Source of the DNA: Fluviicola sp. | Lineage (GTDB): Bacteria; Bacteroidota; Bacteroidia; Flavobacteriales_D; Crocinitomicaceae | Direction: 5' to 3' | Length of the DNA stretch: 59,051 nucleotides | Assembly: GCA_002734085.1 (NCBI GenBank) | Contig: NVXV01000010.1 | Location: 1 to 59,051 of the forward strand | Notes under the pieces: model-generated | Seen by the model: the letters and a program-made list of their open reading frames with translations, nothing else | Database searches by the model: none | What the model was told of the DNA's origin: nothing | Shown: piece by piece, positions 1 through 59,051 of the stretch | Layout of the letters: each line of letters starts with the position of its first letter | Position numbering within the stretch: position 1 is the stretch's first letter | Translations under genes and position numbers: made by a program

Positions 1-815
1 CCATCAATCCACGTGTATGAATCACAAGCGGTCTGCACATCTGTTCCAGAGTTTGAATTATTGATTGTTAAATCTAACGTTACCAAAGAATCGCATCCTA
101 CTGCATTCGTAAGAGTGAAAGTTGCCGAGTTGTTAGAAGAAGTATACGTATTCCCATCAATCCAAGTATAAGAATCACAAGTGGTTTGAATATCAGTTCC
201 TGTTGAAGAGCTCAATATCGTAAGATCCAATGTAACCACAGAATCACAACCTACTGCATTTGTCAAGGCATGTGTTGCTGTGTTATTGGATGTAGTGTAC
301 GTATTCCCATCAATCCAAGTATAAGAATCACAAGCGGTTTGAATATCAGTTCCTGTTGTAGAGTTATTCATCGTAAGATCCAATGTTACTACAGAATCAC
401 ATCCTGCTGCATTCGTTAAGGTAAATGTAGCCGAGTTGTTGGATGCAGTATACGTATTTCCATCAATCCACGTGTATGAATCACAAGCGGTCTGCACATC
501 TGTTCCAGAGTTTGAATTATTGATTGTTAAATCTAACGTTACCAAAGAATCGCATCCTGCTGCATTCGTAAGAGTGAAAGTTGCCGAGTTGTTAGAAGAA
601 GTATACGTATTCCCATCGATCCACGTGTATGAATTACAAGCGGTTTGAACATCTGTCCCTGTGTTTGAATTATTGATTGTTAAATTTAAGGCTAACACAG
701 AATCACAACCTGCTACACTTGTTAGGGTATGTGTAGCCGTGTTATTCGATGTTGTATACGTATTACCGTCAATCCAAGTATAAGAATCACATGCAGTTAC
801 ATTAAAAGGGTAGGT
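1..815 (-). repeat. Tandem 153-bp coding repeats (51 aa), at least five periods
   Basis: The marker CCATCAATCC (or CCATCGATCC / CCGTCAATCC) recurs at 1, 154, 307, 460, 613 and 766, always exactly 153 bases apart. The array is in frame with the minus-strand CDS and continues past the left edge. The units at 1-153 and 460-612 differ at only one base (position 100 versus 559), while neighbouring units differ much more. Confidence 0.92.
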
Positions 816-2279
816 CATATCCATACACCTGTAGTATTTACCAAAGAAAACATCCTCTGCAAAAGCAGAAGTGTGAGTGGCAACACCCGCTGTAGGATCC
901 AGGTCTATAGTACTAGAGAAGTTTCCAGTTAAATAGAAATCGTTATCAGTATCTAGTGCAATTGCTCTACCTTCATTCCAAGAAGAAATACCCATTTGAA
1001 CTGCCCAAAGTGGTTTTGCGTTGGGATTATATTTAGCCACTACTACTGACACTGCAGAAGGACTAAATAACTTTAAACTGTCTGGACCAAAATCAAAATC
1101 CAATGTATCTATAAAATGTCCGACAATTACTGGGAATTCGTTGTTGTCGAGTTCAATATCATAAATCTTATCCCTGCTCGAACTACCTACGGAGTATCCC
1201 CACATGTAATTTCCGTTCGCATCAAATTTCGAAAAGAGGATATCATTACTTCCTTCTGAAACATGAGCGTCTCCACTTCCAGAATAGTCAAAATCAGCTG
1301 TTCCGTCAAAGTGTCCTCCCACATATATTTCATTGTTTGAGTTTGTAACTAAAGCCTCTATCTGATGCTCTACACCATCATCAACAATGTGATGAACCCA
1401 AACAAAAGCACCAGTCGACGATAACTTCCAAACGAATAAATTTGTATTTGCGTTTTGAGCTGTTAAAATTGAACTCCCTCCAGATGGGTCAAAATCACAT
1501 GAACTATGAAACGAACCACCCGCTATTACATCACCATTATCGTCAACAGCTAGTGCTCCAATTGCATCGGTTTGCGTTCCACCAGCAGTAACATGCCAGA
1601 CATAATTACCATCTAAATCATATTTCGCAACAAACATATCTGAACCATTTGCTCCTCCAGCATTTGCGGTTCCAGGTCCAGGATCAAAATCAGGATTACT
1701 AGTATATCGCCCTCCTATATGCAAATGGTTGTTTTTAATCACGAAATCATTAGGAGACATAAAGGACCATGCACCCCCTATCAGCTTAACCCAAATGAGC
1801 TGACCAGCGGGTGTATATTTAGCTATAAATACATCCGATGTTGAATTTGTAGTACTTGAGACGACGTTTGGCGCTCCTAAAGGATTGAAGTCTGTAGTGC
1901 CATCGAATTGACCTACAAAATAAACATTACCCGCATTGTCTACTTCTACACCTTTACCAATATCTAGTGAAGATGTACCTCCTAATCTAAACCCCCATTG
2001 GTATGCTCCTAAGTCATCATATTTGGCAACAAAGATATTATTACTACCGCTAGAAGTTTGTGTTGATGTTGAACCTACTGGATCCAACTCTAATGTTCCT
2101 TGAAATTTTCCAGTGATGTAGGAACTATTATCTGAGTCAATGGCTATGTCAAAAACCTCATCTTGGAACGTTGAACCTGGAAGGCTCTCTCCCCAAATGT
2201 AGGCTTGAGATTGTGCATTTAAACCAATACCCATCAAGAATATGAATAGCATTGATTTTATTGTGTAATTGTGTTTCAT
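1..2279 (-). CDS. Secreted beta-propeller-like protein with 51-aa C-terminal tandem repeats (partial, runs off left edge)
   Basis: The minus frame is open from an ATG at 2279 to the window edge, giving about 759 residues without a stop. The N-terminus MKHNYTIKSMLFIFLMGIGLNAQ is a signal peptide. Residues of about 25-480 are loosely repeated units with phrases such as FVAKYDDLG, YQWG and DNAGNVY, followed by short tracts like TDFNPLGAPN; this is the pattern of SBBP/delta-60-like propeller proteins. From about residue 488 the protein becomes near-perfect 51-aa repeats of the form CDSYTWIDGNTYT...GCDSLVTLDLTI, each with two cysteines. In Bacteroidota such proteins usually end in a T9SS sorting domain, which would lie outside the window. 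Likely cell-surface or secreted; the exact role is unknown. Small plus-strand ORFs here are shadows of the repeats. Confidence 0.85.
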   Translation of the reverse strand, partial: MKHNYTIKSMLFIFLMGIGLNAQSQAYIWGESLPGSTFQDEVFDIAIDSDNSSYITGKFQGTLELDPVGSTSTQTSSGSNNIFVAKYDDLGAYQWGFRLGGTSSLDIGKGVEVDNAGNVYFVGQFDGTTDFNPLGAPNVVSSTTNSTSDVFIAKYTPAGQLIWVKLIGGAWSFMSPNDFVIKNNHLHIGGRYTSNPDFDPGPGTANAGGANGSDMFVAKYDLDGNYVWHVTAGGTQTDAIGALAVDDNGDVIAGGSFHSSCDFDPSGGSSILTAQNANTNLFVWKLSSTGAFVWVHHIVDDGVEHQIEALVTNSNNEIYVGGHFDGTADFDYSGSGDAHVSEGSNDILFSKFDANGNYMWGYSVGSSSRDKIYDIELDNNEFPVIVGHFIDTLDFDFGPDSLKLFSPSAVSVVVAKYNPNAKPLWAVQMGISSWNEGRAIALDTDNDFYLTGNFSSTIDLDPTAGVATHTSAFAEDVFFGKYYRCMDMTYPFNVTACDSYTWIDGNTYTTSNNTATHTLTSVAGCDSVLALNLTINNSNTGTDVQTACNSYTWIDGNTYTSSNNSATFTLTNAAGCDSLVTLDLTINNSNSGTDVQTACDSYTWIDGNTYTASNNSATFTLTNAAGCDSVVTLDLTMNNSTTGTDIQTACDSYTWIDGNTYTTSNNTATHALTNAVGCDSVVTLDLTILSSSTGTDIQTTCDSYTWIDGNTYTSSNNSATFTLTNAVGCDSLVTLDLTINNSNSGTDVQTACDSYTWID

Positions 2280-2466
2280 AGTTTTTAATTTAAAGGATGA
2301 ACTTTTTGTTTATTTAACTTCTTAAATGAAATTTTTGTAAACCTACAATCTATTTTTATTACATAACTATTTGAATAGATGTATCTTGTTAGCCTGCATT
2401 AACATGCGGTTAAAATGAAGCCCTCGGATGTGTTTTAACTGAATTATTGCGTAAATTCGTAACGTC

Positions 2467-5400
2467 ATGTTTTTCAGGTATACCATTTTTGTAATTGCTT
2501 TCTTGCACTGTTTTTCGGCAAGTAGTCAATCTTATTCCTTTAAAACAAATTATCTCGGTATGGAGGATGGTCTTTCCTTCAGGCATGTGAATGCTATAAC
2601 TCAAGACAATGATGGTTTTGTCTGGATTGGTACACGCACAGGTTTGAATAAATTTGATGGATACCGTTTTATTTCATATACCGAAGAAGGACAAAGTTCC
2701 AACGCTATAATTAATAACAATATTCATGACTTGGAAATCGGTCCAAAAGGTAATATTTGGGTCGCTACAGAAACTGGAATATCTATTATTAATTCAAGAA
2801 CGGATGAAGTAATGTCTATTAAGTCTTCCCAAGTATTTGGTGATGATTCAGAGGTGTCCAGTATTAGTAATATTGTCATTACTCCATATTCAAAACGAGT
2901 GTTTATTCAAGGGCACACACTCAATGCGTTAGAACATTACTATACTACAGTCGAATATAAAGATGGCCAATTCATTCCCGTTTCTGTGGAAATTAAGGAC
3001 AAGAAGTGGGATGTAATACGCTATGTGTTTGAGGATGCTAATCGTGAACTTTGGATAAACCCAAATAATGAGATGCTTTTTGTTAAAGTCAATGATGACT
3101 TTGAGACGAAAGAAGTTGTAGAGCTTCCAGAATCCTTGTTTGACTTATATTTAAGTGATTCAAAATTTCATATTAACTTTGAGACATCCAAAGCGATTCC
3201 TTACAGGAGAAAACATGATTTCACTCAAGATATTAGTAAAAGCAGTTTAGAGATTTTTCTTTCGTTTTGTGATGGGGAGAAGGTGGTAAATGCTTTATGG
3301 AATGTTCAAAAGAATACTTTTAAGGAGCTAGCACTAAGAAAGCCAAAAAGAATTAACTCCTCATTACGGTTTAACGTCACAACTGATGGTCAAATCTGGA
3401 GACAATATGATCAAGAGGTAGGCGCTTTTATTAAAGGAAAAGATTATATTATTGGTTCTGATTATGGATTGCCTGAAATCAGTTTGATCACTGAATTCTA
3501 TAAAAGTGACGATGGTACAGTGTGGGTCGGTACTGACTTTGGAGTTTATAGAATACTGCAAGTGAAAAACCCTTTTGAGTTTCATTTTTCATCAACTCCA
3601 GATCACAATGGGATTGGGAATAGTCTTCGTAGTATTTCACAATACTCAAATAATGAAATACTTGTTTCTACAGTAGGTAACGGGGTTTGGCAATACAATC
3701 CTATTTCAGGAAAAGCTGAGCAACTGATAAAAAAGAATGTTAAAAGCGCATTAAAAGCACATCATATTCTGCCCTTTGGAATTTATCATGCAGATAAAAC
3801 GATATGGATGGCAAACTGGTTTGATCATGGAATTTTAAAGTATAATACGATCACCAAAGAGTTGACACACCTCACTTGTCCAGAAAATGAGAGAGGTTAT
3901 GGGCGATGTTTGGAAAAAAAGTCTGATAGTGAACTATGGCTTGGAACCGATTTGGGGTTAAACCTGTTGAATATTGAAAATGATAGAATCACACAGGTTC
4001 ATACTAACAAGGACGATAAAACACTTGAAACATTGAATATTACATTTTTAAAGCAAGATCGAGAAGGACTGCTTTGGATTGGCTCTCAAAATTCAGGTGT
4101 ATTTACTTTAGATAAGGAAAGTAATTTCTCATCCGTTATTGACAAATCCAATGGACTTTCTAGTGACGCCATTTTATCTATTCAAACAGGCACCGATTAT
4201 GTGTGGATTGGAACTTCTAACGGCCTAAACCGCTGGAATGTTAATACAAAAGAACTCACTTTATTTACAACAGACAATGGTTTACCTGATAATACGGTGT
4301 ACGAAATTCTTGATGAAGGCGATGTACTTTGGTTAAGCACGAATAGGGGACTGTGTAGATTTGATAAAAGAGATAATGGTACTACCAATTATGGATCTAA
4401 AATGAATTTCCCAAACACGGAATTCAATAATATGAGCTCGTTGAAATATAATGATAGTACGCTGATTTTTGGAAGTTTAAACGGTTATGTGCAAATAAAT
4501 ACAGCCGTTAAAAATGAGGATACTAAAAACTTTGGAGTTGTGTTAAGTCGATTTGAGAAGTTTGACGGAATCAAAAATAAAATACAAGAAATAAGAATTG
4601 ACCTAAGCAAAGGAATAGATATCTCTCCAGGTGATAAGTTTTTCAACTTTGAGTTTGCAACTACAGATCTTTTTTCAAATACTTTTAAACGTTTTGCCTA
4701 TCGTTTAGAGGGGTACGATGAGGTTTGGAATGAATTGGGTTTTGAGAACAAAATCCGCTTTAATAGTTTGCCAGTAGGTTCCTACAACTTAAAGGTAAAA
4801 ACTACAAGAAGGGATGGGAAATGGTCGAGTTCAGTGCTAACTATTCCGATAAGAATTCATCAAGTTTTTTACATGACCTGGTGGTTTTTTGTATTGATGG
4901 CAATCACATTTATGCTTATCGTATTCCTCATTTATAAATACAGATTGAATCAATTAAAAAAACTGGAAAAAATAAGGCTTCAAATTGCAAGTGATTTGCA
5001 CGATGATGTAGGAAGTATTTTAACGCAAATTTCCATACGAACAGAGTTGGTTACTGAAGGAATTTTTGATGAAAAAGAAAGGGGTGAAGAGCTGATCAAA
5101 ATTGCACAATCTACCCGTACAGCAGTTGATACGATGGGGGATATCGTATGGTCCATTGATTCGCGAAAAGATGGATTTAACGATCTAATTGACAGGATGA
5201 AAGAGTACGCCTCTAAAACGTTAACACCTTTAGATATTCAATGCTGGTTTGAAATACCTGAAGACTTAAGTTTGTATACCTTATCACTTGAAAAAAGACA
5301 AAACATTTATTTGATTTTCAAAGAGTCGGTAAATAATATTACAAAACATTCAAATGCTTCTGAATTTAAGGTTATTATTGGTGTTCACAGGGGTAAATTC

Positions 5401-5553
5401 TTAATGCAATTAAAAGATAATGGTACCTTGAAACCAAGTAAAGAAGATTATCAGGGGCAAGGACTAATGAACATGAAAATGCGAGCAGAAAGAATAGGAG
5501 GAGATGTCAGTATTACAACTACTGATGGTTTTGAAATTAGTATAAAGGTCTAG
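2467..5553 (+). CDS. Two-component sensor histidine kinase with periplasmic Reg_prop beta-propeller and Y_Y_Y domain
   Basis: 1028 aa. A signal peptide (residues 1-20) is followed by a large periplasmic sensor built of Reg_prop-type units (NAITQDNDGFVWIGT, ILSIQTGTDYVWIGT, VYEILDEGDVLWLST). A Y_Y_Y domain follows at about 730-800 (FAYRLEGYDEVW), then one membrane helix at about 803-824. The cytoplasmic kinase is of the HisKA_3 type (SDLHDDVGS, His845) with HATPase_c motifs NITKHSN, KDNG and GQGLMNM. The architecture is that of Bacteroidota sensors for extracellular or periplasmic ligands, but without the fused receiver and AraC domains of the hybrid type. The receiver is instead supplied by the next gene, 54 bases downstream. 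The C-terminus ends right after the last ATPase strand, so it is compact but complete. The ligand is unknown. Confidence 0.93.
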   Translation: MFFRYTIFVIAFLHCFSASSQSYSFKTNYLGMEDGLSFRHVNAITQDNDGFVWIGTRTGLNKFDGYRFISYTEEGQSSNAIINNNIHDLEIGPKGNIWVATETGISIINSRTDEVMSIKSSQVFGDDSEVSSISNIVITPYSKRVFIQGHTLNALEHYYTTVEYKDGQFIPVSVEIKDKKWDVIRYVFEDANRELWINPNNEMLFVKVNDDFETKEVVELPESLFDLYLSDSKFHINFETSKAIPYRRKHDFTQDISKSSLEIFLSFCDGEKVVNALWNVQKNTFKELALRKPKRINSSLRFNVTTDGQIWRQYDQEVGAFIKGKDYIIGSDYGLPEISLITEFYKSDDGTVWVGTDFGVYRILQVKNPFEFHFSSTPDHNGIGNSLRSISQYSNNEILVSTVGNGVWQYNPISGKAEQLIKKNVKSALKAHHILPFGIYHADKTIWMANWFDHGILKYNTITKELTHLTCPENERGYGRCLEKKSDSELWLGTDLGLNLLNIENDRITQVHTNKDDKTLETLNITFLKQDREGLLWIGSQNSGVFTLDKESNFSSVIDKSNGLSSDAILSIQTGTDYVWIGTSNGLNRWNVNTKELTLFTTDNGLPDNTVYEILDEGDVLWLSTNRGLCRFDKRDNGTTNYGSKMNFPNTEFNNMSSLKYNDSTLIFGSLNGYVQINTAVKNEDTKNFGVVLSRFEKFDGIKNKIQEIRIDLSKGIDISPGDKFFNFEFATTDLFSNTFKRFAYRLEGYDEVWNELGFENKIRFNSLPVGSYNLKVKTTRRDGKWSSSVLTIPIRIHQVFYMTWWFFVLMAITFMLIVFLIYKYRLNQLKKLEKIRLQIASDLHDDVGSILTQISIRTELVTEGIFDEKERGEELIKIAQSTRTAVDTMGDIVWSIDSRKDGFNDLIDRMKEYASKTLTPLDIQCWFEIPEDLSLYTLSLEKRQNIYLIFKESVNNITKHSNASEFKVIIGVHRGKFLMQLKDNGTLKPSKEDYQGQGLMNMKMRAERIGGDVSITTTDGFEISIKV

Positions 5554-5607
5554 TCCCTGCATGTTTATGCAGTTAATTCTTTGTAATTAAATTATGATAT
5601 TTGTGAC

Positions 5608-6246
5608 ATGTTAAAAGTTGGATTAGTAGAAGATATTGAGGAGATTAGAACCTTACAAGAAAAATTTCTGAATGCTCAACCTGATATAGACGTTGTGTTG
5701 TCATCTGGTTCCATGGAAGATTTTATTCAAAAGCTTGATAATCTTCCGAAACAGCCAGCCATCATTATTTCAGATATTGGATTACCAGGCATGACAGGTA
5801 TTGAAGGAATTCAATTGATTAAACGAAAATACCCAGAAATAGAATTCATTATCGTTTCAATCTATACCGATACTGATAATATTTATAAAGCGCTTTGTTC
5901 TGGTGCTGTCGGATACTTAATGAAAAACACACCAATGCATGAACTGAAAGAGGCTATTTTTACAGTGCTAGAAGGTGGGTCTCCAATGACGCCAAGTATT
6001 GCAAGGAAGGTCATTCAACATTTTAGTCCAGTGAAACGCGACGAAGAAAATGATTTAAGCACAAAAGAACTTCAGGTTGTTCAATGCATCGTTGAAGGCC
6101 TTAGTTATAAATTATGTGCAGATCGTTTGTCGATTTCCATCAATACTGTTCGTCACCACATTCGAAATATCTATACCAAACTTAGTATTAATAGCAAAAC
6201 TGAACTTATCAGTAGATCGCTATCAGGTCGCGTTAAGGGTACTTAG
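5608..6246 (+). CDS. NarL/LuxR-family response regulator
   Basis: 212 aa. The N-terminal receiver has the acidic patch VEDIEE and phosphoacceptor Asp56 in ISDIGLPGMTG, with the conserved Thr/Ser and Lys region (FIIVSIY, GYLMKNT). The C-terminus (about 150-205) is a LuxR-type helix-turn-helix (STKELQVVQCIVEGLSY, INTVRHHIRNIYTKL). It lies 54 bases downstream of the HisKA_3 kinase on the same strand, and HisKA_3 kinases pair with NarL-type regulators, so the two are almost certainly cognate. No target operon is evident from the window. Confidence 0.94.
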   Translation: MLKVGLVEDIEEIRTLQEKFLNAQPDIDVVLSSGSMEDFIQKLDNLPKQPAIIISDIGLPGMTGIEGIQLIKRKYPEIEFIIVSIYTDTDNIYKALCSGAVGYLMKNTPMHELKEAIFTVLEGGSPMTPSIARKVIQHFSPVKRDEENDLSTKELQVVQCIVEGLSYKLCADRLSISINTVRHHIRNIYTKLSINSKTELISRSLSGRVKGT

Positions 6247-6412
6247 ATTAGTAATCTGGTAGTGTCCTCTTCAAAACATTATATTCAGTAACAAACCGTA
6301 ATAAGTTGTTTTAAACGGCCTACTAGGAACTTCAAAGGTCTGTAAACGAATATTTTCGACTTTTTCATAAACATCAGATTTACTGTGGTTCGTTTATTGT
6401 TCAAACAGCTAA

Positions 6413-6420
6413 TACATTTG
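6413..6420 (+). promoter_or_regulatory. Candidate -7 box TACATTTG
   Basis: An exact match to the Bacteroidota -7 consensus TAnnTTTG, about 95 bases upstream of the YARHG lipoprotein gene, in the 268-base gap after the response regulator. No well-spaced TTTG -33 element is seen (a TTG at 6397-6399 is too close). The rest of the gap shows nothing recognisable. Confidence 0.35.
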
Positions 6421-6514
6421 GAATTGGTTCTGAAATTATTGCTAAATTTATAGTGTGGATGAGCTTATTTTATTTCCCATGCACTACGTATGACCTACAA
6501 AAACAACATTGAAA

Positions 6515-7474
6515 ATGAAAAAAACTGTATTTATAATAATTATTACTCTTTTAACTATTGGGTGTAACTCCGAAATTAAAGACTCCGAATCAAAAATTGA
6601 AATTGAAAAAGGAACTGAAGTTACTGAACAGGAAGCACCGGAACCCAATGAGGAAGTTCTCGAAACTGATACACCTGAAAGTCAGGAAAAAACGGATTCT
6701 ATTATAGGCTCTTGGGTGGGCTACTTTAAAGAAGACACGAAAGAAGATTATACGGATAAAGCGGTTCAAGTAGACGGAGCCGTTTATTGGAATAGAGACA
6801 ATAAAATAAATATATCAATTGATAAAATAACAGACAGTTTAGTATTTGGACATAGTGTTGTTGCTGGAAATAACCGTCCTTTTAAAGGAGTAGTAATTGA
6901 TGGAGTTTTCAGTGTGAAAGAACCTGGTGACGACAAATACGATGGAGAATTTAAATTTAAAATATCAGGGAATAAATTAATTGGAAAGTGGACAGCGTAT
7001 AAAGATATTAATATCAAGCATAGAAAGTATGAACTTGAAAAAAGACAGTTTTCTTATAATCCAGATATAATGTTGGAAAGAGCCAGACAATACGTTAACT
7101 GGAATACATACACTGAAGAAAAAATAACTGAAGAATATGGTGAAGGTCAATTTGAAGAATGGATCTCAAAAGAATTCGCTTTTGCAACGGACTTAATTTA
7201 CACTATGAATGCTTCAAACACCTTACTTAAAAAAGAAGATGTTGAGAATTTGAAAAAAGGGGATATAACAATAGTTAGAAATACAATTTATGCAAGACAT
7301 GGCTATTCATTTAAAAATAGACCACTCCGTATATTTTTTGACGCTCAAAGTTGGTACATTCCTGTTCATGCAGATATTAAATCTGACTTCACAGATCTTG
7401 AAAAGGAGAATATACAATTGCTTCTTCGGTATGAAAAGAATGCAAAGGAATACTATGATTATTTTGGAAGGTGA
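6515..7474 (+). CDS. YARHG-domain lipoprotein
   Basis: 319 aa from the ATG at 6515; the longer reading begins at a TTG two codons earlier. The signal sequence ends in a lipobox (LTIGC) and is followed by an acidic Glu/Thr/Pro-rich linker (about 20-60). The middle part (SIIGSWVGYF..., then INISIDKI...) looks like a small beta domain of the kind that reads as 'predicted to measure or bind'. The C-terminus carries a YARHG domain (IYARHGYSFKN...YFDAQSWY-like, here IFFDAQSWYIPV), a module found in secreted and lipoprotein contexts whose function is not established. It is probably in one transcript with the DUF2306 gene, which starts 2 bases after its stop. Confidence 0.85.
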   Translation: MKKTVFIIIITLLTIGCNSEIKDSESKIEIEKGTEVTEQEAPEPNEEVLETDTPESQEKTDSIIGSWVGYFKEDTKEDYTDKAVQVDGAVYWNRDNKINISIDKITDSLVFGHSVVAGNNRPFKGVVIDGVFSVKEPGDDKYDGEFKFKISGNKLIGKWTAYKDINIKHRKYELEKRQFSYNPDIMLERARQYVNWNTYTEEKITEEYGEGQFEEWISKEFAFATDLIYTMNASNTLLKKEDVENLKKGDITIVRNTIYARHGYSFKNRPLRIFFDAQSWYIPVHADIKSDFTDLEKENIQLLLRYEKNAKEYYDYFGR

Positions 7475-7476
7475 TC

Positions 7477-8130
7477 ATGAAGTTAATTATAAATCGTCTT
7501 TTTCTTATTAAGATTATTTTATATGGTTTATTGATTTACTTCATTTACCTATTAGGGCTTATAACTATACAATATATACCAATACGTTATGACGTAGCAT
7601 TTTTAAACATCAAGCATGAAGAAATCAAGCTGACCTATTATAAATTAGCTTTCTTTAGTCATGTATATACTAGTATATTTGTTATATCTCTAGGATTAAC
7701 TCAGTTTTCTAAAACAATACGAAGTCGATTTTCATTTATCCATAAACTAAGTGGAAAAATCTATATCCTTTTGATATTATTAATTGCTTGCCCTTCTGGT
7801 TTAGTAATGGCTTACCATGCAAACGGAGGTTTGATTCCTCAAATATCATTTTCAATCCTTTCTATTCTTTGGTTTACATTCACGTTAAAGGCATATACAG
7901 CTATTAAAAAAGGTAATTTTCAAAAGCATAAAAATTTTATGATTAGAAGTTATGCTTTAACATTATCGGCAATAAGTTTAAGGCTCTTTAAATATGGTAT
8001 CGTTTCTACTTTTGAATTGCCACCCATGGACACGTATAAAATTGTTTCCGTTTTAGGTTGGGTAATGAACTTAGCGATAGCAGAAATGATAATAAGAAGA
8101 ACTGCTGGAAATAAATTACAAAATATATGA
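7477..8130 (+). CDS. DUF2306 family membrane protein
   Basis: 217 aa from the ATG at 7477; the annotatable GTG at 7471 overlaps the upstream stop and is less likely. Four to five hydrophobic helices are visible. The family signature is HKLSGKIYILLILLIACPSG, then a glycine pair, then KHKNFMIRSYALTLSAISLRL, which is typical of DUF2306, a predicted heme/quinone-type or electron-transfer-like membrane family without an established role. It sits directly behind the YARHG lipoprotein. A second protein of similar design (HI-x-AG, HKRMGRVYAL) is at 41640-42320. Confidence 0.82.
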   Translation: MKLIINRLFLIKIILYGLLIYFIYLLGLITIQYIPIRYDVAFLNIKHEEIKLTYYKLAFFSHVYTSIFVISLGLTQFSKTIRSRFSFIHKLSGKIYILLILLIACPSGLVMAYHANGGLIPQISFSILSILWFTFTLKAYTAIKKGNFQKHKNFMIRSYALTLSAISLRLFKYGIVSTFELPPMDTYKIVSVLGWVMNLAIAEMIIRRTAGNKLQNI

Positions 8131-8222
8131 TCTCATTGAGAGATTGTTGAGACATTTAAAATTATAAACAAATTCAAAAAAAACGAGTTACTTTGAGTCT
8201 GCGTTGCAGAACTAAACCATTT

Positions 8223-8573
8223 ATGCAAAGAGCTGAAAAACCATACAGAGCCATCAACTATCTGATAGATGTTTTTGTCATATCCTTAATTATGGCATTT
8301 ATCACCTGGGTAGACGGATATCATTCGAAGTTTCTGTCGTGGTTTGTGTTTTTCCTCTATTATCTCTTATTTGAAATAACAACTCAGAGAACTTTTGGAA
8401 AAATGATAACAAAGACCTATGTGGTTGGACCTAGAGACGAAAAGCCAAGTGTTAGAGCGATAATTTTAAGAACGGTCTGTCGTTTTTTTTACCTTGATCT
8501 TATATCGTTTCTATTGGGTACTTACGGGATTCATGACGGATATTCAAAAACAAGAGTGATTAGGAAAAAATAA
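8223..8573 (+). CDS. RDD family membrane protein
   Basis: 116 aa from the ATG at 8223 (a TTG-started reading adds ten unlikely residues). It has the RDD pattern: an N-terminal RAINYLIDVFVISLIM helix with the Arg and Asp of the family name, a second helix, then the conserved RTFGKMITKTYVV loop and a C-terminal RAIILRTVCR segment. RDD proteins are small integral membrane proteins of mostly unknown, possibly transport, function. The gene is convergent with the DUF255 gene, with only 2 bases between the stops. Confidence 0.8.
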   Translation: MQRAEKPYRAINYLIDVFVISLIMAFITWVDGYHSKFLSWFVFFLYYLLFEITTQRTFGKMITKTYVVGPRDEKPSVRAIILRTVCRFFYLDLISFLLGTYGIHDGYSKTRVIRKK

Positions 8574-8575
8574 AA

Positions 8576-10585
8576 CTACCTCATTTCTTTTCTTGCCTCA
8601 TCCAACTCTTTCAAAGGCGCCTTACAAGTGGAATTCTCACAAACATAAAACAACACCTCTTTCTTCCTAGGCTTATCCTCCAAAAATGGAATCGTCCCTT
8701 CATTCCCACCAGCAACAATCATATTTGGCGCATAATACTCACCCAGTTTTTTGCGTTGTGATAAAGCATCATCACCCATTATCGCCAACTCATAGAAAGG
8801 CAGATTAAAATTCAATGCTAACATCGCCCAATTGGAATAACCAGAACCATATTGCGACATTTGATTATAGATATTGGTCAACATTTGTTTGGCATCATCT
8901 ACTAACCCTTCATCGTGATATAATTTCCCGATTTTAAATAAATTATGCGCCATCACGCTGTTCGAAGCGGGGATGACATTGTCGTTGATTTCCATTTTGC
9001 GGGCGATCAACTCTGTATTTTCTTTTGAAAAGTAGAATAGTTTCGAAGATTCATCCTGGAAATATTGTTGCGTAAATGAAAGTAAATCTTTCGCGTGGTG
9101 GATCCATTTTTCGTCAAAGGTCGTTTCGTAGAGCGTGATAAAAGCATCAATTACATGTGCATAATCTTCCAAAAATGCATCAATTTTAGATGCTCCCGAT
9201 TTACGTGAGCGCCATAAACTACCATCACTTTTGAGTTGGTGTTTTAAGACCCATTCTCCTGTTTGAACAGCTCGTTGAATATAGTTGTGATTATTCAGGG
9301 CTAATCCTGATAACGCAAGTCCTTTGATGGTCATCGCATTCCAGGCGGTGAGTTTTTTATCGTCTAACCCCGGTCGAATGCGCTTTTCTCTTACTGCGCG
9401 CAATTTATCATTAGCACTTTTCAGTTTTTCTTCGAAGTCGTCTATGCTCCAACCCTTACTTTCTGCAAAGTCTACTTTGGTTGCTGTACGCATCAAAATG
9501 TATTGATTGTGTTCCCAGTATCCAAGGTTGTTCACATTGTAAAACTCCGCATACCAATCAAAATCATCTCCCAATAATTGCTTCAGCTCCTCTTTTGTCC
9601 ACGTATAAAACTTTCCTTCCACACCTTCAGAATCTGCATCTAAGGCAGAGAAGAATCCACCTTCTATATCTAACATTTCATTTTCTAACCAAGAAATCGT
9701 TTGACAAATAACATTAGCATAAACTGGATTTTTGTCGTGCTGATGGGCGAGGGCATACAATGAAAGCAACTGACCATTGTCGTACAACATTTTTTCAAAA
9801 TGTGGTACTTTCCAGATCATGTCTACCGAATAGCGAGAAAAGCCACCTACCAACTGATCGTATATGCCACCAAATGCCATTTTTTTGAGCGTTAGAGCTA
9901 CATGGTTCAATATCGTCTTGTCATTGTTTTGACGTCCATAACGCAATAAAAACTCATAATTATTAGGTAATGGGAATTTTGGAGCGCGCTTTCCTCCACC
10001 TTCATCAAAATCGAAATTTTGTTTCCATTTTTGGATAAGCGCATCTATAACTTGTGGGTCGAATTCGTTTTGAAATTCCACTTTTTCTACCAACTCAGAA
10101 ACTTGAACACCTTCTGTTAATTGCTTGGCGTACTCTAAGACTTTTGGTTTGTCTTGCGTATACGTTTCATATAGTCTGAGTAAAACATTTACCCATTGTT
10201 TTTTTTTGAAATAAGTTCCACCGTAAATTGGGCGTTTGTCGGGTAATGTAAAACAGTTTAAAGGCCAACCTCCTTGTTGTGTCATCAATTGCACTGCATT
10301 CATATACACTTGGTCCACATCAGGTCGCTCTTCACGGTCTACTTTGATGCAAACAAAATGCTCGTTCATTACTTTAGCCACTTCTTCACTTTCAAAGCTT
10401 TCGTGTTCCATCACATGACACCAATGACAAGCAGAATAACCAATACTAACAAGTACAAGCTTATCTTCTCTTTCAGCTTGGTCAAAAGCTTCCTGACTCC
10501 ATTCAACCCAATTGACAGGATTGTGGGCATGTTGAATTAAATACGGACTATTGGAATTTATGAGTGCATTTGTGTGTTGCGCCAT
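8576..10585 (-). CDS. DUF255 thioredoxin-like/glycosidase-fold protein (YyaL/SSP411 family)
   Basis: 669 aa, full length for the family. The N-terminus has the signature [17 protein letters not shown] followed by a thioredoxin-like fold with CxxC ([10 protein letters not shown], Cys53 and Cys56), then [15 protein letters not shown] and [12 protein letters not shown]. The remaining part is an alpha/alpha-barrel resembling N-acylglucosamine epimerase-type folds ([34 protein letters not shown]). No signal peptide, so cytoplasmic. The biochemical function of bacterial members is not established; proposals include redox and sugar-related roles. It is the last gene of a probable minus-strand group: M20 peptidase, LEA lipoprotein, this gene (gaps of 4 and 7 bases). 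Confidence 0.93.
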
Positions 10586-10592
10586 TTGCTTT

Positions 10593-11075
10593 TTACTTTC
10601 CTAACATTTTACCTATGTCAATGTTTAGATCTTTTAGGTTGACCGTTTTAGACTGATCGATTTCCTGTTTGTTTGGAATACCGAGTATAGAAGCTTTTAA
10701 CTTACCCTTCAGTCTCAATTCAACAGATTCATCTTTCATGAACTTCATCAATTGAAAAATTACTCCTTGACCCAGCTTAACTTCTACAGGTACATTATCT
10801 AGCGTTGTTCGCTTACTTTTCATTTTGTATTTGTCCAACAACTTCGCTTCTCCGATGTAAACATCATTAATATAAACATCAAAAGTTGATTTCCGTACTT
10901 TAAGTGCGTAGCCGTTTGGATTGAATACAGAAACATCTACATTAAATTGAAGATGATCTTGGTTGAACTCATCCAATTTAAAATTAGTAGCACCTCTAAA
11001 TTCTGGTTCTTCAAAGCAGCTTGATACCGAGAACAAAACGATTAGAGCGAGGAAAACAACTTTTAAATTCTGCAT
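10593..11075 (-). CDS. LEA type 2 (WHy-domain) lipoprotein
   Basis: 160 aa. The signal sequence ends in a lipobox (SVSSC, Cys20). The rest fits the LEA_2/WHy fold: [32 protein letters not shown], then a second strand block with [13 protein letters not shown] and [18 protein letters not shown]_2 proteins are linked to desiccation or stress protection in plants, and bacterial lipoprotein versions are common in Bacteroidota without known function. It lies between the M20 peptidase and the DUF255 gene, all on one strand with very short gaps, which suggests co-transcription. Confidence 0.8.
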
Positions 11076-11079
11076 ATAA

Positions 11080-12471
11080 TTACTTGTTTAGTTTAGCAAA
11101 CTCATCATAGAAGTAAGGAATGGTTTCAATTCCTTTATAGAAATTGAATAGACCGTAATTTTCGTTGGGAGAATGAATCGCATCTGTATCCAATCCGAAT
11201 CCCATTAATACTGTTTTCAGTCCGAGTACTTCTTCAAATAATGCAACGATTGGAATACTACCACCACTTCTCAATGGAATTGGTTTTGTTCCGAATGATT
11301 TTTCCATTGCATTACTTGCAGCTATATAACCCGAAGAATCGATTGGGGTTACAGCCGGTTGTGCTCCGTGATGTGGTTTTACGATAACTTTCACACCTTC
11401 AGGCGCTAAACTTTCGAAATAATCTTTGAATAATTTTGTGATTTCATCTGGATCTTGATGAGGCACTAAACGCATTGAAATTTTCGCATATGCTTTAGAA
11501 GCGATTACCGTTTTTGCACCTTCTCCAGTGTATCCTCCCCACATTCCATTCACGTCTAATGTTGGTCGAATAGAACCACGTTCACGAGTTGTGAATCCTT
11601 TTTCACCGTGAACCGCATTTATATCTAACGCCTTTTTATAATTCTCTTCATTGTAAGGAGCGCGTGCCATTTCTTCACGTTCTTCCTGACTAATAACCTC
11701 TACCTTATCATAGAATCCTGGAACTGTAATCTTGTTATCTTCGTCTTGCAGTTTTGCAATCATTTCAGATAAGATATTTATTGGGTTTGCCACGCAACCA
11801 CCATATAGTCCAGAGTGTAAATCTCGGTTTGGGCCGACAACTTCAACTTCAACATAACTTAAACCACGAAGTCCTGTCGTAATAGAAGGGGTGTCATTTG
11901 AAACAATTCCAGTATCAGATACAAGGATAATATCAGCCGCTAACTTTGGTTTATTTTCTTTAATGAAGATCTCTAAGTTAGCACTCCCCACTTCCTCTTC
12001 ACCTTCAATCATGAATTTTGCATTACAAGGCATTTCGCCACTCTTCACCATCGCCTCGAGTGCTTTGATATGCATAAACATCTGTCCTTTGTCGTCACAT
12101 GCTCCTCGTGCAAAAATGGCACCTTCGGGATGTACATCTGTTTTTTTAACGACAGGCTCAAAAGCCGGGGAATCCCATAAGTCAATAGGATCTGCTGGCT
12201 GAACGTCATAGTGTCCATAAACTAAAACTGTGGGTAAATTCGGATCAATAATTTTTTCCCCATAAACAATTGGGTGACCTTCAGTTTCACAAACTTCAAC
12301 ATTCTCAGCACCCGCTTCTGTCATGGAGTTTGCAACAGATAGAGCTGCTTTTTTAACATCACCTTTGTGCGCAGGGTCTGCTGAAACAGAAGGGATACGT
12401 AGTAAATCAAATAGTTCTTCTAAAAATCGTTTGTCGTGTTTTTTTATAAAATTTTGTGTTTTTTGCATCAT
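11080..12471 (-). CDS. M20 family metallo-dipeptidase
   Basis: 463 aa from the first ATG at 12471 (a second ATG follows at 12468; the longer reading uses TTG). Zinc-site motifs of the M20/M25/M40 family are in order: VLVYGHYDVQPAD (His, catalytic Asp), GACDDKGQ (bridging Asp), EGEEEVGS (catalytic Glu and metal Glu), SDTG, and the C-terminal His in DAIHSPNENYG. The dimerisation domain contains RGLSYVEVEVVGPNRDLHSG. The length and the DLWDSPAF motif match the dipeptidase (CNDP/PepV-like) branch. No signal peptide, so it is a cytoplasmic hydrolase of di- or short peptides. First gene of the three-gene minus-strand group. Confidence 0.93.
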   Translation of the reverse strand: MMQKTQNFIKKHDKRFLEELFDLLRIPSVSADPAHKGDVKKAALSVANSMTEAGAENVEVCETEGHPIVYGEKIIDPNLPTVLVYGHYDVQPADPIDLWDSPAFEPVVKKTDVHPEGAIFARGACDDKGQMFMHIKALEAMVKSGEMPCNAKFMIEGEEEVGSANLEIFIKENKPKLAADIILVSDTGIVSNDTPSITTGLRGLSYVEVEVVGPNRDLHSGLYGGCVANPINILSEMIAKLQDEDNKITVPGFYDKVEVISQEEREEMARAPYNEENYKKALDINAVHGEKGFTTRERGSIRPTLDVNGMWGGYTGEGAKTVIASKAYAKISMRLVPHQDPDEITKLFKDYFESLAPEGVKVIVKPHHGAQPAVTPIDSSGYIAASNAMEKSFGTKPIPLRSGGSIPIVALFEEVLGLKTVLMGFGLDTDAIHSPNENYGLFNFYKGIETIPYFYDEFAKLNK

Positions 12472-12542
12472 CAAATATTTTTTATAAAGTTAATTAATTC
12501 TTCTTTTTGCCCTAATTGTTAATTATATTTATGTGTAATAAA

Positions 12543-12574
12543 TTGATATTTAGTTTACATTATTTTTAACTTCG
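12543..12574 (+). promoter_or_regulatory. Candidate promoter TTG-N21-TAACTTCG
   Basis: A TTG at 12543-12545 and a TAACTTCG box at 12567-12574 have the spacing of Bacteroidota promoters; the -7 box differs from TAnnTTTG by one base. It would give a leader of about 65 bases for the secreted protein at 12646. The same TAnnTTCG form appears before the sensor kinase (2452) and, on the minus strand, before the M14 carboxypeptidase (26879-26886). Confidence 0.4.
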
Positions 12575-12645
12575 TGCAACCAATTTGAAAAAGTTTTCGT
12601 CTTGAATGGAGCTGAATATTAGTTTAAAAAAATAAAAATACAGAA

Positions 12646-14841
12646 ATGAAGAATTATATTAAATTGAATCTGGTATTGTTAATTGTAGCAATTGGAGGTT
12701 ACACAAACGCACAGCAGATTACGACTACAAACCCAAATATTACACCTGTACAAGCTGTTGAGGATATTCTTTTGGGTGTAGGTATCCAAGCATTTAATAT
12801 AACGTATAACACTAGTGCTCCTGATGCGACTGTAGCTCAGGATAACGTTCAAGAATTTAGCGCGGCAGGTACAGCATTTCCCATTCAAGATGGAGTATTG
12901 ATGACAACGGATGGTACAGGGAACTTAAATGATCCAGATTTGAATGCGATTACAGGCGGTACGGCTACAAACGGAGCGATAATAGAATTTGATTTTGTTC
13001 CAACAGGAGATACGTTGTCATTTAATTACATTTTTGCTTCTACTGAATATACAAGCTATACATGTTCAAATTTTAATGATGTTTTTGGTTTCTTTATTTC
13101 TGGTCCTGGTATTAACGGACCTTTTACAAATAACGCAGAAAACATTGCAACCGTTCCTGGTACAACTGTTCCTGTTGCCATTAATACAGTAAATTCTGGG
13201 ACATCAAGTTCGGGGAACACCACTCCTTGTGATAATGCTGATCCGAACTGGCAATCAAATTCAGTTTATTTCACCTTAGCTTATAATACAATTTTCGGAA
13301 ATTCTGCAACACCTGTTAGTGGATTTAATGGTGGAACAGTTGTTCTTCCAGCAAATGCATCAATATCTTGTAATGATACATTTCATATTAAACTTGCAAT
13401 TGCCAATGATTTTGATACTGGATTAGATTCAGGTGTATTTCTTGAGGCGAACTCTTTCAGTTCAGACGCGGTTGATATTACTATTGAATCTGAAACTTCA
13501 AGTACTGATACTTTATTAGTTGAAGGGTGTACAGACGGGAATATATATTTTACTCGACCTTCCAACCAAACGAGTGACTCGTTGACAGTTTATTTTGATG
13601 TTACTGGTTCAGCTGATCAAGGAGATGATTTTCCTATTTTGGCACCAGGAGATTCGGTAACATTCTTACCAGGTGAGGATACGATTATATTAAATATATC
13701 ACCGATTCAAGATGGTAACTCAGAAGGTTTTGAAAGTGTTACTGTTTCTGCATTCACAGTGACCGTCTGTGGTGACACTATTTTTTCTGAAGGTACAATT
13801 TGGCTTTCTGATGAACCCTACTCTACGGTCACAGCTCTCGACACCACAATACTTTGTGCAAATGATAGTGTGCCTACATGGGTAACAACGAGTGGAGGAT
13901 TTCCTCCTTATACGTATAGTTGGAGTAATGGCGAAACAGGGGATACCGTCCCCACGGCTGGTGTAGTTGATGGGCCTACGGATTATATTGTAACTTCAAC
14001 AGACGCCTGCGGATTTGAGTATCAAGACACGGCCACTATCACGTTAAATCAAATTTTAGCAATAGATACAATGTTCCAATTCCCTTCAGAGTGCGGTCTG
14101 GCAACAGGTGCTGTATCGGGTCAAGGAAGTGGGTTCACTGGAACACCTGACTATGAATGGTCGGGCCCTGGAGCCGGTAATCCAGATAATATTGATGCTT
14201 CTGTATGGCAAGATCTACCTTCTGGATGGTATTATTTTTCAATAGAAGATGATGTTTGTTTTGTTGAGGATAGTATTTTCTTAGAGCAAGATCCACCACC
14301 AACAGCTGATTTTGACGCAAATCCTCCTGCAGGTAATGCACCATTAGATGTAACGTTTGTAAATAACTCTGATCCAGCAGATACGTACGATTGGGATTTT
14401 GGAAACGGTGATGGCGCTTCAGTAAATAATTTAGACGATCAAAACACCACTTATAATAACGAGGGGGTTTATACAGTGACCTTAACTGTAACTGAAGGAG
14501 CATGTTCAGACCAAGCAACACAAACAGTTGTTGTTGAACTTTTACTTCCTTTAGATTATGAAATGCCAAACGTATTCACTCCAAATAATGACGGATCAAA
14601 TGATGTTTTCACATTGAATACAGTGAACGCTGTTTCTCTAGATTTAGTAATTCTAAACAGATGGGGTAATACTGTTTACGAAAGTTCAGATGATGTGAAT
14701 GCAGCATGGAACGGTAAAATTCAAAATGTTGGATTAGAGTGTAACGACGGAACTTATTTCTACCGATTCACAATTGTAGGTGAAGATGGTGAAGAAATAG
14801 AAGAGCATGGGTTTGTACATCTAGTAAGAACTAAGAAATAA
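12646..14841 (+). CDS. T9SS-secreted choice-of-anchor L / PKD protein with gliding-type (CHU_C) C-terminus
   Basis: 731 aa. A signal peptide (residues 1-22, ...GYTNAQ) is followed by a choice-of-anchor L-like domain (PVQAVEDILLGVGIQAFNI, GVLMTTDG, FNYIFASTEYTSYTC, DVFGFFISGPG). A beta-sandwich with Calx-beta character is seen at about 285-400. A PKD domain is at about 555-630 (NNSDPADTYDWDFGNGDG, YTVTLTV). The last roughly 90 residues are the gliding motility-associated C-terminal domain (MPNVFTPNNDG, LVILNRWGNTVYES, CNDGTYFYRF), the type B T9SS sorting signal. The mature protein is therefore expected on the cell surface or secreted, probably adhesive. The gene is monocistronic: it has its own candidate promoter and a strong terminator. 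Confidence 0.93.
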   Translation: MKNYIKLNLVLLIVAIGGYTNAQQITTTNPNITPVQAVEDILLGVGIQAFNITYNTSAPDATVAQDNVQEFSAAGTAFPIQDGVLMTTDGTGNLNDPDLNAITGGTATNGAIIEFDFVPTGDTLSFNYIFASTEYTSYTCSNFNDVFGFFISGPGINGPFTNNAENIATVPGTTVPVAINTVNSGTSSSGNTTPCDNADPNWQSNSVYFTLAYNTIFGNSATPVSGFNGGTVVLPANASISCNDTFHIKLAIANDFDTGLDSGVFLEANSFSSDAVDITIESETSSTDTLLVEGCTDGNIYFTRPSNQTSDSLTVYFDVTGSADQGDDFPILAPGDSVTFLPGEDTIILNISPIQDGNSEGFESVTVSAFTVTVCGDTIFSEGTIWLSDEPYSTVTALDTTILCANDSVPTWVTTSGGFPPYTYSWSNGETGDTVPTAGVVDGPTDYIVTSTDACGFEYQDTATITLNQILAIDTMFQFPSECGLATGAVSGQGSGFTGTPDYEWSGPGAGNPDNIDASVWQDLPSGWYYFSIEDDVCFVEDSIFLEQDPPPTADFDANPPAGNAPLDVTFVNNSDPADTYDWDFGNGDGASVNNLDDQNTTYNNEGVYTVTLTVTEGACSDQATQTVVVELLLPLDYEMPNVFTPNNDGSNDVFTLNTVNAVSLDLVILNRWGNTVYESSDDVNAAWNGKIQNVGLECNDGTYFYRFTIVGEDGEEIEEHGFVHLVRTKK

Positions 14842-14860
14842 CTAACACAAATTTATAGAA

Positions 14861-14895
14861 ATGGAATCTTGGTAACGAGATTCCATTTTTTTTTT
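14861..14895 (+). terminator. Rho-independent terminator
   Basis: A perfect 9-bp stem (ATGGAATCT / AGATTCCAT, 14861-14869 with 14878-14886) with an 8-base loop is followed by a run of T. It ends transcription of the choice-of-anchor gene and separates it from the convergent gpmI gene. Confidence 0.9.
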
Positions 14896-14905
14896 CGAAA
14901 AAAAA

Positions 14906-16423
14906 TTAGTGGATCAACGATTTACCAGACATTGCAGTTGGTTGAGTTATTCCCATTCTAGAAAGAATTGTTGGAGCAACATCAGCTAAAATTCCACTTG
15001 ATAACCTGATACCTCCTTCTTTTGTTACAAATACTAAAGGTACTGGGTTTAATGAGTGAGCCGTATTGGGAGTGCCATCTTGATTAATTGCAAAATCAGC
15101 ATTCCCATGATCTGCAATAACGAGTAACTCATATTCATTTGACAATGCAGTTTGAACGACTTTTCCCAAAGATGAATCCACCGTTTCTACAGCTTTTATG
15201 ATTGCCTCATAAACACCTGTATGTCCCACCATATCCGGATTAGCAAAGTTCAAACAAAAGAAGTCTGGCTGGTTCTTGTTTATCTCATTAACAATTTTTT
15301 CAGTAACTTCTGGAGCGCTCATTTCAGGTTGTATATCATAAGTTGCAACCTTTGGGGAGTTGATTAAAATTCTTTTTTCATTGTTGAATTCTGCTTCTCG
15401 ACCGCCAGAAAAGAAGAATGTAACGTGCGGATATTTTTCGGTTTCAGCGATACGGACTTGACTTTTTCCACTTGCTTCAATCACTTCACCTAACGTATCT
15501 TTTAAGTTATCCTTCTCGAAAACCACTTTGACATTACTGAACGAATCATCGTATGAAGTCATTGTCAATAACTCAAGATTCAGAGGCTTCATATCGTATT
15601 GTGGAATCTCCCGTTGCGAAAGAGCGGCAATAATTTCTCTAGGTCGATCAGTTCTAAAATTAAAGCTAATTACTATGTCACCGTCTTCTATAGAACAATT
15701 TTCTACGCTAGAAATATAGGAAGGAGTAATAAATTCATCTGTGACACCTTCGTTATACCTATGGTCGAAAAGTGCGTCAACTCCATCATAAGAGTGTCCC
15801 TTTCTATGCACCATCAAATCGTATGCTTGTTGAATTCGCTCCCATCTATTATCTCTATCCATAGCATAATACCTACCAATTACACTGGCAATTTTAATGT
15901 TTGAACCAGAGATATGATTTTCTAAATTCTGAAAAAATTGTTTCCCGCTATTTGGGTCGCAATCTCTTCCATCTGTGAAACCATGAATAAAGACGTTTTG
16001 TAAATTATATTTCTTAGACATATCACAAAGCGCGTGTAAGTGTTCTTGTGAACTATGTACTCCGCCATTAGATACAAGTCCGATAAAGTGAACTTTTTTA
16101 TTTTCTTTTTCCGCTTTTGAGAAAGCATTTTTTAATACCTCAATCTCAAAAAAGGAGCCATCTTGAATGGATTTATTGATTCGTGTTAGTTCTTGATAAA
16201 CAATTCTACCAGCACCAATATTGAGATGCCCAACCTCAGAGTTACCCATTTGGCCATCTGGAAGACCAACGTTTTCACCAGAGGTTAATAATTCAGACGT
16301 AGGATAATTTTTCATCAAACCATCCATCACTGGCGTTTTTGCATTGAAAATCGCATCTGACTTACTTTTGTCACCAATTCCCCAACCGTCTAAAATAATG
16401 AGTCCAACTTTTTTATTGTGCAT
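14906..16423 (-). CDS. gpmI: 2,3-bisphosphoglycerate-independent phosphoglycerate mutase
   Basis: 505 aa from the ATG at 16423, where the protein begins MHNKKVGLIILDGWG as in the family; the longer frame to 16486 is spurious. Two-metal alkaline-phosphatase-like motifs are present: the first metal Asp in LDGWG, the catalytic Ser in QMGNSEVGH, HGFTDGRD, YYAMDRD, NFANPDMVGHTG and IADHGNAD with the following TAHS. It interconverts 3- and 2-phosphoglycerate in glycolysis and gluconeogenesis. The start overlaps the end of the upstream histidine kinase gene by 11 bases, so the two are probably translationally coupled, an unusual partner for a glycolytic enzyme. Confidence 0.97.
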   Translation of the reverse strand: MHNKKVGLIILDGWGIGDKSKSDAIFNAKTPVMDGLMKNYPTSELLTSGENVGLPDGQMGNSEVGHLNIGAGRIVYQELTRINKSIQDGSFFEIEVLKNAFSKAEKENKKVHFIGLVSNGGVHSSQEHLHALCDMSKKYNLQNVFIHGFTDGRDCDPNSGKQFFQNLENHISGSNIKIASVIGRYYAMDRDNRWERIQQAYDLMVHRKGHSYDGVDALFDHRYNEGVTDEFITPSYISSVENCSIEDGDIVISFNFRTDRPREIIAALSQREIPQYDMKPLNLELLTMTSYDDSFSNVKVVFEKDNLKDTLGEVIEASGKSQVRIAETEKYPHVTFFFSGGREAEFNNEKRILINSPKVATYDIQPEMSAPEVTEKIVNEINKNQPDFFCLNFANPDMVGHTGVYEAIIKAVETVDSSLGKVVQTALSNEYELLVIADHGNADFAINQDGTPNTAHSLNPVPLVFVTKEGGIRLSSGILADVAPTILSRMGITQPTAMSGKSLIH

Positions 16424-17312
16424 GCGGTAAACTAATTTTAAAATGAGAACCACGAGGTTCATTATGCGAATAACTGATAGAGCCACCGTGGATTTTAAGT
16501 AATTCTTTAACTATATAAAGTCCTAACCCTGTTCCTTTTTGAGTTCTAGTTTCTTCATTTCCAATTCGAACAAATTTGTCGAATATAGAATCTTTAAATT
16601 TCAAAGGAATTCCAATGCCTTGGTCTTTAATGCCTATTATTGTTTGATCGTTTTCTTTGGTTAAATAAACTTCAATGGTAGGATTGTCGCCACCATATTT
16701 AAAAGCATTTTCTAATAAATTTACCACTGCAACTTCGATGACAAAAGGATCGACTCTTAAAACGATTCCTTCTTGCAGGTTTAATTGAACAGCTGTTCGT
16801 TCTCTGGACCATGTTTCTACGATTCTTTTGATTTCGTTATCTAACGCAACGTTTTCAAAATTAAGTTCCAATCGATGGTTTTCAATTCTTGTAGCTGTGA
16901 GAATATTCTCGATCATTCCTTCAAGCCTTTTATTTTCAGTGATGGCTTGCTCTAAGAGTTCTTCTTGTTGATCGCGTTTAAGATTTTCGCGCTTTAGAAG
17001 TGTTTGAAGATATAATTTGTTCGATGCAAGTGGTGTTTTTAACTCGTGCGTTACAGAAAGTAAAAAATTACTCTGTCGTTGAGAGAGTTTAATATCCTTC
17101 TGGATAGAGCTTCTGATTTTCCATAACCCTAAAAGAAGTATTAAGAAGAATACACTTCCCTCACCAACAATCATTAGCACCCGTTGATTCGAAGTTGAGC
17201 CGTCCTCAGCTAACTCCTGAGACAACTCTATTAAATGATAACCCCACCATGCAAATTGAAGTACAACGTATGCACTCAATACATAAAAGAATATGGCGGT
17301 TTGTCTTTTCAT
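16413..17312 (-). CDS. Orphan sensor histidine kinase
   Basis: 299 aa. Two membrane helices (about 7-26 and 46-66) frame only about 20 external residues. They are followed by a HisKA domain (FLLSVTHELKTPLAS, His89) and HATPase_c with N box LLENAFKYGG, G1 IKDQGIGIP and G2 TGLGLYIVKELL. With almost no periplasmic sensor, it may sense the membrane or an internal signal. There is no response regulator next to it. It sits between purF (stop and start directly adjoining) and gpmI (11-base overlap), so it is embedded in a metabolic operon. Its partner could be any unlinked receiver. Confidence 0.93.
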   Translation of the reverse strand: MKRQTAIFFYVLSAYVVLQFAWWGYHLIELSQELAEDGSTSNQRVLMIVGEGSVFFLILLLGLWKIRSSIQKDIKLSQRQSNFLLSVTHELKTPLASNKLYLQTLLKRENLKRDQQEELLEQAITENKRLEGMIENILTATRIENHRLELNFENVALDNEIKRIVETWSRERTAVQLNLQEGIVLRVDPFVIEVAVVNLLENAFKYGGDNPTIEVYLTKENDQTIIGIKDQGIGIPLKFKDSIFDKFVRIGNEETRTQKGTGLGLYIVKELLKIHGGSISYSHNEPRGSHFKISLPHAQ

Positions 17313-19214
17313 TTAGTAAGCACGATCTGAGCTCCCTTCAACATAGTTCATAAAAGCTTTGTTAACGACTTTATTCCCGCCAGGAGTTGGATAGTTTCCA
17401 GTAAAATACCAGTCACCCGTATTGTCAGGACAAGCCTCGTGAAGATTTTCTATGGTTTGATATATTATTTTCACTCCCGCTTTCATATTGACAGGCGTTA
17501 ATAACTCTGATATTTTAGCTGAAATTTCATCGGCGCTAAATAAATCATAAATCTCTTTTACGTAATTTTTAATCTGTTCTTTAGGCTTCAATTCCTGCTC
17601 TTTACATTTGCGGTATACTTCATCAATAATGAAAGATTTTCCATTCTCTTTAAGCAGTTCAATAGCGGCTTCGAATGCAATAAAATCTCCCATTCTTGCC
17701 ATGTCGATTCCGTAGCAATCTGGATATCTAATTTGAGGAGCAGAAGAAACAACTACAATGTTTTTTGGCTCTAAACGATCGAGAATTCTCAAAATACTCT
17801 TCTTTAAGGTTGTACCTCTAACAATAGAGTCATCAATAACAATAAGATTATCTTTATTTGGAACAACCGTACCATAAGTGATATCATAAACGTGAGCTAC
17901 CATATCATCTCTTGAATCATCCTGCGTAATAAAAGTTCTCAATTTAGCATCTTTGATAGCTAATTTTTCGAACCGCGTTTTACGAGAAAGTATTTTTTGT
18001 AGAGATTCAGTGGAAGTATCACTTCCCAGAGCCTGAATTGCTTCAAGTTTTTCTTCGTTCAAATAGTCTTCCAGTCCTTTCATCATGCCATAAAACGACA
18101 TTTCTGCTGTGTTCGGAATAAATGAAAAAACGGAATTATCTAAATCATTATCAATTGATTCAATGATTTGAGGAACTAGTAATTGCCCCAACTTTTTTCT
18201 TTCATTGTAAATATCAAAATCATTTCCTCTTGAGAAATAAATTCGCTCAAAAGAACACGCCTTTCTTTCAAGTGGTTCGTTAATCATTATTTCACTAACG
18301 TCACCTGATTTTTTGATTACCAGTGCATGACCAGGCTTCAGTTCTTTAATGTTCTCTTTTCTTAAATCAAAGGCAGTTTGAATTACTGGACGTTCAGATG
18401 TAACAACGCAAATTTCGTCATCTTCATACCAAAATGCAGGTCGAATTCCTGAAGGATCTCGCATAACAAAAGCATCTCCATGACCAAACAGTCCCGACAT
18501 AGTATATCCACCGTCCCAATCTTCAGATGCATTTTTTAGAATTCCTTCTATATCTAAGTTCTCAGCAATTTTTGAAGAGATTTCTTTATTATTGTATCCT
18601 TGTGATTTGTATTGTTGAAATAAACGTTCGTTTTCTTCATCTAAAAAGTGCCCAATTTTTTCTAAAACCGTTACAGTGTCAGATTTCTCTTTTGGGTGCT
18701 GACCAATATTTAGAAGCACATCAAATAATTCGTCTACATTAGTTAGATTGAAATTCCCCGCAACAACAAGATTTCTCGTCATCCAATTGTTTTGTCTTAA
18801 AAATGGGTGACAACTCTCAATACTGTTTTTTCCAAAAGTTCCATAGCGCAAATGCCCTAAAAATAACTCGCCAGTAAAGCCTGCGTTTTTCTTTAGGAAA
18901 TCAATATCAGTAAGTTTTTCAGGAGCTATTTTTTCAATATCTTCAAATGCACGATTTATTTTTGCAAAAATATCCTGAAGTGGCTTTTGGTCAATTGAGC
19001 GATGACGAGAAATATATCTCTCCCCCGGTTTCATGTCAAGTTTAATGTTGGCGATACCCGCACCATCTTGACCTCTATTGTGCTGTTTTTCCATCAATAA
19101 ATACATCTTATTCAGGCCGTAAAATGCTGTACCGTATTTATCTACAAAGTATTCAAGGGGTTTCTTCAATCGAAGAAGTGCAATACCGCACTCATGCTTA
19201 ATCGCATCACTCAT
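17313..19214 (-). CDS. purF: Amidophosphoribosyltransferase (glutamine PRPP amidotransferase)
   Basis: 633 aa. The N-terminus has a class II glutamine amidotransferase domain: KHECGIALLRL places the nucleophilic Cys at position 9, so an eight-residue propeptide must be removed. NRGQDGAGIA and GHLRYGTFG follow. The C-terminal phosphoribosyltransferase domain has the PRPP loop NLIVIDDSIVRGTTLKKSI. The protein is over 100 residues longer than typical E. coli-type PurF, with insertions in the linker (such as AEMSFYGMMKGLEDYLNE), which matches the long Bacteroidota form. It catalyses the first committed step of purine synthesis. First gene of the purF, histidine kinase, gpmI operon; a -7 box lies 20 bases upstream. 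Confidence 0.93.
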   Translation of the reverse strand: MSDAIKHECGIALLRLKKPLEYFVDKYGTAFYGLNKMYLLMEKQHNRGQDGAGIANIKLDMKPGERYISRHRSIDQKPLQDIFAKINRAFEDIEKIAPEKLTDIDFLKKNAGFTGELFLGHLRYGTFGKNSIESCHPFLRQNNWMTRNLVVAGNFNLTNVDELFDVLLNIGQHPKEKSDTVTVLEKIGHFLDEENERLFQQYKSQGYNNKEISSKIAENLDIEGILKNASEDWDGGYTMSGLFGHGDAFVMRDPSGIRPAFWYEDDEICVVTSERPVIQTAFDLRKENIKELKPGHALVIKKSGDVSEIMINEPLERKACSFERIYFSRGNDFDIYNERKKLGQLLVPQIIESIDNDLDNSVFSFIPNTAEMSFYGMMKGLEDYLNEEKLEAIQALGSDTSTESLQKILSRKTRFEKLAIKDAKLRTFITQDDSRDDMVAHVYDITYGTVVPNKDNLIVIDDSIVRGTTLKKSILRILDRLEPKNIVVVSSAPQIRYPDCYGIDMARMGDFIAFEAAIELLKENGKSFIIDEVYRKCKEQELKPKEQIKNYVKEIYDLFSADEISAKISELLTPVNMKAGVKIIYQTIENLHEACPDNTGDWYFTGNYPTPGGNKVVNKAFMNYVEGSSDRAY

Positions 19215-19233
19215 GGATTCTAGTTTTTCTTTA

Positions 19234-19241
19234 CAAAAATA
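19234..19241 (-). promoter_or_regulatory. Candidate -7 box TATTTTTG for purF operon
   Basis: On the minus strand TATTTTTG matches TAnnTTTG exactly and lies 20 bases before the purF start, giving a leader of roughly a dozen bases. No clear -33 TTTG is visible at the expected distance. Confidence 0.4.
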
Positions 19242-19410
19242 GGGTTATTATCTGTTTTGACATTAATTTTTCATGTATCGTTTAGATTAATTAGTTAAAA
19301 AGGCAACTATTTGTACATAATTCAGTTATAATAATACCATTTAAAACGGATGTCAACTATTTTAACACAAATACTTATGTGGTTGATATTGAATTTAGTA
19401 AATTTGGATT

Positions 19411-22400
19411 ATGTGTAAAGGGTTCTATTTCATCCTCTTATTGCTGCTCTTTCCCATGCTTCTTTTGGGACAGGAGGAGAATTGGATGCATCCAAATGAA
19501 GGACAATGGGATGAAAAAATTCTTTATAAAGTTGAACTGGTTCAAGGTGAATTTTTAATCGAAAAGGATAAATTCACTTACGCACTCCATAATTTTTCTG
19601 ACGTATACAATCATGCTCATGAAGATGATGGGAGTCATCATGAAGAAGAGGAACTTAAAATGCATACCGTTCAATCGATATTTAAGCACTCTTCTTGGGG
19701 AGGAGAGTTGAGAGAAGAAAGAACATCTGACTTCTATCGCAATTATTTTATTGGAAGTGATTCAACAAAATGGGCTAAAAAAGTTCATTCTATTCAACTG
19801 TTGAGAATGATTGATTTCTATCCAGGGATTGATTTGATTATTGAGACAAAACCCGAATCTATAAAATATAGTTTTGATGTTTCGCCTGGAGCTGATCCTT
19901 CTGTAATAAAAATAGAACATATTGGAGCGTCGAAAGTTAGTTTGGAAAATGATCAATTGAATATTCATACTCGATTTGGGCCGATTGTCGAAAAGAATTT
20001 GAAAGTCTGGAACCAATCTGAAGAAGGAAGAATATCTCATGTTGGTGCGAGTTTTAAATTGGATAGTTCAATGGTTACGTTTGAATTGGGCGAGTCTTAC
20101 GACTCAAGTGAAAGATTAATTATTGACCCTGAGTTGACATTTTCCACTTTTACTGGGTCGAGTGCAGATAACTGGGGATTTACTGCTGCACCAGATAATA
20201 ACACAAACTTATTTGCAGGCGGAATTGTTTTCGGTACTGGATATCCTATTTCAACTGGGGCATATGATAATACATACAACGGTGGAGAGGGATCATTAGC
20301 TTTCGATATCGGCATTTCTAAGTTTAGCGCTGACGGTGCAAATCTACTTTATTCAACCTATGTTGGGGGAACTAAAAACGAAACGCCAAACTCAATTGTA
20401 ACGAATGCCCAAAATGAATTATTTGTTTTAGGTGTCTCAAGTTCTCAGGACTTCCCGATTACTGCAGGTGCTTATCAGGTTGTCCATGCAGGAGGGACAA
20501 CTACCACTCAAAATAGTTTGACCTTTGCAGGTACAGATATCGTAGTATTCAAGTTGAGCAATGATGGAACTAGTTTAATCGCAAGTACTTTTATAGGTGG
20601 TACAGGGAACGATGGTCTTAATTTATCTAATTTAAGTTATAATTATGGTGACCAATTTAGAGGAGAAATAATTGTCGATAATAACGGAGATGTGCTTTTG
20701 GCAAGTTCATCGAGGTCTGGAAATTTTCCAACTCCAAATGGGTTTGATAATGCGATTGGTGGGTCTCAGGATGCAGTTGTATCGAAATTGTCACCTGATC
20801 TAACTAATCTAATCTGGTCCACTTATTTAGGTGGTTCAGATGATGATACTGGCTTTGCCCTTCAAGTGTCTTCTACTAATAATGTTTATGTAACAGGAGG
20901 TACGGCTTCCAGTAACATGAATTTGTCGAATGGTCACGTTTCGAGTTATTTTGGAGGTAGAGATGGTTACTTGATTCAATTGGACGGAACAACTTCAGCA
21001 CCAATTAGTGGGACTTATATTGGTACTTCTTCGTATGATCAAAGTTATTTTGTGCAATTGGATTTAGATGATAACGTTTATGTTTTTGGACAGTCAAGTG
21101 GAAACATGACGATTTCTCCAGGAGTATACAACAATCCGAATTCTGGACAATTTATTAGTAAGTATAGCTCAGATTTGAGTACGCGGGCATGGTCTACAGT
21201 AGTAGGTGGTGGAAATGGCAATGTTGAAATTTCACCTACAGCTTTCTTGGTTTCTAATTGTGATGAAATTTATTATGCAGGCTGGGGTGGGTCTACAAAC
21301 CAGTCTGGTCAGGCAACTACTAGTACAACTAATAATTTCCCAACAACAAGTGATGCTTTTGATCCAAATACAAGTGGTAACAACTTTTATGTCGCTGTTT
21401 TAGATGATGATGCAGCAGCATTGAATTATGCGACGTTCATGGGTGGAGTGAATAGTTATCCGAACCACGTTGATGGAGGAACGAGTAGATTCGATAAAGG
21501 AGGAAGAATTTATCATGCTGTTTGTGCAGCTTGTAATGGCAGCAATAGTGGCTTTGTAACAACACCAGGTGCGTATTCAAACGTCAATGGAACCGCAAGT
21601 AGGTGTAATTTAGCTGCGTTTAAATTTGATTTGAGTACAATCGAATCTACAATCTCAGTTCCAGACCCCTTCGTTTGTATACCAAACGCTGTAGTATTTG
21701 TCAATAATTCGCAAAACGGAAATGAATATTACTGGGATTTTGGAGATGGTAACACGAGTACAGAGTTCGAACCGTCTCATAATTACACTTCCCCTGGTGA
21801 TTATCAAGTTTTACTTGTTGTGAGTGATACGAATGCTTGCTTTGAGCCTGATTCGAGTTATTTTGATGTTTCAATTGGATTGTTTGAGGGTGCAATTGTT
21901 CAGCCTCCAGCACCTGTTTGTCCTGGGACTCCATATCAATTAGAAGCATCGGGAGGAACTCAATACGCATGGACTCCAGCGCAATACCTAGATGATTCAA
22001 CGAGTGCTACGCCCACCGCCACAGTAGACCAAACTACAGAGTTTACCGTGATTGTATCTGATAGTTGTGGTGCTGATACTTTATCTGCAACGTTGGATGT
22101 TTATGGGGGGAATGTCGAAAGTATAGATGATTTAATTATTTGCCGAGGAGATACAATTAGTCTTTGGGCTACAGGAGGAGTTAGTTATGAATGGAGTGAT
22201 GCAAGTGATATACTTAGCGACCCAACAGAAGATACGGTGGAAATAGCGCCTGAATTTGATACGGAATACAATGTTTTAATAACTACAGCGGAAGGGTGTG
22301 AGATTGAAGAAACGGTTCTGGTTGATGTTTATCAAGATGTTCCTGATCCTCAGATAGAAGACACAATTCCATTATGTAGGGGAGATGAAGTAACTGTAAC

Positions 22401-23298
22401 AGTAAGTGGAGCACCATCTTTTGAATGGTTCCCAAATCAGGACATTAGCACGAATACGGGACCAGTAGTGGTGATAAACACAGCCGTAGATAGATGGTAT
22501 TATGTAGATTTTACCAATCCTTGTGGGACAGTTCGCGATAGTGTATTTATTGATGTGATTGATGTTAACCCTCAAGCTGGAAACGACACGATTGTTTGTC
22601 CAGGCGAACCTGCATATCTCTGGGCTAGTGGAGGTGTAGAATATAGTTGGACACCTTCAAACTCTGTTAATAATCCATTTGATTCAATTGTAACTGTCTT
22701 GCCACAATATGCAACAACATACTCTGTATTGGTTACGGATGAGAATGGTTGTTCTGCCAGTACAAATGTTTTTGTTGATCACTACCCTTTACCTTTTGTT
22801 CAAACAAGTCCGGATTATTATGGGTTTGAGGGAGACGAGGTACAGTTAGATGCAGAAGGAAGTAGTAGTACAGGTAGTTATACTTGGAGTCCAAGTGAAT
22901 ACTTGAGTTGTGTAAATTGCCAATCTCCAGTGACAACAACTCCTAGTACTTTAACCTATGAAGTAGAGTTTGTCGATGAAAATGGCTGTAAAGCTACTGA
23001 TGACGTAACGATCTACTTTGAAGGAATAATATATGTGCCAAATACATTTACACCTGATAATAGCGGTAATAACGACTATTTCTTCCCAAAAGGAGGGAAT
23101 ATAGTTGATTACGAAATGATGATTTTCAATCGATGGGGTGAGCTTATATTTGAATCAGAAAGTTTCAACGATAGATGGGACGGAACCTACGCGAACGGAC
23201 TGCCTTGTCCTGACGGGACGTATGTTTGGAAAATTATTTACGAAGATGTGATGGGTAATCGCGAAGAGATTGTTGGTCATGTTAATTTGCTGAGGTAA
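19411..23298 (+). CDS. T9SS-secreted propeller/PKD protein with DUF7948-like N-terminus and CHU_C C-terminus
   Basis: 1295 aa. After a signal peptide (FYFILLLLLFPMLLLGQ) comes an N-terminal domain (about 22-230: WMHPNEGQWDEKILYK, RMIDFYPGIDLIIE, YSFDVSPGADPS) of the type now called DUF7948. SBBP-like propeller units follow to about residue 740 (FSADGANLLYSTYVGG, FPITAGAY). A PKD domain (GNEYYWDFGDGNTS) is at about 765-845. Ig-like beta domains of the 'CPG..YxLxAxGG..YxWxP' kind follow. The terminal gliding-motility-associated domain (VPNTFTPDNSGNNDYF, IFNRWGELIFES, PDGTYVWKI) is the type B T9SS signal. It is likely a surface filament or adhesive protein. The gene is flanked by intergenic DNA on both sides. 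Confidence 0.93.
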   Translation: MCKGFYFILLLLLFPMLLLGQEENWMHPNEGQWDEKILYKVELVQGEFLIEKDKFTYALHNFSDVYNHAHEDDGSHHEEEELKMHTVQSIFKHSSWGGELREERTSDFYRNYFIGSDSTKWAKKVHSIQLLRMIDFYPGIDLIIETKPESIKYSFDVSPGADPSVIKIEHIGASKVSLENDQLNIHTRFGPIVEKNLKVWNQSEEGRISHVGASFKLDSSMVTFELGESYDSSERLIIDPELTFSTFTGSSADNWGFTAAPDNNTNLFAGGIVFGTGYPISTGAYDNTYNGGEGSLAFDIGISKFSADGANLLYSTYVGGTKNETPNSIVTNAQNELFVLGVSSSQDFPITAGAYQVVHAGGTTTTQNSLTFAGTDIVVFKLSNDGTSLIASTFIGGTGNDGLNLSNLSYNYGDQFRGEIIVDNNGDVLLASSSRSGNFPTPNGFDNAIGGSQDAVVSKLSPDLTNLIWSTYLGGSDDDTGFALQVSSTNNVYVTGGTASSNMNLSNGHVSSYFGGRDGYLIQLDGTTSAPISGTYIGTSSYDQSYFVQLDLDDNVYVFGQSSGNMTISPGVYNNPNSGQFISKYSSDLSTRAWSTVVGGGNGNVEISPTAFLVSNCDEIYYAGWGGSTNQSGQATTSTTNNFPTTSDAFDPNTSGNNFYVAVLDDDAAALNYATFMGGVNSYPNHVDGGTSRFDKGGRIYHAVCAACNGSNSGFVTTPGAYSNVNGTASRCNLAAFKFDLSTIESTISVPDPFVCIPNAVVFVNNSQNGNEYYWDFGDGNTSTEFEPSHNYTSPGDYQVLLVVSDTNACFEPDSSYFDVSIGLFEGAIVQPPAPVCPGTPYQLEASGGTQYAWTPAQYLDDSTSATPTATVDQTTEFTVIVSDSCGADTLSATLDVYGGNVESIDDLIICRGDTISLWATGGVSYEWSDASDILSDPTEDTVEIAPEFDTEYNVLITTAEGCEIEETVLVDVYQDVPDPQIEDTIPLCRGDEVTVTVSGAPSFEWFPNQDISTNTGPVVVINTAVDRWYYVDFTNPCGTVRDSVFIDVIDVNPQAGNDTIVCPGEPAYLWASGGVEYSWTPSNSVNNPFDSIVTVLPQYATTYSVLVTDENGCSASTNVFVDHYPLPFVQTSPDYYGFEGDEVQLDAEGSSSTGSYTWSPSEYLSCVNCQSPVTTTPSTLTYEVEFVDENGCKATDDVTIYFEGIIYVPNTFTPDNSGNNDYFFPKGGNIVDYEMMIFNRWGELIFESESFNDRWDGTYANGLPCPDGTYVWKIIYEDVMGNREEIVGHVNLLR

Positions 23299-23330
23299 GG
23301 TTTTTCTTGAATTTCTGAATAGAGACCAAA

Positions 23331-23390
23331 GACCACGAGATGTAATCTCGCAACAGCTTTGGCTGGTAGAGAATCAATAAGCATTCTGCG
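23331..23390 (+). repeat. Palindromic REP-like element, copy B
   Basis: Two small hairpins in a row: CGAGAT-GTA-ATCTCG (23336-23350) and CAGC-TTTG-GCTG (23354-23365), then GGTAG at 23365-23369. The core aligns with the larger palindrome at 24335-24394 (shared GATG-N-AATC-N-CGCA, AGCT and GGTAG). The rest of the 119-base gap after the CHU_C gene shows no terminator. Confidence 0.55.
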
Positions 23391-23417
23391 ATCTGACGAT
23401 AAACTATCACACTTACT

Positions 23418-23855
23418 CTAATTTGACTTTTGTCTTATCATTTGATTTAAACTATCAAATTCCTTCATATGTTTTTCAAAGTCAAAATCAGTACTTGGAA
23501 TTTTATTTGGATTATAAATTATCAAATCAGAACTATCATTTTTACTTAAAATAAAACTATAGTATTCACGTTTTTCACCAAATTGTATTTTAAATAGACC
23601 ATCTAATAATAAATCACTAATTAGTTCATCTCTATCTTGAATTCCATCTAAACAGACTTCAAAAACAGATTTATTCACTTTTGACAATTCAATTTTCTTT
23701 TCGTTGTATTCTATTGAAATAGTTTTAAACTGATTGAACTCATTGTTGTAAGTTGAAACCTTCAGGATGCTGTTGCATTTATTTTCTCGAATATCAGTTT
23801 TACAACTGAGTGATATAAAAATTATAAAACAAAAGATTAAAGCCTTTTTTATCAT
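23418..23855 (-). CDS. Small hypothetical lipoprotein
   Basis: 145 aa from the second ATG (23855), which is preceded by AAGGA at a good distance; the first ATG at 23867 would add four residues. The signal sequence ends in a lipobox-like FISLSC. The mature part is charged and Ser/Lys/Asp-rich (FNQFKTISIEYNEKKIELSK, REYYSFILSKNDSSDLIIYN) without a domain I recognise. It is oriented away from the CHU_C gene and follows a second small lipoprotein gene. The pair lies between two related palindromic elements. Function unknown. Confidence 0.65.
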   Translation of the reverse strand: MIKKALIFCFIIFISLSCKTDIRENKCNSILKVSTYNNEFNQFKTISIEYNEKKIELSKVNKSVFEVCLDGIQDRDELISDLLLDGLFKIQFGEKREYYSFILSKNDSSDLIIYNPNKIPSTDFDFEKHMKEFDSLNQMIRQKSN

Positions 23856-23907
23856 TATTTCCTTCATAATTACAAGTTACTTAATAACCATAATCAATTC
23901 CTTGTAG

Positions 23908-24306
23908 CTAGATGTCCATCACATTTTCATTTACCTTTAATACAGAGTCTAAATACGCTACTTCATTAACTACCTGCTCCATCTTTAATTCTGATGTATC
24001 TGTTCCAGTAAGATAAAGCCCACTATTGAAATTTATACTTTGAACGAATCTTTTGTTCTCCTTAACATAGGTTCGATTTAAATTCATTTCTTGATTCGAT
24101 AAATAGTAATTTAAGAACCCTAAATATCTGTATATAGCGTGTTTTCGATGTGCCAAGCTGTCAAGGTAGAGCGTGATGCGCAATGAATCATTCGTTACGC
24201 TACGCTGATTTCTATTACTGTTTTCCTGATTGTCAATTTTATTATCAACTGTTTCACTATTACAAGATGAAATTATAATTATCAAAAAAATTAAAAATCG
24301 ACTCAT
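23908..24306 (-). CDS. Small hypothetical lipoprotein
   Basis: 132 aa. The signal peptide MSRFLIFLIIIISSC ends in a lipobox. It is followed by an Asn/Asp/Gln-rich spacer and a helical region (RITLYLDSLAHRKHAIYRYL...NYYLSNQEMNLNRTYVKENKRF). No family recognised. It sits upstream of, and in the same direction as, the lipoprotein at 23418, with 52 bases between, so the two probably share a transcript. A perfect long palindrome lies about 35-90 bases before its start. Confidence 0.65.
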   Translation of the reverse strand: MSRFLIFLIIIISSCNSETVDNKIDNQENSNRNQRSVTNDSLRITLYLDSLAHRKHAIYRYLGFLNYYLSNQEMNLNRTYVKENKRFVQSINFNSGLYLTGTDTSELKMEQVVNEVAYLDSVLKVNENVMDI

Positions 24307-24334
24307 TTTACTTCATTTATTCTGTTCAAGTACT

Positions 24335-24394
24335 CAGATTCCCAGCTACTGCGCGATGCAATCGCGCAGTAGCTGGGGTAGTTATCTGAATCTG
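24335..24394 (+). repeat. Long palindromic REP-like element, copy A
   Basis: A perfect 17-bp inverted repeat (24341-24357 with 24361-24377) around a GCA loop. It is embedded in an outer 7-bp inverted repeat CAGATTC / GAATCTG (24335-24341 with 24388-24394). Neither strand has a T-run after it, so it is not an ordinary terminator. Its GC-rich arms contrast with AT-rich surroundings. The core resembles the element at 23331-23390. Confidence 0.75.
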
Positions 24395-24499
24395 CAAAGA
24401 AAGTTAACCTTATCTACAAATGTCAACTACAAACATAAAAAAAACCTACCAAGCCTAAACTCAGTAGATTTCTAAAGTATTATATAGCATTAATGTAAT

Positions 24500-26854
24500 C
24501 TAGTGAACAACAACCATTCTTTGTGGTTGAGTTGTTTCTCCTTGAATTGTTACGCTTACAAAGTATACGCCTTGGTCATAACTTGAAACATCTAAAGGAA
24601 TTACATTAGTTTGGTGAGAAATTTCAGTTTTATTTACAACTTTACCAGTAGCATCAACAATTGTAATGTTCGCGTTACTGGTATATTTAGTTAAAGCGAT
24701 TTGCACCTGATCGTTTGATGGATTCGGAATTAACTTGAAAGTAGACAACTCGTTTTCATCCAAACTAGCGTCGTCCTCTACGTCATAAAGTATTTCAAAA
24801 TCATCGAAGTAATATCCATCTTCACTAACACCTCCATCTGATTCAAGTATAAATCTAAACATTATTTCTTCGCCTAAATAATCGCTTAAACTGATTTCTT
24901 CAAGTACCCAGCTATTTTGTGTTCCGTCATACAAAGGTTCTCCTACTGGTTGAGGTTGTCCCCAGTTTTGAACACCGGGTCTCGTATATTTACCGCATTG
25001 TGGAATCCAGGTATTACCGAAATCAGTTGATACTTGAAATTGAACATAGTCATAACCAGACTCTATGTCCCACTTTGCTCTAAATCGCGTGTATGCACCA
25101 GTTGCATCCGTTAGATCAATCGTATCATTGAATACATATTCACTGAATGTATTGTCATTGTAATCATTGTTCGGACTATCTGTAAAAGAGAAGTCAGGAG
25201 AAAAGAAATCTTCAGAAGTTAAACTCCAATCTCCCGTCCAGTTATCAGCATTTGCTGCATCGTCTGAGAATTGTAGCGTCGCATCGCCGAAAGTCTTGGT
25301 AATCGTATCTCTCTTCACCCAGTCACCATTATCTGTAGCCAATACATATTTGATTTCATCGCCATATTGAATAGCAGGATCTAAAGTATAAGAAATGGTA
25401 CCTGTTTGAATCTCTTCAATTACTAAGTTGTAAGGAATTGAACTACCCACAGATTGAATTCCTGTTAATGGTTCAATACTTACCGTTAAAGTTCCATTTT
25501 GTTGACCGAGGCGTTGAATTTCGTGATTAAAATCTCCTGACATATTAACAATCGTAGAAGAAAGATCAGTACTTTCGGTCACACCATAAACCAAAGGAAG
25601 ATGAGCCATAACCAGATTAGGGTAGAGCATATCAATACAATCTGGAGTTATTTGATTAACAGGTGGCCAAAATCCATTGAACCCAACTTCTGGAGTCACG
25701 GCAAAAACGCCTTCGTCTTTATACATGTAATCATCTGAATCACCTGAAGCAGGATATAGTCCAGAACTCTTGTACTGTTCATAATTGTTGAATCCTACCA
25801 TATGGCTGGTATATGCATCAAAGTAATCATGGTCCACAGCAAATTCTTGATTTGTCGCCCCGATAGGGTATAAGAGAATACCACCATGCGTGTGAGCGTT
25901 GAAAGCAAAAGAAATATTCCAGTTTTCAGCAATTTTCTTCATGTTTTTAGTTTCTGGTTCTGAGAAAGGGCCAGAACCTGGATAAACGTCACTGTTTTCG
26001 TCTCCAGTATCAACACCAGTTGTTCCCCATTGGTAGGAGTAGTTTCTATTAAGATCAACTCCAGGATTGCTATTACCAACGTTTGGATTTTTATTTTTAC
26101 GATGCATTCCACCACCATTTGGATCATTTACTACGTTGTGAACGTAACCGTCTGGGTTAATCATTGGAACACAAAATATTTCTAAGTTATCCATCAAGTA
26201 AGTAACTTCAGGATTAGTACCATAATTTTCTAGCATATACCACATAAAGAAAATAGTTTCTGAAAGTGAACCAGGTTCTCTAGCATGGTGTAAAGAAGAA
26301 TATAATACTCTAGGCTTACTTTGATCAACTGTTGGATCATTTGACATTTTTACGTAAAAGATTTCACGTCCTTCATGAGACAAAGTATCTGAGATTCCAG
26401 CACGTTGAGTTATTAAGTTAGGAAACTGGGCATACATGTCATCTAAAATATCTAAATACTCTTGGTACGTATAAAAACCAGCCATAGAACCAAGTGAGAA
26501 ATTTGAAGGAACAGCAGGATCGAAAGAACCGCCCGAATTCTCTGGGCATGTTTCATTTTTTAATTCTCCTGTGTTTTGATAAGCTCTTTCTACATAAAAA
26601 GCTTTTACATCTTCAATTAAGATATCTACTTTGAAGCCTGCGTCTTTTACTTTTTGAATTTCACTTTCCGAAAAATCACTGATAACAAAGGTGTTTTTCT
26701 TTACCACAGAGTGATCTATTGCTAGTCCTAGGTTTGCTAGTTCATTAATCGTTTCGCTCGTTGTCCAAATTTTCGCTCTAGAGTATTGCTCTTGACAAAA
26801 AGCGCTTATAATGAGTATATTAGTTAGGAATAATAAAAATAAATTCTTTTTCAT
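24500..26854 (-). CDS. Secreted M14 zinc carboxypeptidase with T9SS type A sorting domain
   Basis: 784 aa. A signal peptide (to ...ISAFCQ) is followed by an N-terminal prodomain-like segment (about 20-115). The M14 domain has the zinc ligands HxxE in SLHHAREPGS, then CVPMINPDGYVHN, GVDLNRNYSYQWG, the third zinc His in FNAHTHGGILLYP, and the catalytic-Glu region VTPEVGFNGFWPP. Beyond it are a CARDB/jelly-roll-like region with DVEDD and a C-terminal type A sorting domain (FKLIPNPSNDQVQIAL...ITIVDATGKVV...GVYFVSV). It should act on extracellular peptides outside the cell. A TAAATTCG box on the minus strand (26879-26886) may be its -7 element. Confidence 0.93.
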   Translation of the reverse strand: MKKNLFLLFLTNILIISAFCQEQYSRAKIWTTSETINELANLGLAIDHSVVKKNTFVISDFSESEIQKVKDAGFKVDILIEDVKAFYVERAYQNTGELKNETCPENSGGSFDPAVPSNFSLGSMAGFYTYQEYLDILDDMYAQFPNLITQRAGISDTLSHEGREIFYVKMSNDPTVDQSKPRVLYSSLHHAREPGSLSETIFFMWYMLENYGTNPEVTYLMDNLEIFCVPMINPDGYVHNVVNDPNGGGMHRKNKNPNVGNSNPGVDLNRNYSYQWGTTGVDTGDENSDVYPGSGPFSEPETKNMKKIAENWNISFAFNAHTHGGILLYPIGATNQEFAVDHDYFDAYTSHMVGFNNYEQYKSSGLYPASGDSDDYMYKDEGVFAVTPEVGFNGFWPPVNQITPDCIDMLYPNLVMAHLPLVYGVTESTDLSSTIVNMSGDFNHEIQRLGQQNGTLTVSIEPLTGIQSVGSSIPYNLVIEEIQTGTISYTLDPAIQYGDEIKYVLATDNGDWVKRDTITKTFGDATLQFSDDAANADNWTGDWSLTSEDFFSPDFSFTDSPNNDYNDNTFSEYVFNDTIDLTDATGAYTRFRAKWDIESGYDYVQFQVSTDFGNTWIPQCGKYTRPGVQNWGQPQPVGEPLYDGTQNSWVLEEISLSDYLGEEIMFRFILESDGGVSEDGYYFDDFEILYDVEDDASLDENELSTFKLIPNPSNDQVQIALTKYTSNANITIVDATGKVVNKTEISHQTNVIPLDVSSYDQGVYFVSVTIQGETTQPQRMVVVH

Positions 26855-26951
26855 AGTATAGCATTTTACGCTAAAGTACGAATTTACTATGGATTTAAAG
26901 AAATATAATTGATGAAAGGTATGAATTGTTTATTGATGTGACAAAACCATT

Positions 26952-27515
26952 TTAGTCTTCCCACTTGACGGTTTTCATGAATTCAATGAGATCTTTCTTA
27001 ACAAAGTTTAAAGTAGGTTTTATGGAGTCGTAATTTGGTCGTGTATTGAAATAAACAACGCCACTAAAAAACCTGTCAGTACTATCTGTTACATAAAACT
27101 GGAAAGGAGAGGCTACATTGCCTTGAAGTTCAAAAAACGTCCCAAATACTCTGTCTTCTTTACGGATAATTGTTGAGTCGATGATTGCTGTTGCTTTTAT
27201 TTTATGATCGCCTACTTTGTCATTTGCATGATTGATGTACATACCTAATGTTGTATCTATATCTATGACACTCAAGTGAAGCGTTCCGTCTAAACCTTCT
27301 AAAATAATATCTTTATTACAACTATTTTGCTCTGCTGAATTCACCTTGAAATAACTGGGTTTATTGAAGCTGAAATTACATTCATCATTATATACAGCAT
27401 AGCTTCTTTCAGGAAGATTGATTTTTAAATACGTAGGCGGTTTTGGGACATAATTTCTGTCCTCACAACTTATAAAAAAAATTGTTAATAGTACCAATAC
27501 ACTATTAATCTTCAT
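26952..27515 (-). CDS. gldD: Gliding motility lipoprotein GldD
   Basis: 187 aa from the ATG at 27515; the 23 extra residues of the longest frame overlap gldE and lack a signal. The lipobox is FFISC, followed by the GldD hallmark YVPKPPTYLKINLPERSYAVY. The rest includes NFSFNKPSYFKV and the C-terminal FSGVVYFNTRPNYDSIKPTL. GldD is one of the Gld lipoproteins needed for gliding and T9SS function in Flavobacterium johnsoniae. It overlaps the 3' end of gldE by 11 bases and ends the mutY-ssb-gldE-gldD run. Confidence 0.95.
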   Translation of the reverse strand: MKINSVLVLLTIFFISCEDRNYVPKPPTYLKINLPERSYAVYNDECNFSFNKPSYFKVNSAEQNSCNKDIILEGLDGTLHLSVIDIDTTLGMYINHANDKVGDHKIKATAIIDSTIIRKEDRVFGTFFELQGNVASPFQFYVTDSTDRFFSGVVYFNTRPNYDSIKPTLNFVKKDLIEFMKTVKWED

Positions 27516-28860
27516 CGTCTTTACTTTTCTTTTGAATGATAACTTTAACCAACTTAATTCGCTTTTTATCGGATGACTCCACAATGAATTTTAAGTTTTC
27601 GAAAATAAATGATTCGTTATTCCTTAAAATCTTACCCGCCTGTTCAACAAGGAATCCTCCAATCGAATCTGACTCTCCTTTCGCGTACTCAAAAGCTTTA
27701 TTATCGACATCTAATACTTTATACATATCGACGAGAGGTGTTTTTCCTTCAAATACAAACGTATTTTGATCGACTTTGGTATATACGATGTCATCATCAT
27801 CGAATTCATCGGTAATCTCACCAACGATTTCTTCAAGAACATCTTCAAGTGTTACAACACCTGAAGCACCTCCGTATTCGTCTACAACGACAGCCATGTG
27901 CATTTTTAATTCTTGAAATTCTTTGAGTAGATCATCAATCTTTTTGTTTTCAGGCACAAAGAATGGCGGACGAACCAATTTGTTCCATTGAAAATCCTCT
28001 TTTTCATTTAAATGAGCAAGTAGATCTTTTACAAACATAATTCCTACAACTTCATCAAAAGTCTCTTTATAAACAGGAATTCTTGAGTATCCTGAATCTA
28101 AAATAACTGCTAGTAGCTCATTGTATGATATTTCAACATCAACGGCAACGGTGTCTACTCGAGATCTCATGATTTGCCTTACATCCGTATTCCCAAAATT
28201 GACTATACCTTCTAAAATCCTCTGTTCCTCGTTAGAAGTATCTTTTTCGCGAGTTAGAGCGATTGCATTTTCCAAATCATCTGTGGAGACATCAATTTGT
28301 TTTTTTCTGGCATACTTAAGAATTATCTCGGTTCCGCCCACAAGAAATCGTCTTAACCATGAGAACGGTGGGATGTTTCCGAAAACCTTCAATGGTTTTG
28401 CCATTATTGAAACAAGTCTTAAACTGTTTCTGTTGGCGTAAATTTTTGGTATCACTTCCCCTATTAGTAAGATTGTAAATGTGATTCCACCAATTTCAAT
28501 AGCGGAACGCAAATAGTCGATAGAGCCATCAGGAGTTTCAGGGTAGATGAAAGAAAACAAATAGCTCGCTAAGATTACAATTCCAACATTCACAAAGTTA
28601 TTCGTGATTAATATTGTTGCTAATAAATCTTTAGGGTTTTTGAGAAGCTCCCATGCTACATTCGACGAATCATCAGACCCTGATTGAATTTCTTCACTTT
28701 CTTCAGGAGACAAGGAGAAAAAAGCAACCTCTGAACCTGAAATTAATGCGGATAAGAACAATAAGATTACCAGAATAACTAATGAAACCCAAAAGCCTGT
28801 TCCAATTGAATCGGGTGAAATGTTTAACAAGATAAAACTAAGGGGTTCCGTGTCGTCCAT
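27505..28860 (-). CDS. gldE: Gliding motility-associated protein GldE (CNNM/CBS/CorC family)
   Basis: 451 aa. An N-terminal CNNM (DUF21) transmembrane domain (about 25-200; ALISGSEVAFFSLSPEE, LLATILITNNFVNVGIVIL) is followed by paired CBS domains (IMRSRVDTVAVDVE, GYSRIPVYKE, VVDEYGGASGVVTLEDVLEEIVGEI) and a CorC_HlyC domain at the C-terminus. This matches GldE, which in Flavobacterium supports gliding and is partly redundant with GldD. The gene order ssb-gldE-gldD, with 13 bases to ssb and an 11-base overlap with gldD, is the classical flavobacterial one. Confidence 0.94.
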   Translation of the reverse strand: MDDTEPLSFILLNISPDSIGTGFWVSLVILVILLFLSALISGSEVAFFSLSPEESEEIQSGSDDSSNVAWELLKNPKDLLATILITNNFVNVGIVILASYLFSFIYPETPDGSIDYLRSAIEIGGITFTILLIGEVIPKIYANRNSLRLVSIMAKPLKVFGNIPPFSWLRRFLVGGTEIILKYARKKQIDVSTDDLENAIALTREKDTSNEEQRILEGIVNFGNTDVRQIMRSRVDTVAVDVEISYNELLAVILDSGYSRIPVYKETFDEVVGIMFVKDLLAHLNEKEDFQWNKLVRPPFFVPENKKIDDLLKEFQELKMHMAVVVDEYGGASGVVTLEDVLEEIVGEITDEFDDDDIVYTKVDQNTFVFEGKTPLVDMYKVLDVDNKAFEYAKGESDSIGGFLVEQAGKILRNNESFIFENLKFIVESSDKKRIKLVKVIIQKKSKDDED

Positions 28861-28873
28861 TGAATGCTACAAT

Positions 28874-29326
28874 TTAAAAAGGCAAGTCGTCATCGTCATT
28901 ATCACTCAAGTTTTCCGTCATTGGACTAGGTTTCTGCGGAGTATCTTGAGAAGAATAATTCGGCGAATTTTGTGGAGATGCATTTTCATTTTTTGGAGAT
29001 AACATCGTAAAGTTATCTGCTACAACTTCTGTTGCGTATTTAGTTGTTCCAGCTTCATCCTGCCAGGAACGCGTTTTCAGTTTACCTTCAACATAAACTT
29101 TTTGTCCTTTGGTAAGAAATTTCTCAGCTACTTCAGCCAGTCCTCTCCAAACAACAATATTGTGCCAATCTGTAATCTCTCGTCTTTCTCCAGTAGTTTT
29201 GTCATTATACGATTCTGAAGTAGCAATAGAGAAACGAACTAATTTCGTTCCGTTTTCCAATGTTCTAACTTCAGGGTCTTTACCCAAATTACCGATAAGA
29301 ATAACTTTATTTACACTTCCTGCCAT
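28874..29326 (-). CDS. ssb: Single-stranded DNA-binding protein
   Basis: 150 aa from the ATG at 29326 (MAGSVNKVILIGNLG); the longer frame begins with TTG. The OB fold includes KDPEVRTLENGTKLVRFSIATSE, TDWHNIVVW and YVEGKLKTRSW. The C-terminus is a disordered Ser/Pro/Asn linker ending in the acidic tip DNDDDDLPF, the partner-binding tail of SSB. It protects ssDNA in replication and repair. It lies between mutY and gldE in the same direction. A TACATTTG box sits only 4 bases before the start, which would imply an almost leaderless transcript if used. Confidence 0.96.
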   Translation of the reverse strand: MAGSVNKVILIGNLGKDPEVRTLENGTKLVRFSIATSESYNDKTTGERREITDWHNIVVWRGLAEVAEKFLTKGQKVYVEGKLKTRSWQDEAGTTKYATEVVADNFTMLSPKNENASPQNSPNYSSQDTPQKPSPMTENLSDNDDDDLPF

Positions 29327-29386
29327 ATAACAAATGTAAGACAATTCTATAAAAAATGAATCATAAGCCGCTAATATTTTTGTGGG

Positions 29387-30430
29387 TTAAGAATTGCCAT
29401 AAGCTTCATGATTTTCTTCTAAGTATCTGTCAATCAGTCTAGGTAAAGGATAATCCCGGATTTCATCTAAATTAACTGTTATATATTCTGATTCATTTGT
29501 AATCAGAGAATCAACTTTCCAAAATGAAGCGTGAATCTTTTGGTGACTTAAGATATGCTGGTATTCAGTGATTTTATTTTGTGTTTTAGTATTCCATTTC
29601 TTTTTTGTAATACTTTTAACATCGTTTAATGTTAGTGGCTTGTCACTTTCAATTAAAGGCAGTTGAAACATGTTTTGCCAGATCCCTTTACCTTTTCTTT
29701 TCTCAATTTGTAATTGATTGGAGGAGCTGATAAAGAAATTGAAGTATTTATTGGTTACTTTGGTTTTTTTAGATTTCACGGGAAAATCTAACTGACTACT
29801 TTTGAGATACGCACTACATTGTTCTTGAAGAGGACAGCTTTCACAATCTGGATTTTTAGGAGTACATACTAAAGCACCTAGTTCCATTATCGCTTGATTA
29901 AATTCTGCAGGATCTTCATTTCCAATTAAGTCTTGCGCATACGCTTTGAATAGTTTCTGTCCTTGAGAGGAATCTATTGGAGTTTCATCTGTGTAGTAGC
30001 GCGAAAGTACGCGATAAACATTTCCATCAACAACAGCATGAGGAAGGTCAAAAGCGAAAGAGGCAATTGCAGAAGCTGTGTAGTCACCCACTCCTTTTAA
30101 TTGCTTAATGTCCTTATATGTCGAAGGGAATTTACCACTAAACTCTTCCATCACTTGTTTTGAAGCGAAGTGGAGGTTTCTAGCCCTACTGTAATACCCT
30201 AAACCTTGCCATAGATTTAAGACTTCTTGTTCTTTTGCATTAGCAAGATCTTCTATTTCTGGATAGCGATTAACGAACTTTAAATAGTAGGATTTTCCTT
30301 GTATCACTCTTGTTTGTTGCAGAATTATCTCTGATAACCAAATCAAATATGGGTTTTTTGTTTCACGCCAGGGAAGGTTTCGTTTATTTTGTCGATACCA
30401 TAAGCGAATTGATAGAGAAAAATCATGCAT
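29387..30430 (-). CDS. mutY: A/G-specific adenine DNA glycosylase
   Basis: 347 aa. The HhH-GPD glycosylase domain has LPWRETKNPYLIWLSEIILQQTRV (catalytic Glu), the helix-hairpin-helix LKGVGDYTASAIASFAF and catalytic Asp in AVVDGNVYRVLSRY. The iron-sulfur cluster motif is C-x6-C-x2-C-x5-C (CTPKNPDCESCPLQEQC). The C-terminal NUDIX-like domain recognises 8-oxoG. It removes adenine mispaired with 8-oxoguanine. Head-to-head with the HU gene; a TATCTTTG box lies on the minus strand at 30465-30472. Confidence 0.96.
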   Translation of the reverse strand: MHDFSLSIRLWYRQNKRNLPWRETKNPYLIWLSEIILQQTRVIQGKSYYLKFVNRYPEIEDLANAKEQEVLNLWQGLGYYSRARNLHFASKQVMEEFSGKFPSTYKDIKQLKGVGDYTASAIASFAFDLPHAVVDGNVYRVLSRYYTDETPIDSSQGQKLFKAYAQDLIGNEDPAEFNQAIMELGALVCTPKNPDCESCPLQEQCSAYLKSSQLDFPVKSKKTKVTNKYFNFFISSSNQLQIEKRKGKGIWQNMFQLPLIESDKPLTLNDVKSITKKKWNTKTQNKITEYQHILSHQKIHASFWKVDSLITNESEYITVNLDEIRDYPLPRLIDRYLEENHEAYGNS

Positions 30431-30464
30431 TAGGGTAAAAGTTTAAAGTTTATTGGCAAAAAGG

Positions 30465-30472
30465 CAAAGATA
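30465..30472 (-). promoter_or_regulatory. -7 box TATCTTTG for mutY
   Basis: An exact TAnnTTTG match on the minus strand, 35 bases upstream of the mutY start, in the 106-base divergent gap. It lies about 16 bases from the -7 box for HU on the other strand, so polymerase binding at the two promoters would overlap. Confidence 0.5.
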
Positions 30473-30488
30473 AAACGATAAAGCTAAC

Positions 30489-30496
30489 TACCTTTG
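30489..30496 (+). promoter_or_regulatory. -7 box TACCTTTG for HU gene
   Basis: An exact TAnnTTTG match 41 bases before the HU start, giving a leader of roughly 35 bases. No clear TTTG at -33; the region there is occupied by the opposing mutY -7 box. Confidence 0.5.
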
Positions 30497-30536
30497 TATT
30501 AGAAATCAAATTGTTGTTAAATATAAATTTTTAAAT

Positions 30537-30827
30537 ATGACAAAAGCAGATATAGTTGCTCAAATAGCAGAGGAAGTAGGATTAGAGAAGAACGAAGTTC
30601 AAAAGACAGTTGAATCTTTTATGGAGAATGTAAAAGGTTCTTTGACAAAAGGTGAGAATGTTTACTTGAGAGGATTCGGTAGCTTTATCGTGAAAGAAAG
30701 AGCAGAGAAAACAGGACGTAATATTTCAAAAAATACGACGATCATTATTCCAGCTCATAACATTCCTTCTTTTAAGCCTGCAAAAACATTTGTAGAAGAC
30801 GTGAAAACGAATGTTAAAGTGAAATAA
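30537..30827 (+). CDS. HU/IHF-family DNA-binding protein
   Basis: 96 aa. Typical HU fold: two N-terminal helices (TKADIVAQIAEEVGLEKNEV, FMENVKGSLTKGENV), the GFGSFIVKERAEKTGRNISKN saddle and the DNA-inserting arm with IPAHNIPSFKPAKTF. In place of the usual NP-x-T hinge it has SKNTTIIIPAHNIP, a common Bacteroidota variant. It is a nucleoid-associated DNA-bending protein. It has its own promoter and a hairpin terminator 51 bases after the stop. Confidence 0.95.
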   Translation: MTKADIVAQIAEEVGLEKNEVQKTVESFMENVKGSLTKGENVYLRGFGSFIVKERAEKTGRNISKNTTIIIPAHNIPSFKPAKTFVEDVKTNVKVK

Positions 30828-30845
30828 TCAAATTTCAACCCATAT

Positions 30846-30877
30846 TTTGGGACTTAATAAAGTTATTTATATCTTTG
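30846..30877 (+). promoter_or_regulatory. Promoter TTTG-N20-TATCTTTG upstream of the COX24-type peptide gene
   Basis: The TTTG at 30846-30849 and TATCTTTG at 30870-30877 match both Bacteroidota sigma elements with 20 bases between. The start point would fall near 30884, inside the left arm of the hairpin that follows. Confidence 0.7.
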
Positions 30878-30910
30878 CACTCCTGTTTTGAAAGCAGGAG
30901 TGTTTTTTTT
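30878..30910 (+). terminator. Rho-independent terminator after HU, overlapping the next transcription start
   Basis: An 8-bp perfect stem CACTCCTG / CAGGAGTG (30878-30885 with 30895-30902), extendable by three weaker pairs, is followed by eight T (30903-30910). It should stop transcripts coming from HU. Transcripts begun at the promoter immediately upstream would lack most of the left arm and pass. Confidence 0.85.
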
Positions 30911-30959
30911 ACAAGAAACATTTAGAGTTTAGAATATTAATACTTAAAATATATACATT

Positions 30960-31052
30960 ATGCCAAGTGGTAAAAAAAGAAAAAGACATAAGATGTCTAC
31001 GCACAAAAGAAAAAAGCGTTTAAGAAAAAACCGTCACAAGAAGAAGAAGTAA
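30960..31052 (+). CDS. 30-residue AURKAIP1/COX24-domain ribosomal-type small protein
   Basis: 30 aa, extremely basic: MPSGKKRKRHKMSTHKRKK then RLRKNRHKKKK. This matches the small Bacteroidota proteins carrying the COX24/AURKAIP1 C-terminal domain, the bacterial relative of mitochondrial small-subunit protein mS38. It is probably a ribosomal small-subunit component that is easily missed because of its size. It has its own strong promoter and sits 88 bases upstream of the RNase E/G gene, a neighbourhood also seen in other flavobacteria. Confidence 0.85.
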   Translation: MPSGKKRKRHKMSTHKRKKRLRKNRHKKKK

Positions 31053-31084
31053 TCTCTTTTTGGATACATACTAGATAGGTAAAC

Positions 31085-31109
31085 AGCTTAGTAGTGAGAC
31101 TACTAGGCT
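31085..31109 (+). other. 10-bp hairpin in the leader of the RNase E/G gene
   Basis: AGCTTAGTAG (31085-31094) pairs with CTACTAGGCT (31100-31109), one G-T pair, five-base loop TGAGA. It is not followed by a T-run, so it is unlikely to be a terminator. It lies 32 bases before the GTG start of the RNase gene and could be a processing or feedback site. Confidence 0.5.
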
Positions 31110-31140
31110 ATTTGCATTTATAAACTTAAATACGGCTTCC

Positions 31141-32688
31141 GTGAATTACGAATTAGTAGTCGACTCCCGTGAGGGGAGCGTTTGGCTTGCACTACTAAAG
31201 GACGGTAAGCTTATTGAACTTCACGAAGAAAGAGGTACTACAGATTACGCTGTTGGTGATGTATATCACGGCAAAGTAAGAAAAGTTGTACCTAGCTTAA
31301 ATGCTTGTTTCGTTGATGTAGGATACGAAAAAGATGCCTTTCTTCATTATTTGGACTTAGGGCCACAATTTTATTCTCTCAATAAGTTTACTCAACATAC
31401 GTTGCAAGGCAAACAAAATGTTGCCGACCTCTTGTACTTCAAAACTGAAGAGGATATACCAAAAGATGGGAAAATTACAGATGTAGTCTCCTCATCTCAA
31501 CACATAATGGTTCAAGTTGCTAAAGAACCAATCTCTAGCAAAGGACCAAGACTCAGTGCTGAAGTAACTTTAGCTGGTCGGTACCTTGTTTTAGTTCCGT
31601 TCTCCAATAAAGTCTCAATCTCTCAAAAGATTAAAGACCACGAAGAACGCGATCGTTTGCGCGATATTATGAAGGATATCAAACCAAAGAATTTTGGAGT
31701 GATTATTCGTACTGTTGCCAAGAATAAAAAGATTGAACAACTCGATTTAGACTTAAAGAATCTACTTGATAAGTGGAAGAAATTGCATGGTAATCTTGTC
31801 GATTCTGCACCTCCTAGAAGAATTTTAGGGGAAATTAATAAAGCATCATCTTTATTGCGTGATTTATTAAATGCAGACTTTACGAATATTCATGTGAATG
31901 ATGAAGCGCTTTTTGAGCAGATAAAATCTTATGTTGCATCTATTGCGCCAGGTAGAGAGAAAATTTTAAAGCAATATAATGGTCGTTTAGAGATCTTTGA
32001 GAAATTCGGGATCAACAAGCAGATTAAAGCATTGTTTGGAAAGAAAGTTCCAATGCCTAGTGGCGGATATTTGATTATAGAGCACACTGAAGCAATGCAC
32101 GTTGTGGATGTGAATTCAGGTAATCGAAAGGATGCGAAGGGACAAGAGAGTAATGCGCTTGCAACGAATTTGGAAGCTGCAGAAGAATTGGCTCGAGTAC
32201 TTCAATTGCGTGACATGGGTGGTATTATAGCTGTCGATTTTATCGATATGCACGAAAAAGAGAATAATAAAGCTCTTTTTGAGAAAATGAAAGGTTTCAT
32301 GAAATCCGATCGGGCAAAGCATAATATTTTGCCTCCTTCTCGTTTTGGAGTGATTGAAATCACACGTCAAAGAGTCCGTCCAGAAACAGATATTGAAACT
32401 TCTGAGCAATGTCCCGTTTGTAATGGAACTGGTGAAATCAGTGCTAGTATTTTGTTTGCCGATGAAATAGAGAATAATCTTGCATACTTACTCAAGGATA
32501 AGAAGGTGCCAAACGTTACACTATACGTTCATCCATACATTGAATCTCATTTTAAGCGAGGAATTATTTCCAAACAGAAAAGTTGGTTCATTAAGTATAA
32601 AAAATGGGTGCGTGTTGTTGGCGTTTCAGATTACCATTTCTTGCAGTATTCTTTTGTAGATAAGAAAGGCGAAGAAATTTCACTTTGA
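31141..32688 (+). CDS. rng: Ribonuclease E/G family endoribonuclease
   Basis: 515 aa with a GTG start (no nearer ATG fits; MNYELVVDSREGSVWLALL is the natural N-terminus). An N-terminal S1 domain (about 37-130; GDVYHGKVRKVVPSLNACFVDVGYEKDAFL) is split by an insertion. The catalytic domain has the metal-binding aspartates in VVDVNSGNRK and IIAVDFIDM. The zinc-link cysteines are in CPVCNGTG. The length is that of RNase G rather than RNase E, as there is no long C-terminal scaffold. Role: rRNA 5' maturation and mRNA decay. Overlaps recX by one base. Confidence 0.94.
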   Translation: MNYELVVDSREGSVWLALLKDGKLIELHEERGTTDYAVGDVYHGKVRKVVPSLNACFVDVGYEKDAFLHYLDLGPQFYSLNKFTQHTLQGKQNVADLLYFKTEEDIPKDGKITDVVSSSQHIMVQVAKEPISSKGPRLSAEVTLAGRYLVLVPFSNKVSISQKIKDHEERDRLRDIMKDIKPKNFGVIIRTVAKNKKIEQLDLDLKNLLDKWKKLHGNLVDSAPPRRILGEINKASSLLRDLLNADFTNIHVNDEALFEQIKSYVASIAPGREKILKQYNGRLEIFEKFGINKQIKALFGKKVPMPSGGYLIIEHTEAMHVVDVNSGNRKDAKGQESNALATNLEAAEELARVLQLRDMGGIIAVDFIDMHEKENNKALFEKMKGFMKSDRAKHNILPPSRFGVIEITRQRVRPETDIETSEQCPVCNGTGEISASILFADEIENNLAYLLKDKKVPNVTLYVHPYIESHFKRGIISKQKSWFIKYKKWVRVVGVSDYHFLQYSFVDKKGEEISL

Positions 32689-33158
32689 TGAAAAAAGAGG
32701 GGAAACCATACTCTTTTTTAGAAGCAAAACAAAAAATAGAAGCTTGGTGTGCTTATCAAGACCGATGTCATAAAGAAGTGCACAATAAACTTCGAACTTA
32801 TGGCTTAGATGATGAGGACACCAATGCTTTAATCTCACACTTGATTGAGTATCAATTCCTCGACGAACAACGTTTCGCTGAAAGCTTTGTATCTGGAAAA
32901 TACAGAATTAAAAAATGGGGCAGGAATAAGATCAAGGTTCACCTTAAACAAAAAAACGTTCCTCAAGTTTGTATCAATCATGCCTTGAAAACCATAGATG
33001 ATGAGTTGTACATGGAAAACTTAAAGGGACTCGCTGAGCGAAAATGGAAAGAGAAGAAAGGAACTAACTTCGAAAAAAAGGTCAAAGTGCAACAATTCCT
33101 CTCCTCCAGAGGGTATGAATTTGACCTGATTCATGATGTTCTAAATACACACGAATAA
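32688..33158 (+). CDS. recX: RecX family regulatory protein
   Basis: 156 aa from the ATG at 32688, which overlaps the RNase stop as TGATG. Three-helix RecX repeats are seen: EAKQKIEAWCAYQDRCHKEV, LIEYQFLDEQRFAESFVSGK and KWGRNKIKVHLKQKNV. RecX binds RecA filaments and modulates them. Its coupling to an RNase E/G gene rather than to recA is common in Bacteroidota. Confidence 0.88.
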   Translation: MKKEGKPYSFLEAKQKIEAWCAYQDRCHKEVHNKLRTYGLDDEDTNALISHLIEYQFLDEQRFAESFVSGKYRIKKWGRNKIKVHLKQKNVPQVCINHALKTIDDELYMENLKGLAERKWKEKKGTNFEKKVKVQQFLSSRGYEFDLIHDVLNTHE

Positions 33159-33250
33159 AAGGGAAAACATTAAAATTCCTTAAATTTCAAGGTTTCAGGG
33201 ATTTTGCATTTGAATTTAATTTATATTAGCATTTCATAAGTGAAAAAATT

Positions 33251-33964
33251 GTGTCAGACAGCATCATCATAATTCCAACTTACAATGAAATAGAGAACAT
33301 CGAAAAGATGATTCGTAAGGTGATGTCTTATGAAAAAGATTATCATATTTTAATTGTTGATGATAACTCTCCAGATGGTACTGCAACAAAAGTGAAAGAA
33401 TTGCAAAAAGAGTTTGAATCACGACTGCATATTTTGGAGAGGGAAGGTAAGCAAGGGTTAGGGACAGCCTATATCGCTGGATTTGATTGGTCGCTTTCTA
33501 AATCTTACGATTACATCTTTGAAATGGATGCTGATTTCTCACACAATCCTGATGATTTAATTTACCTATACAATGCCTGTGCAAACGAAGGCGCTAAGCT
33601 TTCAATCGGTTCACGTTATTGCAAGGGAGGAAAAGTGAAGAACTGGCCCTTTTTAAGAATCTTAATGTCTTATTTCGCTTCAATATACGTTCGTATGATC
33701 TTGTGGATTGGAATTAAAGATACAACGGCAGGATTCAAGTGTTATACACGCGAGGCACTTGAAAAAGTCAATTATAAAATAATTCCTTTTAAAGGATATG
33801 CCTTTCAAATTTGTATGAAATATGGCGTTGTGAAAAATAAATTGAAGGTCATTGAAGTACCGATCACATTTATTGACCGTCAGTATGGAACTTCCAAAAT
33901 GAGTACAGGAATTTTTAACGAAGCCTTTGTAGGAGTTTGGAAAATGAAAAGTATGAAATTATAA
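33251..33964 (+). CDS. Polyprenol monophosphomannose synthase-type glycosyltransferase
   Basis: 237 aa with a GTG start. GT2-family fold: IIIIPTYNEIENIEKMI, VDDNSPDGTA, then EMDADFSHNPDDL with the DxD metal motif and GSRYCKGG. The C-terminal signature is VPITFIDRQYGTSKMS. The length matches soluble dolichol/polyprenol-phosphate mannose synthases lacking the extra membrane domain. It likely transfers a sugar from a nucleotide to polyprenyl phosphate at the inner membrane for later protein or envelope glycosylation. It starts a plus-strand run with pyrC (6-base gap). Confidence 0.9.
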   Translation: MSDSIIIIPTYNEIENIEKMIRKVMSYEKDYHILIVDDNSPDGTATKVKELQKEFESRLHILEREGKQGLGTAYIAGFDWSLSKSYDYIFEMDADFSHNPDDLIYLYNACANEGAKLSIGSRYCKGGKVKNWPFLRILMSYFASIYVRMILWIGIKDTTAGFKCYTREALEKVNYKIIPFKGYAFQICMKYGVVKNKLKVIEVPITFIDRQYGTSKMSTGIFNEAFVGVWKMKSMKL

Positions 33965-33970
33965 CAGTAT

Positions 33971-35314
33971 ATGAAGTATCTTTTAAAACAACCAACTGTA
34001 ATTAATGAGGGTAAGTCCGAAGTAGTTGATGTACTTATCGAAAATGAGAGAATAGTAAAAATTGCCCCCACTATTTCGAGTATTTCGGACTCATCTGTTC
34101 AAGAAATCAATTTAGAAGGAAAGTACCTCGTACCTGGTAGTATTGATGATCAAGTGCATTTTAGAGAGCCAGGTTTAACACATAAAGCAGATGTTTTTAC
34201 TGAAAGTCGTGCTGCAGTTGCTGGTGGAATTACTTCATTTATGGAAATGCCCAATACAGTTCCAAATGCATTGACGCAGGAACTGTTGCAGGATAAGTAC
34301 GACATTGCTTCAATATCAAGCATTGCGAACTACAGTTTTTTTATGGGTGCTTCAAATGACAATATTGAAGAAGTGCTCAAGACTAATCCCAAAGATGTAT
34401 GTGGTGTTAAAGTATTCATGGGTTCGAGTACAGGAAATATGCTCGTAGATGCGCCAGATACTTTGAATAAAATATTTTCAGAAGTACCGATGTTAATTGC
34501 AACTCATTGCGAGGATGAGGCAACGGTTAGAAGAAACATGGAAATCTATCGTGAAAAATACGGTGAAGATGTGCCGATTAAATATCATCCTGAAATCAGG
34601 AGTGAAGAAGCTTGTTATTTGTCTTCTTCAATGGCTGTTGATTTGGCAAAAAAACACGGCGCTAGATTGCATGTCCTTCATATCTCCACAGCAAAAGAAC
34701 TGGAGCTATTTGAAAATATTACTCCACTGAGTGAAAAACGAATTACTGCAGAAGCTTGTGTCCATCATTTATGGTTTTCTAAGGAAGACTACGATAAAAA
34801 AGGTACGTTAATCAAGTGGAATCCTGCTGTTAAAAATGCAACGGACAGAGATGCAATTTGGCAAGCTGTTTTAGACAATAAAATTGATGTTATTGCAACC
34901 GATCATGCGCCCCATACAATCGAAGAAAAAGATCAGACTTATTTTAAAGCCCCTTCTGGTGGTCCGTTAGTTCAACACGCCTTATTAGCACTTTTTGAAA
35001 AGTCTTTACAGGGAGTAATATCCAAAGAAAGGGTTGTTGAAAAAACAGCTCACGCTCCAGCAACATTATTTGGAGTAGTGGAGAGAGGGTATATCCGAGA
35101 AGGTTATTTTGCAGATTTAGTCGTTATTGACCCAAACAAGAAAACTGCGGTTGAAAAGTCAAATCTTTTGTATAAATGCGGATGGTCTCCTTTTGAGGGT
35201 GTAACTTTTAATCATAAAATAGAGAAGACTTTTGTGAATGGTCAACTAGTGTATAATGAAGATAAAATCATTGATCAATCGATAGGGAAACGATTAAATT
35301 TTAATCGTATTTAA
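33971..35314 (+). CDS. pyrC: Dihydroorotase
   Basis: 447 aa. Amidohydrolase barrel of the type I dihydroorotase kind: VPGSIDDQVHFREPGLTHK, EMPNTVPNA, GVKVFMGSSTGN (metal-bridging Lys), IATHCEDE, LHVLHISTAKE, VIATDHAPHT with the catalytic Asp. The first metal-site motif is DQVH where most amidohydrolases have DxHxH, so the first His is Gln. Several Bacteroidota dihydroorotases share this. It interconverts carbamoyl aspartate and dihydroorotate in pyrimidine synthesis. The DUF4296 lipoprotein gene overlaps its stop codon by one base. Confidence 0.94.
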   Translation: MKYLLKQPTVINEGKSEVVDVLIENERIVKIAPTISSISDSSVQEINLEGKYLVPGSIDDQVHFREPGLTHKADVFTESRAAVAGGITSFMEMPNTVPNALTQELLQDKYDIASISSIANYSFFMGASNDNIEEVLKTNPKDVCGVKVFMGSSTGNMLVDAPDTLNKIFSEVPMLIATHCEDEATVRRNMEIYREKYGEDVPIKYHPEIRSEEACYLSSSMAVDLAKKHGARLHVLHISTAKELELFENITPLSEKRITAEACVHHLWFSKEDYDKKGTLIKWNPAVKNATDRDAIWQAVLDNKIDVIATDHAPHTIEEKDQTYFKAPSGGPLVQHALLALFEKSLQGVISKERVVEKTAHAPATLFGVVERGYIREGYFADLVVIDPNKKTAVEKSNLLYKCGWSPFEGVTFNHKIEKTFVNGQLVYNEDKIIDQSIGKRLNFNRI

Positions 35315-35676
35315 TGAGATCGACTATCTTCTACATAGTGTTTTTAGTTCTTTTGATTTTTTCAAATTGCAGTTATGAACTGGAATTTGTAGAAGAACCA
35401 GACGATTTAATTCCAAAGGATACTTTTGAGCTTGTGTTAGAGGATATGATGTTACTTGAAGCATACGTTAAAACCCAAAAAAGTAACGTTCACGAGTACT
35501 ACAAATCAATGCCTAAGTCGGCAGAACTTATTTTTGAAGAGTATAGCATTGATAGTAGTAGATATATTAATTCAATGGATTATTATTCTCAGAAGCAAGA
35601 GATATTGTTAGAGATGTATTCCAATATTCAAGATCGTGTTGTTATTGACGCAGTTGAAGTGGAGGAGCAGGAATAA
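35314..35676 (+). CDS. DUF4296 lipoprotein
   Basis: 120 aa. The signal sequence ends in a lipobox-like IFSNC. The mature part has the DUF4296 pattern: PDDLIPKDTFELVLEDMMLLEAYVK, then YYKSMPKSAELIFEEYSIDSSRYINSMDYYSQ. DUF4296 proteins are small Bacteroidota lipoproteins, often next to dihydroorotase, without a known function. The ATG overlaps the pyrC stop (TAATG), so translation is coupled. Confidence 0.85.
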   Translation: MRSTIFYIVFLVLLIFSNCSYELEFVEEPDDLIPKDTFELVLEDMMLLEAYVKTQKSNVHEYYKSMPKSAELIFEEYSIDSSRYINSMDYYSQKQEILLEMYSNIQDRVVIDAVEVEEQE

Positions 35677-35686
35677 CCCTCCTTTT

Positions 35687-35731
35687 GCTCAGCGATACTT
35701 TGCGCCTTCTCCGTGGTCTTTGCAGTTAAAA
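35687..35731 (+). repeat. Fragment resembling a dispersed 'GCAAAGACCACGGAG' non-coding repeat
   Basis: In the 203-base gap before kbl, the minus strand reads AACTGCAAAGACCACGG then AGAAGGCGCAAAGTATCGC. Strings of this kind (GCAAAG, CACGGAG, GCGCAAAG) recur as short dispersed intergenic repeats in many bacteria. The 11-base word CAAAGACCACG also occurs at 23326-23336. Identification is by memory of the pattern only. Confidence 0.3.
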
Positions 35732-35851
35732 CCCACAACTTATTAGTTAGACATCCTATATTCATATCAGTTTTTAGTGAAATAAACTTAATAGACAAAT
35801 TCAACCCATAGATTAATTCCCCATATTCCATCCAAAGGCTCGCTTTTTTTG

Positions 35852-35859
35852 TAAATTTG
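35852..35859 (+). promoter_or_regulatory. -7 box TAAATTTG for kbl
   Basis: An exact TAnnTTTG match 21 bases before the kbl start, leaving a leader of about 15 bases. The -33 element is not obvious. Confidence 0.45.
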
Positions 35860-35879
35860 TTTCAAACAAAAACAAAGCG

Positions 35880-37070
35880 ATGTACGGAAAAATCAAAGAT
35901 CATTTATCAGAGGAACTACAAAACATCAAAGATGATGGTGTTTTTAAGAAAGAAAGAGTTATTACTACACCTCAAGGAGCAGAAGTTCATGTGAAAACAG
36001 GTGAGGATGTTGTAATTATGTGTGCGAATAATTATCTCGGACTTTCTTCACATCCAGAAGTGATACAAGCTTCTAAAGATGCTTTAGATACTCATGGATT
36101 TGGTATGTCGTCGGTACGTTTTATTTGCGGTACTCAAGATATCCATAAAGAATTAGAACAAAAGATAGCAGACTTCTATCAAACGGAAGATACGATTCTC
36201 TACGCTGCAGCATTTGATGCCAATGGTGGCTTGTTTGAACCACTTTTTACTGCTGAAGATGCTATTATTTCTGATGAATTAAATCACGCTTCAATTATTG
36301 ATGGAGTAAGATTGTGTAAGGCACAACGTTATAGATATAAGCACAGTGATATGAGTGATTTGGAGGAGCAGCTGAAAAAAGCGCAAGACCAAAGATTTAG
36401 AATTATTGTGACTGACGGCGTGTTTTCAATGGATGGAGATATTGCTAAAATGAATGAAATTTGTGACTTAGCAGATAAATATGATGCTTTAGTGATGTCT
36501 GATGAATGTCATTCGGCTGGCTTTATAGGTAAAACAGGTCGAGGAGTGCCAGAATTTCATGATGTGATGGGAAGAGTAGATATTATTACTGGAACTCTAG
36601 GTAAAGCATTAGGTGGAGCGATGGGCGGATATACAACAGGAAATAAAGAAGTGATTGAAATGCTTCGTCAACGTTCGCGTCCATATTTGTTCTCCAATTC
36701 ATTAGCGCCGTCAATAGTTGGCGCTGCAATTAAAGTATTTGATATTTTGAGTTCAACTACTGAACTAAGAGATAAACTAGAAGAAAACACTAAGTATTTC
36801 AAAAAAGCAATCGTTGATGCTGGATTCGAAATTGTGGAAGGTGAGTCTCCAATTGTACCGATAATGTTACACGACGCGGCTCTTTCTCAGAAGTTTGCCG
36901 ATATGCTATTAGAAGAAGGTGTCTATGCAATTGGATTTTTCTACCCTGTTGTACCAAAAGGAAAAGCTAGAATTAGAACACAACTGTCTGCAGCACACAC
37001 AAAAGAACATTTAGATAAAGCAATTGCCGCATTTATTAAGGTGGGTAAAGAATTGAAAGTGATTGATTAG
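35880..37070 (+). CDS. kbl: Glycine C-acetyltransferase (2-amino-3-ketobutyrate CoA ligase)
   Basis: 396 aa, fold-type I PLP enzyme of the alpha-oxoamine synthase family. Motifs: [69 protein letters not shown], and the PLP Lys in [15 protein letters not shown]. Close to E. coli Kbl throughout, so it cleaves 2-amino-3-oxobutyrate with CoA to glycine and acetyl-CoA in threonine breakdown. No threonine dehydrogenase is seen nearby. The sensor kinase gene follows after 15 bases. Confidence 0.95.
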
Positions 37071-37085
37071 TCGAATGATTCGCAT

Positions 37086-38429
37086 ATGAAAAGAAAAACC
37101 ATTAATGCTGTAATAGCGATTGGAGTACTCTCAATTTTGAGTATTTTGATTATTCAGGTTTTTTGGATTAAGCGAACAATCAAAGCACAACAAGATGCTG
37201 TTTTAATTCAAGAGCGTCAGGATAGCTTAAATCTTAGGCAATTTGAGGAGCAAGTTAGAGTGTCATTACGAAATGTGGTTGAGGAGATCAGTACGCATCA
37301 TGCAGATAGTTCAGATCTATATGGGGCGGTGAAACAGAAGAGTACCAATTACTTTCTGGTGGATATCAACGAAGACCTGCATCCGTATTATCTCGAGCAG
37401 TTGTTGAAACGTAATTTTTACGATCATAATATCACTCAGAATTTTCAATATGGCATTTACGATTGTTTTAATGATAGTATAGTTTATGGAAATCTTATTA
37501 AGTTTTCCCGAGATTCCCTTTACGCACCTATTTCTGATACAGCTGCGGGAATAACTTCTCCAGGATTACAATGGAAGAAAGATGGTCACTATTTTACCGT
37601 GTTTTTTCCTGAAGTTATGGCTCAGCCTTCGGATCAGTTTGTTGAAAAAAGTTCTCCTTGGATTTATTTAATGATTATTGTTGGGCTCATTCTGTTGTTT
37701 TTTGCATTTGCAGTCTCTGTCATTATTCGTCAGAAGCGAATATCTGAAGTTAAAACAGACTTCATTAATAACATGACGCATGAGTTGAAAACGCCAATCT
37801 CAACTATTGGTTTGTCTAGTGAGACATTGTTGCGAGAGGATTTTTCGAAAGATGATGAACGTCTAAAGCGTTATGCAGGAATTATTTATAAAGAAAATAA
37901 GCGTCTCGAAAATCAGGTGGAGCGCGTACTTAATATTGCAAAACTAGATAAGAACGAATTGGTTTTATCTAAGGAGGAGTTAAATATCCATGAAATTATT
38001 GAAGAGGCGGCAGATAGTTTTCGTTTCAATCAGTTAGAGAATGGAGGGAAGATTGAACTGTCCTTAGATACTGAAAATGATAAAATTAGTGCCGATCCAG
38101 TTCACATAACTAATGTATTTTTTAATCTTATCGACAATGCGGTTAAATATTCAAATGGCATTCCAAATATCCAATTGACCTCAACGAGTGAGAAGAAAGG
38201 AATAACTATAACTATTACAGATAAAGGAATTGGAATAGCAAAGGAAAATTTGAAACATATTTTCGAAAAATTTTATAGAGTACCTACTGGTAATGTTCAC
38301 GATGTGAAGGGGTTTGGATTAGGACTATACTATGTAAAAATTATTATTGAATCACACGGTGGCACAATTAATGTTAGAAGCCAAGTAGGTGAAGGGACAA
38401 CCTTTAAAATATGGTTACCTACAATTTAA
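37086..38429 (+). CDS. Two-component sensor histidine kinase
   Basis: 447 aa. An N-terminal helix (about 7-27), a periplasmic sensor of about 165 residues, and a second helix (about 196-217) precede HisKA (FINNMTHELKTPIST, His232) and HATPase_c (LIDNAVKYSNG, ITDKGIGIAKENLKHIFEKFYR, GFGLGLYYVKIII). The domain order and the sensor size resemble RprX of Bacteroides, but I would not assign that name. It is followed after 19 bases by its response regulator. Confidence 0.94.
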   Translation: MKRKTINAVIAIGVLSILSILIIQVFWIKRTIKAQQDAVLIQERQDSLNLRQFEEQVRVSLRNVVEEISTHHADSSDLYGAVKQKSTNYFLVDINEDLHPYYLEQLLKRNFYDHNITQNFQYGIYDCFNDSIVYGNLIKFSRDSLYAPISDTAAGITSPGLQWKKDGHYFTVFFPEVMAQPSDQFVEKSSPWIYLMIIVGLILLFFAFAVSVIIRQKRISEVKTDFINNMTHELKTPISTIGLSSETLLREDFSKDDERLKRYAGIIYKENKRLENQVERVLNIAKLDKNELVLSKEELNIHEIIEEAADSFRFNQLENGGKIELSLDTENDKISADPVHITNVFFNLIDNAVKYSNGIPNIQLTSTSEKKGITITITDKGIGIAKENLKHIFEKFYRVPTGNVHDVKGFGLGLYYVKIIIESHGGTINVRSQVGEGTTFKIWLPTI

Positions 38430-38448
38430 AAAATTAAAATAGAATATT

Positions 38449-39141
38449 ATGAAACCAAAAATTCTTTTAGTCGAAGACGATACAAGTTTAGGATTTATTA
38501 TTTCTGATCAATTGAAAGCAAATGGTTATGAAGTAACGCTATGTTCAGACGGACTAGAAGGATTCAAACGATATAATGAGGACACCTACCACATGTGTAT
38601 TTTAGATGTGATGATGCCAAAAAAAGACGGTTTTACATTGGCAAAAGACATCCGAAAAATGGACAAGGATGTTCCAATTCTTTTCTTAACTGCGAAGTCT
38701 ATGACAGAAGATAAAGTGGAAGGATTTAATGCTGGAGGAGATGATTATTTAACAAAGCCATTCAGCACAGATGAACTTGCAGTCCGTGTAAAGGCTTTAC
38801 TTCGTCGTGTAAATATTGGAGACGAAGAGGAATCTTCTGGCGAAGAGCAAATCGGAACGTATGTGTTCGACAAAACGAACTTCATCTTAAGAACGGAAGG
38901 GTTCGAAAAAAAGCTAACAAAGAAAGAAGCTCAAATATTGAAAATGCTTTGTAAGTTTAAGAACCAAGTTTTACCTAGAGAAATTGTTCTGAATGGAGTT
39001 TGGGGACAAGATGATTACTTCGTAGGAAGAAGTTTAGACGTGTTTATTACAAAGCTAAGAAAGTACCTTTCGGAAGATGAGCATGTCGAAATTGAAAATG
39101 TACATGGAATTGGTTTTAAGTTGGTAGTAAAAGAAGGTTAA
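38449..39141 (+). CDS. OmpR/PhoB-family response regulator
   Basis: 230 aa. Receiver domain with LLVEDDTSLGF, phosphoacceptor Asp53 in CILDVMMPKKDG, and LTAKS and YLTKPFS signature positions. A winged-helix DNA-binding domain follows (about 130-228: KLTKKEAQILKMLCK, LDVFITKLRKYLSEDEHVEI, GIGFKL). Cognate to the kinase upstream. The gene is convergent with a small membrane-protein gene, with one base between the stops. Confidence 0.95.
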   Translation: MKPKILLVEDDTSLGFIISDQLKANGYEVTLCSDGLEGFKRYNEDTYHMCILDVMMPKKDGFTLAKDIRKMDKDVPILFLTAKSMTEDKVEGFNAGGDDYLTKPFSTDELAVRVKALLRRVNIGDEEESSGEEQIGTYVFDKTNFILRTEGFEKKLTKKEAQILKMLCKFKNQVLPREIVLNGVWGQDDYFVGRSLDVFITKLRKYLSEDEHVEIENVHGIGFKLVVKEG

Positions 39142-39142
39142 G

Positions 39143-39568
39143 CTATAGTTCACTATCTAAAATAGCTTCGTCTGCTTTAAGTTTTCTTTTTTTCATGTTA
39201 TTTAATCCTTTTATCAAGACAATAACACCTAGAATAAATAATAGTGGAGGGTAAAAGAAGATATAACCACTCATTAAGCCAATGATAAACCAAACTAATG
39301 CTCCTAAAATAGCTATTATTCCAGCTGCAACACCACTTTTTATACCAATTACGGAAAGACCTAAAGTGTTGGAACTTTGCGCATCTTTTTTTATTAATTC
39401 CTCCTGAACTTTAATGCTTTTAGCTTCTTTTGCGTCTTCCTTAAAAGATTCACAGCTCTCATCAAAATCTGCAGGTGCATTTGTTAGTGAACAAACTATA
39501 CCTTGTTTAGGCGAAAAATCACGTAGGGTGCATTTTTTACAATAACTTAAACGGTAAGCTCTATCCAT
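39143..39568 (-). CDS. Small membrane protein with N-terminal Cys4 (zinc-ribbon-like) motif
   Basis: 141 aa. The N-terminus has CKKC, then a third Cys (GIVCSL) and a fourth (ESCESF), spaced like a small zinc-binding knuckle. A charged helix (about 45-65) is followed by two membrane helices (about 76-96 and 101-121) and a basic C-terminal tail. The topology is that of a cytoplasmic metal-binding head on a membrane anchor. Not a family I can name; similar proteins occur in flavobacteria. The TapB-like gene is upstream (21-base gap). Confidence 0.75.
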   Translation of the reverse strand: MDRAYRLSYCKKCTLRDFSPKQGIVCSLTNAPADFDESCESFKEDAKEAKSIKVQEELIKKDAQSSNTLGLSVIGIKSGVAAGIIAILGALVWFIIGLMSGYIFFYPPLLFILGVIVLIKGLNNMKKRKLKADEAILDSEL

Positions 39569-39589
39569 TTTTTTAGGAGGTTTATAGTT

Positions 39590-40279
39590 TTACTTCTGGT
39601 ACATAGTCAGTAAGGAATACCCCATAAGTTTTCCATTACTTTTATACGATTCTGATCTCACTACTCCAAATCCAGGTACGTACCAGTCTTTACTTGGATA
39701 TTCTTTATTGAGAAGTTTATTTGCAATAGTTGTTTTTTGAGTAACAATAAGGCAATCAAATGACCCTGCCGGTGTTTCGATTGTTTCTTTTTTCTCAACC
39801 TTACGATCAGTGATTGTAGTAGTCATATTCATCATCGTCATCCCATTTGTCGAAACCTTTATGTTAATCGAAGCATCAGGTAGAGTTTCACCAATTTTTG
39901 GTTCCGTTGGATATTCAATATTAGAAGCATCAACCTCAACATCCATATCTTGTAACCCTTGCATTTGCTCGTTATTCATAAAGTTCTCCATACTCATTTT
40001 AAAAACGCCAGCTTCGCAAGATATATCTGTTGTTGACTCTGAATACACTTCGCCTTTATCGTCTTTCATATCCATTTCAATAGTCCACTTTACTCCATCT
40101 CCCTGAGAAGCCACTTTCGTAACATGATAAACGGTACTCCCTTGAACTTTGTCTTTTTTATTATAATTCGTTAGCTCCCATTTAGATCCTTCCTGGATCA
40201 TAGTTAGAGAATTACAATCTTGTGAGATTCCTCCAAATGAAATACAAATTAAAGTAACGAGAATAAGCAAAGTCTTCAT
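39590..40279 (-). CDS. TapB/DUF3108-like secreted protein
   Basis: 229 aa from the ATG at 40279 (signal peptide MKTLLILVTLICISFGGISQ); the longest frame starts at a TTG seven codons earlier. The mature protein is beta-rich: GSKWELTNYNKKDKVQGSTVYHV, KWTIEMDMKDDKGEV, ETIETPAGSFDCLIVTQKT and WYVPGFGVVRSESY. These phrases fit the TapB/DUF3108-like family of periplasmic or outer-membrane-linked beta proteins with no established function. No lipobox, so presumably periplasmic. Probably co-transcribed with the Cys4 membrane protein. Confidence 0.72.
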   Translation of the reverse strand: MKTLLILVTLICISFGGISQDCNSLTMIQEGSKWELTNYNKKDKVQGSTVYHVTKVASQGDGVKWTIEMDMKDDKGEVYSESTTDISCEAGVFKMSMENFMNNEQMQGLQDMDVEVDASNIEYPTEPKIGETLPDASINIKVSTNGMTMMNMTTTITDRKVEKKETIETPAGSFDCLIVTQKTTIANKLLNKEYPSKDWYVPGFGVVRSESYKSNGKLMGYSLLTMYQK

Positions 40280-40356
40280 AGTTAATTGATTTTGAGACAA
40301 AATTAAAACATTCTCATAAAATTAGGAAGTATAGCCCAAAGTTTTTGAATATCTGT

Positions 40357-40364
40357 TAACTTTG
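40357..40364 (+). promoter_or_regulatory. -7 box TAACTTTG for tRNA-Arg
   Basis: An exact TAnnTTTG match. The start point would be near 40371, exactly where a 15-base copy of the tRNA 5' region begins, and 67 bases before the mature tRNA. Confidence 0.5.
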
Positions 40365-40370
40365 TGATAG

Positions 40371-40385
40371 AAATGGCCCCGTGGC
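40371..40385 (+). repeat. 15-base direct repeat of the tRNA-Arg 5' end
   Basis: AAATGGCCCCGTGGC at 40371-40385 recurs exactly at 40434-40448, where it covers the last leader bases and the first 11 bases of the tRNA. Bases 40386-40433 do not fold into the rest of a tRNA. It may be a remnant of a duplicated tRNA or of an integration event. Confidence 0.7.
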
Positions 40386-40437
40386 TTTCCCGATGACACT
40401 TAGTTAATCGCGATGCTAACTTGGTCCATCATAAAAT

Positions 40438-40511
40438 GGCCCCGTGGCGCAACTGAATAGCGCATCAGATTTCGGCTCTGAGGGTTACAGGTTTGAATCC
40501 TGTCGGGGTCA
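40438..40511 (+). tRNA. tRNA-Arg (anticodon TCG)
   Basis: A 74-base cloverleaf: acceptor GGCCCCG with CGGGGTC (one G-T pair), D arm with GCGC, anticodon stem TCAGA / TCTGA around loop TTTCGGC (anticodon TCG, reading CGA codons), T arm ACAGG / CCTGT around TTTGAAT, discriminator A. The 3' CCA is not encoded. Confidence 0.93.
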
Positions 40512-40519
40512 CGAGCAAT

Positions 40520-40551
40520 AAAAAGCCTAGCGCCAAAAGCTAGGCTTTTTT
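40520..40551 (+). terminator. Rho-independent terminator after the tRNA
   Basis: A 12-bp perfect stem AAAAAGCCTAGC / GCTAGGCTTTTT (40520-40531 with 40539-40550), 7-base loop, T-run on the 3' arm. It follows the tRNA by 8 bases. Confidence 0.92.
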
Positions 40552-40611
40552 CTGTTTAAACACTCCAATATTGAATAAATCGAACCAATATTTATAATTC
40601 AACTCTTTTCG

Positions 40612-40619
40612 TAATTTTG
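40612..40619 (+). promoter_or_regulatory. -7 box TAATTTTG for the LytTR gene
   Basis: An exact TAnnTTTG match 45 bases before the TTG start of the LytTR gene. The -33 element is unclear. Confidence 0.4.
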
Positions 40620-40656
40620 CATAAAGTGAATTGCTCATTTATCAAAAGAAAAAGAA

Positions 40657-41529
40657 TTGCTAAAAATCTGGAATAAACCACATCCGTTTATATTTAATGC
40701 TTACAGCGTTGCAATTCCCTCTATCGTTACTTTATTGATTCTACTGCTATTTACTCCTTTCTCATTAAGTGAAATAGAGCCTGGATTAAGAATTACTGTT
40801 TCTATTGTCATTTCAGTGTTAGTAGCCACCTCTATTTTTTTTACTGTCCGAATCTTGCGATCACTATGCCCTGAAATGATGTCTGAAGAAGATTGGACGG
40901 TAGGTAAGGAGTTTCTATTAGTTATAACAGTACTTTGTACTATAGTGATTCTAACGCTATTTGGTTCCTTAGCTTTTATGTCAGAGACAGGGAATATTAC
41001 AACTCTTTTTATTAAAACAGCGGGTTTGACAATCGGTATTGGTATTTTTCCAATTACAATATCAATACTTTTTGAACAGTTCAGGCATCAAAAGTCACAG
41101 CTTGCAAGAGTATCTCAATTGACTTCATCTTTGGAGAAAAGAAATCATCAATTAGAGAAGGAAAAATCTGAGAATTCTGATTCAATTAAAGTCTTAGTAA
41201 AGTCAGAGAAAAATGATGTTGAGTTACAACTTGATGCTCCTGAACTGATTTTTATCAAATCGGATGGAAATTATTTAGAGGTATATTTTAAGCGTAATGA
41301 TCGAGTTGAAAAAAAATTAGTCCGTAACAAGTTGAAAAGTATCGAGACCGATCTCTCGAGTAAACATTTCTTTCGCTGCCATAATAGGTACATTATAAAT
41401 TATAGACGGATTGTCAAAGTTGAAGGAAATGCACGAAACTTAAGTTTATTTTTAAAAGATGTAGAAGAACCTATTCCGGTTTCAAGAACCAAAGCAAATA
41501 ATATTGAAGACTTTTTGAAACCAGCATAA
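40657..41529 (+). CDS. Membrane-anchored LytTR transcription regulator
   Basis: 290 aa with a TTG start; no ATG lies upstream in frame, and the first internal ATG would cut two membrane helices. Four hydrophobic helices occupy about 12-150 (VAIPSIVTLLILLLF, TVSIVISVLVATSIFF, FLLVITVLCTIVILTLFG, IGIGIFPITISILF). A coiled linker (QLTSSLEKRNHQLEKEKSE) leads to a C-terminal LytTR domain (about 185-288: LIFIKSDGNYLEVYF, FFRCHNRYIINYRRIVKVEG, PVSRTKA). It thus binds DNA directly from the membrane, without a separate receiver. Targets unknown. Confidence 0.88.
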   Translation: MLKIWNKPHPFIFNAYSVAIPSIVTLLILLLFTPFSLSEIEPGLRITVSIVISVLVATSIFFTVRILRSLCPEMMSEEDWTVGKEFLLVITVLCTIVILTLFGSLAFMSETGNITTLFIKTAGLTIGIGIFPITISILFEQFRHQKSQLARVSQLTSSLEKRNHQLEKEKSENSDSIKVLVKSEKNDVELQLDAPELIFIKSDGNYLEVYFKRNDRVEKKLVRNKLKSIETDLSSKHFFRCHNRYIINYRRIVKVEGNARNLSLFLKDVEEPIPVSRTKANNIEDFLKPA

Positions 41530-41639
41530 ATTCACACGTCCCAATCTTCACAAATACATCCCATTCTTACCTAAGTCATATTAAATCGAGATATTCATGT
41601 ATCATAACCCGAATTTTGTTCAAACAATTTAATTGGGTT

Positions 41640-42320
41640 ATGAACGACTTTGTAGATTATTTTTTATTCATACACATTCTTGCTGGCATACTTTCCCTTA
41701 TTTTTGGTTTTTTGGCCATCATATCTCTAAAAGGAGGAAAAATGCACAAAAGAATGGGTAGAGTATATGCGTTATCTATGATGATGGTCTTCTTATCAGG
41801 TACTTTAATTGCAGGAATAAAGTCGAATACCTTTTTATTCTTGATTGCCTTTTTAAGTTTTTACAGTGTGTTTTGCGGCGTGCGAATACTAAAACTAAAA
41901 CAACTCCATCTTCAACAAAAAGCAAAATGGTATGATTGGTTTGCTGGAATTCTAAACGCCATTGTCAATGTTGTTTTTGTAATCGTTGGCTTATACTATG
42001 GGTTCACTTATGGATTCAATTCAGGCGGAACTCTTCTATCAATCGGTTTTGGAATTGGCGGTGTTCTCATTTCCTATACCAACTTACTTCCATTCATTAA
42101 AAGACCTGAAGAGTCTTACCATTGGTATTTGTCTCATATTGGCAACATGATGGGTGGATACATCGCAACACTAACTGCTTTCTTGTCAACCATGGTTACC
42201 AGGTTTGAATTGATGAATCCTTTCGTGGCATTTGCCCTACCGTCATTAATTGGAATTCCTATTTTATTTTGGTATCAAAGTCAAATTAAAAAGCAATACA
42301 ATACCTCTAAAATAAATTAA
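41640..42320 (+). CDS. DUF2306-like multi-helix membrane protein
   Basis: 226 aa from the ATG at 41640 (a TTG eight codons earlier is less likely). About seven hydrophobic helices. The first helices carry HILAGILSLIFGF and KGGKMHKRMGRVYALSMMMVF, the His-Gly pattern shared with DUF2306 (compare 7477-8130); a later part has SYHWYLSHIGNMMGGYIATLTAF with more His. A redox or heme-linked role is conceivable but not shown. The aspartyl-protease-like gene starts one base after its stop. Confidence 0.75.
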   Translation: MNDFVDYFLFIHILAGILSLIFGFLAIISLKGGKMHKRMGRVYALSMMMVFLSGTLIAGIKSNTFLFLIAFLSFYSVFCGVRILKLKQLHLQQKAKWYDWFAGILNAIVNVVFVIVGLYYGFTYGFNSGGTLLSIGFGIGGVLISYTNLLPFIKRPEESYHWYLSHIGNMMGGYIATLTAFLSTMVTRFELMNPFVAFALPSLIGIPILFWYQSQIKKQYNTSKIN

Positions 42321-42321
42321 T

Positions 42322-43476
42322 ATGATTTATAAAACACTTTTAGCACTGTACTTTTTTATTTTATTAATTAGATGTACAATTATCCAAGAAAATAAAATTC
42401 AGTATCAAGCTGAGCATAAGAGTTATGGAATAGAAATAGTACCGTTCTCTTACGTTAAAAAGTTAATTATTGTAGAGGCTTCGTTGAATTCTAATGAACA
42501 AAGAAATTTCATTTTTGATACAGGTGCTTTTCAATCTAAAGTCGAATATAGCTTGGCGGAAGAATCTAATCTTGAAGAAATTTATTCACGTAAAAATAGT
42601 ACTGCACAAGGCATAACGAGACGTATTGCAATAACAAGTATTGATAGTATAGAATTGTCGTCCTCTAAGTACTATAATATTGGTGCAGGCATCATTAAGT
42701 ATTCACCTGATTCATACAGTCAGTGCGTTGCAGAAAGTGGGATTATTGGATCTAACTTGATAAAACTATCGAACTGGAAAGTTGATTATAAATCTAAACA
42801 ATTAACAATGTCAGAAACTCCTCTATGTCCAATAAATAATGATATGGTGATTCAATTAGATTTCAAGACGTCTTATCTGTCTGGGGTTCCGTTAGTAGAT
42901 ATAGTTATTGAAGGTCAAGTCATAAAAAATGTAATACTTGACTTGGGTTATAATGGAGGAATTGTAGTCCCCGAAAGATTTGAATCAAAATTCTCGTCTT
43001 CTGAAACGAATAAAATCGTTGATCAATCGTCATCTGGTATTTTTGGATCGAAAAGAGATGATATCAATATAAAATATTTAAATCTAGAACTCGGAAATAC
43101 GACCACCGAAGTACCTATTGAATTTTCATCATTGGATAAGGCACTAATTGGAAATGATTTTTTGGAACATTTTGATCTTTATATCGATTATGACAATGAA
43201 GTGATTACACTCCAAGAAATTTCAAGAGTTGAGATTGATAAGTCCAAAGTATTCATCCCTGGAATTCTTAATGACACATTATGGGTCGTTGATCGAGTAA
43301 ATGCAGAAATACCACTCAGTGTAGGTGACACACTTAAAACAGTTAATGGATATCAACCAAAAGATATTTTTGACTCAAATTGTGATTACTTTCTAAATAT
43401 TTCTACTTTGTTTGAAGAAGACTCTATTTTTGTAAAGTCTCTAGATAATAAGTTAACAAGTATCAGAATAGAATAA
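42322..43476 (+). CDS. Retropepsin/aspartyl protease-like protein with C-terminal PDZ-like segment
   Basis: 384 aa. N-terminal hydrophobic segment (FFILLIRC is at best a poor lipobox). The first lobe has the active-site motif FIFDTGAFQSKV. The equivalent in the second lobe reads VILDLGYNGGIVV, so the usual D-T/S-G is D-L-G. IDYDNEVITLQE follows. The C-terminus (about 320-384: LSVGDTLKTVNGYQPKDI) looks like a PDZ domain, as in other Bacteroidota aspartyl protease family proteins. Likely periplasmic or membrane-anchored. It overlaps the following serine hydrolase gene by one base (TAATG). Confidence 0.82.
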   Translation: MIYKTLLALYFFILLIRCTIIQENKIQYQAEHKSYGIEIVPFSYVKKLIIVEASLNSNEQRNFIFDTGAFQSKVEYSLAEESNLEEIYSRKNSTAQGITRRIAITSIDSIELSSSKYYNIGAGIIKYSPDSYSQCVAESGIIGSNLIKLSNWKVDYKSKQLTMSETPLCPINNDMVIQLDFKTSYLSGVPLVDIVIEGQVIKNVILDLGYNGGIVVPERFESKFSSSETNKIVDQSSSGIFGSKRDDINIKYLNLELGNTTTEVPIEFSSLDKALIGNDFLEHFDLYIDYDNEVITLQEISRVEIDKSKVFIPGILNDTLWVVDRVNAEIPLSVGDTLKTVNGYQPKDIFDSNCDYFLNISTLFEEDSIFVKSLDNKLTSIRIE

Positions 43477-44915
43477 TGAAGATCAAATTGATAAAAGCAT
43501 TAATAATTTTTTTACTATGTCAGGGCACTTTCGCTCAAGACTATCAGAGTGCTATACATAAAGCTCAGTTTTTAATTAAAAACCATCAAGAACAAACGAA
43601 TGTCCCAGGAGTTCAAGTTGCCTTGATAATAGGAGACTCCTTAATTTGGTCAGAAAGTTTTGGTTATAGTAATTTAGCAAAAAAAACACCCGTAACGGAC
43701 TCGACAAAATTCAGAATTGCCAGTGTTTCAAAATCAGTAACATCTGTTGCTTTGGGAAGACTTATGGATGAAGACAAGATTGATTTAGATAGAGATATTC
43801 GCCAATACCTACCTGATTTTCCTGCTAAGGAATACGTGATTACTCCAAGAGATTTAGCCGCTTCAACAAGTGGGATTAGGCATTATACAGACGATGACCC
43901 TTTGTACAATGAAGTTCACTATGATGATGTGAATAGTTCTCTGGAAAAATTTGAGAATGATAAATTATTGTTTAAACCTAGAACAGAGTATTATTACTCT
44001 AGTTATGGCTGGGTATTATTAAGTGCAACTATGGAAAAGGCAGCTGGCCAGTCATTTTTCAAGATAATGGAGGAAATTTGGGATGAAATGGGTATGTCAA
44101 ACACGAGTTTTGATTATCCGAATAAATCGGTTGAAAACCTTTCAAAATTTTACGTTCATGATAAGAAAGAGAAACGTAAAATAGCTCCTTATGACAATCG
44201 AAGTTATATGTATGCCGGCGGTGGCTATTTGTCTACTGCAAAAGATCTGGCTCAAATGGGCAGTTCGTTGATTAATCGAACTTTTCTTTCAGACTCAATC
44301 ACTAATGAATTATTTACTTCACACAAACTCTCAGATGGAACTGAAACTTATTACGGTCTCGGTTGGGAAACGGGGCAAAGTAGGATTGGTACACCAATAG
44401 TCTACCACAGCGGAAGTATGAATTCAACACGTAGTCATTTACTAATATATCCAGAGGAAAAGTTAACTTTCGTTTACCTTGCCAATACAGGCGATCAAAT
44501 TTTTTTTAATGAAAGGGAAGCTCAAAATATTGCGGAGCTTTTTTTAGAAGAAAAAAACAAAGAAGTTAACAATGAGAAAGACACGGTTCTTATTGGTACT
44601 TGGGATCTTCGCACTTCTTCGTTAAGAAATAGAAAGTCGAAGGGAAAGTTAGATTTAACTGTCGAGAATGGGATAGTTAAGGGTGCTATAACTTTCAAGC
44701 GGAGTAGGAAAACTAAAGAATTCCCAGTACTACTGACCGACAAAAAGAAAAATCACTATCATCTAATAGCTGTGAGCCCTATGTTTTTGGATCTATATAT
44801 TACGGTTACAAATGATTCTTTAAATGGTGAGTGGCTTCACGATTTTAACGTCAAAGGTCTTCCAGAAAAAGATGATTATTGGAAACCAAGAGAAATTACA
44901 GGTGAAAAGCGATAA
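43476..44915 (+). CDS. Serine beta-lactamase/LACTB-like family hydrolase
   Basis: 479 aa. Signal peptide (to ...GTFAQ). The class C/PBP-like fold has SxxK (IASVSKSVTSVALG), a YYSSYGWVLL motif in place of YxN (as in LACTB-type enzymes), and HSGSM as the KTG-like box. The last roughly 110 residues are an appended beta domain (IGTWDLRTSSLRNRK, LDLTVENGIVKGAI). More likely a peptidase or esterase than a drug-resistance enzyme. Co-translated with the aspartyl-protease-like gene, suggesting joint periplasmic peptide processing. Confidence 0.88.
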   Translation: MKIKLIKALIIFLLCQGTFAQDYQSAIHKAQFLIKNHQEQTNVPGVQVALIIGDSLIWSESFGYSNLAKKTPVTDSTKFRIASVSKSVTSVALGRLMDEDKIDLDRDIRQYLPDFPAKEYVITPRDLAASTSGIRHYTDDDPLYNEVHYDDVNSSLEKFENDKLLFKPRTEYYYSSYGWVLLSATMEKAAGQSFFKIMEEIWDEMGMSNTSFDYPNKSVENLSKFYVHDKKEKRKIAPYDNRSYMYAGGGYLSTAKDLAQMGSSLINRTFLSDSITNELFTSHKLSDGTETYYGLGWETGQSRIGTPIVYHSGSMNSTRSHLLIYPEEKLTFVYLANTGDQIFFNEREAQNIAELFLEEKNKEVNNEKDTVLIGTWDLRTSSLRNRKSKGKLDLTVENGIVKGAITFKRSRKTKEFPVLLTDKKKNHYHLIAVSPMFLDLYITVTNDSLNGEWLHDFNVKGLPEKDDYWKPREITGEKR

Positions 44916-45058
44916 CCCTCTTATGAGCATCTTTTTTGTGAAGAAATCTTCTCAAAACCGATGAAAGGGAATTCCTTAATGATATCATCAAAAAGTGTAA
45001 CTAGTTATTCTAATAAACAATATTATTCACTATACTTGAATTCATCAATTTCGATTTT

Positions 45059-45589
45059 ATGAAGATAGACCAAAACATAAAAATAGCTGTTGACGTCGTT
45101 GTTTTTGGGTATGATAAGAAAGGGCTTTCTGTACTTTTAATAGAACGCAAATATCCTGATGGAAAAAAGAAATGGGCTATACCAGGAGGTTTTGTAGAAA
45201 ATGATGAGAGTCTCGAAGATGCTGTTAAACGAGAACTTAAAGAAGAAACAAACTTGACACTGAATTACCTTAAACAGTTCCATACTTTCGGAGCAGTAGA
45301 TAGAGATAGCCGCGGAAGAATAATCTCTGTTGCGCATTTAGTTCTAATTAATAAATCCAAACACAAAGCCAAAAGTGGTGACGACGCAAAAGATGTTAAA
45401 TGGCTGCCTATTTCAATACTTCCAAAACTGGCTTTTGATCACAACGAAATAGTTGAAAAAGCAACGGATGTCTTGCGTTACAAGATAGCTTCACTTACAA
45501 CTGATTGTGTTGAAGATATCCCCACCAAAGCCGATATTAAATTATTAAGTGAGGAGTTGAAAGAACAGGATTCAAAAAAAGAGCGTTGA
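45059..45589 (+). CDS. NUDIX hydrolase
   Basis: 176 aa. Nudix box GGFVENDESLEDAVKRELKEETNL, with the final Gly replaced by Asn. The N-terminal VDVVVFGYDKKGLSVLLIERKYPDGK and the C-terminal extension of about 50 residues (LRYKIASLTTDCVEDIPTKADI) resemble the ADP-ribose pyrophosphatase/NrtR-like branch, but the extension is too short for a winged helix. Substrate unknown; probably a nucleoside diphosphate derivative. Monocistronic, ending at a strong bidirectional terminator. Confidence 0.88.
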   Translation: MKIDQNIKIAVDVVVFGYDKKGLSVLLIERKYPDGKKKWAIPGGFVENDESLEDAVKRELKEETNLTLNYLKQFHTFGAVDRDSRGRIISVAHLVLINKSKHKAKSGDDAKDVKWLPISILPKLAFDHNEIVEKATDVLRYKIASLTTDCVEDIPTKADIKLLSEELKEQDSKKER

Positions 45590-45640
45590 CATTAGGTGAT
45601 AAAAAAGATAGTTTCGAATTGGTTGATTCTTTTTGAAATG

Positions 45641-45676
45641 AAAGCAGCCACCTTTAATACAGAAGGTGGCTGCTTT
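45641..45676. terminator. Bidirectional terminator
   Basis: A 14-bp perfect stem AAAGCAGCCACCTT / AAGGTGGCTGCTTT (45641-45654 with 45663-45676), 8-base loop. It lies between the convergent NUDIX and head-repeat genes and can serve both. Confidence 0.88.
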
Positions 45677-45697
45677 GTAAAAATTCTATTTTTGTTA

Positions 45698-48373
45698 TTA
45701 TTGAACTACCATCTTCTTCGTGTCAACCAATGTTTGGTTTACATAAAGAGAATAGTAATATGTTCCAGGGTTTAATCCTTCAGCATTTACATGACTTGTT
45801 CCATAACCTCCAACCTCATTGATAGGAGTGTTAGAAACAATTTTACCCATACCGTCCGAAACAACAAGGTTTGCAGATGTTGCCCACGAAGGGATGTAAT
45901 ATTTAATGGAAGAAGTGTTGTTGAAAGGATTTGGAATATTCTGATATAAAATTGCTTTCTCTGTATTCCCGTCAATAACCCCCAATCCTGCAGTTGAATC
46001 ACAAGCACAACCTTCAAGTAGCGTCAAACGCGTTTCTAGATCATTGATTTGAGATTGAAGATTTACAAGAAGTGGAGCTAAGTCTACAGACACTGAAGCT
46101 CCATTCTCAATCTCAATATCAAGTGTTGTTCCAGTTAGTGTTGCTGCTGTTAAATCTTGCTCATCTGTATCCGTATCAATTGATGAAAGATCAACTGTAG
46201 AACCACTCGTTAAAGTTAAATCAGTACCTGTTAGAGAGATATCTTGAATTTCATTTGTAACATCACCATCTACTTCAGAGAAAGAAGTAAGGTACCCGTT
46301 GTTTGCAACAAAAGCATCAACTTCGGCTTCTGTCAACTGCGTATCCGTATCGATAACTGAAAGATCAACTGTAGAACCACTCGTTAAAGTCAAGTCAGTT
46401 CCAGTTAAAGAAATATCTTGAATTTCATTTGTAACATCACCATCCACTTCTGAGAAAGAAGTAAGGTATCCGTTGTTTGCAACAAAAGCATCAACTTCGG
46501 CTTCTGTCAACTGCGTATCCGTATCGATAACTGAAAGATCAATTGTAGAACCACTCGTTAAAGTCAAGTCAGTTCCAGTTAAAGAAATATCTTGAATTTC
46601 GTTCGTTACATCGCCATCGACTTCAGAGAAAGAAGTAAGGTAACCGTTGTTTGCAACAAAAGCATCTACTTCTGATTCTGTCAATTGCGTATCCGTATCG
46701 ATAACCGAAAGATCAATTGTTGAACCACTAGTCAATGTCAAATCAGTTCCAGTTAAAGAGATGTCTTGAATTTCGTTAGTTACGTCACCATCGACTTCTG
46801 TAAAAGTAGGAGTACTCCAAGTTGTACCATCCCAAGTATAAGTTTGATCATCGTCTGTATCAAATACCATTAAACCTTCTTCAGAAGCAGTAAGTGATGT
46901 GCCTAAGGTAGTTCTTTCCGCACTAGTTAATCGATTCATCATGAATCCTTTATTTGTCTCAGCTAAATCAATTGAAGCAAAAGTATTTGGAGCAGTAGTT
47001 CCGATACCTAACCTCAACGGAGTTGTATTGTTTCCTAAAATCATAACATTACTATCTAATGCTGTAGCGTTATGACCAATAGCAACTGAATTTACAGCAT
47101 TCACGTCATCAATATGAGCTTGATAACCGAAGGTCATTGATTTTTCTGCAGCTGAGTTGGATTCATAACCATAAGCAGAAGCATAGTTTGCTGAAGAAGT
47201 CGCGTCGTAACCAATCGCCATTCCATAATCTGCTGTAATAGTATCATAAGCACCAATTCCAATAGATTGATCTGCATCTTGTAAGTAATGCTCGCGACCA
47301 ATTCCTACTGAATTACTAGCATTATTTGCATGCCCAGTCCAACCTAGTCCGACAGAATAATCAGTTGAGTTGTAATCATAATCAGAGTATGCACCAATAG
47401 CAACAGTTCCACGACCGTAAACACGACTATAATAGCCTATCGCAACTGACTCCATTTCATCTACCATACTTTCATATCCAATGAATACGTTACCTATATT
47501 ATCATTTGTACCTGTATAACCAGTTGCTCTGAAGTCTGCATAGGCACCTAAACCAACATTATAATTACCTTCTCGGTTAGTGTAACCAGTATTAGCGCCT
47601 ATATATGTGTTGTGTAACCCTTCTCCTGTTGTTCCGTTCGTTCTGTTATTGTCCCAACCAGCATTATGCCCTAAAAAGGTGTTATAGCTTGAATATTCAG
47701 TAGCAGCTCCAGCTGCATGTCCTAACATGGTGTTACCTATTCCCACACTAAAATCAGTACCAGCAGAGTCTCCAATTGCTGTGTTCCAATATCCTGTAGT
47801 GTTATCCCAACCAGCATCATTTCCTACAAATACATTTCTATATCCAGTTGTATTTCTATATCCAGCTTGATTTCCAATAAAAGTGTTATCATTAGCGGTT
47901 GTAGTGTTATACCCTGCATCTTCACCTACAAACACGTTGTCGTCTCCATCAATCAATGATTGCCCTGCTTCTTCTCCAATTATAACATTATCGTTAGCAT
48001 AGCCATTCATTTCAAGCCCTGCTTCAGTTCCAATAACAACGTTATCAGTACCTTGTAGACCTAATCCCAATCCTTGCGCAGCTCTGGTGCCTATTATCGT
48101 GTTATCTGTACCTGTAGTAGAGTTTAGACCTGCATTCATTCCGATATAGATATTATCCCATTGAGATGTCTGATTTAGACCTGCTCTGTACCCTAAAAAC
48201 GTGTTGTTTAAACCAGTTGTTATAGAGTAACCCGAGCTGTCACCAATCAGTACATTGTAATCCCCAGAGGTTATACTAGTACCAGCCCCAGTTCCAAGGG
48301 TTTCATTTCCTGTCTGTGCATTAAGTCCAAGGGTCAATGCCGATAGAACTGTAATAGCTAAAATTTGTTTCAT
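45698..48373 (-). CDS. T9SS-secreted protein with YadA-like head motifs, 58-aa repeats and coiled coil
   Basis: 891 aa. Signal peptide (to ...LNAQ). Residues of about 20-430 are degenerate units such as NTFIGNQAGY, NVFVGNDAGW, NTAIGDSAG and SVAIGHNAT, resembling the head of trimeric autotransporter adhesins. At about 530-735 are four nearly identical 58-aa units (EVDGDVTNEIQDISLTG, DLTLTSGSTIDLSV, DTQLTEAEVDAFVANNGYL). A short coiled coil (LLVNLQSQINDLETRLTLLEG) could trimerise it. The C-terminus is a type A T9SS sorting domain (QNIPNPFNNTSSIKYYIP...GTYYYSLYV). Likely a surface adhesin delivered by the T9SS rather than by autotransport. Confidence 0.9.
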   Translation of the reverse strand: MKQILAITVLSALTLGLNAQTGNETLGTGAGTSITSGDYNVLIGDSSGYSITTGLNNTFLGYRAGLNQTSQWDNIYIGMNAGLNSTTGTDNTIIGTRAAQGLGLGLQGTDNVVIGTEAGLEMNGYANDNVIIGEEAGQSLIDGDDNVFVGEDAGYNTTTANDNTFIGNQAGYRNTTGYRNVFVGNDAGWDNTTGYWNTAIGDSAGTDFSVGIGNTMLGHAAGAATEYSSYNTFLGHNAGWDNNRTNGTTGEGLHNTYIGANTGYTNREGNYNVGLGAYADFRATGYTGTNDNIGNVFIGYESMVDEMESVAIGYYSRVYGRGTVAIGAYSDYDYNSTDYSVGLGWTGHANNASNSVGIGREHYLQDADQSIGIGAYDTITADYGMAIGYDATSSANYASAYGYESNSAAEKSMTFGYQAHIDDVNAVNSVAIGHNATALDSNVMILGNNTTPLRLGIGTTAPNTFASIDLAETNKGFMMNRLTSAERTTLGTSLTASEEGLMVFDTDDDQTYTWDGTTWSTPTFTEVDGDVTNEIQDISLTGTDLTLTSGSTIDLSVIDTDTQLTESEVDAFVANNGYLTSFSEVDGDVTNEIQDISLTGTDLTLTSGSTIDLSVIDTDTQLTEAEVDAFVANNGYLTSFSEVDGDVTNEIQDISLTGTDLTLTSGSTVDLSVIDTDTQLTEAEVDAFVANNGYLTSFSEVDGDVTNEIQDISLTGTDLTLTSGSTVDLSSIDTDTDEQDLTAATLTGTTLDIEIENGASVSVDLAPLLVNLQSQINDLETRLTLLEGCACDSTAGLGVIDGNTEKAILYQNIPNPFNNTSSIKYYIPSWATSANLVVSDGMGKIVSNTPINEVGGYGTSHVNAEGLNPGTYYYSLYVNQTLVDTKKMVVQ
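46155..46800 (-). repeat. Tandem 174-bp coding repeats (58 aa), about 3.7 copies
   Basis: Equivalent points fall at 46321, 46495 and 46669, exactly 174 bases apart, in frame with the head-repeat protein. The copies from 46321 and 46495 are near-identical over more than 100 bases, which points to recent amplification or conversion. Array length may vary between strains. Confidence 0.92.
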
Positions 48374-48583
48374 GATAATTGTATTAGTTTTCTGTAAAAA
48401 TACTCTTTTTGGTAAAAAAGTACTTAATATTTGTTAATACTATGATTTTTATATACATAATTTTTGAAACGTACGGAAACTAGAAATCATGACTTTAGCA
48501 AAGTTTACTAGTCAATGAATTACAGCTAAAAGAAAAGTCAGTTTAGTTAGTTCTTTTTAAGGTACTAGGTTAATTGAACTAAT

Positions 48584-50068
48584 TTATATCCTTTTAGGAG
48601 GATAAACTTTAGAAAAAATCCATCCAACCAACATCGCTACTAAAAACGAAGGAAGTAATACATCCATTTTCTCAAAATAGATTCCGATGCCTTCAATTTC
48701 TTGAAATATAAATTTAAACAGTGGGACACAGGCAAAACCAGAAATCATAGAGGCGATAGCTCCTTGTTCTGAATAACCTTTCCAGAAGAGAGAAAGAATG
48801 ATTACAGGGCAGAACGTTGCAGCTATTCCTGACCAACCAAAAATAATAACCCAAAATACTTGCCTTTCAGGTGATACGACGGCAATAATCATAGCTAAAC
48901 CTAAGGCAACTAAAGCCATTCCTAAGGTTACCCAACGCGATATTTTCGTAAGCTCGTGATCTTTTAAATCAGGACGAAATATTTTTTGATAAAAGTCTCT
49001 TGTTATTGCAGAAGAAGCTAAAACAAGCAACGAGTCAATTGTGGACATAATTGCTGAAAGCACGATGGCAACATAGATAGCGACCAAAACAAAAGGTAAG
49101 AACTCTTCTGTCATCATGTCGAGAACGTCTGTGGCTCCAGTGCCAAAAACAGCTTCAGGATCATCCCCTTGAGAAGTAAAAATATATCTTGCGAGTAGTC
49201 CAACGGTTACAGCTGCAGCATCAGTTAAAAATGTGAATACCACTGCTACCCATTTCCCTTTGTCAATTTCAGCTTCGTTTTTGATTGACATAAATCGAAG
49301 GTAAACTTGTGGAGATCCTAAAAATCCCAATCCAATCATTGAAAAACCTAAAATGGTAAACACATTGAGCCAAACATCTTCGTTACCACCAAAGATACTT
49401 GTAAGTGCTGGGTCGATAGTATTCAATCCTTCGATTAATCCATCTCCGCCATCATAACTAAACCATACAACAATAGGGAGTAAAACTAATCCTAAAAACA
49501 TCAAAAGTCCTTGGAATAAATCGGACCAAACTACGGCAACAAATCCACCGACAAAAATATAGATGAGTACAATGACAAAACCTAGGATGGCGCCCCAGTA
49601 ATAGTTCATTCCCATCATTGACTCAAAAGCAATACCTGTGGCATCAATTTGAGAGCTGACGTAAATAATAACAAAGACCGATAGAATAGTTGCCGCTAAT
49701 ATTCTTAAGGTATTCTTAGATGCCTTAAAGTGACTTTCTAAATAATCAGGAACGGTAATAGAACCATATTTATCCGTCCTTCGTTTAAACTTTTTGGCCA
49801 TAAACCACCATGAAATGGCAACGCCCAGAACTTCACCAACAACAACCCAATAGGCGGAGAGACCCGCTAAAGCTCCCATTCCTGTAAGTCCAATGAGAAT
49901 CCAGCCCGACTCCCCAGTAGCTCTTGCGGAAAATGCAACCGCCCAGAATCCTATGTTTTTACCACCGACATAAAAATCACTCATACTTTTAATCCTCCGA
50001 GAAGCCACAATTCCAATTACAAATAGAATTGCTACATAGAGTGTTAAAGCAATGATTTTGGATATCAT
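48584..50068 (-). CDS. Sodium:solute symporter (SSS/PutP family)
   Basis: 494 aa with about 13 hydrophobic helices. SSS motifs: SDFYVGGKNIGFWAVAFSARATGESGW at the N-terminus, SITVPDYLESHF, GGFVAVVWSDLFQGLLMF, and LSAIMSTIDSLLVLASSAI with the Na-site serines. PutP-like, but the family is broad and the substrate cannot be read from sequence. It is 13 bases downstream of a PLP decarboxylase in the same direction, so it may carry that enzyme's substrate or product (an amino or sulfonic acid). The 210-base gap between it and the head-repeat gene has no obvious feature. Confidence 0.9.
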   Translation of the reverse strand: MISKIIALTLYVAILFVIGIVASRRIKSMSDFYVGGKNIGFWAVAFSARATGESGWILIGLTGMGALAGLSAYWVVVGEVLGVAISWWFMAKKFKRRTDKYGSITVPDYLESHFKASKNTLRILAATILSVFVIIYVSSQIDATGIAFESMMGMNYYWGAILGFVIVLIYIFVGGFVAVVWSDLFQGLLMFLGLVLLPIVVWFSYDGGDGLIEGLNTIDPALTSIFGGNEDVWLNVFTILGFSMIGLGFLGSPQVYLRFMSIKNEAEIDKGKWVAVVFTFLTDAAAVTVGLLARYIFTSQGDDPEAVFGTGATDVLDMMTEEFLPFVLVAIYVAIVLSAIMSTIDSLLVLASSAITRDFYQKIFRPDLKDHELTKISRWVTLGMALVALGLAMIIAVVSPERQVFWVIIFGWSGIAATFCPVIILSLFWKGYSEQGAIASMISGFACVPLFKFIFQEIEGIGIYFEKMDVLLPSFLVAMLVGWIFSKVYPPKRI

Positions 50069-50081
50069 ATTTTAAGTCTTT

Positions 50082-51467
50082 TTACTGTACTACATCTTTT
50101 TTGAAAAGCGTTTGATTTTCTTTTACAAATAGTTCAAGTGTCTTGAAAAAGTTGAGGATATCTTTGTTTTCGTTTTGCGCGTTGATGGTTACCAGTCGAA
50201 TAAATTCATCCTCTCGAAATGAACCATAGCCAACAAGTAGTTTGGAATGTTCATAGAGTTTTGTACAAATATCTCTTGCTGGAATACCTTTGTAATTAAA
50301 ACATATAGAAATAGAATCATCATAACTATATAGTTTATAGTCTGGATGATTTCTCACGTAATCTCTTGCTGTGTCTGCAAGTTCAAACTGACGATCAACA
50401 ATTTCTTCTAATCCTTTTGTTCCAACACTTTTCCATAAAGTCCAAAATTTAAGTGCATCATTTCTTCTTCCACACTGAAGTGACGTTTTTCCAAGGTTAA
50501 ACTCGTCGTGATCAGTTTGATATAAATAACTTGCATCGTTTGAGAATGATTCGTGCAAATATGACTTGTCTTTAACAACAATTAAAGAGCAGGATAGGGG
50601 AGTACCAATCATTTTATGTGCATTAAAGCTGAAAGAATCTACCTTGTCTACTCCTTTTATCAAATGCTTGTATTTAGCACTGAACAGAACAGATCCGCAA
50701 TACGCACCATCCACATGTAACCAAATCGAATTCTCTTTACATATTTGACTAATATTTTCAATGTCATCAAATGCCCCAAGTACTGTTGTTCCTGCAGTGG
50801 CATTTACTAATACAGGGTGGAAGCCATCCGCTTTATCTTTTTGAATTTGCTGCTCTAGAGCAGTAACATCCATTTCTCCGAATTTGTTTGTTGGTATCAA
50901 ACGAACATTTTCTCTACCAATTCCTGAGAAAGCTGCGTTTTTTGGGATACTATAATGAGAGTCTAGAGATGTGTAAACTGTTAATTTTTTGTTCACCCCT
51001 TGATGAGGTGTTTTATTGTCGAAATAATCTCTCCCCATAATCATTGACATAAGATTTGTCATAGAACCTCCTGGAGCAATCGTTCCATCTGCATTCTCGT
51101 CCCAGCCAACCATATCACAAACCTTTCGTATGATTACTTTTTCAACGCCTATCATTGGACCTGCAGCCTTATAAGTATACATACTATTATTGAGAAGTAC
51201 CGCAAGTAAGTCTCCTAATACAGCCTTTTCATTTCTTCCACCAAAAAGTTGATTAAAAAAAGCATTTGTAGCAGTACGTGGCGTTGTAAAAACTAAGTCT
51301 TTTAAAGAAGCTAGAAACTTTTCATCATCGATAGGATCTTGGTGAAGTGATAAGTCTAATCGATCATATAATTTTGATGAAGGGATATGTTCTGCTACAG
51401 GATTGATTTTTTCGTCCTTGAGAAGGTCTTTTGCTAAATTTGTAAAAATATCTAATGATTCTTCCAT
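50082..51467 (-). CDS. Group II PLP-dependent decarboxylase, candidate cysteine sulfinate decarboxylase
   Basis: 461 aa. Group II (DDC/GAD) fold: PRTATNAFFNQLFGG, APGGSMTNLMSMIMGRDYF, VLVNATAGTTVLGAFDDIE, WLHVDGAYCGSVLFS and the PLP Lys in SFSFNAHKMIGTPLSC. The N-terminal region (FFNQLFGGRN) and the length match the glutamate/cysteine sulfinate decarboxylase branch. It is divergent from a cysteine dioxygenase gene, whose product is cysteine sulfinate, which supports that substrate; aspartate or glutamate cannot be excluded. Operon with the SSS symporter. Confidence 0.88.
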   Translation of the reverse strand: MEESLDIFTNLAKDLLKDEKINPVAEHIPSSKLYDRLDLSLHQDPIDDEKFLASLKDLVFTTPRTATNAFFNQLFGGRNEKAVLGDLLAVLLNNSMYTYKAAGPMIGVEKVIIRKVCDMVGWDENADGTIAPGGSMTNLMSMIMGRDYFDNKTPHQGVNKKLTVYTSLDSHYSIPKNAAFSGIGRENVRLIPTNKFGEMDVTALEQQIQKDKADGFHPVLVNATAGTTVLGAFDDIENISQICKENSIWLHVDGAYCGSVLFSAKYKHLIKGVDKVDSFSFNAHKMIGTPLSCSLIVVKDKSYLHESFSNDASYLYQTDHDEFNLGKTSLQCGRRNDALKFWTLWKSVGTKGLEEIVDRQFELADTARDYVRNHPDYKLYSYDDSISICFNYKGIPARDICTKLYEHSKLLVGYGSFREDEFIRLVTINAQNENKDILNFFKTLELFVKENQTLFKKDVVQ

Positions 51468-51577
51468 TATTTGTAGTTTGTTTTGCTAAAAATTGTCAAA
51501 ATTCTATCAAAAATGATGTAAAATAGGTGATTTTTCTCTCTTTTTAATGGAAAACGAAAGAAAATCACTAAATTGTA

Positions 51578-51610
51578 GTCAAATTTCATTAAAATTAAGT
51601 TGAAATTGAC
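51578..51610. promoter_or_regulatory. Inverted repeat between decarboxylase and cysteine dioxygenase genes
   Basis: GTCAAATTTCA (51578-51588) and TGAAATTGAC (51601-51610) are complementary except for one extra A, with 12 bases between. It lies in the 163-base divergent gap, 20 bases before the dioxygenase start. A plausible operator for joint control, not proven. Confidence 0.35.
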
Positions 51611-51630
51611 AAGATAATTAATAGGAATAT

Positions 51631-52158
51631 ATGAAAGCCATAACGACGGTACAATCACTAATAGAAGAATTTGAAAATGCATCAAAGTCTGAACAACCTA
51701 AAATTGTAAAGCGAATTCAACTGGATAGAGATGATGTTGTTTCCTACGCAACATGGAGTGAAACGGATTATACTAGAAATTGTTTAGCAAGAACAGAAGA
51801 GTTTGAATTTATTTTATTGTGTTGGGATGAAGAGGCAAGAACTCCAATTCACGGACATGGAGGACAAGACTGTTGGGTATATCAGGTTGAAGGAAATGTT
51901 GAAGAGATAAGGTTTAAAGAAAACGAAGCCGGAGAGCTAGTCAAAACACAAAGTTTAAATCTAGAACCAGGAGGAGTTTCTTATATGAATGATAAAATGG
52001 GTTATCATTTAATCAAAAACACCCACAAACAAAGAGCAATGACGCTTCATATTTATGCGAAACCGATTGATGCATGTAAAGTATTTGATGCTAAGAAAGA
52101 AGAGTTTAAAATGGCAGAAATGGAATATGATTCTATTGTTGAAAATGTTTCAACTTGA
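51631..52158 (+). CDS. Cysteine dioxygenase type I
   Basis: 175 aa, cupin fold. Iron ligands His74 and His76 in TPIHGHGGQDCWV and His126 in MGYHLIKN. Cys81 and Tyr142 (LHIYAKP) are spaced as the Cys-Tyr cross-link pair of animal enzymes, and Arg49 in DYTRN matches the substrate carboxylate-binding Arg. The residue set therefore fits genuine cysteine dioxygenase (cysteine plus O2 to cysteine sulfinate) rather than 3-mercaptopropionate dioxygenase. AGGA precedes the ATG. Divergent from the candidate cysteine sulfinate decarboxylase. Confidence 0.93.
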   Translation: MKAITTVQSLIEEFENASKSEQPKIVKRIQLDRDDVVSYATWSETDYTRNCLARTEEFEFILLCWDEEARTPIHGHGGQDCWVYQVEGNVEEIRFKENEAGELVKTQSLNLEPGGVSYMNDKMGYHLIKNTHKQRAMTLHIYAKPIDACKVFDAKKEEFKMAEMEYDSIVENVST

Positions 52159-52284
52159 TTTTTAAACACTTTGCTATCCTAAAATTTTAATATCGATAAT
52201 TCTCAACCAAAACGTTCGACTTAATTAATATAATTTCCTTTTGTATTTTATTTTTTTCTTGTAAATTGCTTGAAAATTAACACT

Positions 52285-53892
52285 ATGCTATTGGAAAATG
52301 AAATTGAACAGCCCATATCGTTGAGTGTTGCACCTTATACTGGTGCTTGGACGAAGGATGAGGCAGCGCATTTATTACGAAGAACTTTATTCGGACCAAC
52401 ATTTCAACAAATTCAAGATACAGTTGCACTAGGCATGAATGATTCTGTGAATCAGCTATTGACAACTGTAATTACGAATCCTCCATTAACAACTTCACCT
52501 GATGAAGGCATCGCTGCTTTTGGAACAACATGGGTGAATAGTGTATATCCTGCCAATACGGGCCCAACTGAAAACGCTCGAAGAACTTCTTTGGCAGCAT
52601 GGATAATGGAACGATTGAATAAAGCAGAGTATAGTATTCAAGAAAAAATGTGCTTGTTTTGGCAAAATCATTTTGCAGCAGAATTCACTTTTGACTCTAG
52701 AGCAACATTTAATTATCATGAAGTAATTCGCACCAATTGTTTAGGTAACTTTAAACAACTGGTGAAAGACATTTCAGTTGATCCATGTATGCTTGTATTT
52801 TTAAGTGGAGCAGTTAATAATCAATTCAGTCCAAATGAGAACTTTGCTCGTGAACTTTTAGAGTTATATACAATTGGAAAAGGACCGCAAATAGGACCTG
52901 GAGATTATACTAATTATAAGGAGTTAGATATTTCTGAAGGAGCAAAGGTCATGACAGGATGGACTGTAGAAGGATTTCTAAGTGAAACGGAAAATACAAC
53001 TTCAGCAGTGTTTAATGCTGTTCTACATGATACTTCCACCAAAACTTTATCTGAGCATTTTAACTCAGCAAGTATTAATGATAATGGAGCAACTGAATAT
53101 GAGGACTTAATTGATATAATCTTCTTAGAAGATGAAGTGGCTAATTTTATATGTAGAAAGTTATACCGTTGGTTTGTAAATTATGATTTAACTCCAACTG
53201 TTGAGAGTACTGTAATTGTGGAGCTAGCTGATACTTTTAGAACAAATAACTACGAGATTCTTCCCGTTTTAGAGCAGTTGTTGAAAAGTGAGCATTTTTA
53301 CGATGTAAGTTTGAGGGGAACTATTATTAAAAACCCAATTGAACATTTCTATTCTATTTACAATAGTACTTTATCCTCACCTGGATATGCTTTTAATGAA
53401 AATTATGACCTTTACGCATTTGCCTATCAAGCTGTAGCGTTAACAGGTATGAGTTACGCTCAGCCGCCTAGTGTTGGGGGTTGGACAGCATATTATCAGT
53501 CTCCCGCCTATTCAAGATTGTGGGCTAACTCTTCTTTTATAAAATTGAGATTTGATTTTTCTGACTTCTTTACATTTCTTGGAATTGATGTAAATGGAAA
53601 TAACTGGAAAGTAAATCACATTGATTTCTTAGATGGTTTATCTAACCCATCTTCTGCTCCTGATGTAATTGATGATATGGCAACTGTATTCTGTCCTAAA
53701 GGACTTGATGCAACTAAAAAATTAATATTAAAATCAGTGCTGACTAACGGGCTTCCAGATTTTGAATGGACAATTCAGTACAATGAATATTTAGCAGATC
53801 CAAATAATCCCACGTATCGTGATCCTGTTGAATTGAGAGTTTCCCTAACCTTAGGGCAATTATTTAAAATGCCAGAATTCCAAACGATATAA
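52285..53892 (+). CDS. DUF1800 family protein
   Basis: 535 aa from the ATG at 52285 (the longest frame begins at a TTG five codons earlier). Family signatures: DEAAHLLRRTLFGPTFQQI, WIMERLNKAE, KMCLFWQNHFA, NFARELLELYTIGKG, EGAKVMTGWTV, and the C-terminal PPSVGGWTAYYQSP. No clear signal peptide. DUF1800 proteins are nearly always encoded next to DUF1501 proteins, as here (36-base gap), and the pair is thought to be exported or surface-related, but no activity is established. Confidence 0.92.
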   Translation: MLLENEIEQPISLSVAPYTGAWTKDEAAHLLRRTLFGPTFQQIQDTVALGMNDSVNQLLTTVITNPPLTTSPDEGIAAFGTTWVNSVYPANTGPTENARRTSLAAWIMERLNKAEYSIQEKMCLFWQNHFAAEFTFDSRATFNYHEVIRTNCLGNFKQLVKDISVDPCMLVFLSGAVNNQFSPNENFARELLELYTIGKGPQIGPGDYTNYKELDISEGAKVMTGWTVEGFLSETENTTSAVFNAVLHDTSTKTLSEHFNSASINDNGATEYEDLIDIIFLEDEVANFICRKLYRWFVNYDLTPTVESTVIVELADTFRTNNYEILPVLEQLLKSEHFYDVSLRGTIIKNPIEHFYSIYNSTLSSPGYAFNENYDLYAFAYQAVALTGMSYAQPPSVGGWTAYYQSPAYSRLWANSSFIKLRFDFSDFFTFLGIDVNGNNWKVNHIDFLDGLSNPSSAPDVIDDMATVFCPKGLDATKKLILKSVLTNGLPDFEWTIQYNEYLADPNNPTYRDPVELRVSLTLGQLFKMPEFQTI

Positions 53893-53928
53893 TACCTCAA
53901 AGGAGTTGATATTTAAAGTACTATTATT

Positions 53929-55487
53929 ATGAAAAGAAGAAATTTTGTAAAGAATGTGTCAATGGCGTCGATTGGGGTGCCTTTCGTATTTAAAAACATG
54001 CAATTTGAGGCCGTATCAAAAAAGTTATTTGATGTACCTAAAAGTATGGAAGATAGAGTTTTGGTGATTATCCGACTGAATGGTGGAAATGATGGTTTGA
54101 ACACAATTGTACCAATTGACCAATATAGTAATTTACTAACTCAAAGATCAAATATAATATTGCCAGAAAATGATTTAATCCCAATCGTTGGTGATAATGG
54201 AATGCATCCTGTTATGACAGGTATGGCTAATATGTTGAATGATGGAAATTTATCTATTATTCAAAATGTTGGATATCCTGAACAAAATAGATCTCACTTT
54301 AGATCAATGGATATTTGGTCGTCAGGTATGATGGATCCAAATGAAACAACTGGATGGCTCGGAAGACATTTTACTGTGGACCATCCTGATTTTCCAGATG
54401 GTATCCAAATAATGATTATCAAGACCCTTTTGCAATTAGTATGGGGTATGAAGTTTCTTCTACTTGTCAAGGGCTTATGGCTAACTTCTCCCATACTGTA
54501 GTTGATCCTTTTGATGCGGCAAATTTACCGAATTCTAGTGCTGCCAATGATGGTACCTATTATGGTGAACATATGGAGTATCTTACGGGAATTATTGCTC
54601 AAACAAATCAGTATGGAGATCAAATTAATGATGCTGCCAACGCTGGAAATACTTTGTCAAGCCTTTATGACTCAAACAACCCTTTAGCTGAGCAGCTGAA
54701 AAATGTTGCACTTATGATTTCGGGAGGTTTAGAGACAAAAGTGTATATCCTCAATGTGAATGGATTTGATACACACGATAATCAGATTTTAGGATCAGAT
54801 ACTACATTAGGTACACATGCAAACTTAATGAAGCAAGTTTCTGATGCAATCTATGCTTTTCAAGATGATTTGAAATTGCTTGGTCTAGAAAAACGAGTTG
54901 CGGGAATGACTTTTTCAGAATTCGGAAGGCAAATTGCATCTAATGCAAGTGAAGGAACCGATCACGGTGATGCAGCACCTTTATTTTTGTTTGGAGATTG
55001 TTTAGAGACATCATTATATGGACCTAATCCGACTATTCCAGCACAAGTATCAAACCAAGCAGGACTTCCAATGATGATTGATTTCCGAGATGTTTATGCC
55101 TCACTTTTGCGTTATTGGTTTGGAGTTGAAGATGCAACAGTTCAATCAATGTTCGAACACAGTGTTACTTATCATAATATAATTGGAGGTTGTAACCTTA
55201 GTACTGATGAGCAGAATAGTATGACAGAAAGCTTGTCTTCAATTGTTTATCCTAATCCATGTGGAGATAAAGCAACATTAAAAGTTAATGGTGAAGGAGG
55301 TAATGTAAAAATTGAAATATATGATATGCAAGGACGCATGATGAAATCAGTTTTTGAAGGGAAATTGACTTTAGCTACACATCACATACCCATGGAACTG
55401 GATGGTTTAGAGAACGGGACATATAGCGTTAAAATTCAACAACCGAATGGAGTTGAATCAGTTCAATTGATAAAGATGCGAAATTAA
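53929..55487 (+). pseudogene. DUF1501 family T9SS protein, frameshifted
   Basis: Frame one (53929-54501) reads MKRRNFVKNVSMASIGVPFVF, a Tat-like leader, then VLVIIRLNGGNDGLNTIVP, NRSHFRSMDIWSSG and GWLGRHF, all DUF1501. After DGIQ it turns to nonsense. The correct continuation (NNDYQDPFAISMGYEV, FDTHDNQ, FSEFGRQIASNASEGTDHG) is in another frame, through 55487, and ends in a type A sorting domain (IVYPNPCGDKATLKV). One base is missing near 54406-54412 (an A in the AAAT run). Restored, the protein would be about 520 aa. It may be a true mutation, a sequencing error, or programmed slippage. Confidence 0.88.
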
Positions 55488-55512
55488 TCTTTAGAGAAGT
55501 TTTAATCAAAGT

Positions 55513-55550
55513 AAAAAGGCTGCCTCACTTTGTGGGACAGCCTTTTTTTT
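55513..55550. terminator. Bidirectional terminator
   Basis: AAAAAGGCTG pairs with CAGCCTTTTT (55513-55522 with 55538-55547) and further inner pairs with mismatches; eight T follow in the plus direction and A-runs precede. It lies between the convergent DUF1501 and acyl-CoA synthetase genes. Confidence 0.88.
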
Positions 55551-55574
55551 GTTTTTTGATCTTGGTTGAATGAA

Positions 55575-57344
55575 TTAACCTTCACCATATATTTTCTTCA
55601 CACGGTCAGCGTGAATCTCCATGATAACTTTTCTTTTTAACTTCAATGTAGGCGTTAATTCACCACCTTCAACAGACATTTCTTCAGGTAGTAATTCAAA
55701 CTTTTTTAGTTGCTCATAATTACCAAATAAATTATTGTATTGATCTAACTCTTTTTGAACTCTACTGATGATTGCTTCATTTTCAATTAACGTTTTATTC
55801 GTTTCATCTTTTAATGAAACATTTTTACGTTTCGCCCATTCTCTCATGTAGTCGTAAGAAGGTACAATCAATGCTGCAGGGTGCTTTTCACCTTCACCAA
55901 TTACCATTATTTGTTCAATGAATCTCGACTCCTTAAATTTGTTTTCCATCACTTGAGGAATGATATACTTACCACCAGAAGTTTTGAAAATTTCTTTTTT
56001 ACGATCGGTAATTTTTAAAAACTTATTATCTACAATTTCACCAATATCTCCTGTGTGGAACCAACCGTCGTCATCTAAGACTTCTTTCGTTTTTTCAGGT
56101 TGATTGTAATAGCCAATCATCACATTTGGCCCTTTTACCAAAATCTCACCATCTTCTGCAATTTTCACTTCAACACCTTCTATAGTGGTTCCGACAGAAC
56201 CGAATTTAACTCCATTTTTCAGGCAGTTTACAGAAATTACAGGAGATGTTTCAGTTAAACCATACCCTTCCAAAATTGGAATCTCTGCTGCCATGAAAAT
56301 TCTCGCCAATCTAGGTTGGAGCGCTGCAGCACCAGAGGCAATGGCTTTTACGTTTCCACCTAATGCTTCTTGCCATTTAGAGAAGATTAATTTCCTGGCA
56401 ATTTTCAACTTGAATTTATACCAGCCTGACTTGCCTTCAAGTTCGTACTGATTTCCAATTTTCACCGCCCAAAAGAATAATGATTTTTTGATACCACTCA
56501 AATCATCACCTTTCGCCATTATTTTCTCATATACCTTTTCGATAAGCCTTGGTACAGCAGTGAAAATTTCTGGTTGTACTTCGCGAATATTATCTCCAAT
56601 AGTATCCATACTTTCAGCAAAGTGAATCGAACAACCCACTTTCATATATAAATAATGGATCATTCTCTCGTAAACATGACAAACAGGTAAGAAACTAAGC
56701 GAACTACTATGACTGTCCGCGGGGATCCTTGGTTCGCAAGCTAATACATTCGATAAAATATTGTTGTGAGAAAGCATAACACCTTTTGGATTACCAGTAG
56801 TTCCTGAGGTGTAGATCATAGTTGCTAAATCTTCGTTTTTAATCGGTTCTTTTAATTTTTCAACTTCCGATTGATCAATTTTATCAGCCGATTGAATTAT
56901 TTCTGTCCAGTTAGGAGCACCTTGTACTTCATCAAAAGAGTACAATTTTTCAAGTGTAGGTAAATCCGACTTTATACTATTAATCTTATTATATAACTCT
57001 TCATCACCCGTTACACATAGCTTAATACTCGCATCGCCAAATATATATTTATAATCTTTTGTAGAGATATTTGGATAAATGGGAACTCCGATAGCTCCAA
57101 TTTGCTGAATTCCAATATCCATGATATTCCATTCAACTCTATTACTTGATACAAGCCCAACTTTATCACCAGGTTTAATACCTAGAGCCAATAATCCACG
57201 AGAAACTAAATTTGCTTTTTTTAGAAAATCCTCCGTGCTCACACTCTCCCATTTGCCGTTAATTTTTGTGGAGAACATAACTTCTTGAGGAAAATGTTCC
57301 ATTTGATAATAAGGGACATCAAATAATCGTTGAAGTGTTTTCAT
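55575..57344 (-). CDS. Long-chain fatty acid-CoA ligase (AMP-forming)
   Basis: 589 aa. ANL superfamily motifs: P-loop-like MIYTSGTTGNPKGVMLSH, AVPRLIEKVYEK, EGYGLTETSPVISVN, DGWFHTGDIGEIVDN, and ITDRKKEIFKTSGGKYI with the hinge. FLPVCHVYERM and the insertion after it are typical of long-chain (FadD/ACSL-type) enzymes. It activates fatty acids to acyl-CoA at the membrane. Single gene on the minus strand. The 265-base gap to the sigma factor contains no clear promoter for either gene. Confidence 0.93.
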   Translation of the reverse strand: MKTLQRLFDVPYYQMEHFPQEVMFSTKINGKWESVSTEDFLKKANLVSRGLLALGIKPGDKVGLVSSNRVEWNIMDIGIQQIGAIGVPIYPNISTKDYKYIFGDASIKLCVTGDEELYNKINSIKSDLPTLEKLYSFDEVQGAPNWTEIIQSADKIDQSEVEKLKEPIKNEDLATMIYTSGTTGNPKGVMLSHNNILSNVLACEPRIPADSHSSSLSFLPVCHVYERMIHYLYMKVGCSIHFAESMDTIGDNIREVQPEIFTAVPRLIEKVYEKIMAKGDDLSGIKKSLFFWAVKIGNQYELEGKSGWYKFKLKIARKLIFSKWQEALGGNVKAIASGAAALQPRLARIFMAAEIPILEGYGLTETSPVISVNCLKNGVKFGSVGTTIEGVEVKIAEDGEILVKGPNVMIGYYNQPEKTKEVLDDDGWFHTGDIGEIVDNKFLKITDRKKEIFKTSGGKYIIPQVMENKFKESRFIEQIMVIGEGEKHPAALIVPSYDYMREWAKRKNVSLKDETNKTLIENEAIISRVQKELDQYNNLFGNYEQLKKFELLPEEMSVEGGELTPTLKLKRKVIMEIHADRVKKIYGEG

Positions 57345-57587
57345 AGTCTGTTATTTTTTAATACGATAAACTTACTAAAAAAAATGAAAGTTGATTCAAT
57401 ATTTATGATTTAGAGGTTAATATAATGACCTGAAATGAATTTAAATAGTTAAAAAGAGAGTTTAACTTCATTCTTCATTTTAAGAAAACTGGGATATTTA
57501 TCGTCTAATAATCAAACATTTTCGTTATTTTCTCGTATTTTTATAAAAAGATTTTGAACGGGGTGTAACTTTTGCCCTTGTTAAATT

Positions 57588-57602
57588 GTTTAACTGTTAA
57601 AC
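57588..57602. promoter_or_regulatory. Inverted repeat GTTTAAC-T-GTTAAAC just before the ECF sigma gene
   Basis: A perfect 7-bp inverted repeat with one central base, ending 8 bases before the TTG start of the sigma factor gene. It could be an operator, or a structure that limits translation. Confidence 0.4.
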
Positions 57603-57609
57603 GCGCGGT

Positions 57610-58092
57610 TTGAATAGAAAGGATTACAATAATGTGGTTAAAGAACATGCCTCCAATTTATTTGGGTATGTGTTCAAGTACCTTCGAAACTCGGAGGATA
57701 GCCATGATATTGTACAGGATGTCTTTGAAAAACTGTGGAAGAATAGAAAGAAAGTCGAAGTAGAAAAAGCAAAAGCATGGATGTTCAAGACAGGACACAA
57801 TACTTTGATTAATTTTTCTAAGAAGAAACAACGTACAACGTATCACACAGAAATGATACCTGAACGTGGAAAAGTAGATCACTCTTTTGAAAACAAAGAG
57901 ATTATTGATTTAGCACTTTCGCTTCTTCCACCAATGCAAAAGAGTATCGTTCTATTGAGAGACCTAGAAGGATATGCTTATGATGAAATTGGTGAGATTT
58001 TAGAAATCTCAGATAGTCAAGTCAAAGTATATCTGTACAGAGCACGTAAGAAAATGAAAAAACAGTTAAAGGATTTAACAATAGTTCAATGA
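57610..58092 (+). CDS. ECF-type RNA polymerase sigma factor
   Basis: 160 aa with a TTG start (no closer ATG is usable without losing region 2). Region 2: LFGYVFKYLRNSEDSHDIVQDVFEKLWKN. Linker: KVEVEKAKAWMFKTGHNTLIN. Region 4: ALSLLPPMQKSIVLLRDLEGYAYDEIGEILEISDSQVKVYLYRARKKMK. It is a standard-length Bacteroidota ECF factor. Its last bases overlap the start of the next gene as ATGA, so the pair is co-translated; the partner has an anti-sigma-type N-terminus. Autoregulation is likely but no promoter of the ECF type can be recognised. Confidence 0.93.
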   Translation: MNRKDYNNVVKEHASNLFGYVFKYLRNSEDSHDIVQDVFEKLWKNRKKVEVEKAKAWMFKTGHNTLINFSKKKQRTTYHTEMIPERGKVDHSFENKEIIDLALSLLPPMQKSIVLLRDLEGYAYDEIGEILEISDSQVKVYLYRARKKMKKQLKDLTIVQ

Positions 58093-59051
58093 GTAACCCA
58101 AGTTTTGAAAATATTGATCGTTGGTTCTTCGAGTACACCGAAGGCAACCTTTCGACTTCTCAAGTTGAGCAGCTTGAAAACTTCATTTCTGCTCACCCAG
58201 AATTACGAGGCGAGCTTGAAGTATGGAAAGATGCGCACGTATCTGTAGAAGAAAACAATTTTTCTACTGCTTCTTTATTGAAGCCAACACCATTCTATGC
58301 TAACGCTCGAGTTTTAGCAATAATGATAATTAGCCTTTTGGTTGGAAGTTATCTGATTTATGATAACCTAGGAGTCGATTCACTTTACTCTAAGTCAAGT
58401 AATGATTTAGCAATTATTTCAGTGGAAGATGATGATTTTTTTGAAAACAAAATTTTAAATTCTATTTCAAATAATAACATAAAATCTTCTGAACAACAAG
58501 AGGTGAGAGAGCAAGATAATAATGTTGTTTTACATGATATAAATAAAAATGAATCTCAAATAGCAAAGACTTCGAATAACTCTTTCGTAGAATCATATTC
58601 GAATATAAAGAATGTTGTAAACAATTCATCAATCGATTATAAGGAGGATTTATCAAAACGAGAAGTAATTGAAAGTCAAAATGAGGATAATACTAAAAAT
58701 GTTTCTTCAGACGGACTGGGCGAAGTTATATCTTATATAAATGGAGAGAGATTTATTAATGAGAGTAATAATGACTTGGCAGAACAAAATAACGACAAGA
58801 AATCAGAGGTGAAACATAATTCGTTCAAGCGAAAATTAGAAAAGACACTTAGGAAAATAAAACGTATGGCTGATCAGCCTATTGCTTTGCGAAACACAAA
58901 AGACCAATACTTTCATGCACCGATGATGACAGGTTATAACGCTAACTTTGGAATGGTAGGTTCAGCATTAGGAAACCGAATTCAAACAACGTCAAGAAAT
59001 CAATGGGCAGGAGAAAAGAACCAACAGTTGATGAATACAGTCTCTTGGGAT
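58089..59051 (+). CDS. Membrane-spanning anti-sigma factor fused to a PorP/SprF-like barrel (partial, runs off right edge)
   Basis: 321 residues are visible without a stop. Residues 1-60 are a small acidic cytoplasmic domain (RWFFEYTEGNLSTSQVEQLE, HPELRGELEVWK), as in Bacteroidota anti-sigma factors. A single membrane helix follows at about 74-92 (RVLAIMIISLLVGSYLI). Residues of about 95-268 form a low-complexity Asn/Ser/Glu/Lys-rich stretch without hydrophobic segments, suited to cross the periplasm. From about 272 it reads QYFHAPMMTGYNANFGMVGS, then RNQWAGEK...NTVSWD, which resembles the start of PorP/SprF family outer-membrane proteins of the T9SS. The ATG overlaps the sigma factor stop. 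The barrel call rests on about 50 residues. Confidence 0.75.
   Translation, partial: MSNPSFENIDRWFFEYTEGNLSTSQVEQLENFISAHPELRGELEVWKDAHVSVEENNFSTASLLKPTPFYANARVLAIMIISLLVGSYLIYDNLGVDSLYSKSSNDLAIISVEDDDFFENKILNSISNNNIKSSEQQEVREQDNNVVLHDINKNESQIAKTSNNSFVESYSNIKNVVNNSSIDYKEDLSKREVIESQNEDNTKNVSSDGLGEVISYINGERFINESNNDLAEQNNDKKSEVKHNSFKRKLEKTLRKIKRMADQPIALRNTKDQYFHAPMMTGYNANFGMVGSALGNRIQTTSRNQWAGEKNQQLMNTVSWD

Follow-up and report, generated by a model that had tools for sequence, protein, structure and literature searches.

The window, that is, the whole stretch of 59,051 nucleotides of Fluviicola sp. DNA that was analysed, closes on two plus-strand genes, an ECF sigma factor gene (57610-58092) and a second gene that begins at 58089, and the two share an ATGA overlap, as the preliminary description had stated. 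The window end at 59051 adjoins a single ambiguous base N at 59052, and because the window stops one base before this N, the second gene had looked truncated. An early stop past 59051 had been named as one outcome that would speak against a fused protein; instead, the frame has no stop after 59051 and is open to 59789 on contig G000:C22, giving a protein of 566 residues. The codon holding the N was kept as X, the only X in the sequence. The features of the locus are as follows.

57564..57590, plus strand: promoter-like element TGTAACTTTT-N11-ATTGTT, presumed target of the operon's own sigma factor (a consensus, not a mapped promoter)
57610..58092, plus strand: ECF sigma factor, 160 residues, TTG start (Sigma70_r2, E = 3.1e-13; Sigma70_r4_2, E = 2.1e-16)
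58089..59051, plus strand, continuing to 59789 on G000:C22: fused anti-sigma-like/PorP-SprF protein, the first 321 of 566 codons (frame, Pfam)
58089..58238, plus strand: conserved N-terminal domain, residues 1-50, presumed to bind the sigma factor (alignment, model)
58305..58361, plus strand: inner-membrane helix, residues 73-91 (mean hydropathy 2.0, the sole such window; a helix in the model)
58362..58889, plus strand: periplasmic tether, residues 92-267 (68% N/S/Q/T/E/D/K/G/P; pLDDT mostly below 40)
58824-58868, plus strand: basic stretch within the tether, residues 246-260 (RKI.RM in the alignment consensus)
58890..59051, plus strand, continuing to 59786 on the contig: start of the PorP/SprF barrel (PF11751, residues 281-551)
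59805-60761 on G000:C22, plus strand, outside the window: stand-alone PorP, 318 residues (PF11751, 195.7 bits; TIGR03519, 226.5 bits)

The sigma factor scored 120.3 bits against NF058625, for which the cut-off is 130. Divergent from its gene, the minus strand at 55575-57344 encodes a 589-residue protein that by eye resembles a long-chain acyl-CoA synthetase, and proteins with similar openings lie at the same place in L218, L220, L223, L224 and L226.

Anatomy of the fused protein

The fused protein runs from a helical N-terminus through a single inner-membrane helix and a tether to a PorP/SprF barrel. In an alignment of 25 fused proteins, M1, E18, G19, L21, F32 and W46 are invariant in the N-terminal part, and the AlphaFold2 model folds this domain into three helices (pLDDT block means 52-83). 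The preliminary description had proposed searching the complete protein with profiles for PorP/SprF and for anti-sigma domains, and the outcome was divided: PF11751 matched above its cut-off, TIGR03519 fell below its own, and the N-terminus matched no anti-sigma family in Pfam or NCBIfam. The label "anti-sigma" therefore rests on gene order and layout. Searching for solved homologues by sequence returned none for the fusion profile or the N-terminal profile, and one chance-level match for PorP. The N-terminal profile matched in 49 of 296 genomes of the phylum (E ≤ 0.001); 14 of the matching frames were read by eye, L168 on the wrong strand, and in none was a junction with another kind of barrel evident.

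We noted that a single hydrophobic window above 1.6, starting between residues 67 and 80, is present in 26 of 27 fused proteins; in L040 the peak is 1.38 at residue 63. Across the 27 proteins, K and R average 2.5 in the 12 residues before the helix and 0.7 in the 15 residues after it, with the bias reversed in L041 and level in four sequences. This distribution of charge is in keeping with a cytoplasmic N-terminus. The helix lies 177 residues from the barrel. In the homologous fused proteins the tether is likewise rich in N, S, Q, T, E, D, K, G and P, and its length ranges from 165 to 269 residues (median 194).

The AlphaFold2 model was built from three sequences (pTM 0.43); in it the N-terminal part forms three helices, the membrane segment is helical too, most of the tether is unstructured and a barrel closes the chain. 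A lack of barrel strands in the remaining sequence would have counted against the proposal; the model has 14 C-terminal strands, at a mean pLDDT of only 47.6. When the model was compared with known structures by Foldseek, the matches listed were outer-membrane barrels, among them 8gl6_F, a chain of a T9SS complex, at rank 16. The Pfam PorP_SprF match to PF11751 covers residues 281-551 (E = 4.9e-17, 62.8 bits, cut-off 22.3), whereas the NCBIfam TIGR03519 score of 63.4 bits is under the cut-off of 90.55, which marks the barrel as a divergent PorP/SprF member. We therefore prefer to class the whole protein as a predicted bearer of a PorP-type barrel rather than as a PorP. PF11751 was matched at E ≤ 0.1 by 23 of the 25 aligned fused proteins, and the barrel is conserved over its length in the same alignment.

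The fused barrel and the stand-alone PorPs differ at their ends. All 20 complete PorPs that were examined (18 from cassettes, 2 stand-alone) finish in C-X11-C-P-[STA]-F. By contrast, 22 of the 27 fused proteins have no cysteine at all and the other five have one each; none of the 27 has a cysteine in the tail, so the two-cysteine PorP tail is absent. According to the available text of PMC12635249, the Cys-X-Cys tail of Flavobacterium johnsoniae SprF is required for normal track movement and dispensable for bringing SprB to the surface, and SprF Cys326 bonds to GldK. By analogy, the PorP tail may be likened to this hook, although its C-X11-C spacing differs from the published C-X-C motif of SprF. 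GldK of the genome under study has a GFRC cysteine at residue 670, which, going by the FGE fold, may be the equivalent of F. johnsoniae Cys343.

Distribution of the cassette and its second PorP

Of 59 relatives searched, 47 had a match, stand-alone PorPs counted in. The fusion has full-length homologues in each of the nine remaining genomes of the genus and in many members of the family; one of this genus that carries the cassette is the culturable Brumimicrobium aurantiacum (Crocinitomicaceae, L044). The 33 loci examined comprised 27 distinct fused frames of more than 500 residues, three repeats (L042-L044), one locus cut by a contig end (L037) and two stand-alone PorPs (L038-L039). When 399 genomes of the order were searched with a profile, 248 had a match at E ≤ 1e-40 (stand-alone PorPs among them), and a fused frame of at least 500 residues was found in at least 145 of the 399, at least 131 of these in the family of the source genome and at least 14 in four others. 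For several genera of that family, no fused frame was among the matches listed. A class sample of 395 genomes yielded 12 matches at E ≤ 1e-60, six coming from f77, a family that lies outside the order, and in a phylum sample of 395 genomes the fusion appeared only in the source genome itself; the sample searches scored three candidates per genome, so absence is soft.

With 27 distinct homologous frames, PF11751 matches in 23 of 25 and at least 145 genomes of the order, the fused layout is more than chance. It is scarcely credible that the ambiguous base or an assembly error created the long frame: the frame does cross the N in the present assembly, but the same fused frame recurs, mostly without inner stops, in each of the nine further genomes of the genus and in many more besides. 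The anatomy originally claimed, namely a cytoplasmic anti-sigma-like end, a single inner-membrane helix, a long low-complexity tether and a PorP/SprF barrel beside an ECF partner, agrees with the full sequence and its homologues, and the fused architecture has good support from sequence.

The expectation that the same fusion would be found beside ECF genes in related genomes was borne out, with the sigma gene 5' of the fusion in 28 of 28 loci (the 27 fused loci and the truncated L037). In the loci read, the genes form a three-gene cassette in which the ECF sigma factor is followed by the fusion and then by a stand-alone PorP. Of the 27 fused loci, 18 contain the downstream PorP whole and 6 only the part of it that precedes the contig edge, and in the other 3 the contig stops short of it; contig breaks at this point would be expected if two near-identical PorP copies exist. 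The order of the three genes was the same in 12 of 12 longer regions, hand-chosen from families f1, f3, f10, f11 and f77, and the genes beyond them differ. The sigma gene as called has a TTG start at a conserved position in 27 of 28 loci (that of L040 was called further upstream) and in 9 of 10 cassettes of an additional set (G458 has ATG). This weak start may keep the sigma factor below its anti-sigma factor.

Close PorP copies were sought in 27 fusion-bearing genomes (15 plus 12 hand-chosen). Two complete copies were found in 18 of them, one in the cassette and one between gldK and porU. At the threshold used, G008, G009, G011, G031, G034, G576 and G602 gave none, G597 gave three fragments and G012 gave one. 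The missing copies may be collapsed repeats. In their mature parts, the operon and gldK-linked PorPs are at least 98% identical in 8 of the 18 pairs and at least 88% identical in 16; the lowest values are 81.6% (G028) and 73.7% (G014). In 15 of 18 cases (11 of 12 plus 4 of 6), the two copies of a pair resemble each other more closely than the operon copy resembles the operon PorP of any other genome compared. A protein tree of 12 pairs draws the two copies as sisters in 10, leaves G005 unresolved and does not unite those of G028. DNA identity within the pairs spans 69.0 to 99.8%, hence gene conversion and protein constraint are both possible. Among 12 hand-chosen genomes of the family that are without the fusion, 10 have one PorP copy and G017 has two. 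In G021, the remaining one of the 12, the gldK-linked PorP has four stops and an intact copy lies at a distance from gldK (L214 on contig 28 and L196 on contig 14).

One locus departs from this arrangement. In L216 (3095-8692 of G012 contig 189), gldK lies directly 3' of the sigma factor, fusion and PorP genes, and the PorP there is the single copy found in G012. The gene order may be genuine, with the cassette merged into the T9SS core locus, or the assembler may have joined two loci across PorP copies that are nearly identical. Because of the latter possibility, we did not count this locus as proof.

A promoter-like element upstream of the sigma gene

Upstream of the sigma gene, TGTAACTT is present in 27 of 27 loci with upstream sequence, and ATTGTT follows 13 bases later, exactly in 23 of the 27. 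L025, with 13 upstream bases only, was left out of this count. The same -35 part stands in all ten cassettes of the additional set, six of them new loci and one from f77. The start of operon transcription would lie just 3' of the ATTGTTTTA box.

Allowing up to one mismatch, ten genomes of the genus held 18 sites, of which 10 are before the operon (9 exact) and 8 elsewhere. A reversed control gave 9, so the element stands above background only at the operon. None of the 18 gldK-linked PorPs is preceded by the element. A wider regulon was considered and rejected: with up to two mismatches, the 14-base pattern matched 109 times in the genome, against 130 for the reversed control. A second exact 14-base match in the source genome, at C22:128171-128197, falls inside a dnaK-like gene on the opposite strand. 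Read most simply, these site counts point to an operon that regulates itself and has few other targets, if any. They suggest that the sigma factor mainly drives its own operon.

Known relatives and a possible working of the circuit

Comparison with the Dma proteins of Bacteroidota, drawn in the preliminary description, proved apt. The available text of PMC13088901 gives Dma proteins the same four parts, namely an N-terminal anti-sigma part, one membrane helix, a long disordered tether and a C-terminal barrel, together with an adjacent ECF sigma gene and a restriction to Bacteroidota, features that the fusion, with its presumed anti-sigma part, shares. Their published output comprises vesiculation and PULs (PMC13088901, available text). 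By its predicted helix, tether and barrel, the fused protein appears Dma-like. The preliminary description gives the Dma proteins of Bacteroides thetaiotaomicron a different barrel. Compared with Dma proteins by their description only, the fusion would differ in having a PorP/SprF-family barrel and in sharing an operon with a PorP shuttle. Within the literature searched, as far as its text was available, a PorP/SprF barrel on an anti-sigma factor was not reported; any claim to priority is limited in that the founding Dma paper (PNAS, 2024) lay outside the scope of the search.

Like the PorP/SprF shuttles described in the available text of PMC9143113, PMC12618676 and PMC12635249, the fusion has a PF11751 barrel match over its length. 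Unlike them, it has a tether and membrane helix in place of the signal peptide, has no two-cysteine tail and falls below the TIGR03519 cut-off. Two regulatory systems are also comparable, again from the available text of their sources. In the SigP-PorXY system of Porphyromonas gingivalis, an ECF sigma factor likewise controls T9SS components, and feedback from T9SS operation has been proposed; there, however, a two-component system and PorA act on SigP, whereas here one chain would join the outer membrane to the sigma factor (PMC7712824). The SM6 promoters of Flavobacterium psychrophilum are, like the presumed promoter here, ECF-type, and lie before T9SS genes and one sigma/anti-sigma pair; they carry a CGT box at -10, in contrast to the ATTGTTT of the present element (PMC9723704).

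The source genome also encodes a split relative. In L152 (5681-8151 of G000:C31, minus strand), an ECF sigma gene with a TTG start overlaps a gene for a 353-residue anti-sigma-like protein, which is followed by a separate barrel gene. The 353-residue protein matched the N-terminal profile twice and has no barrel, and the separate protein matched OMP_b-brl_2 (32.8 bits, cut-off 27). The -10 part of its upstream site is unlike that of the cassette element. This split system suggests one way in which the fusion could have arisen. A second ECF gene, in L011 on the minus strand of G000:C21 (16916-18217 and 18214-18780), overlaps the gene for a 433-residue protein in which a helix-like stretch and a low-complexity linker accompany a PKD domain (PKD_4, 38.8 bits). 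By eye, this PKD protein seemed to end in a type B CTD, but no such domain was reported by Pfam or by NCBIfam, and the candidate was dropped.

The available text of PMC12618676 describes PorP/SprF barrels as shuttles for type B cargo, with cargo and shuttle apparently required in stoichiometric amount and a single shuttle able to serve several orphan cargos. According to PMC9143113, in its available text, PorP binds PG1035 and SprF binds SprB. In the source genome, 41 type B CTDs score above the Pfam cut-off, but stand-alone PorP/SprF genes number 19; a PorP lies directly downstream of 14 of the 41 CTD genes and is missing from that place in the other 27. The operon PorP and the gldK-linked PorP may serve such orphan cargo. 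A shuttle shared among orphans would be depleted by demand, and a hookless shuttle placed as sensor on an anti-sigma factor would then read the shortage directly. The fusion may report T9SS status, a reading that gains support from the PorP shuttle gene in third place in the cassette, whose product is close to the gldK-adjacent copy in most genomes that have two copies.

The reading we favour is that the fused protein is a Dma-type anti-sigma factor whose sensor is a hookless PorP/SprF shuttle, which would gauge PorP shortage or cargo load and induce spare PorP; we hold it tentatively, as a shade short of probable. For the signal, the binding of the sigma factor and its release, we infer the following course. 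The N-terminal domain would hold the sigma factor at the inner membrane, and the fused barrel would be seated in the outer membrane, a form of the type B cargo shuttle that lacks the hook and is tethered to the inner membrane. When free PorP is scarce, the sensor barrel would be occupied instead, either by type B cargo on its way out of the translocon or by the machinery with which PorP normally engages. The occupied state would travel along the tether, by pulling or by exposure of a cleavage site, and free the sigma factor. The freed sigma factor would transcribe its own operon, providing a second, inducible source of PorP and closing a homeostatic loop.

An alternative is that the fusion senses outer-membrane assembly, with its barrel as a test substrate for the barrel-assembly machine, such that slow insertion would lead to degradation of the unassembled barrel, loss of the anti-sigma factor and release of the sigma factor; the PorP output would then reflect that PorP-type barrels are those at risk. 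An anti-sigma factor that ends in a barrel needing insertion fits this view, which could also cover Dma proteins with other barrels (PMC13088901, available text). General assembly genes would, however, be expected among the targets, whereas the element rises above background at the operon alone and its sole client is one PorP; moreover, the barrel family of sensor and client coincides in the loci read. We consider this alternative unlikely.

Sensing of force is another option: contact with the moving T9SS track that needs no cysteine would pull the tether, alter the hold on the sigma factor and report whether the T9SS motor is running. The available text of PMC12635249 records that SprF without its tail cysteines keeps short track-bound movements, and the fused barrel is without the tail and tied to the inner membrane instead. 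Yet the sequence has no feature of a mechanical switch, and a tether that varies over 165-269 residues does not suggest a tuned spring, which makes this option quite improbable. It is less probable still that the fusion senses an outside ligand or a surface adhesin, with PorP merely the shuttle of one adhesin and unrelated to general T9SS supply, for although PorP/SprF proteins form cognate pairs with type B adhesins (PMC12618676, available text), the operon PorP has no type B CTD gene just before it, and in most genomes its nearest relative is the core gldK-linked copy.

Returning to the reading of the fused protein as a Dma-type anti-sigma factor with a hookless shuttle as sensor, the cassette may form a self-referencing supply gauge, in which the barrel would read the occupancy of shuttles, possibly as tension from the moving T9SS track, and a near-identical copy of the core shuttle would be made from a regulon of one operon; we regard this as possible, with doubt somewhat the stronger. 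Through a single chain, the conserved three-gene cassette would couple transcription to the state of a shuttle in the outer membrane. Its one promoter and one client, both predicted, would make it an unusually small circuit in which to test a dual-membrane anti-sigma factor, where sensor and client are both PorP-family barrels, set apart by a tail and a tether that can be tested.
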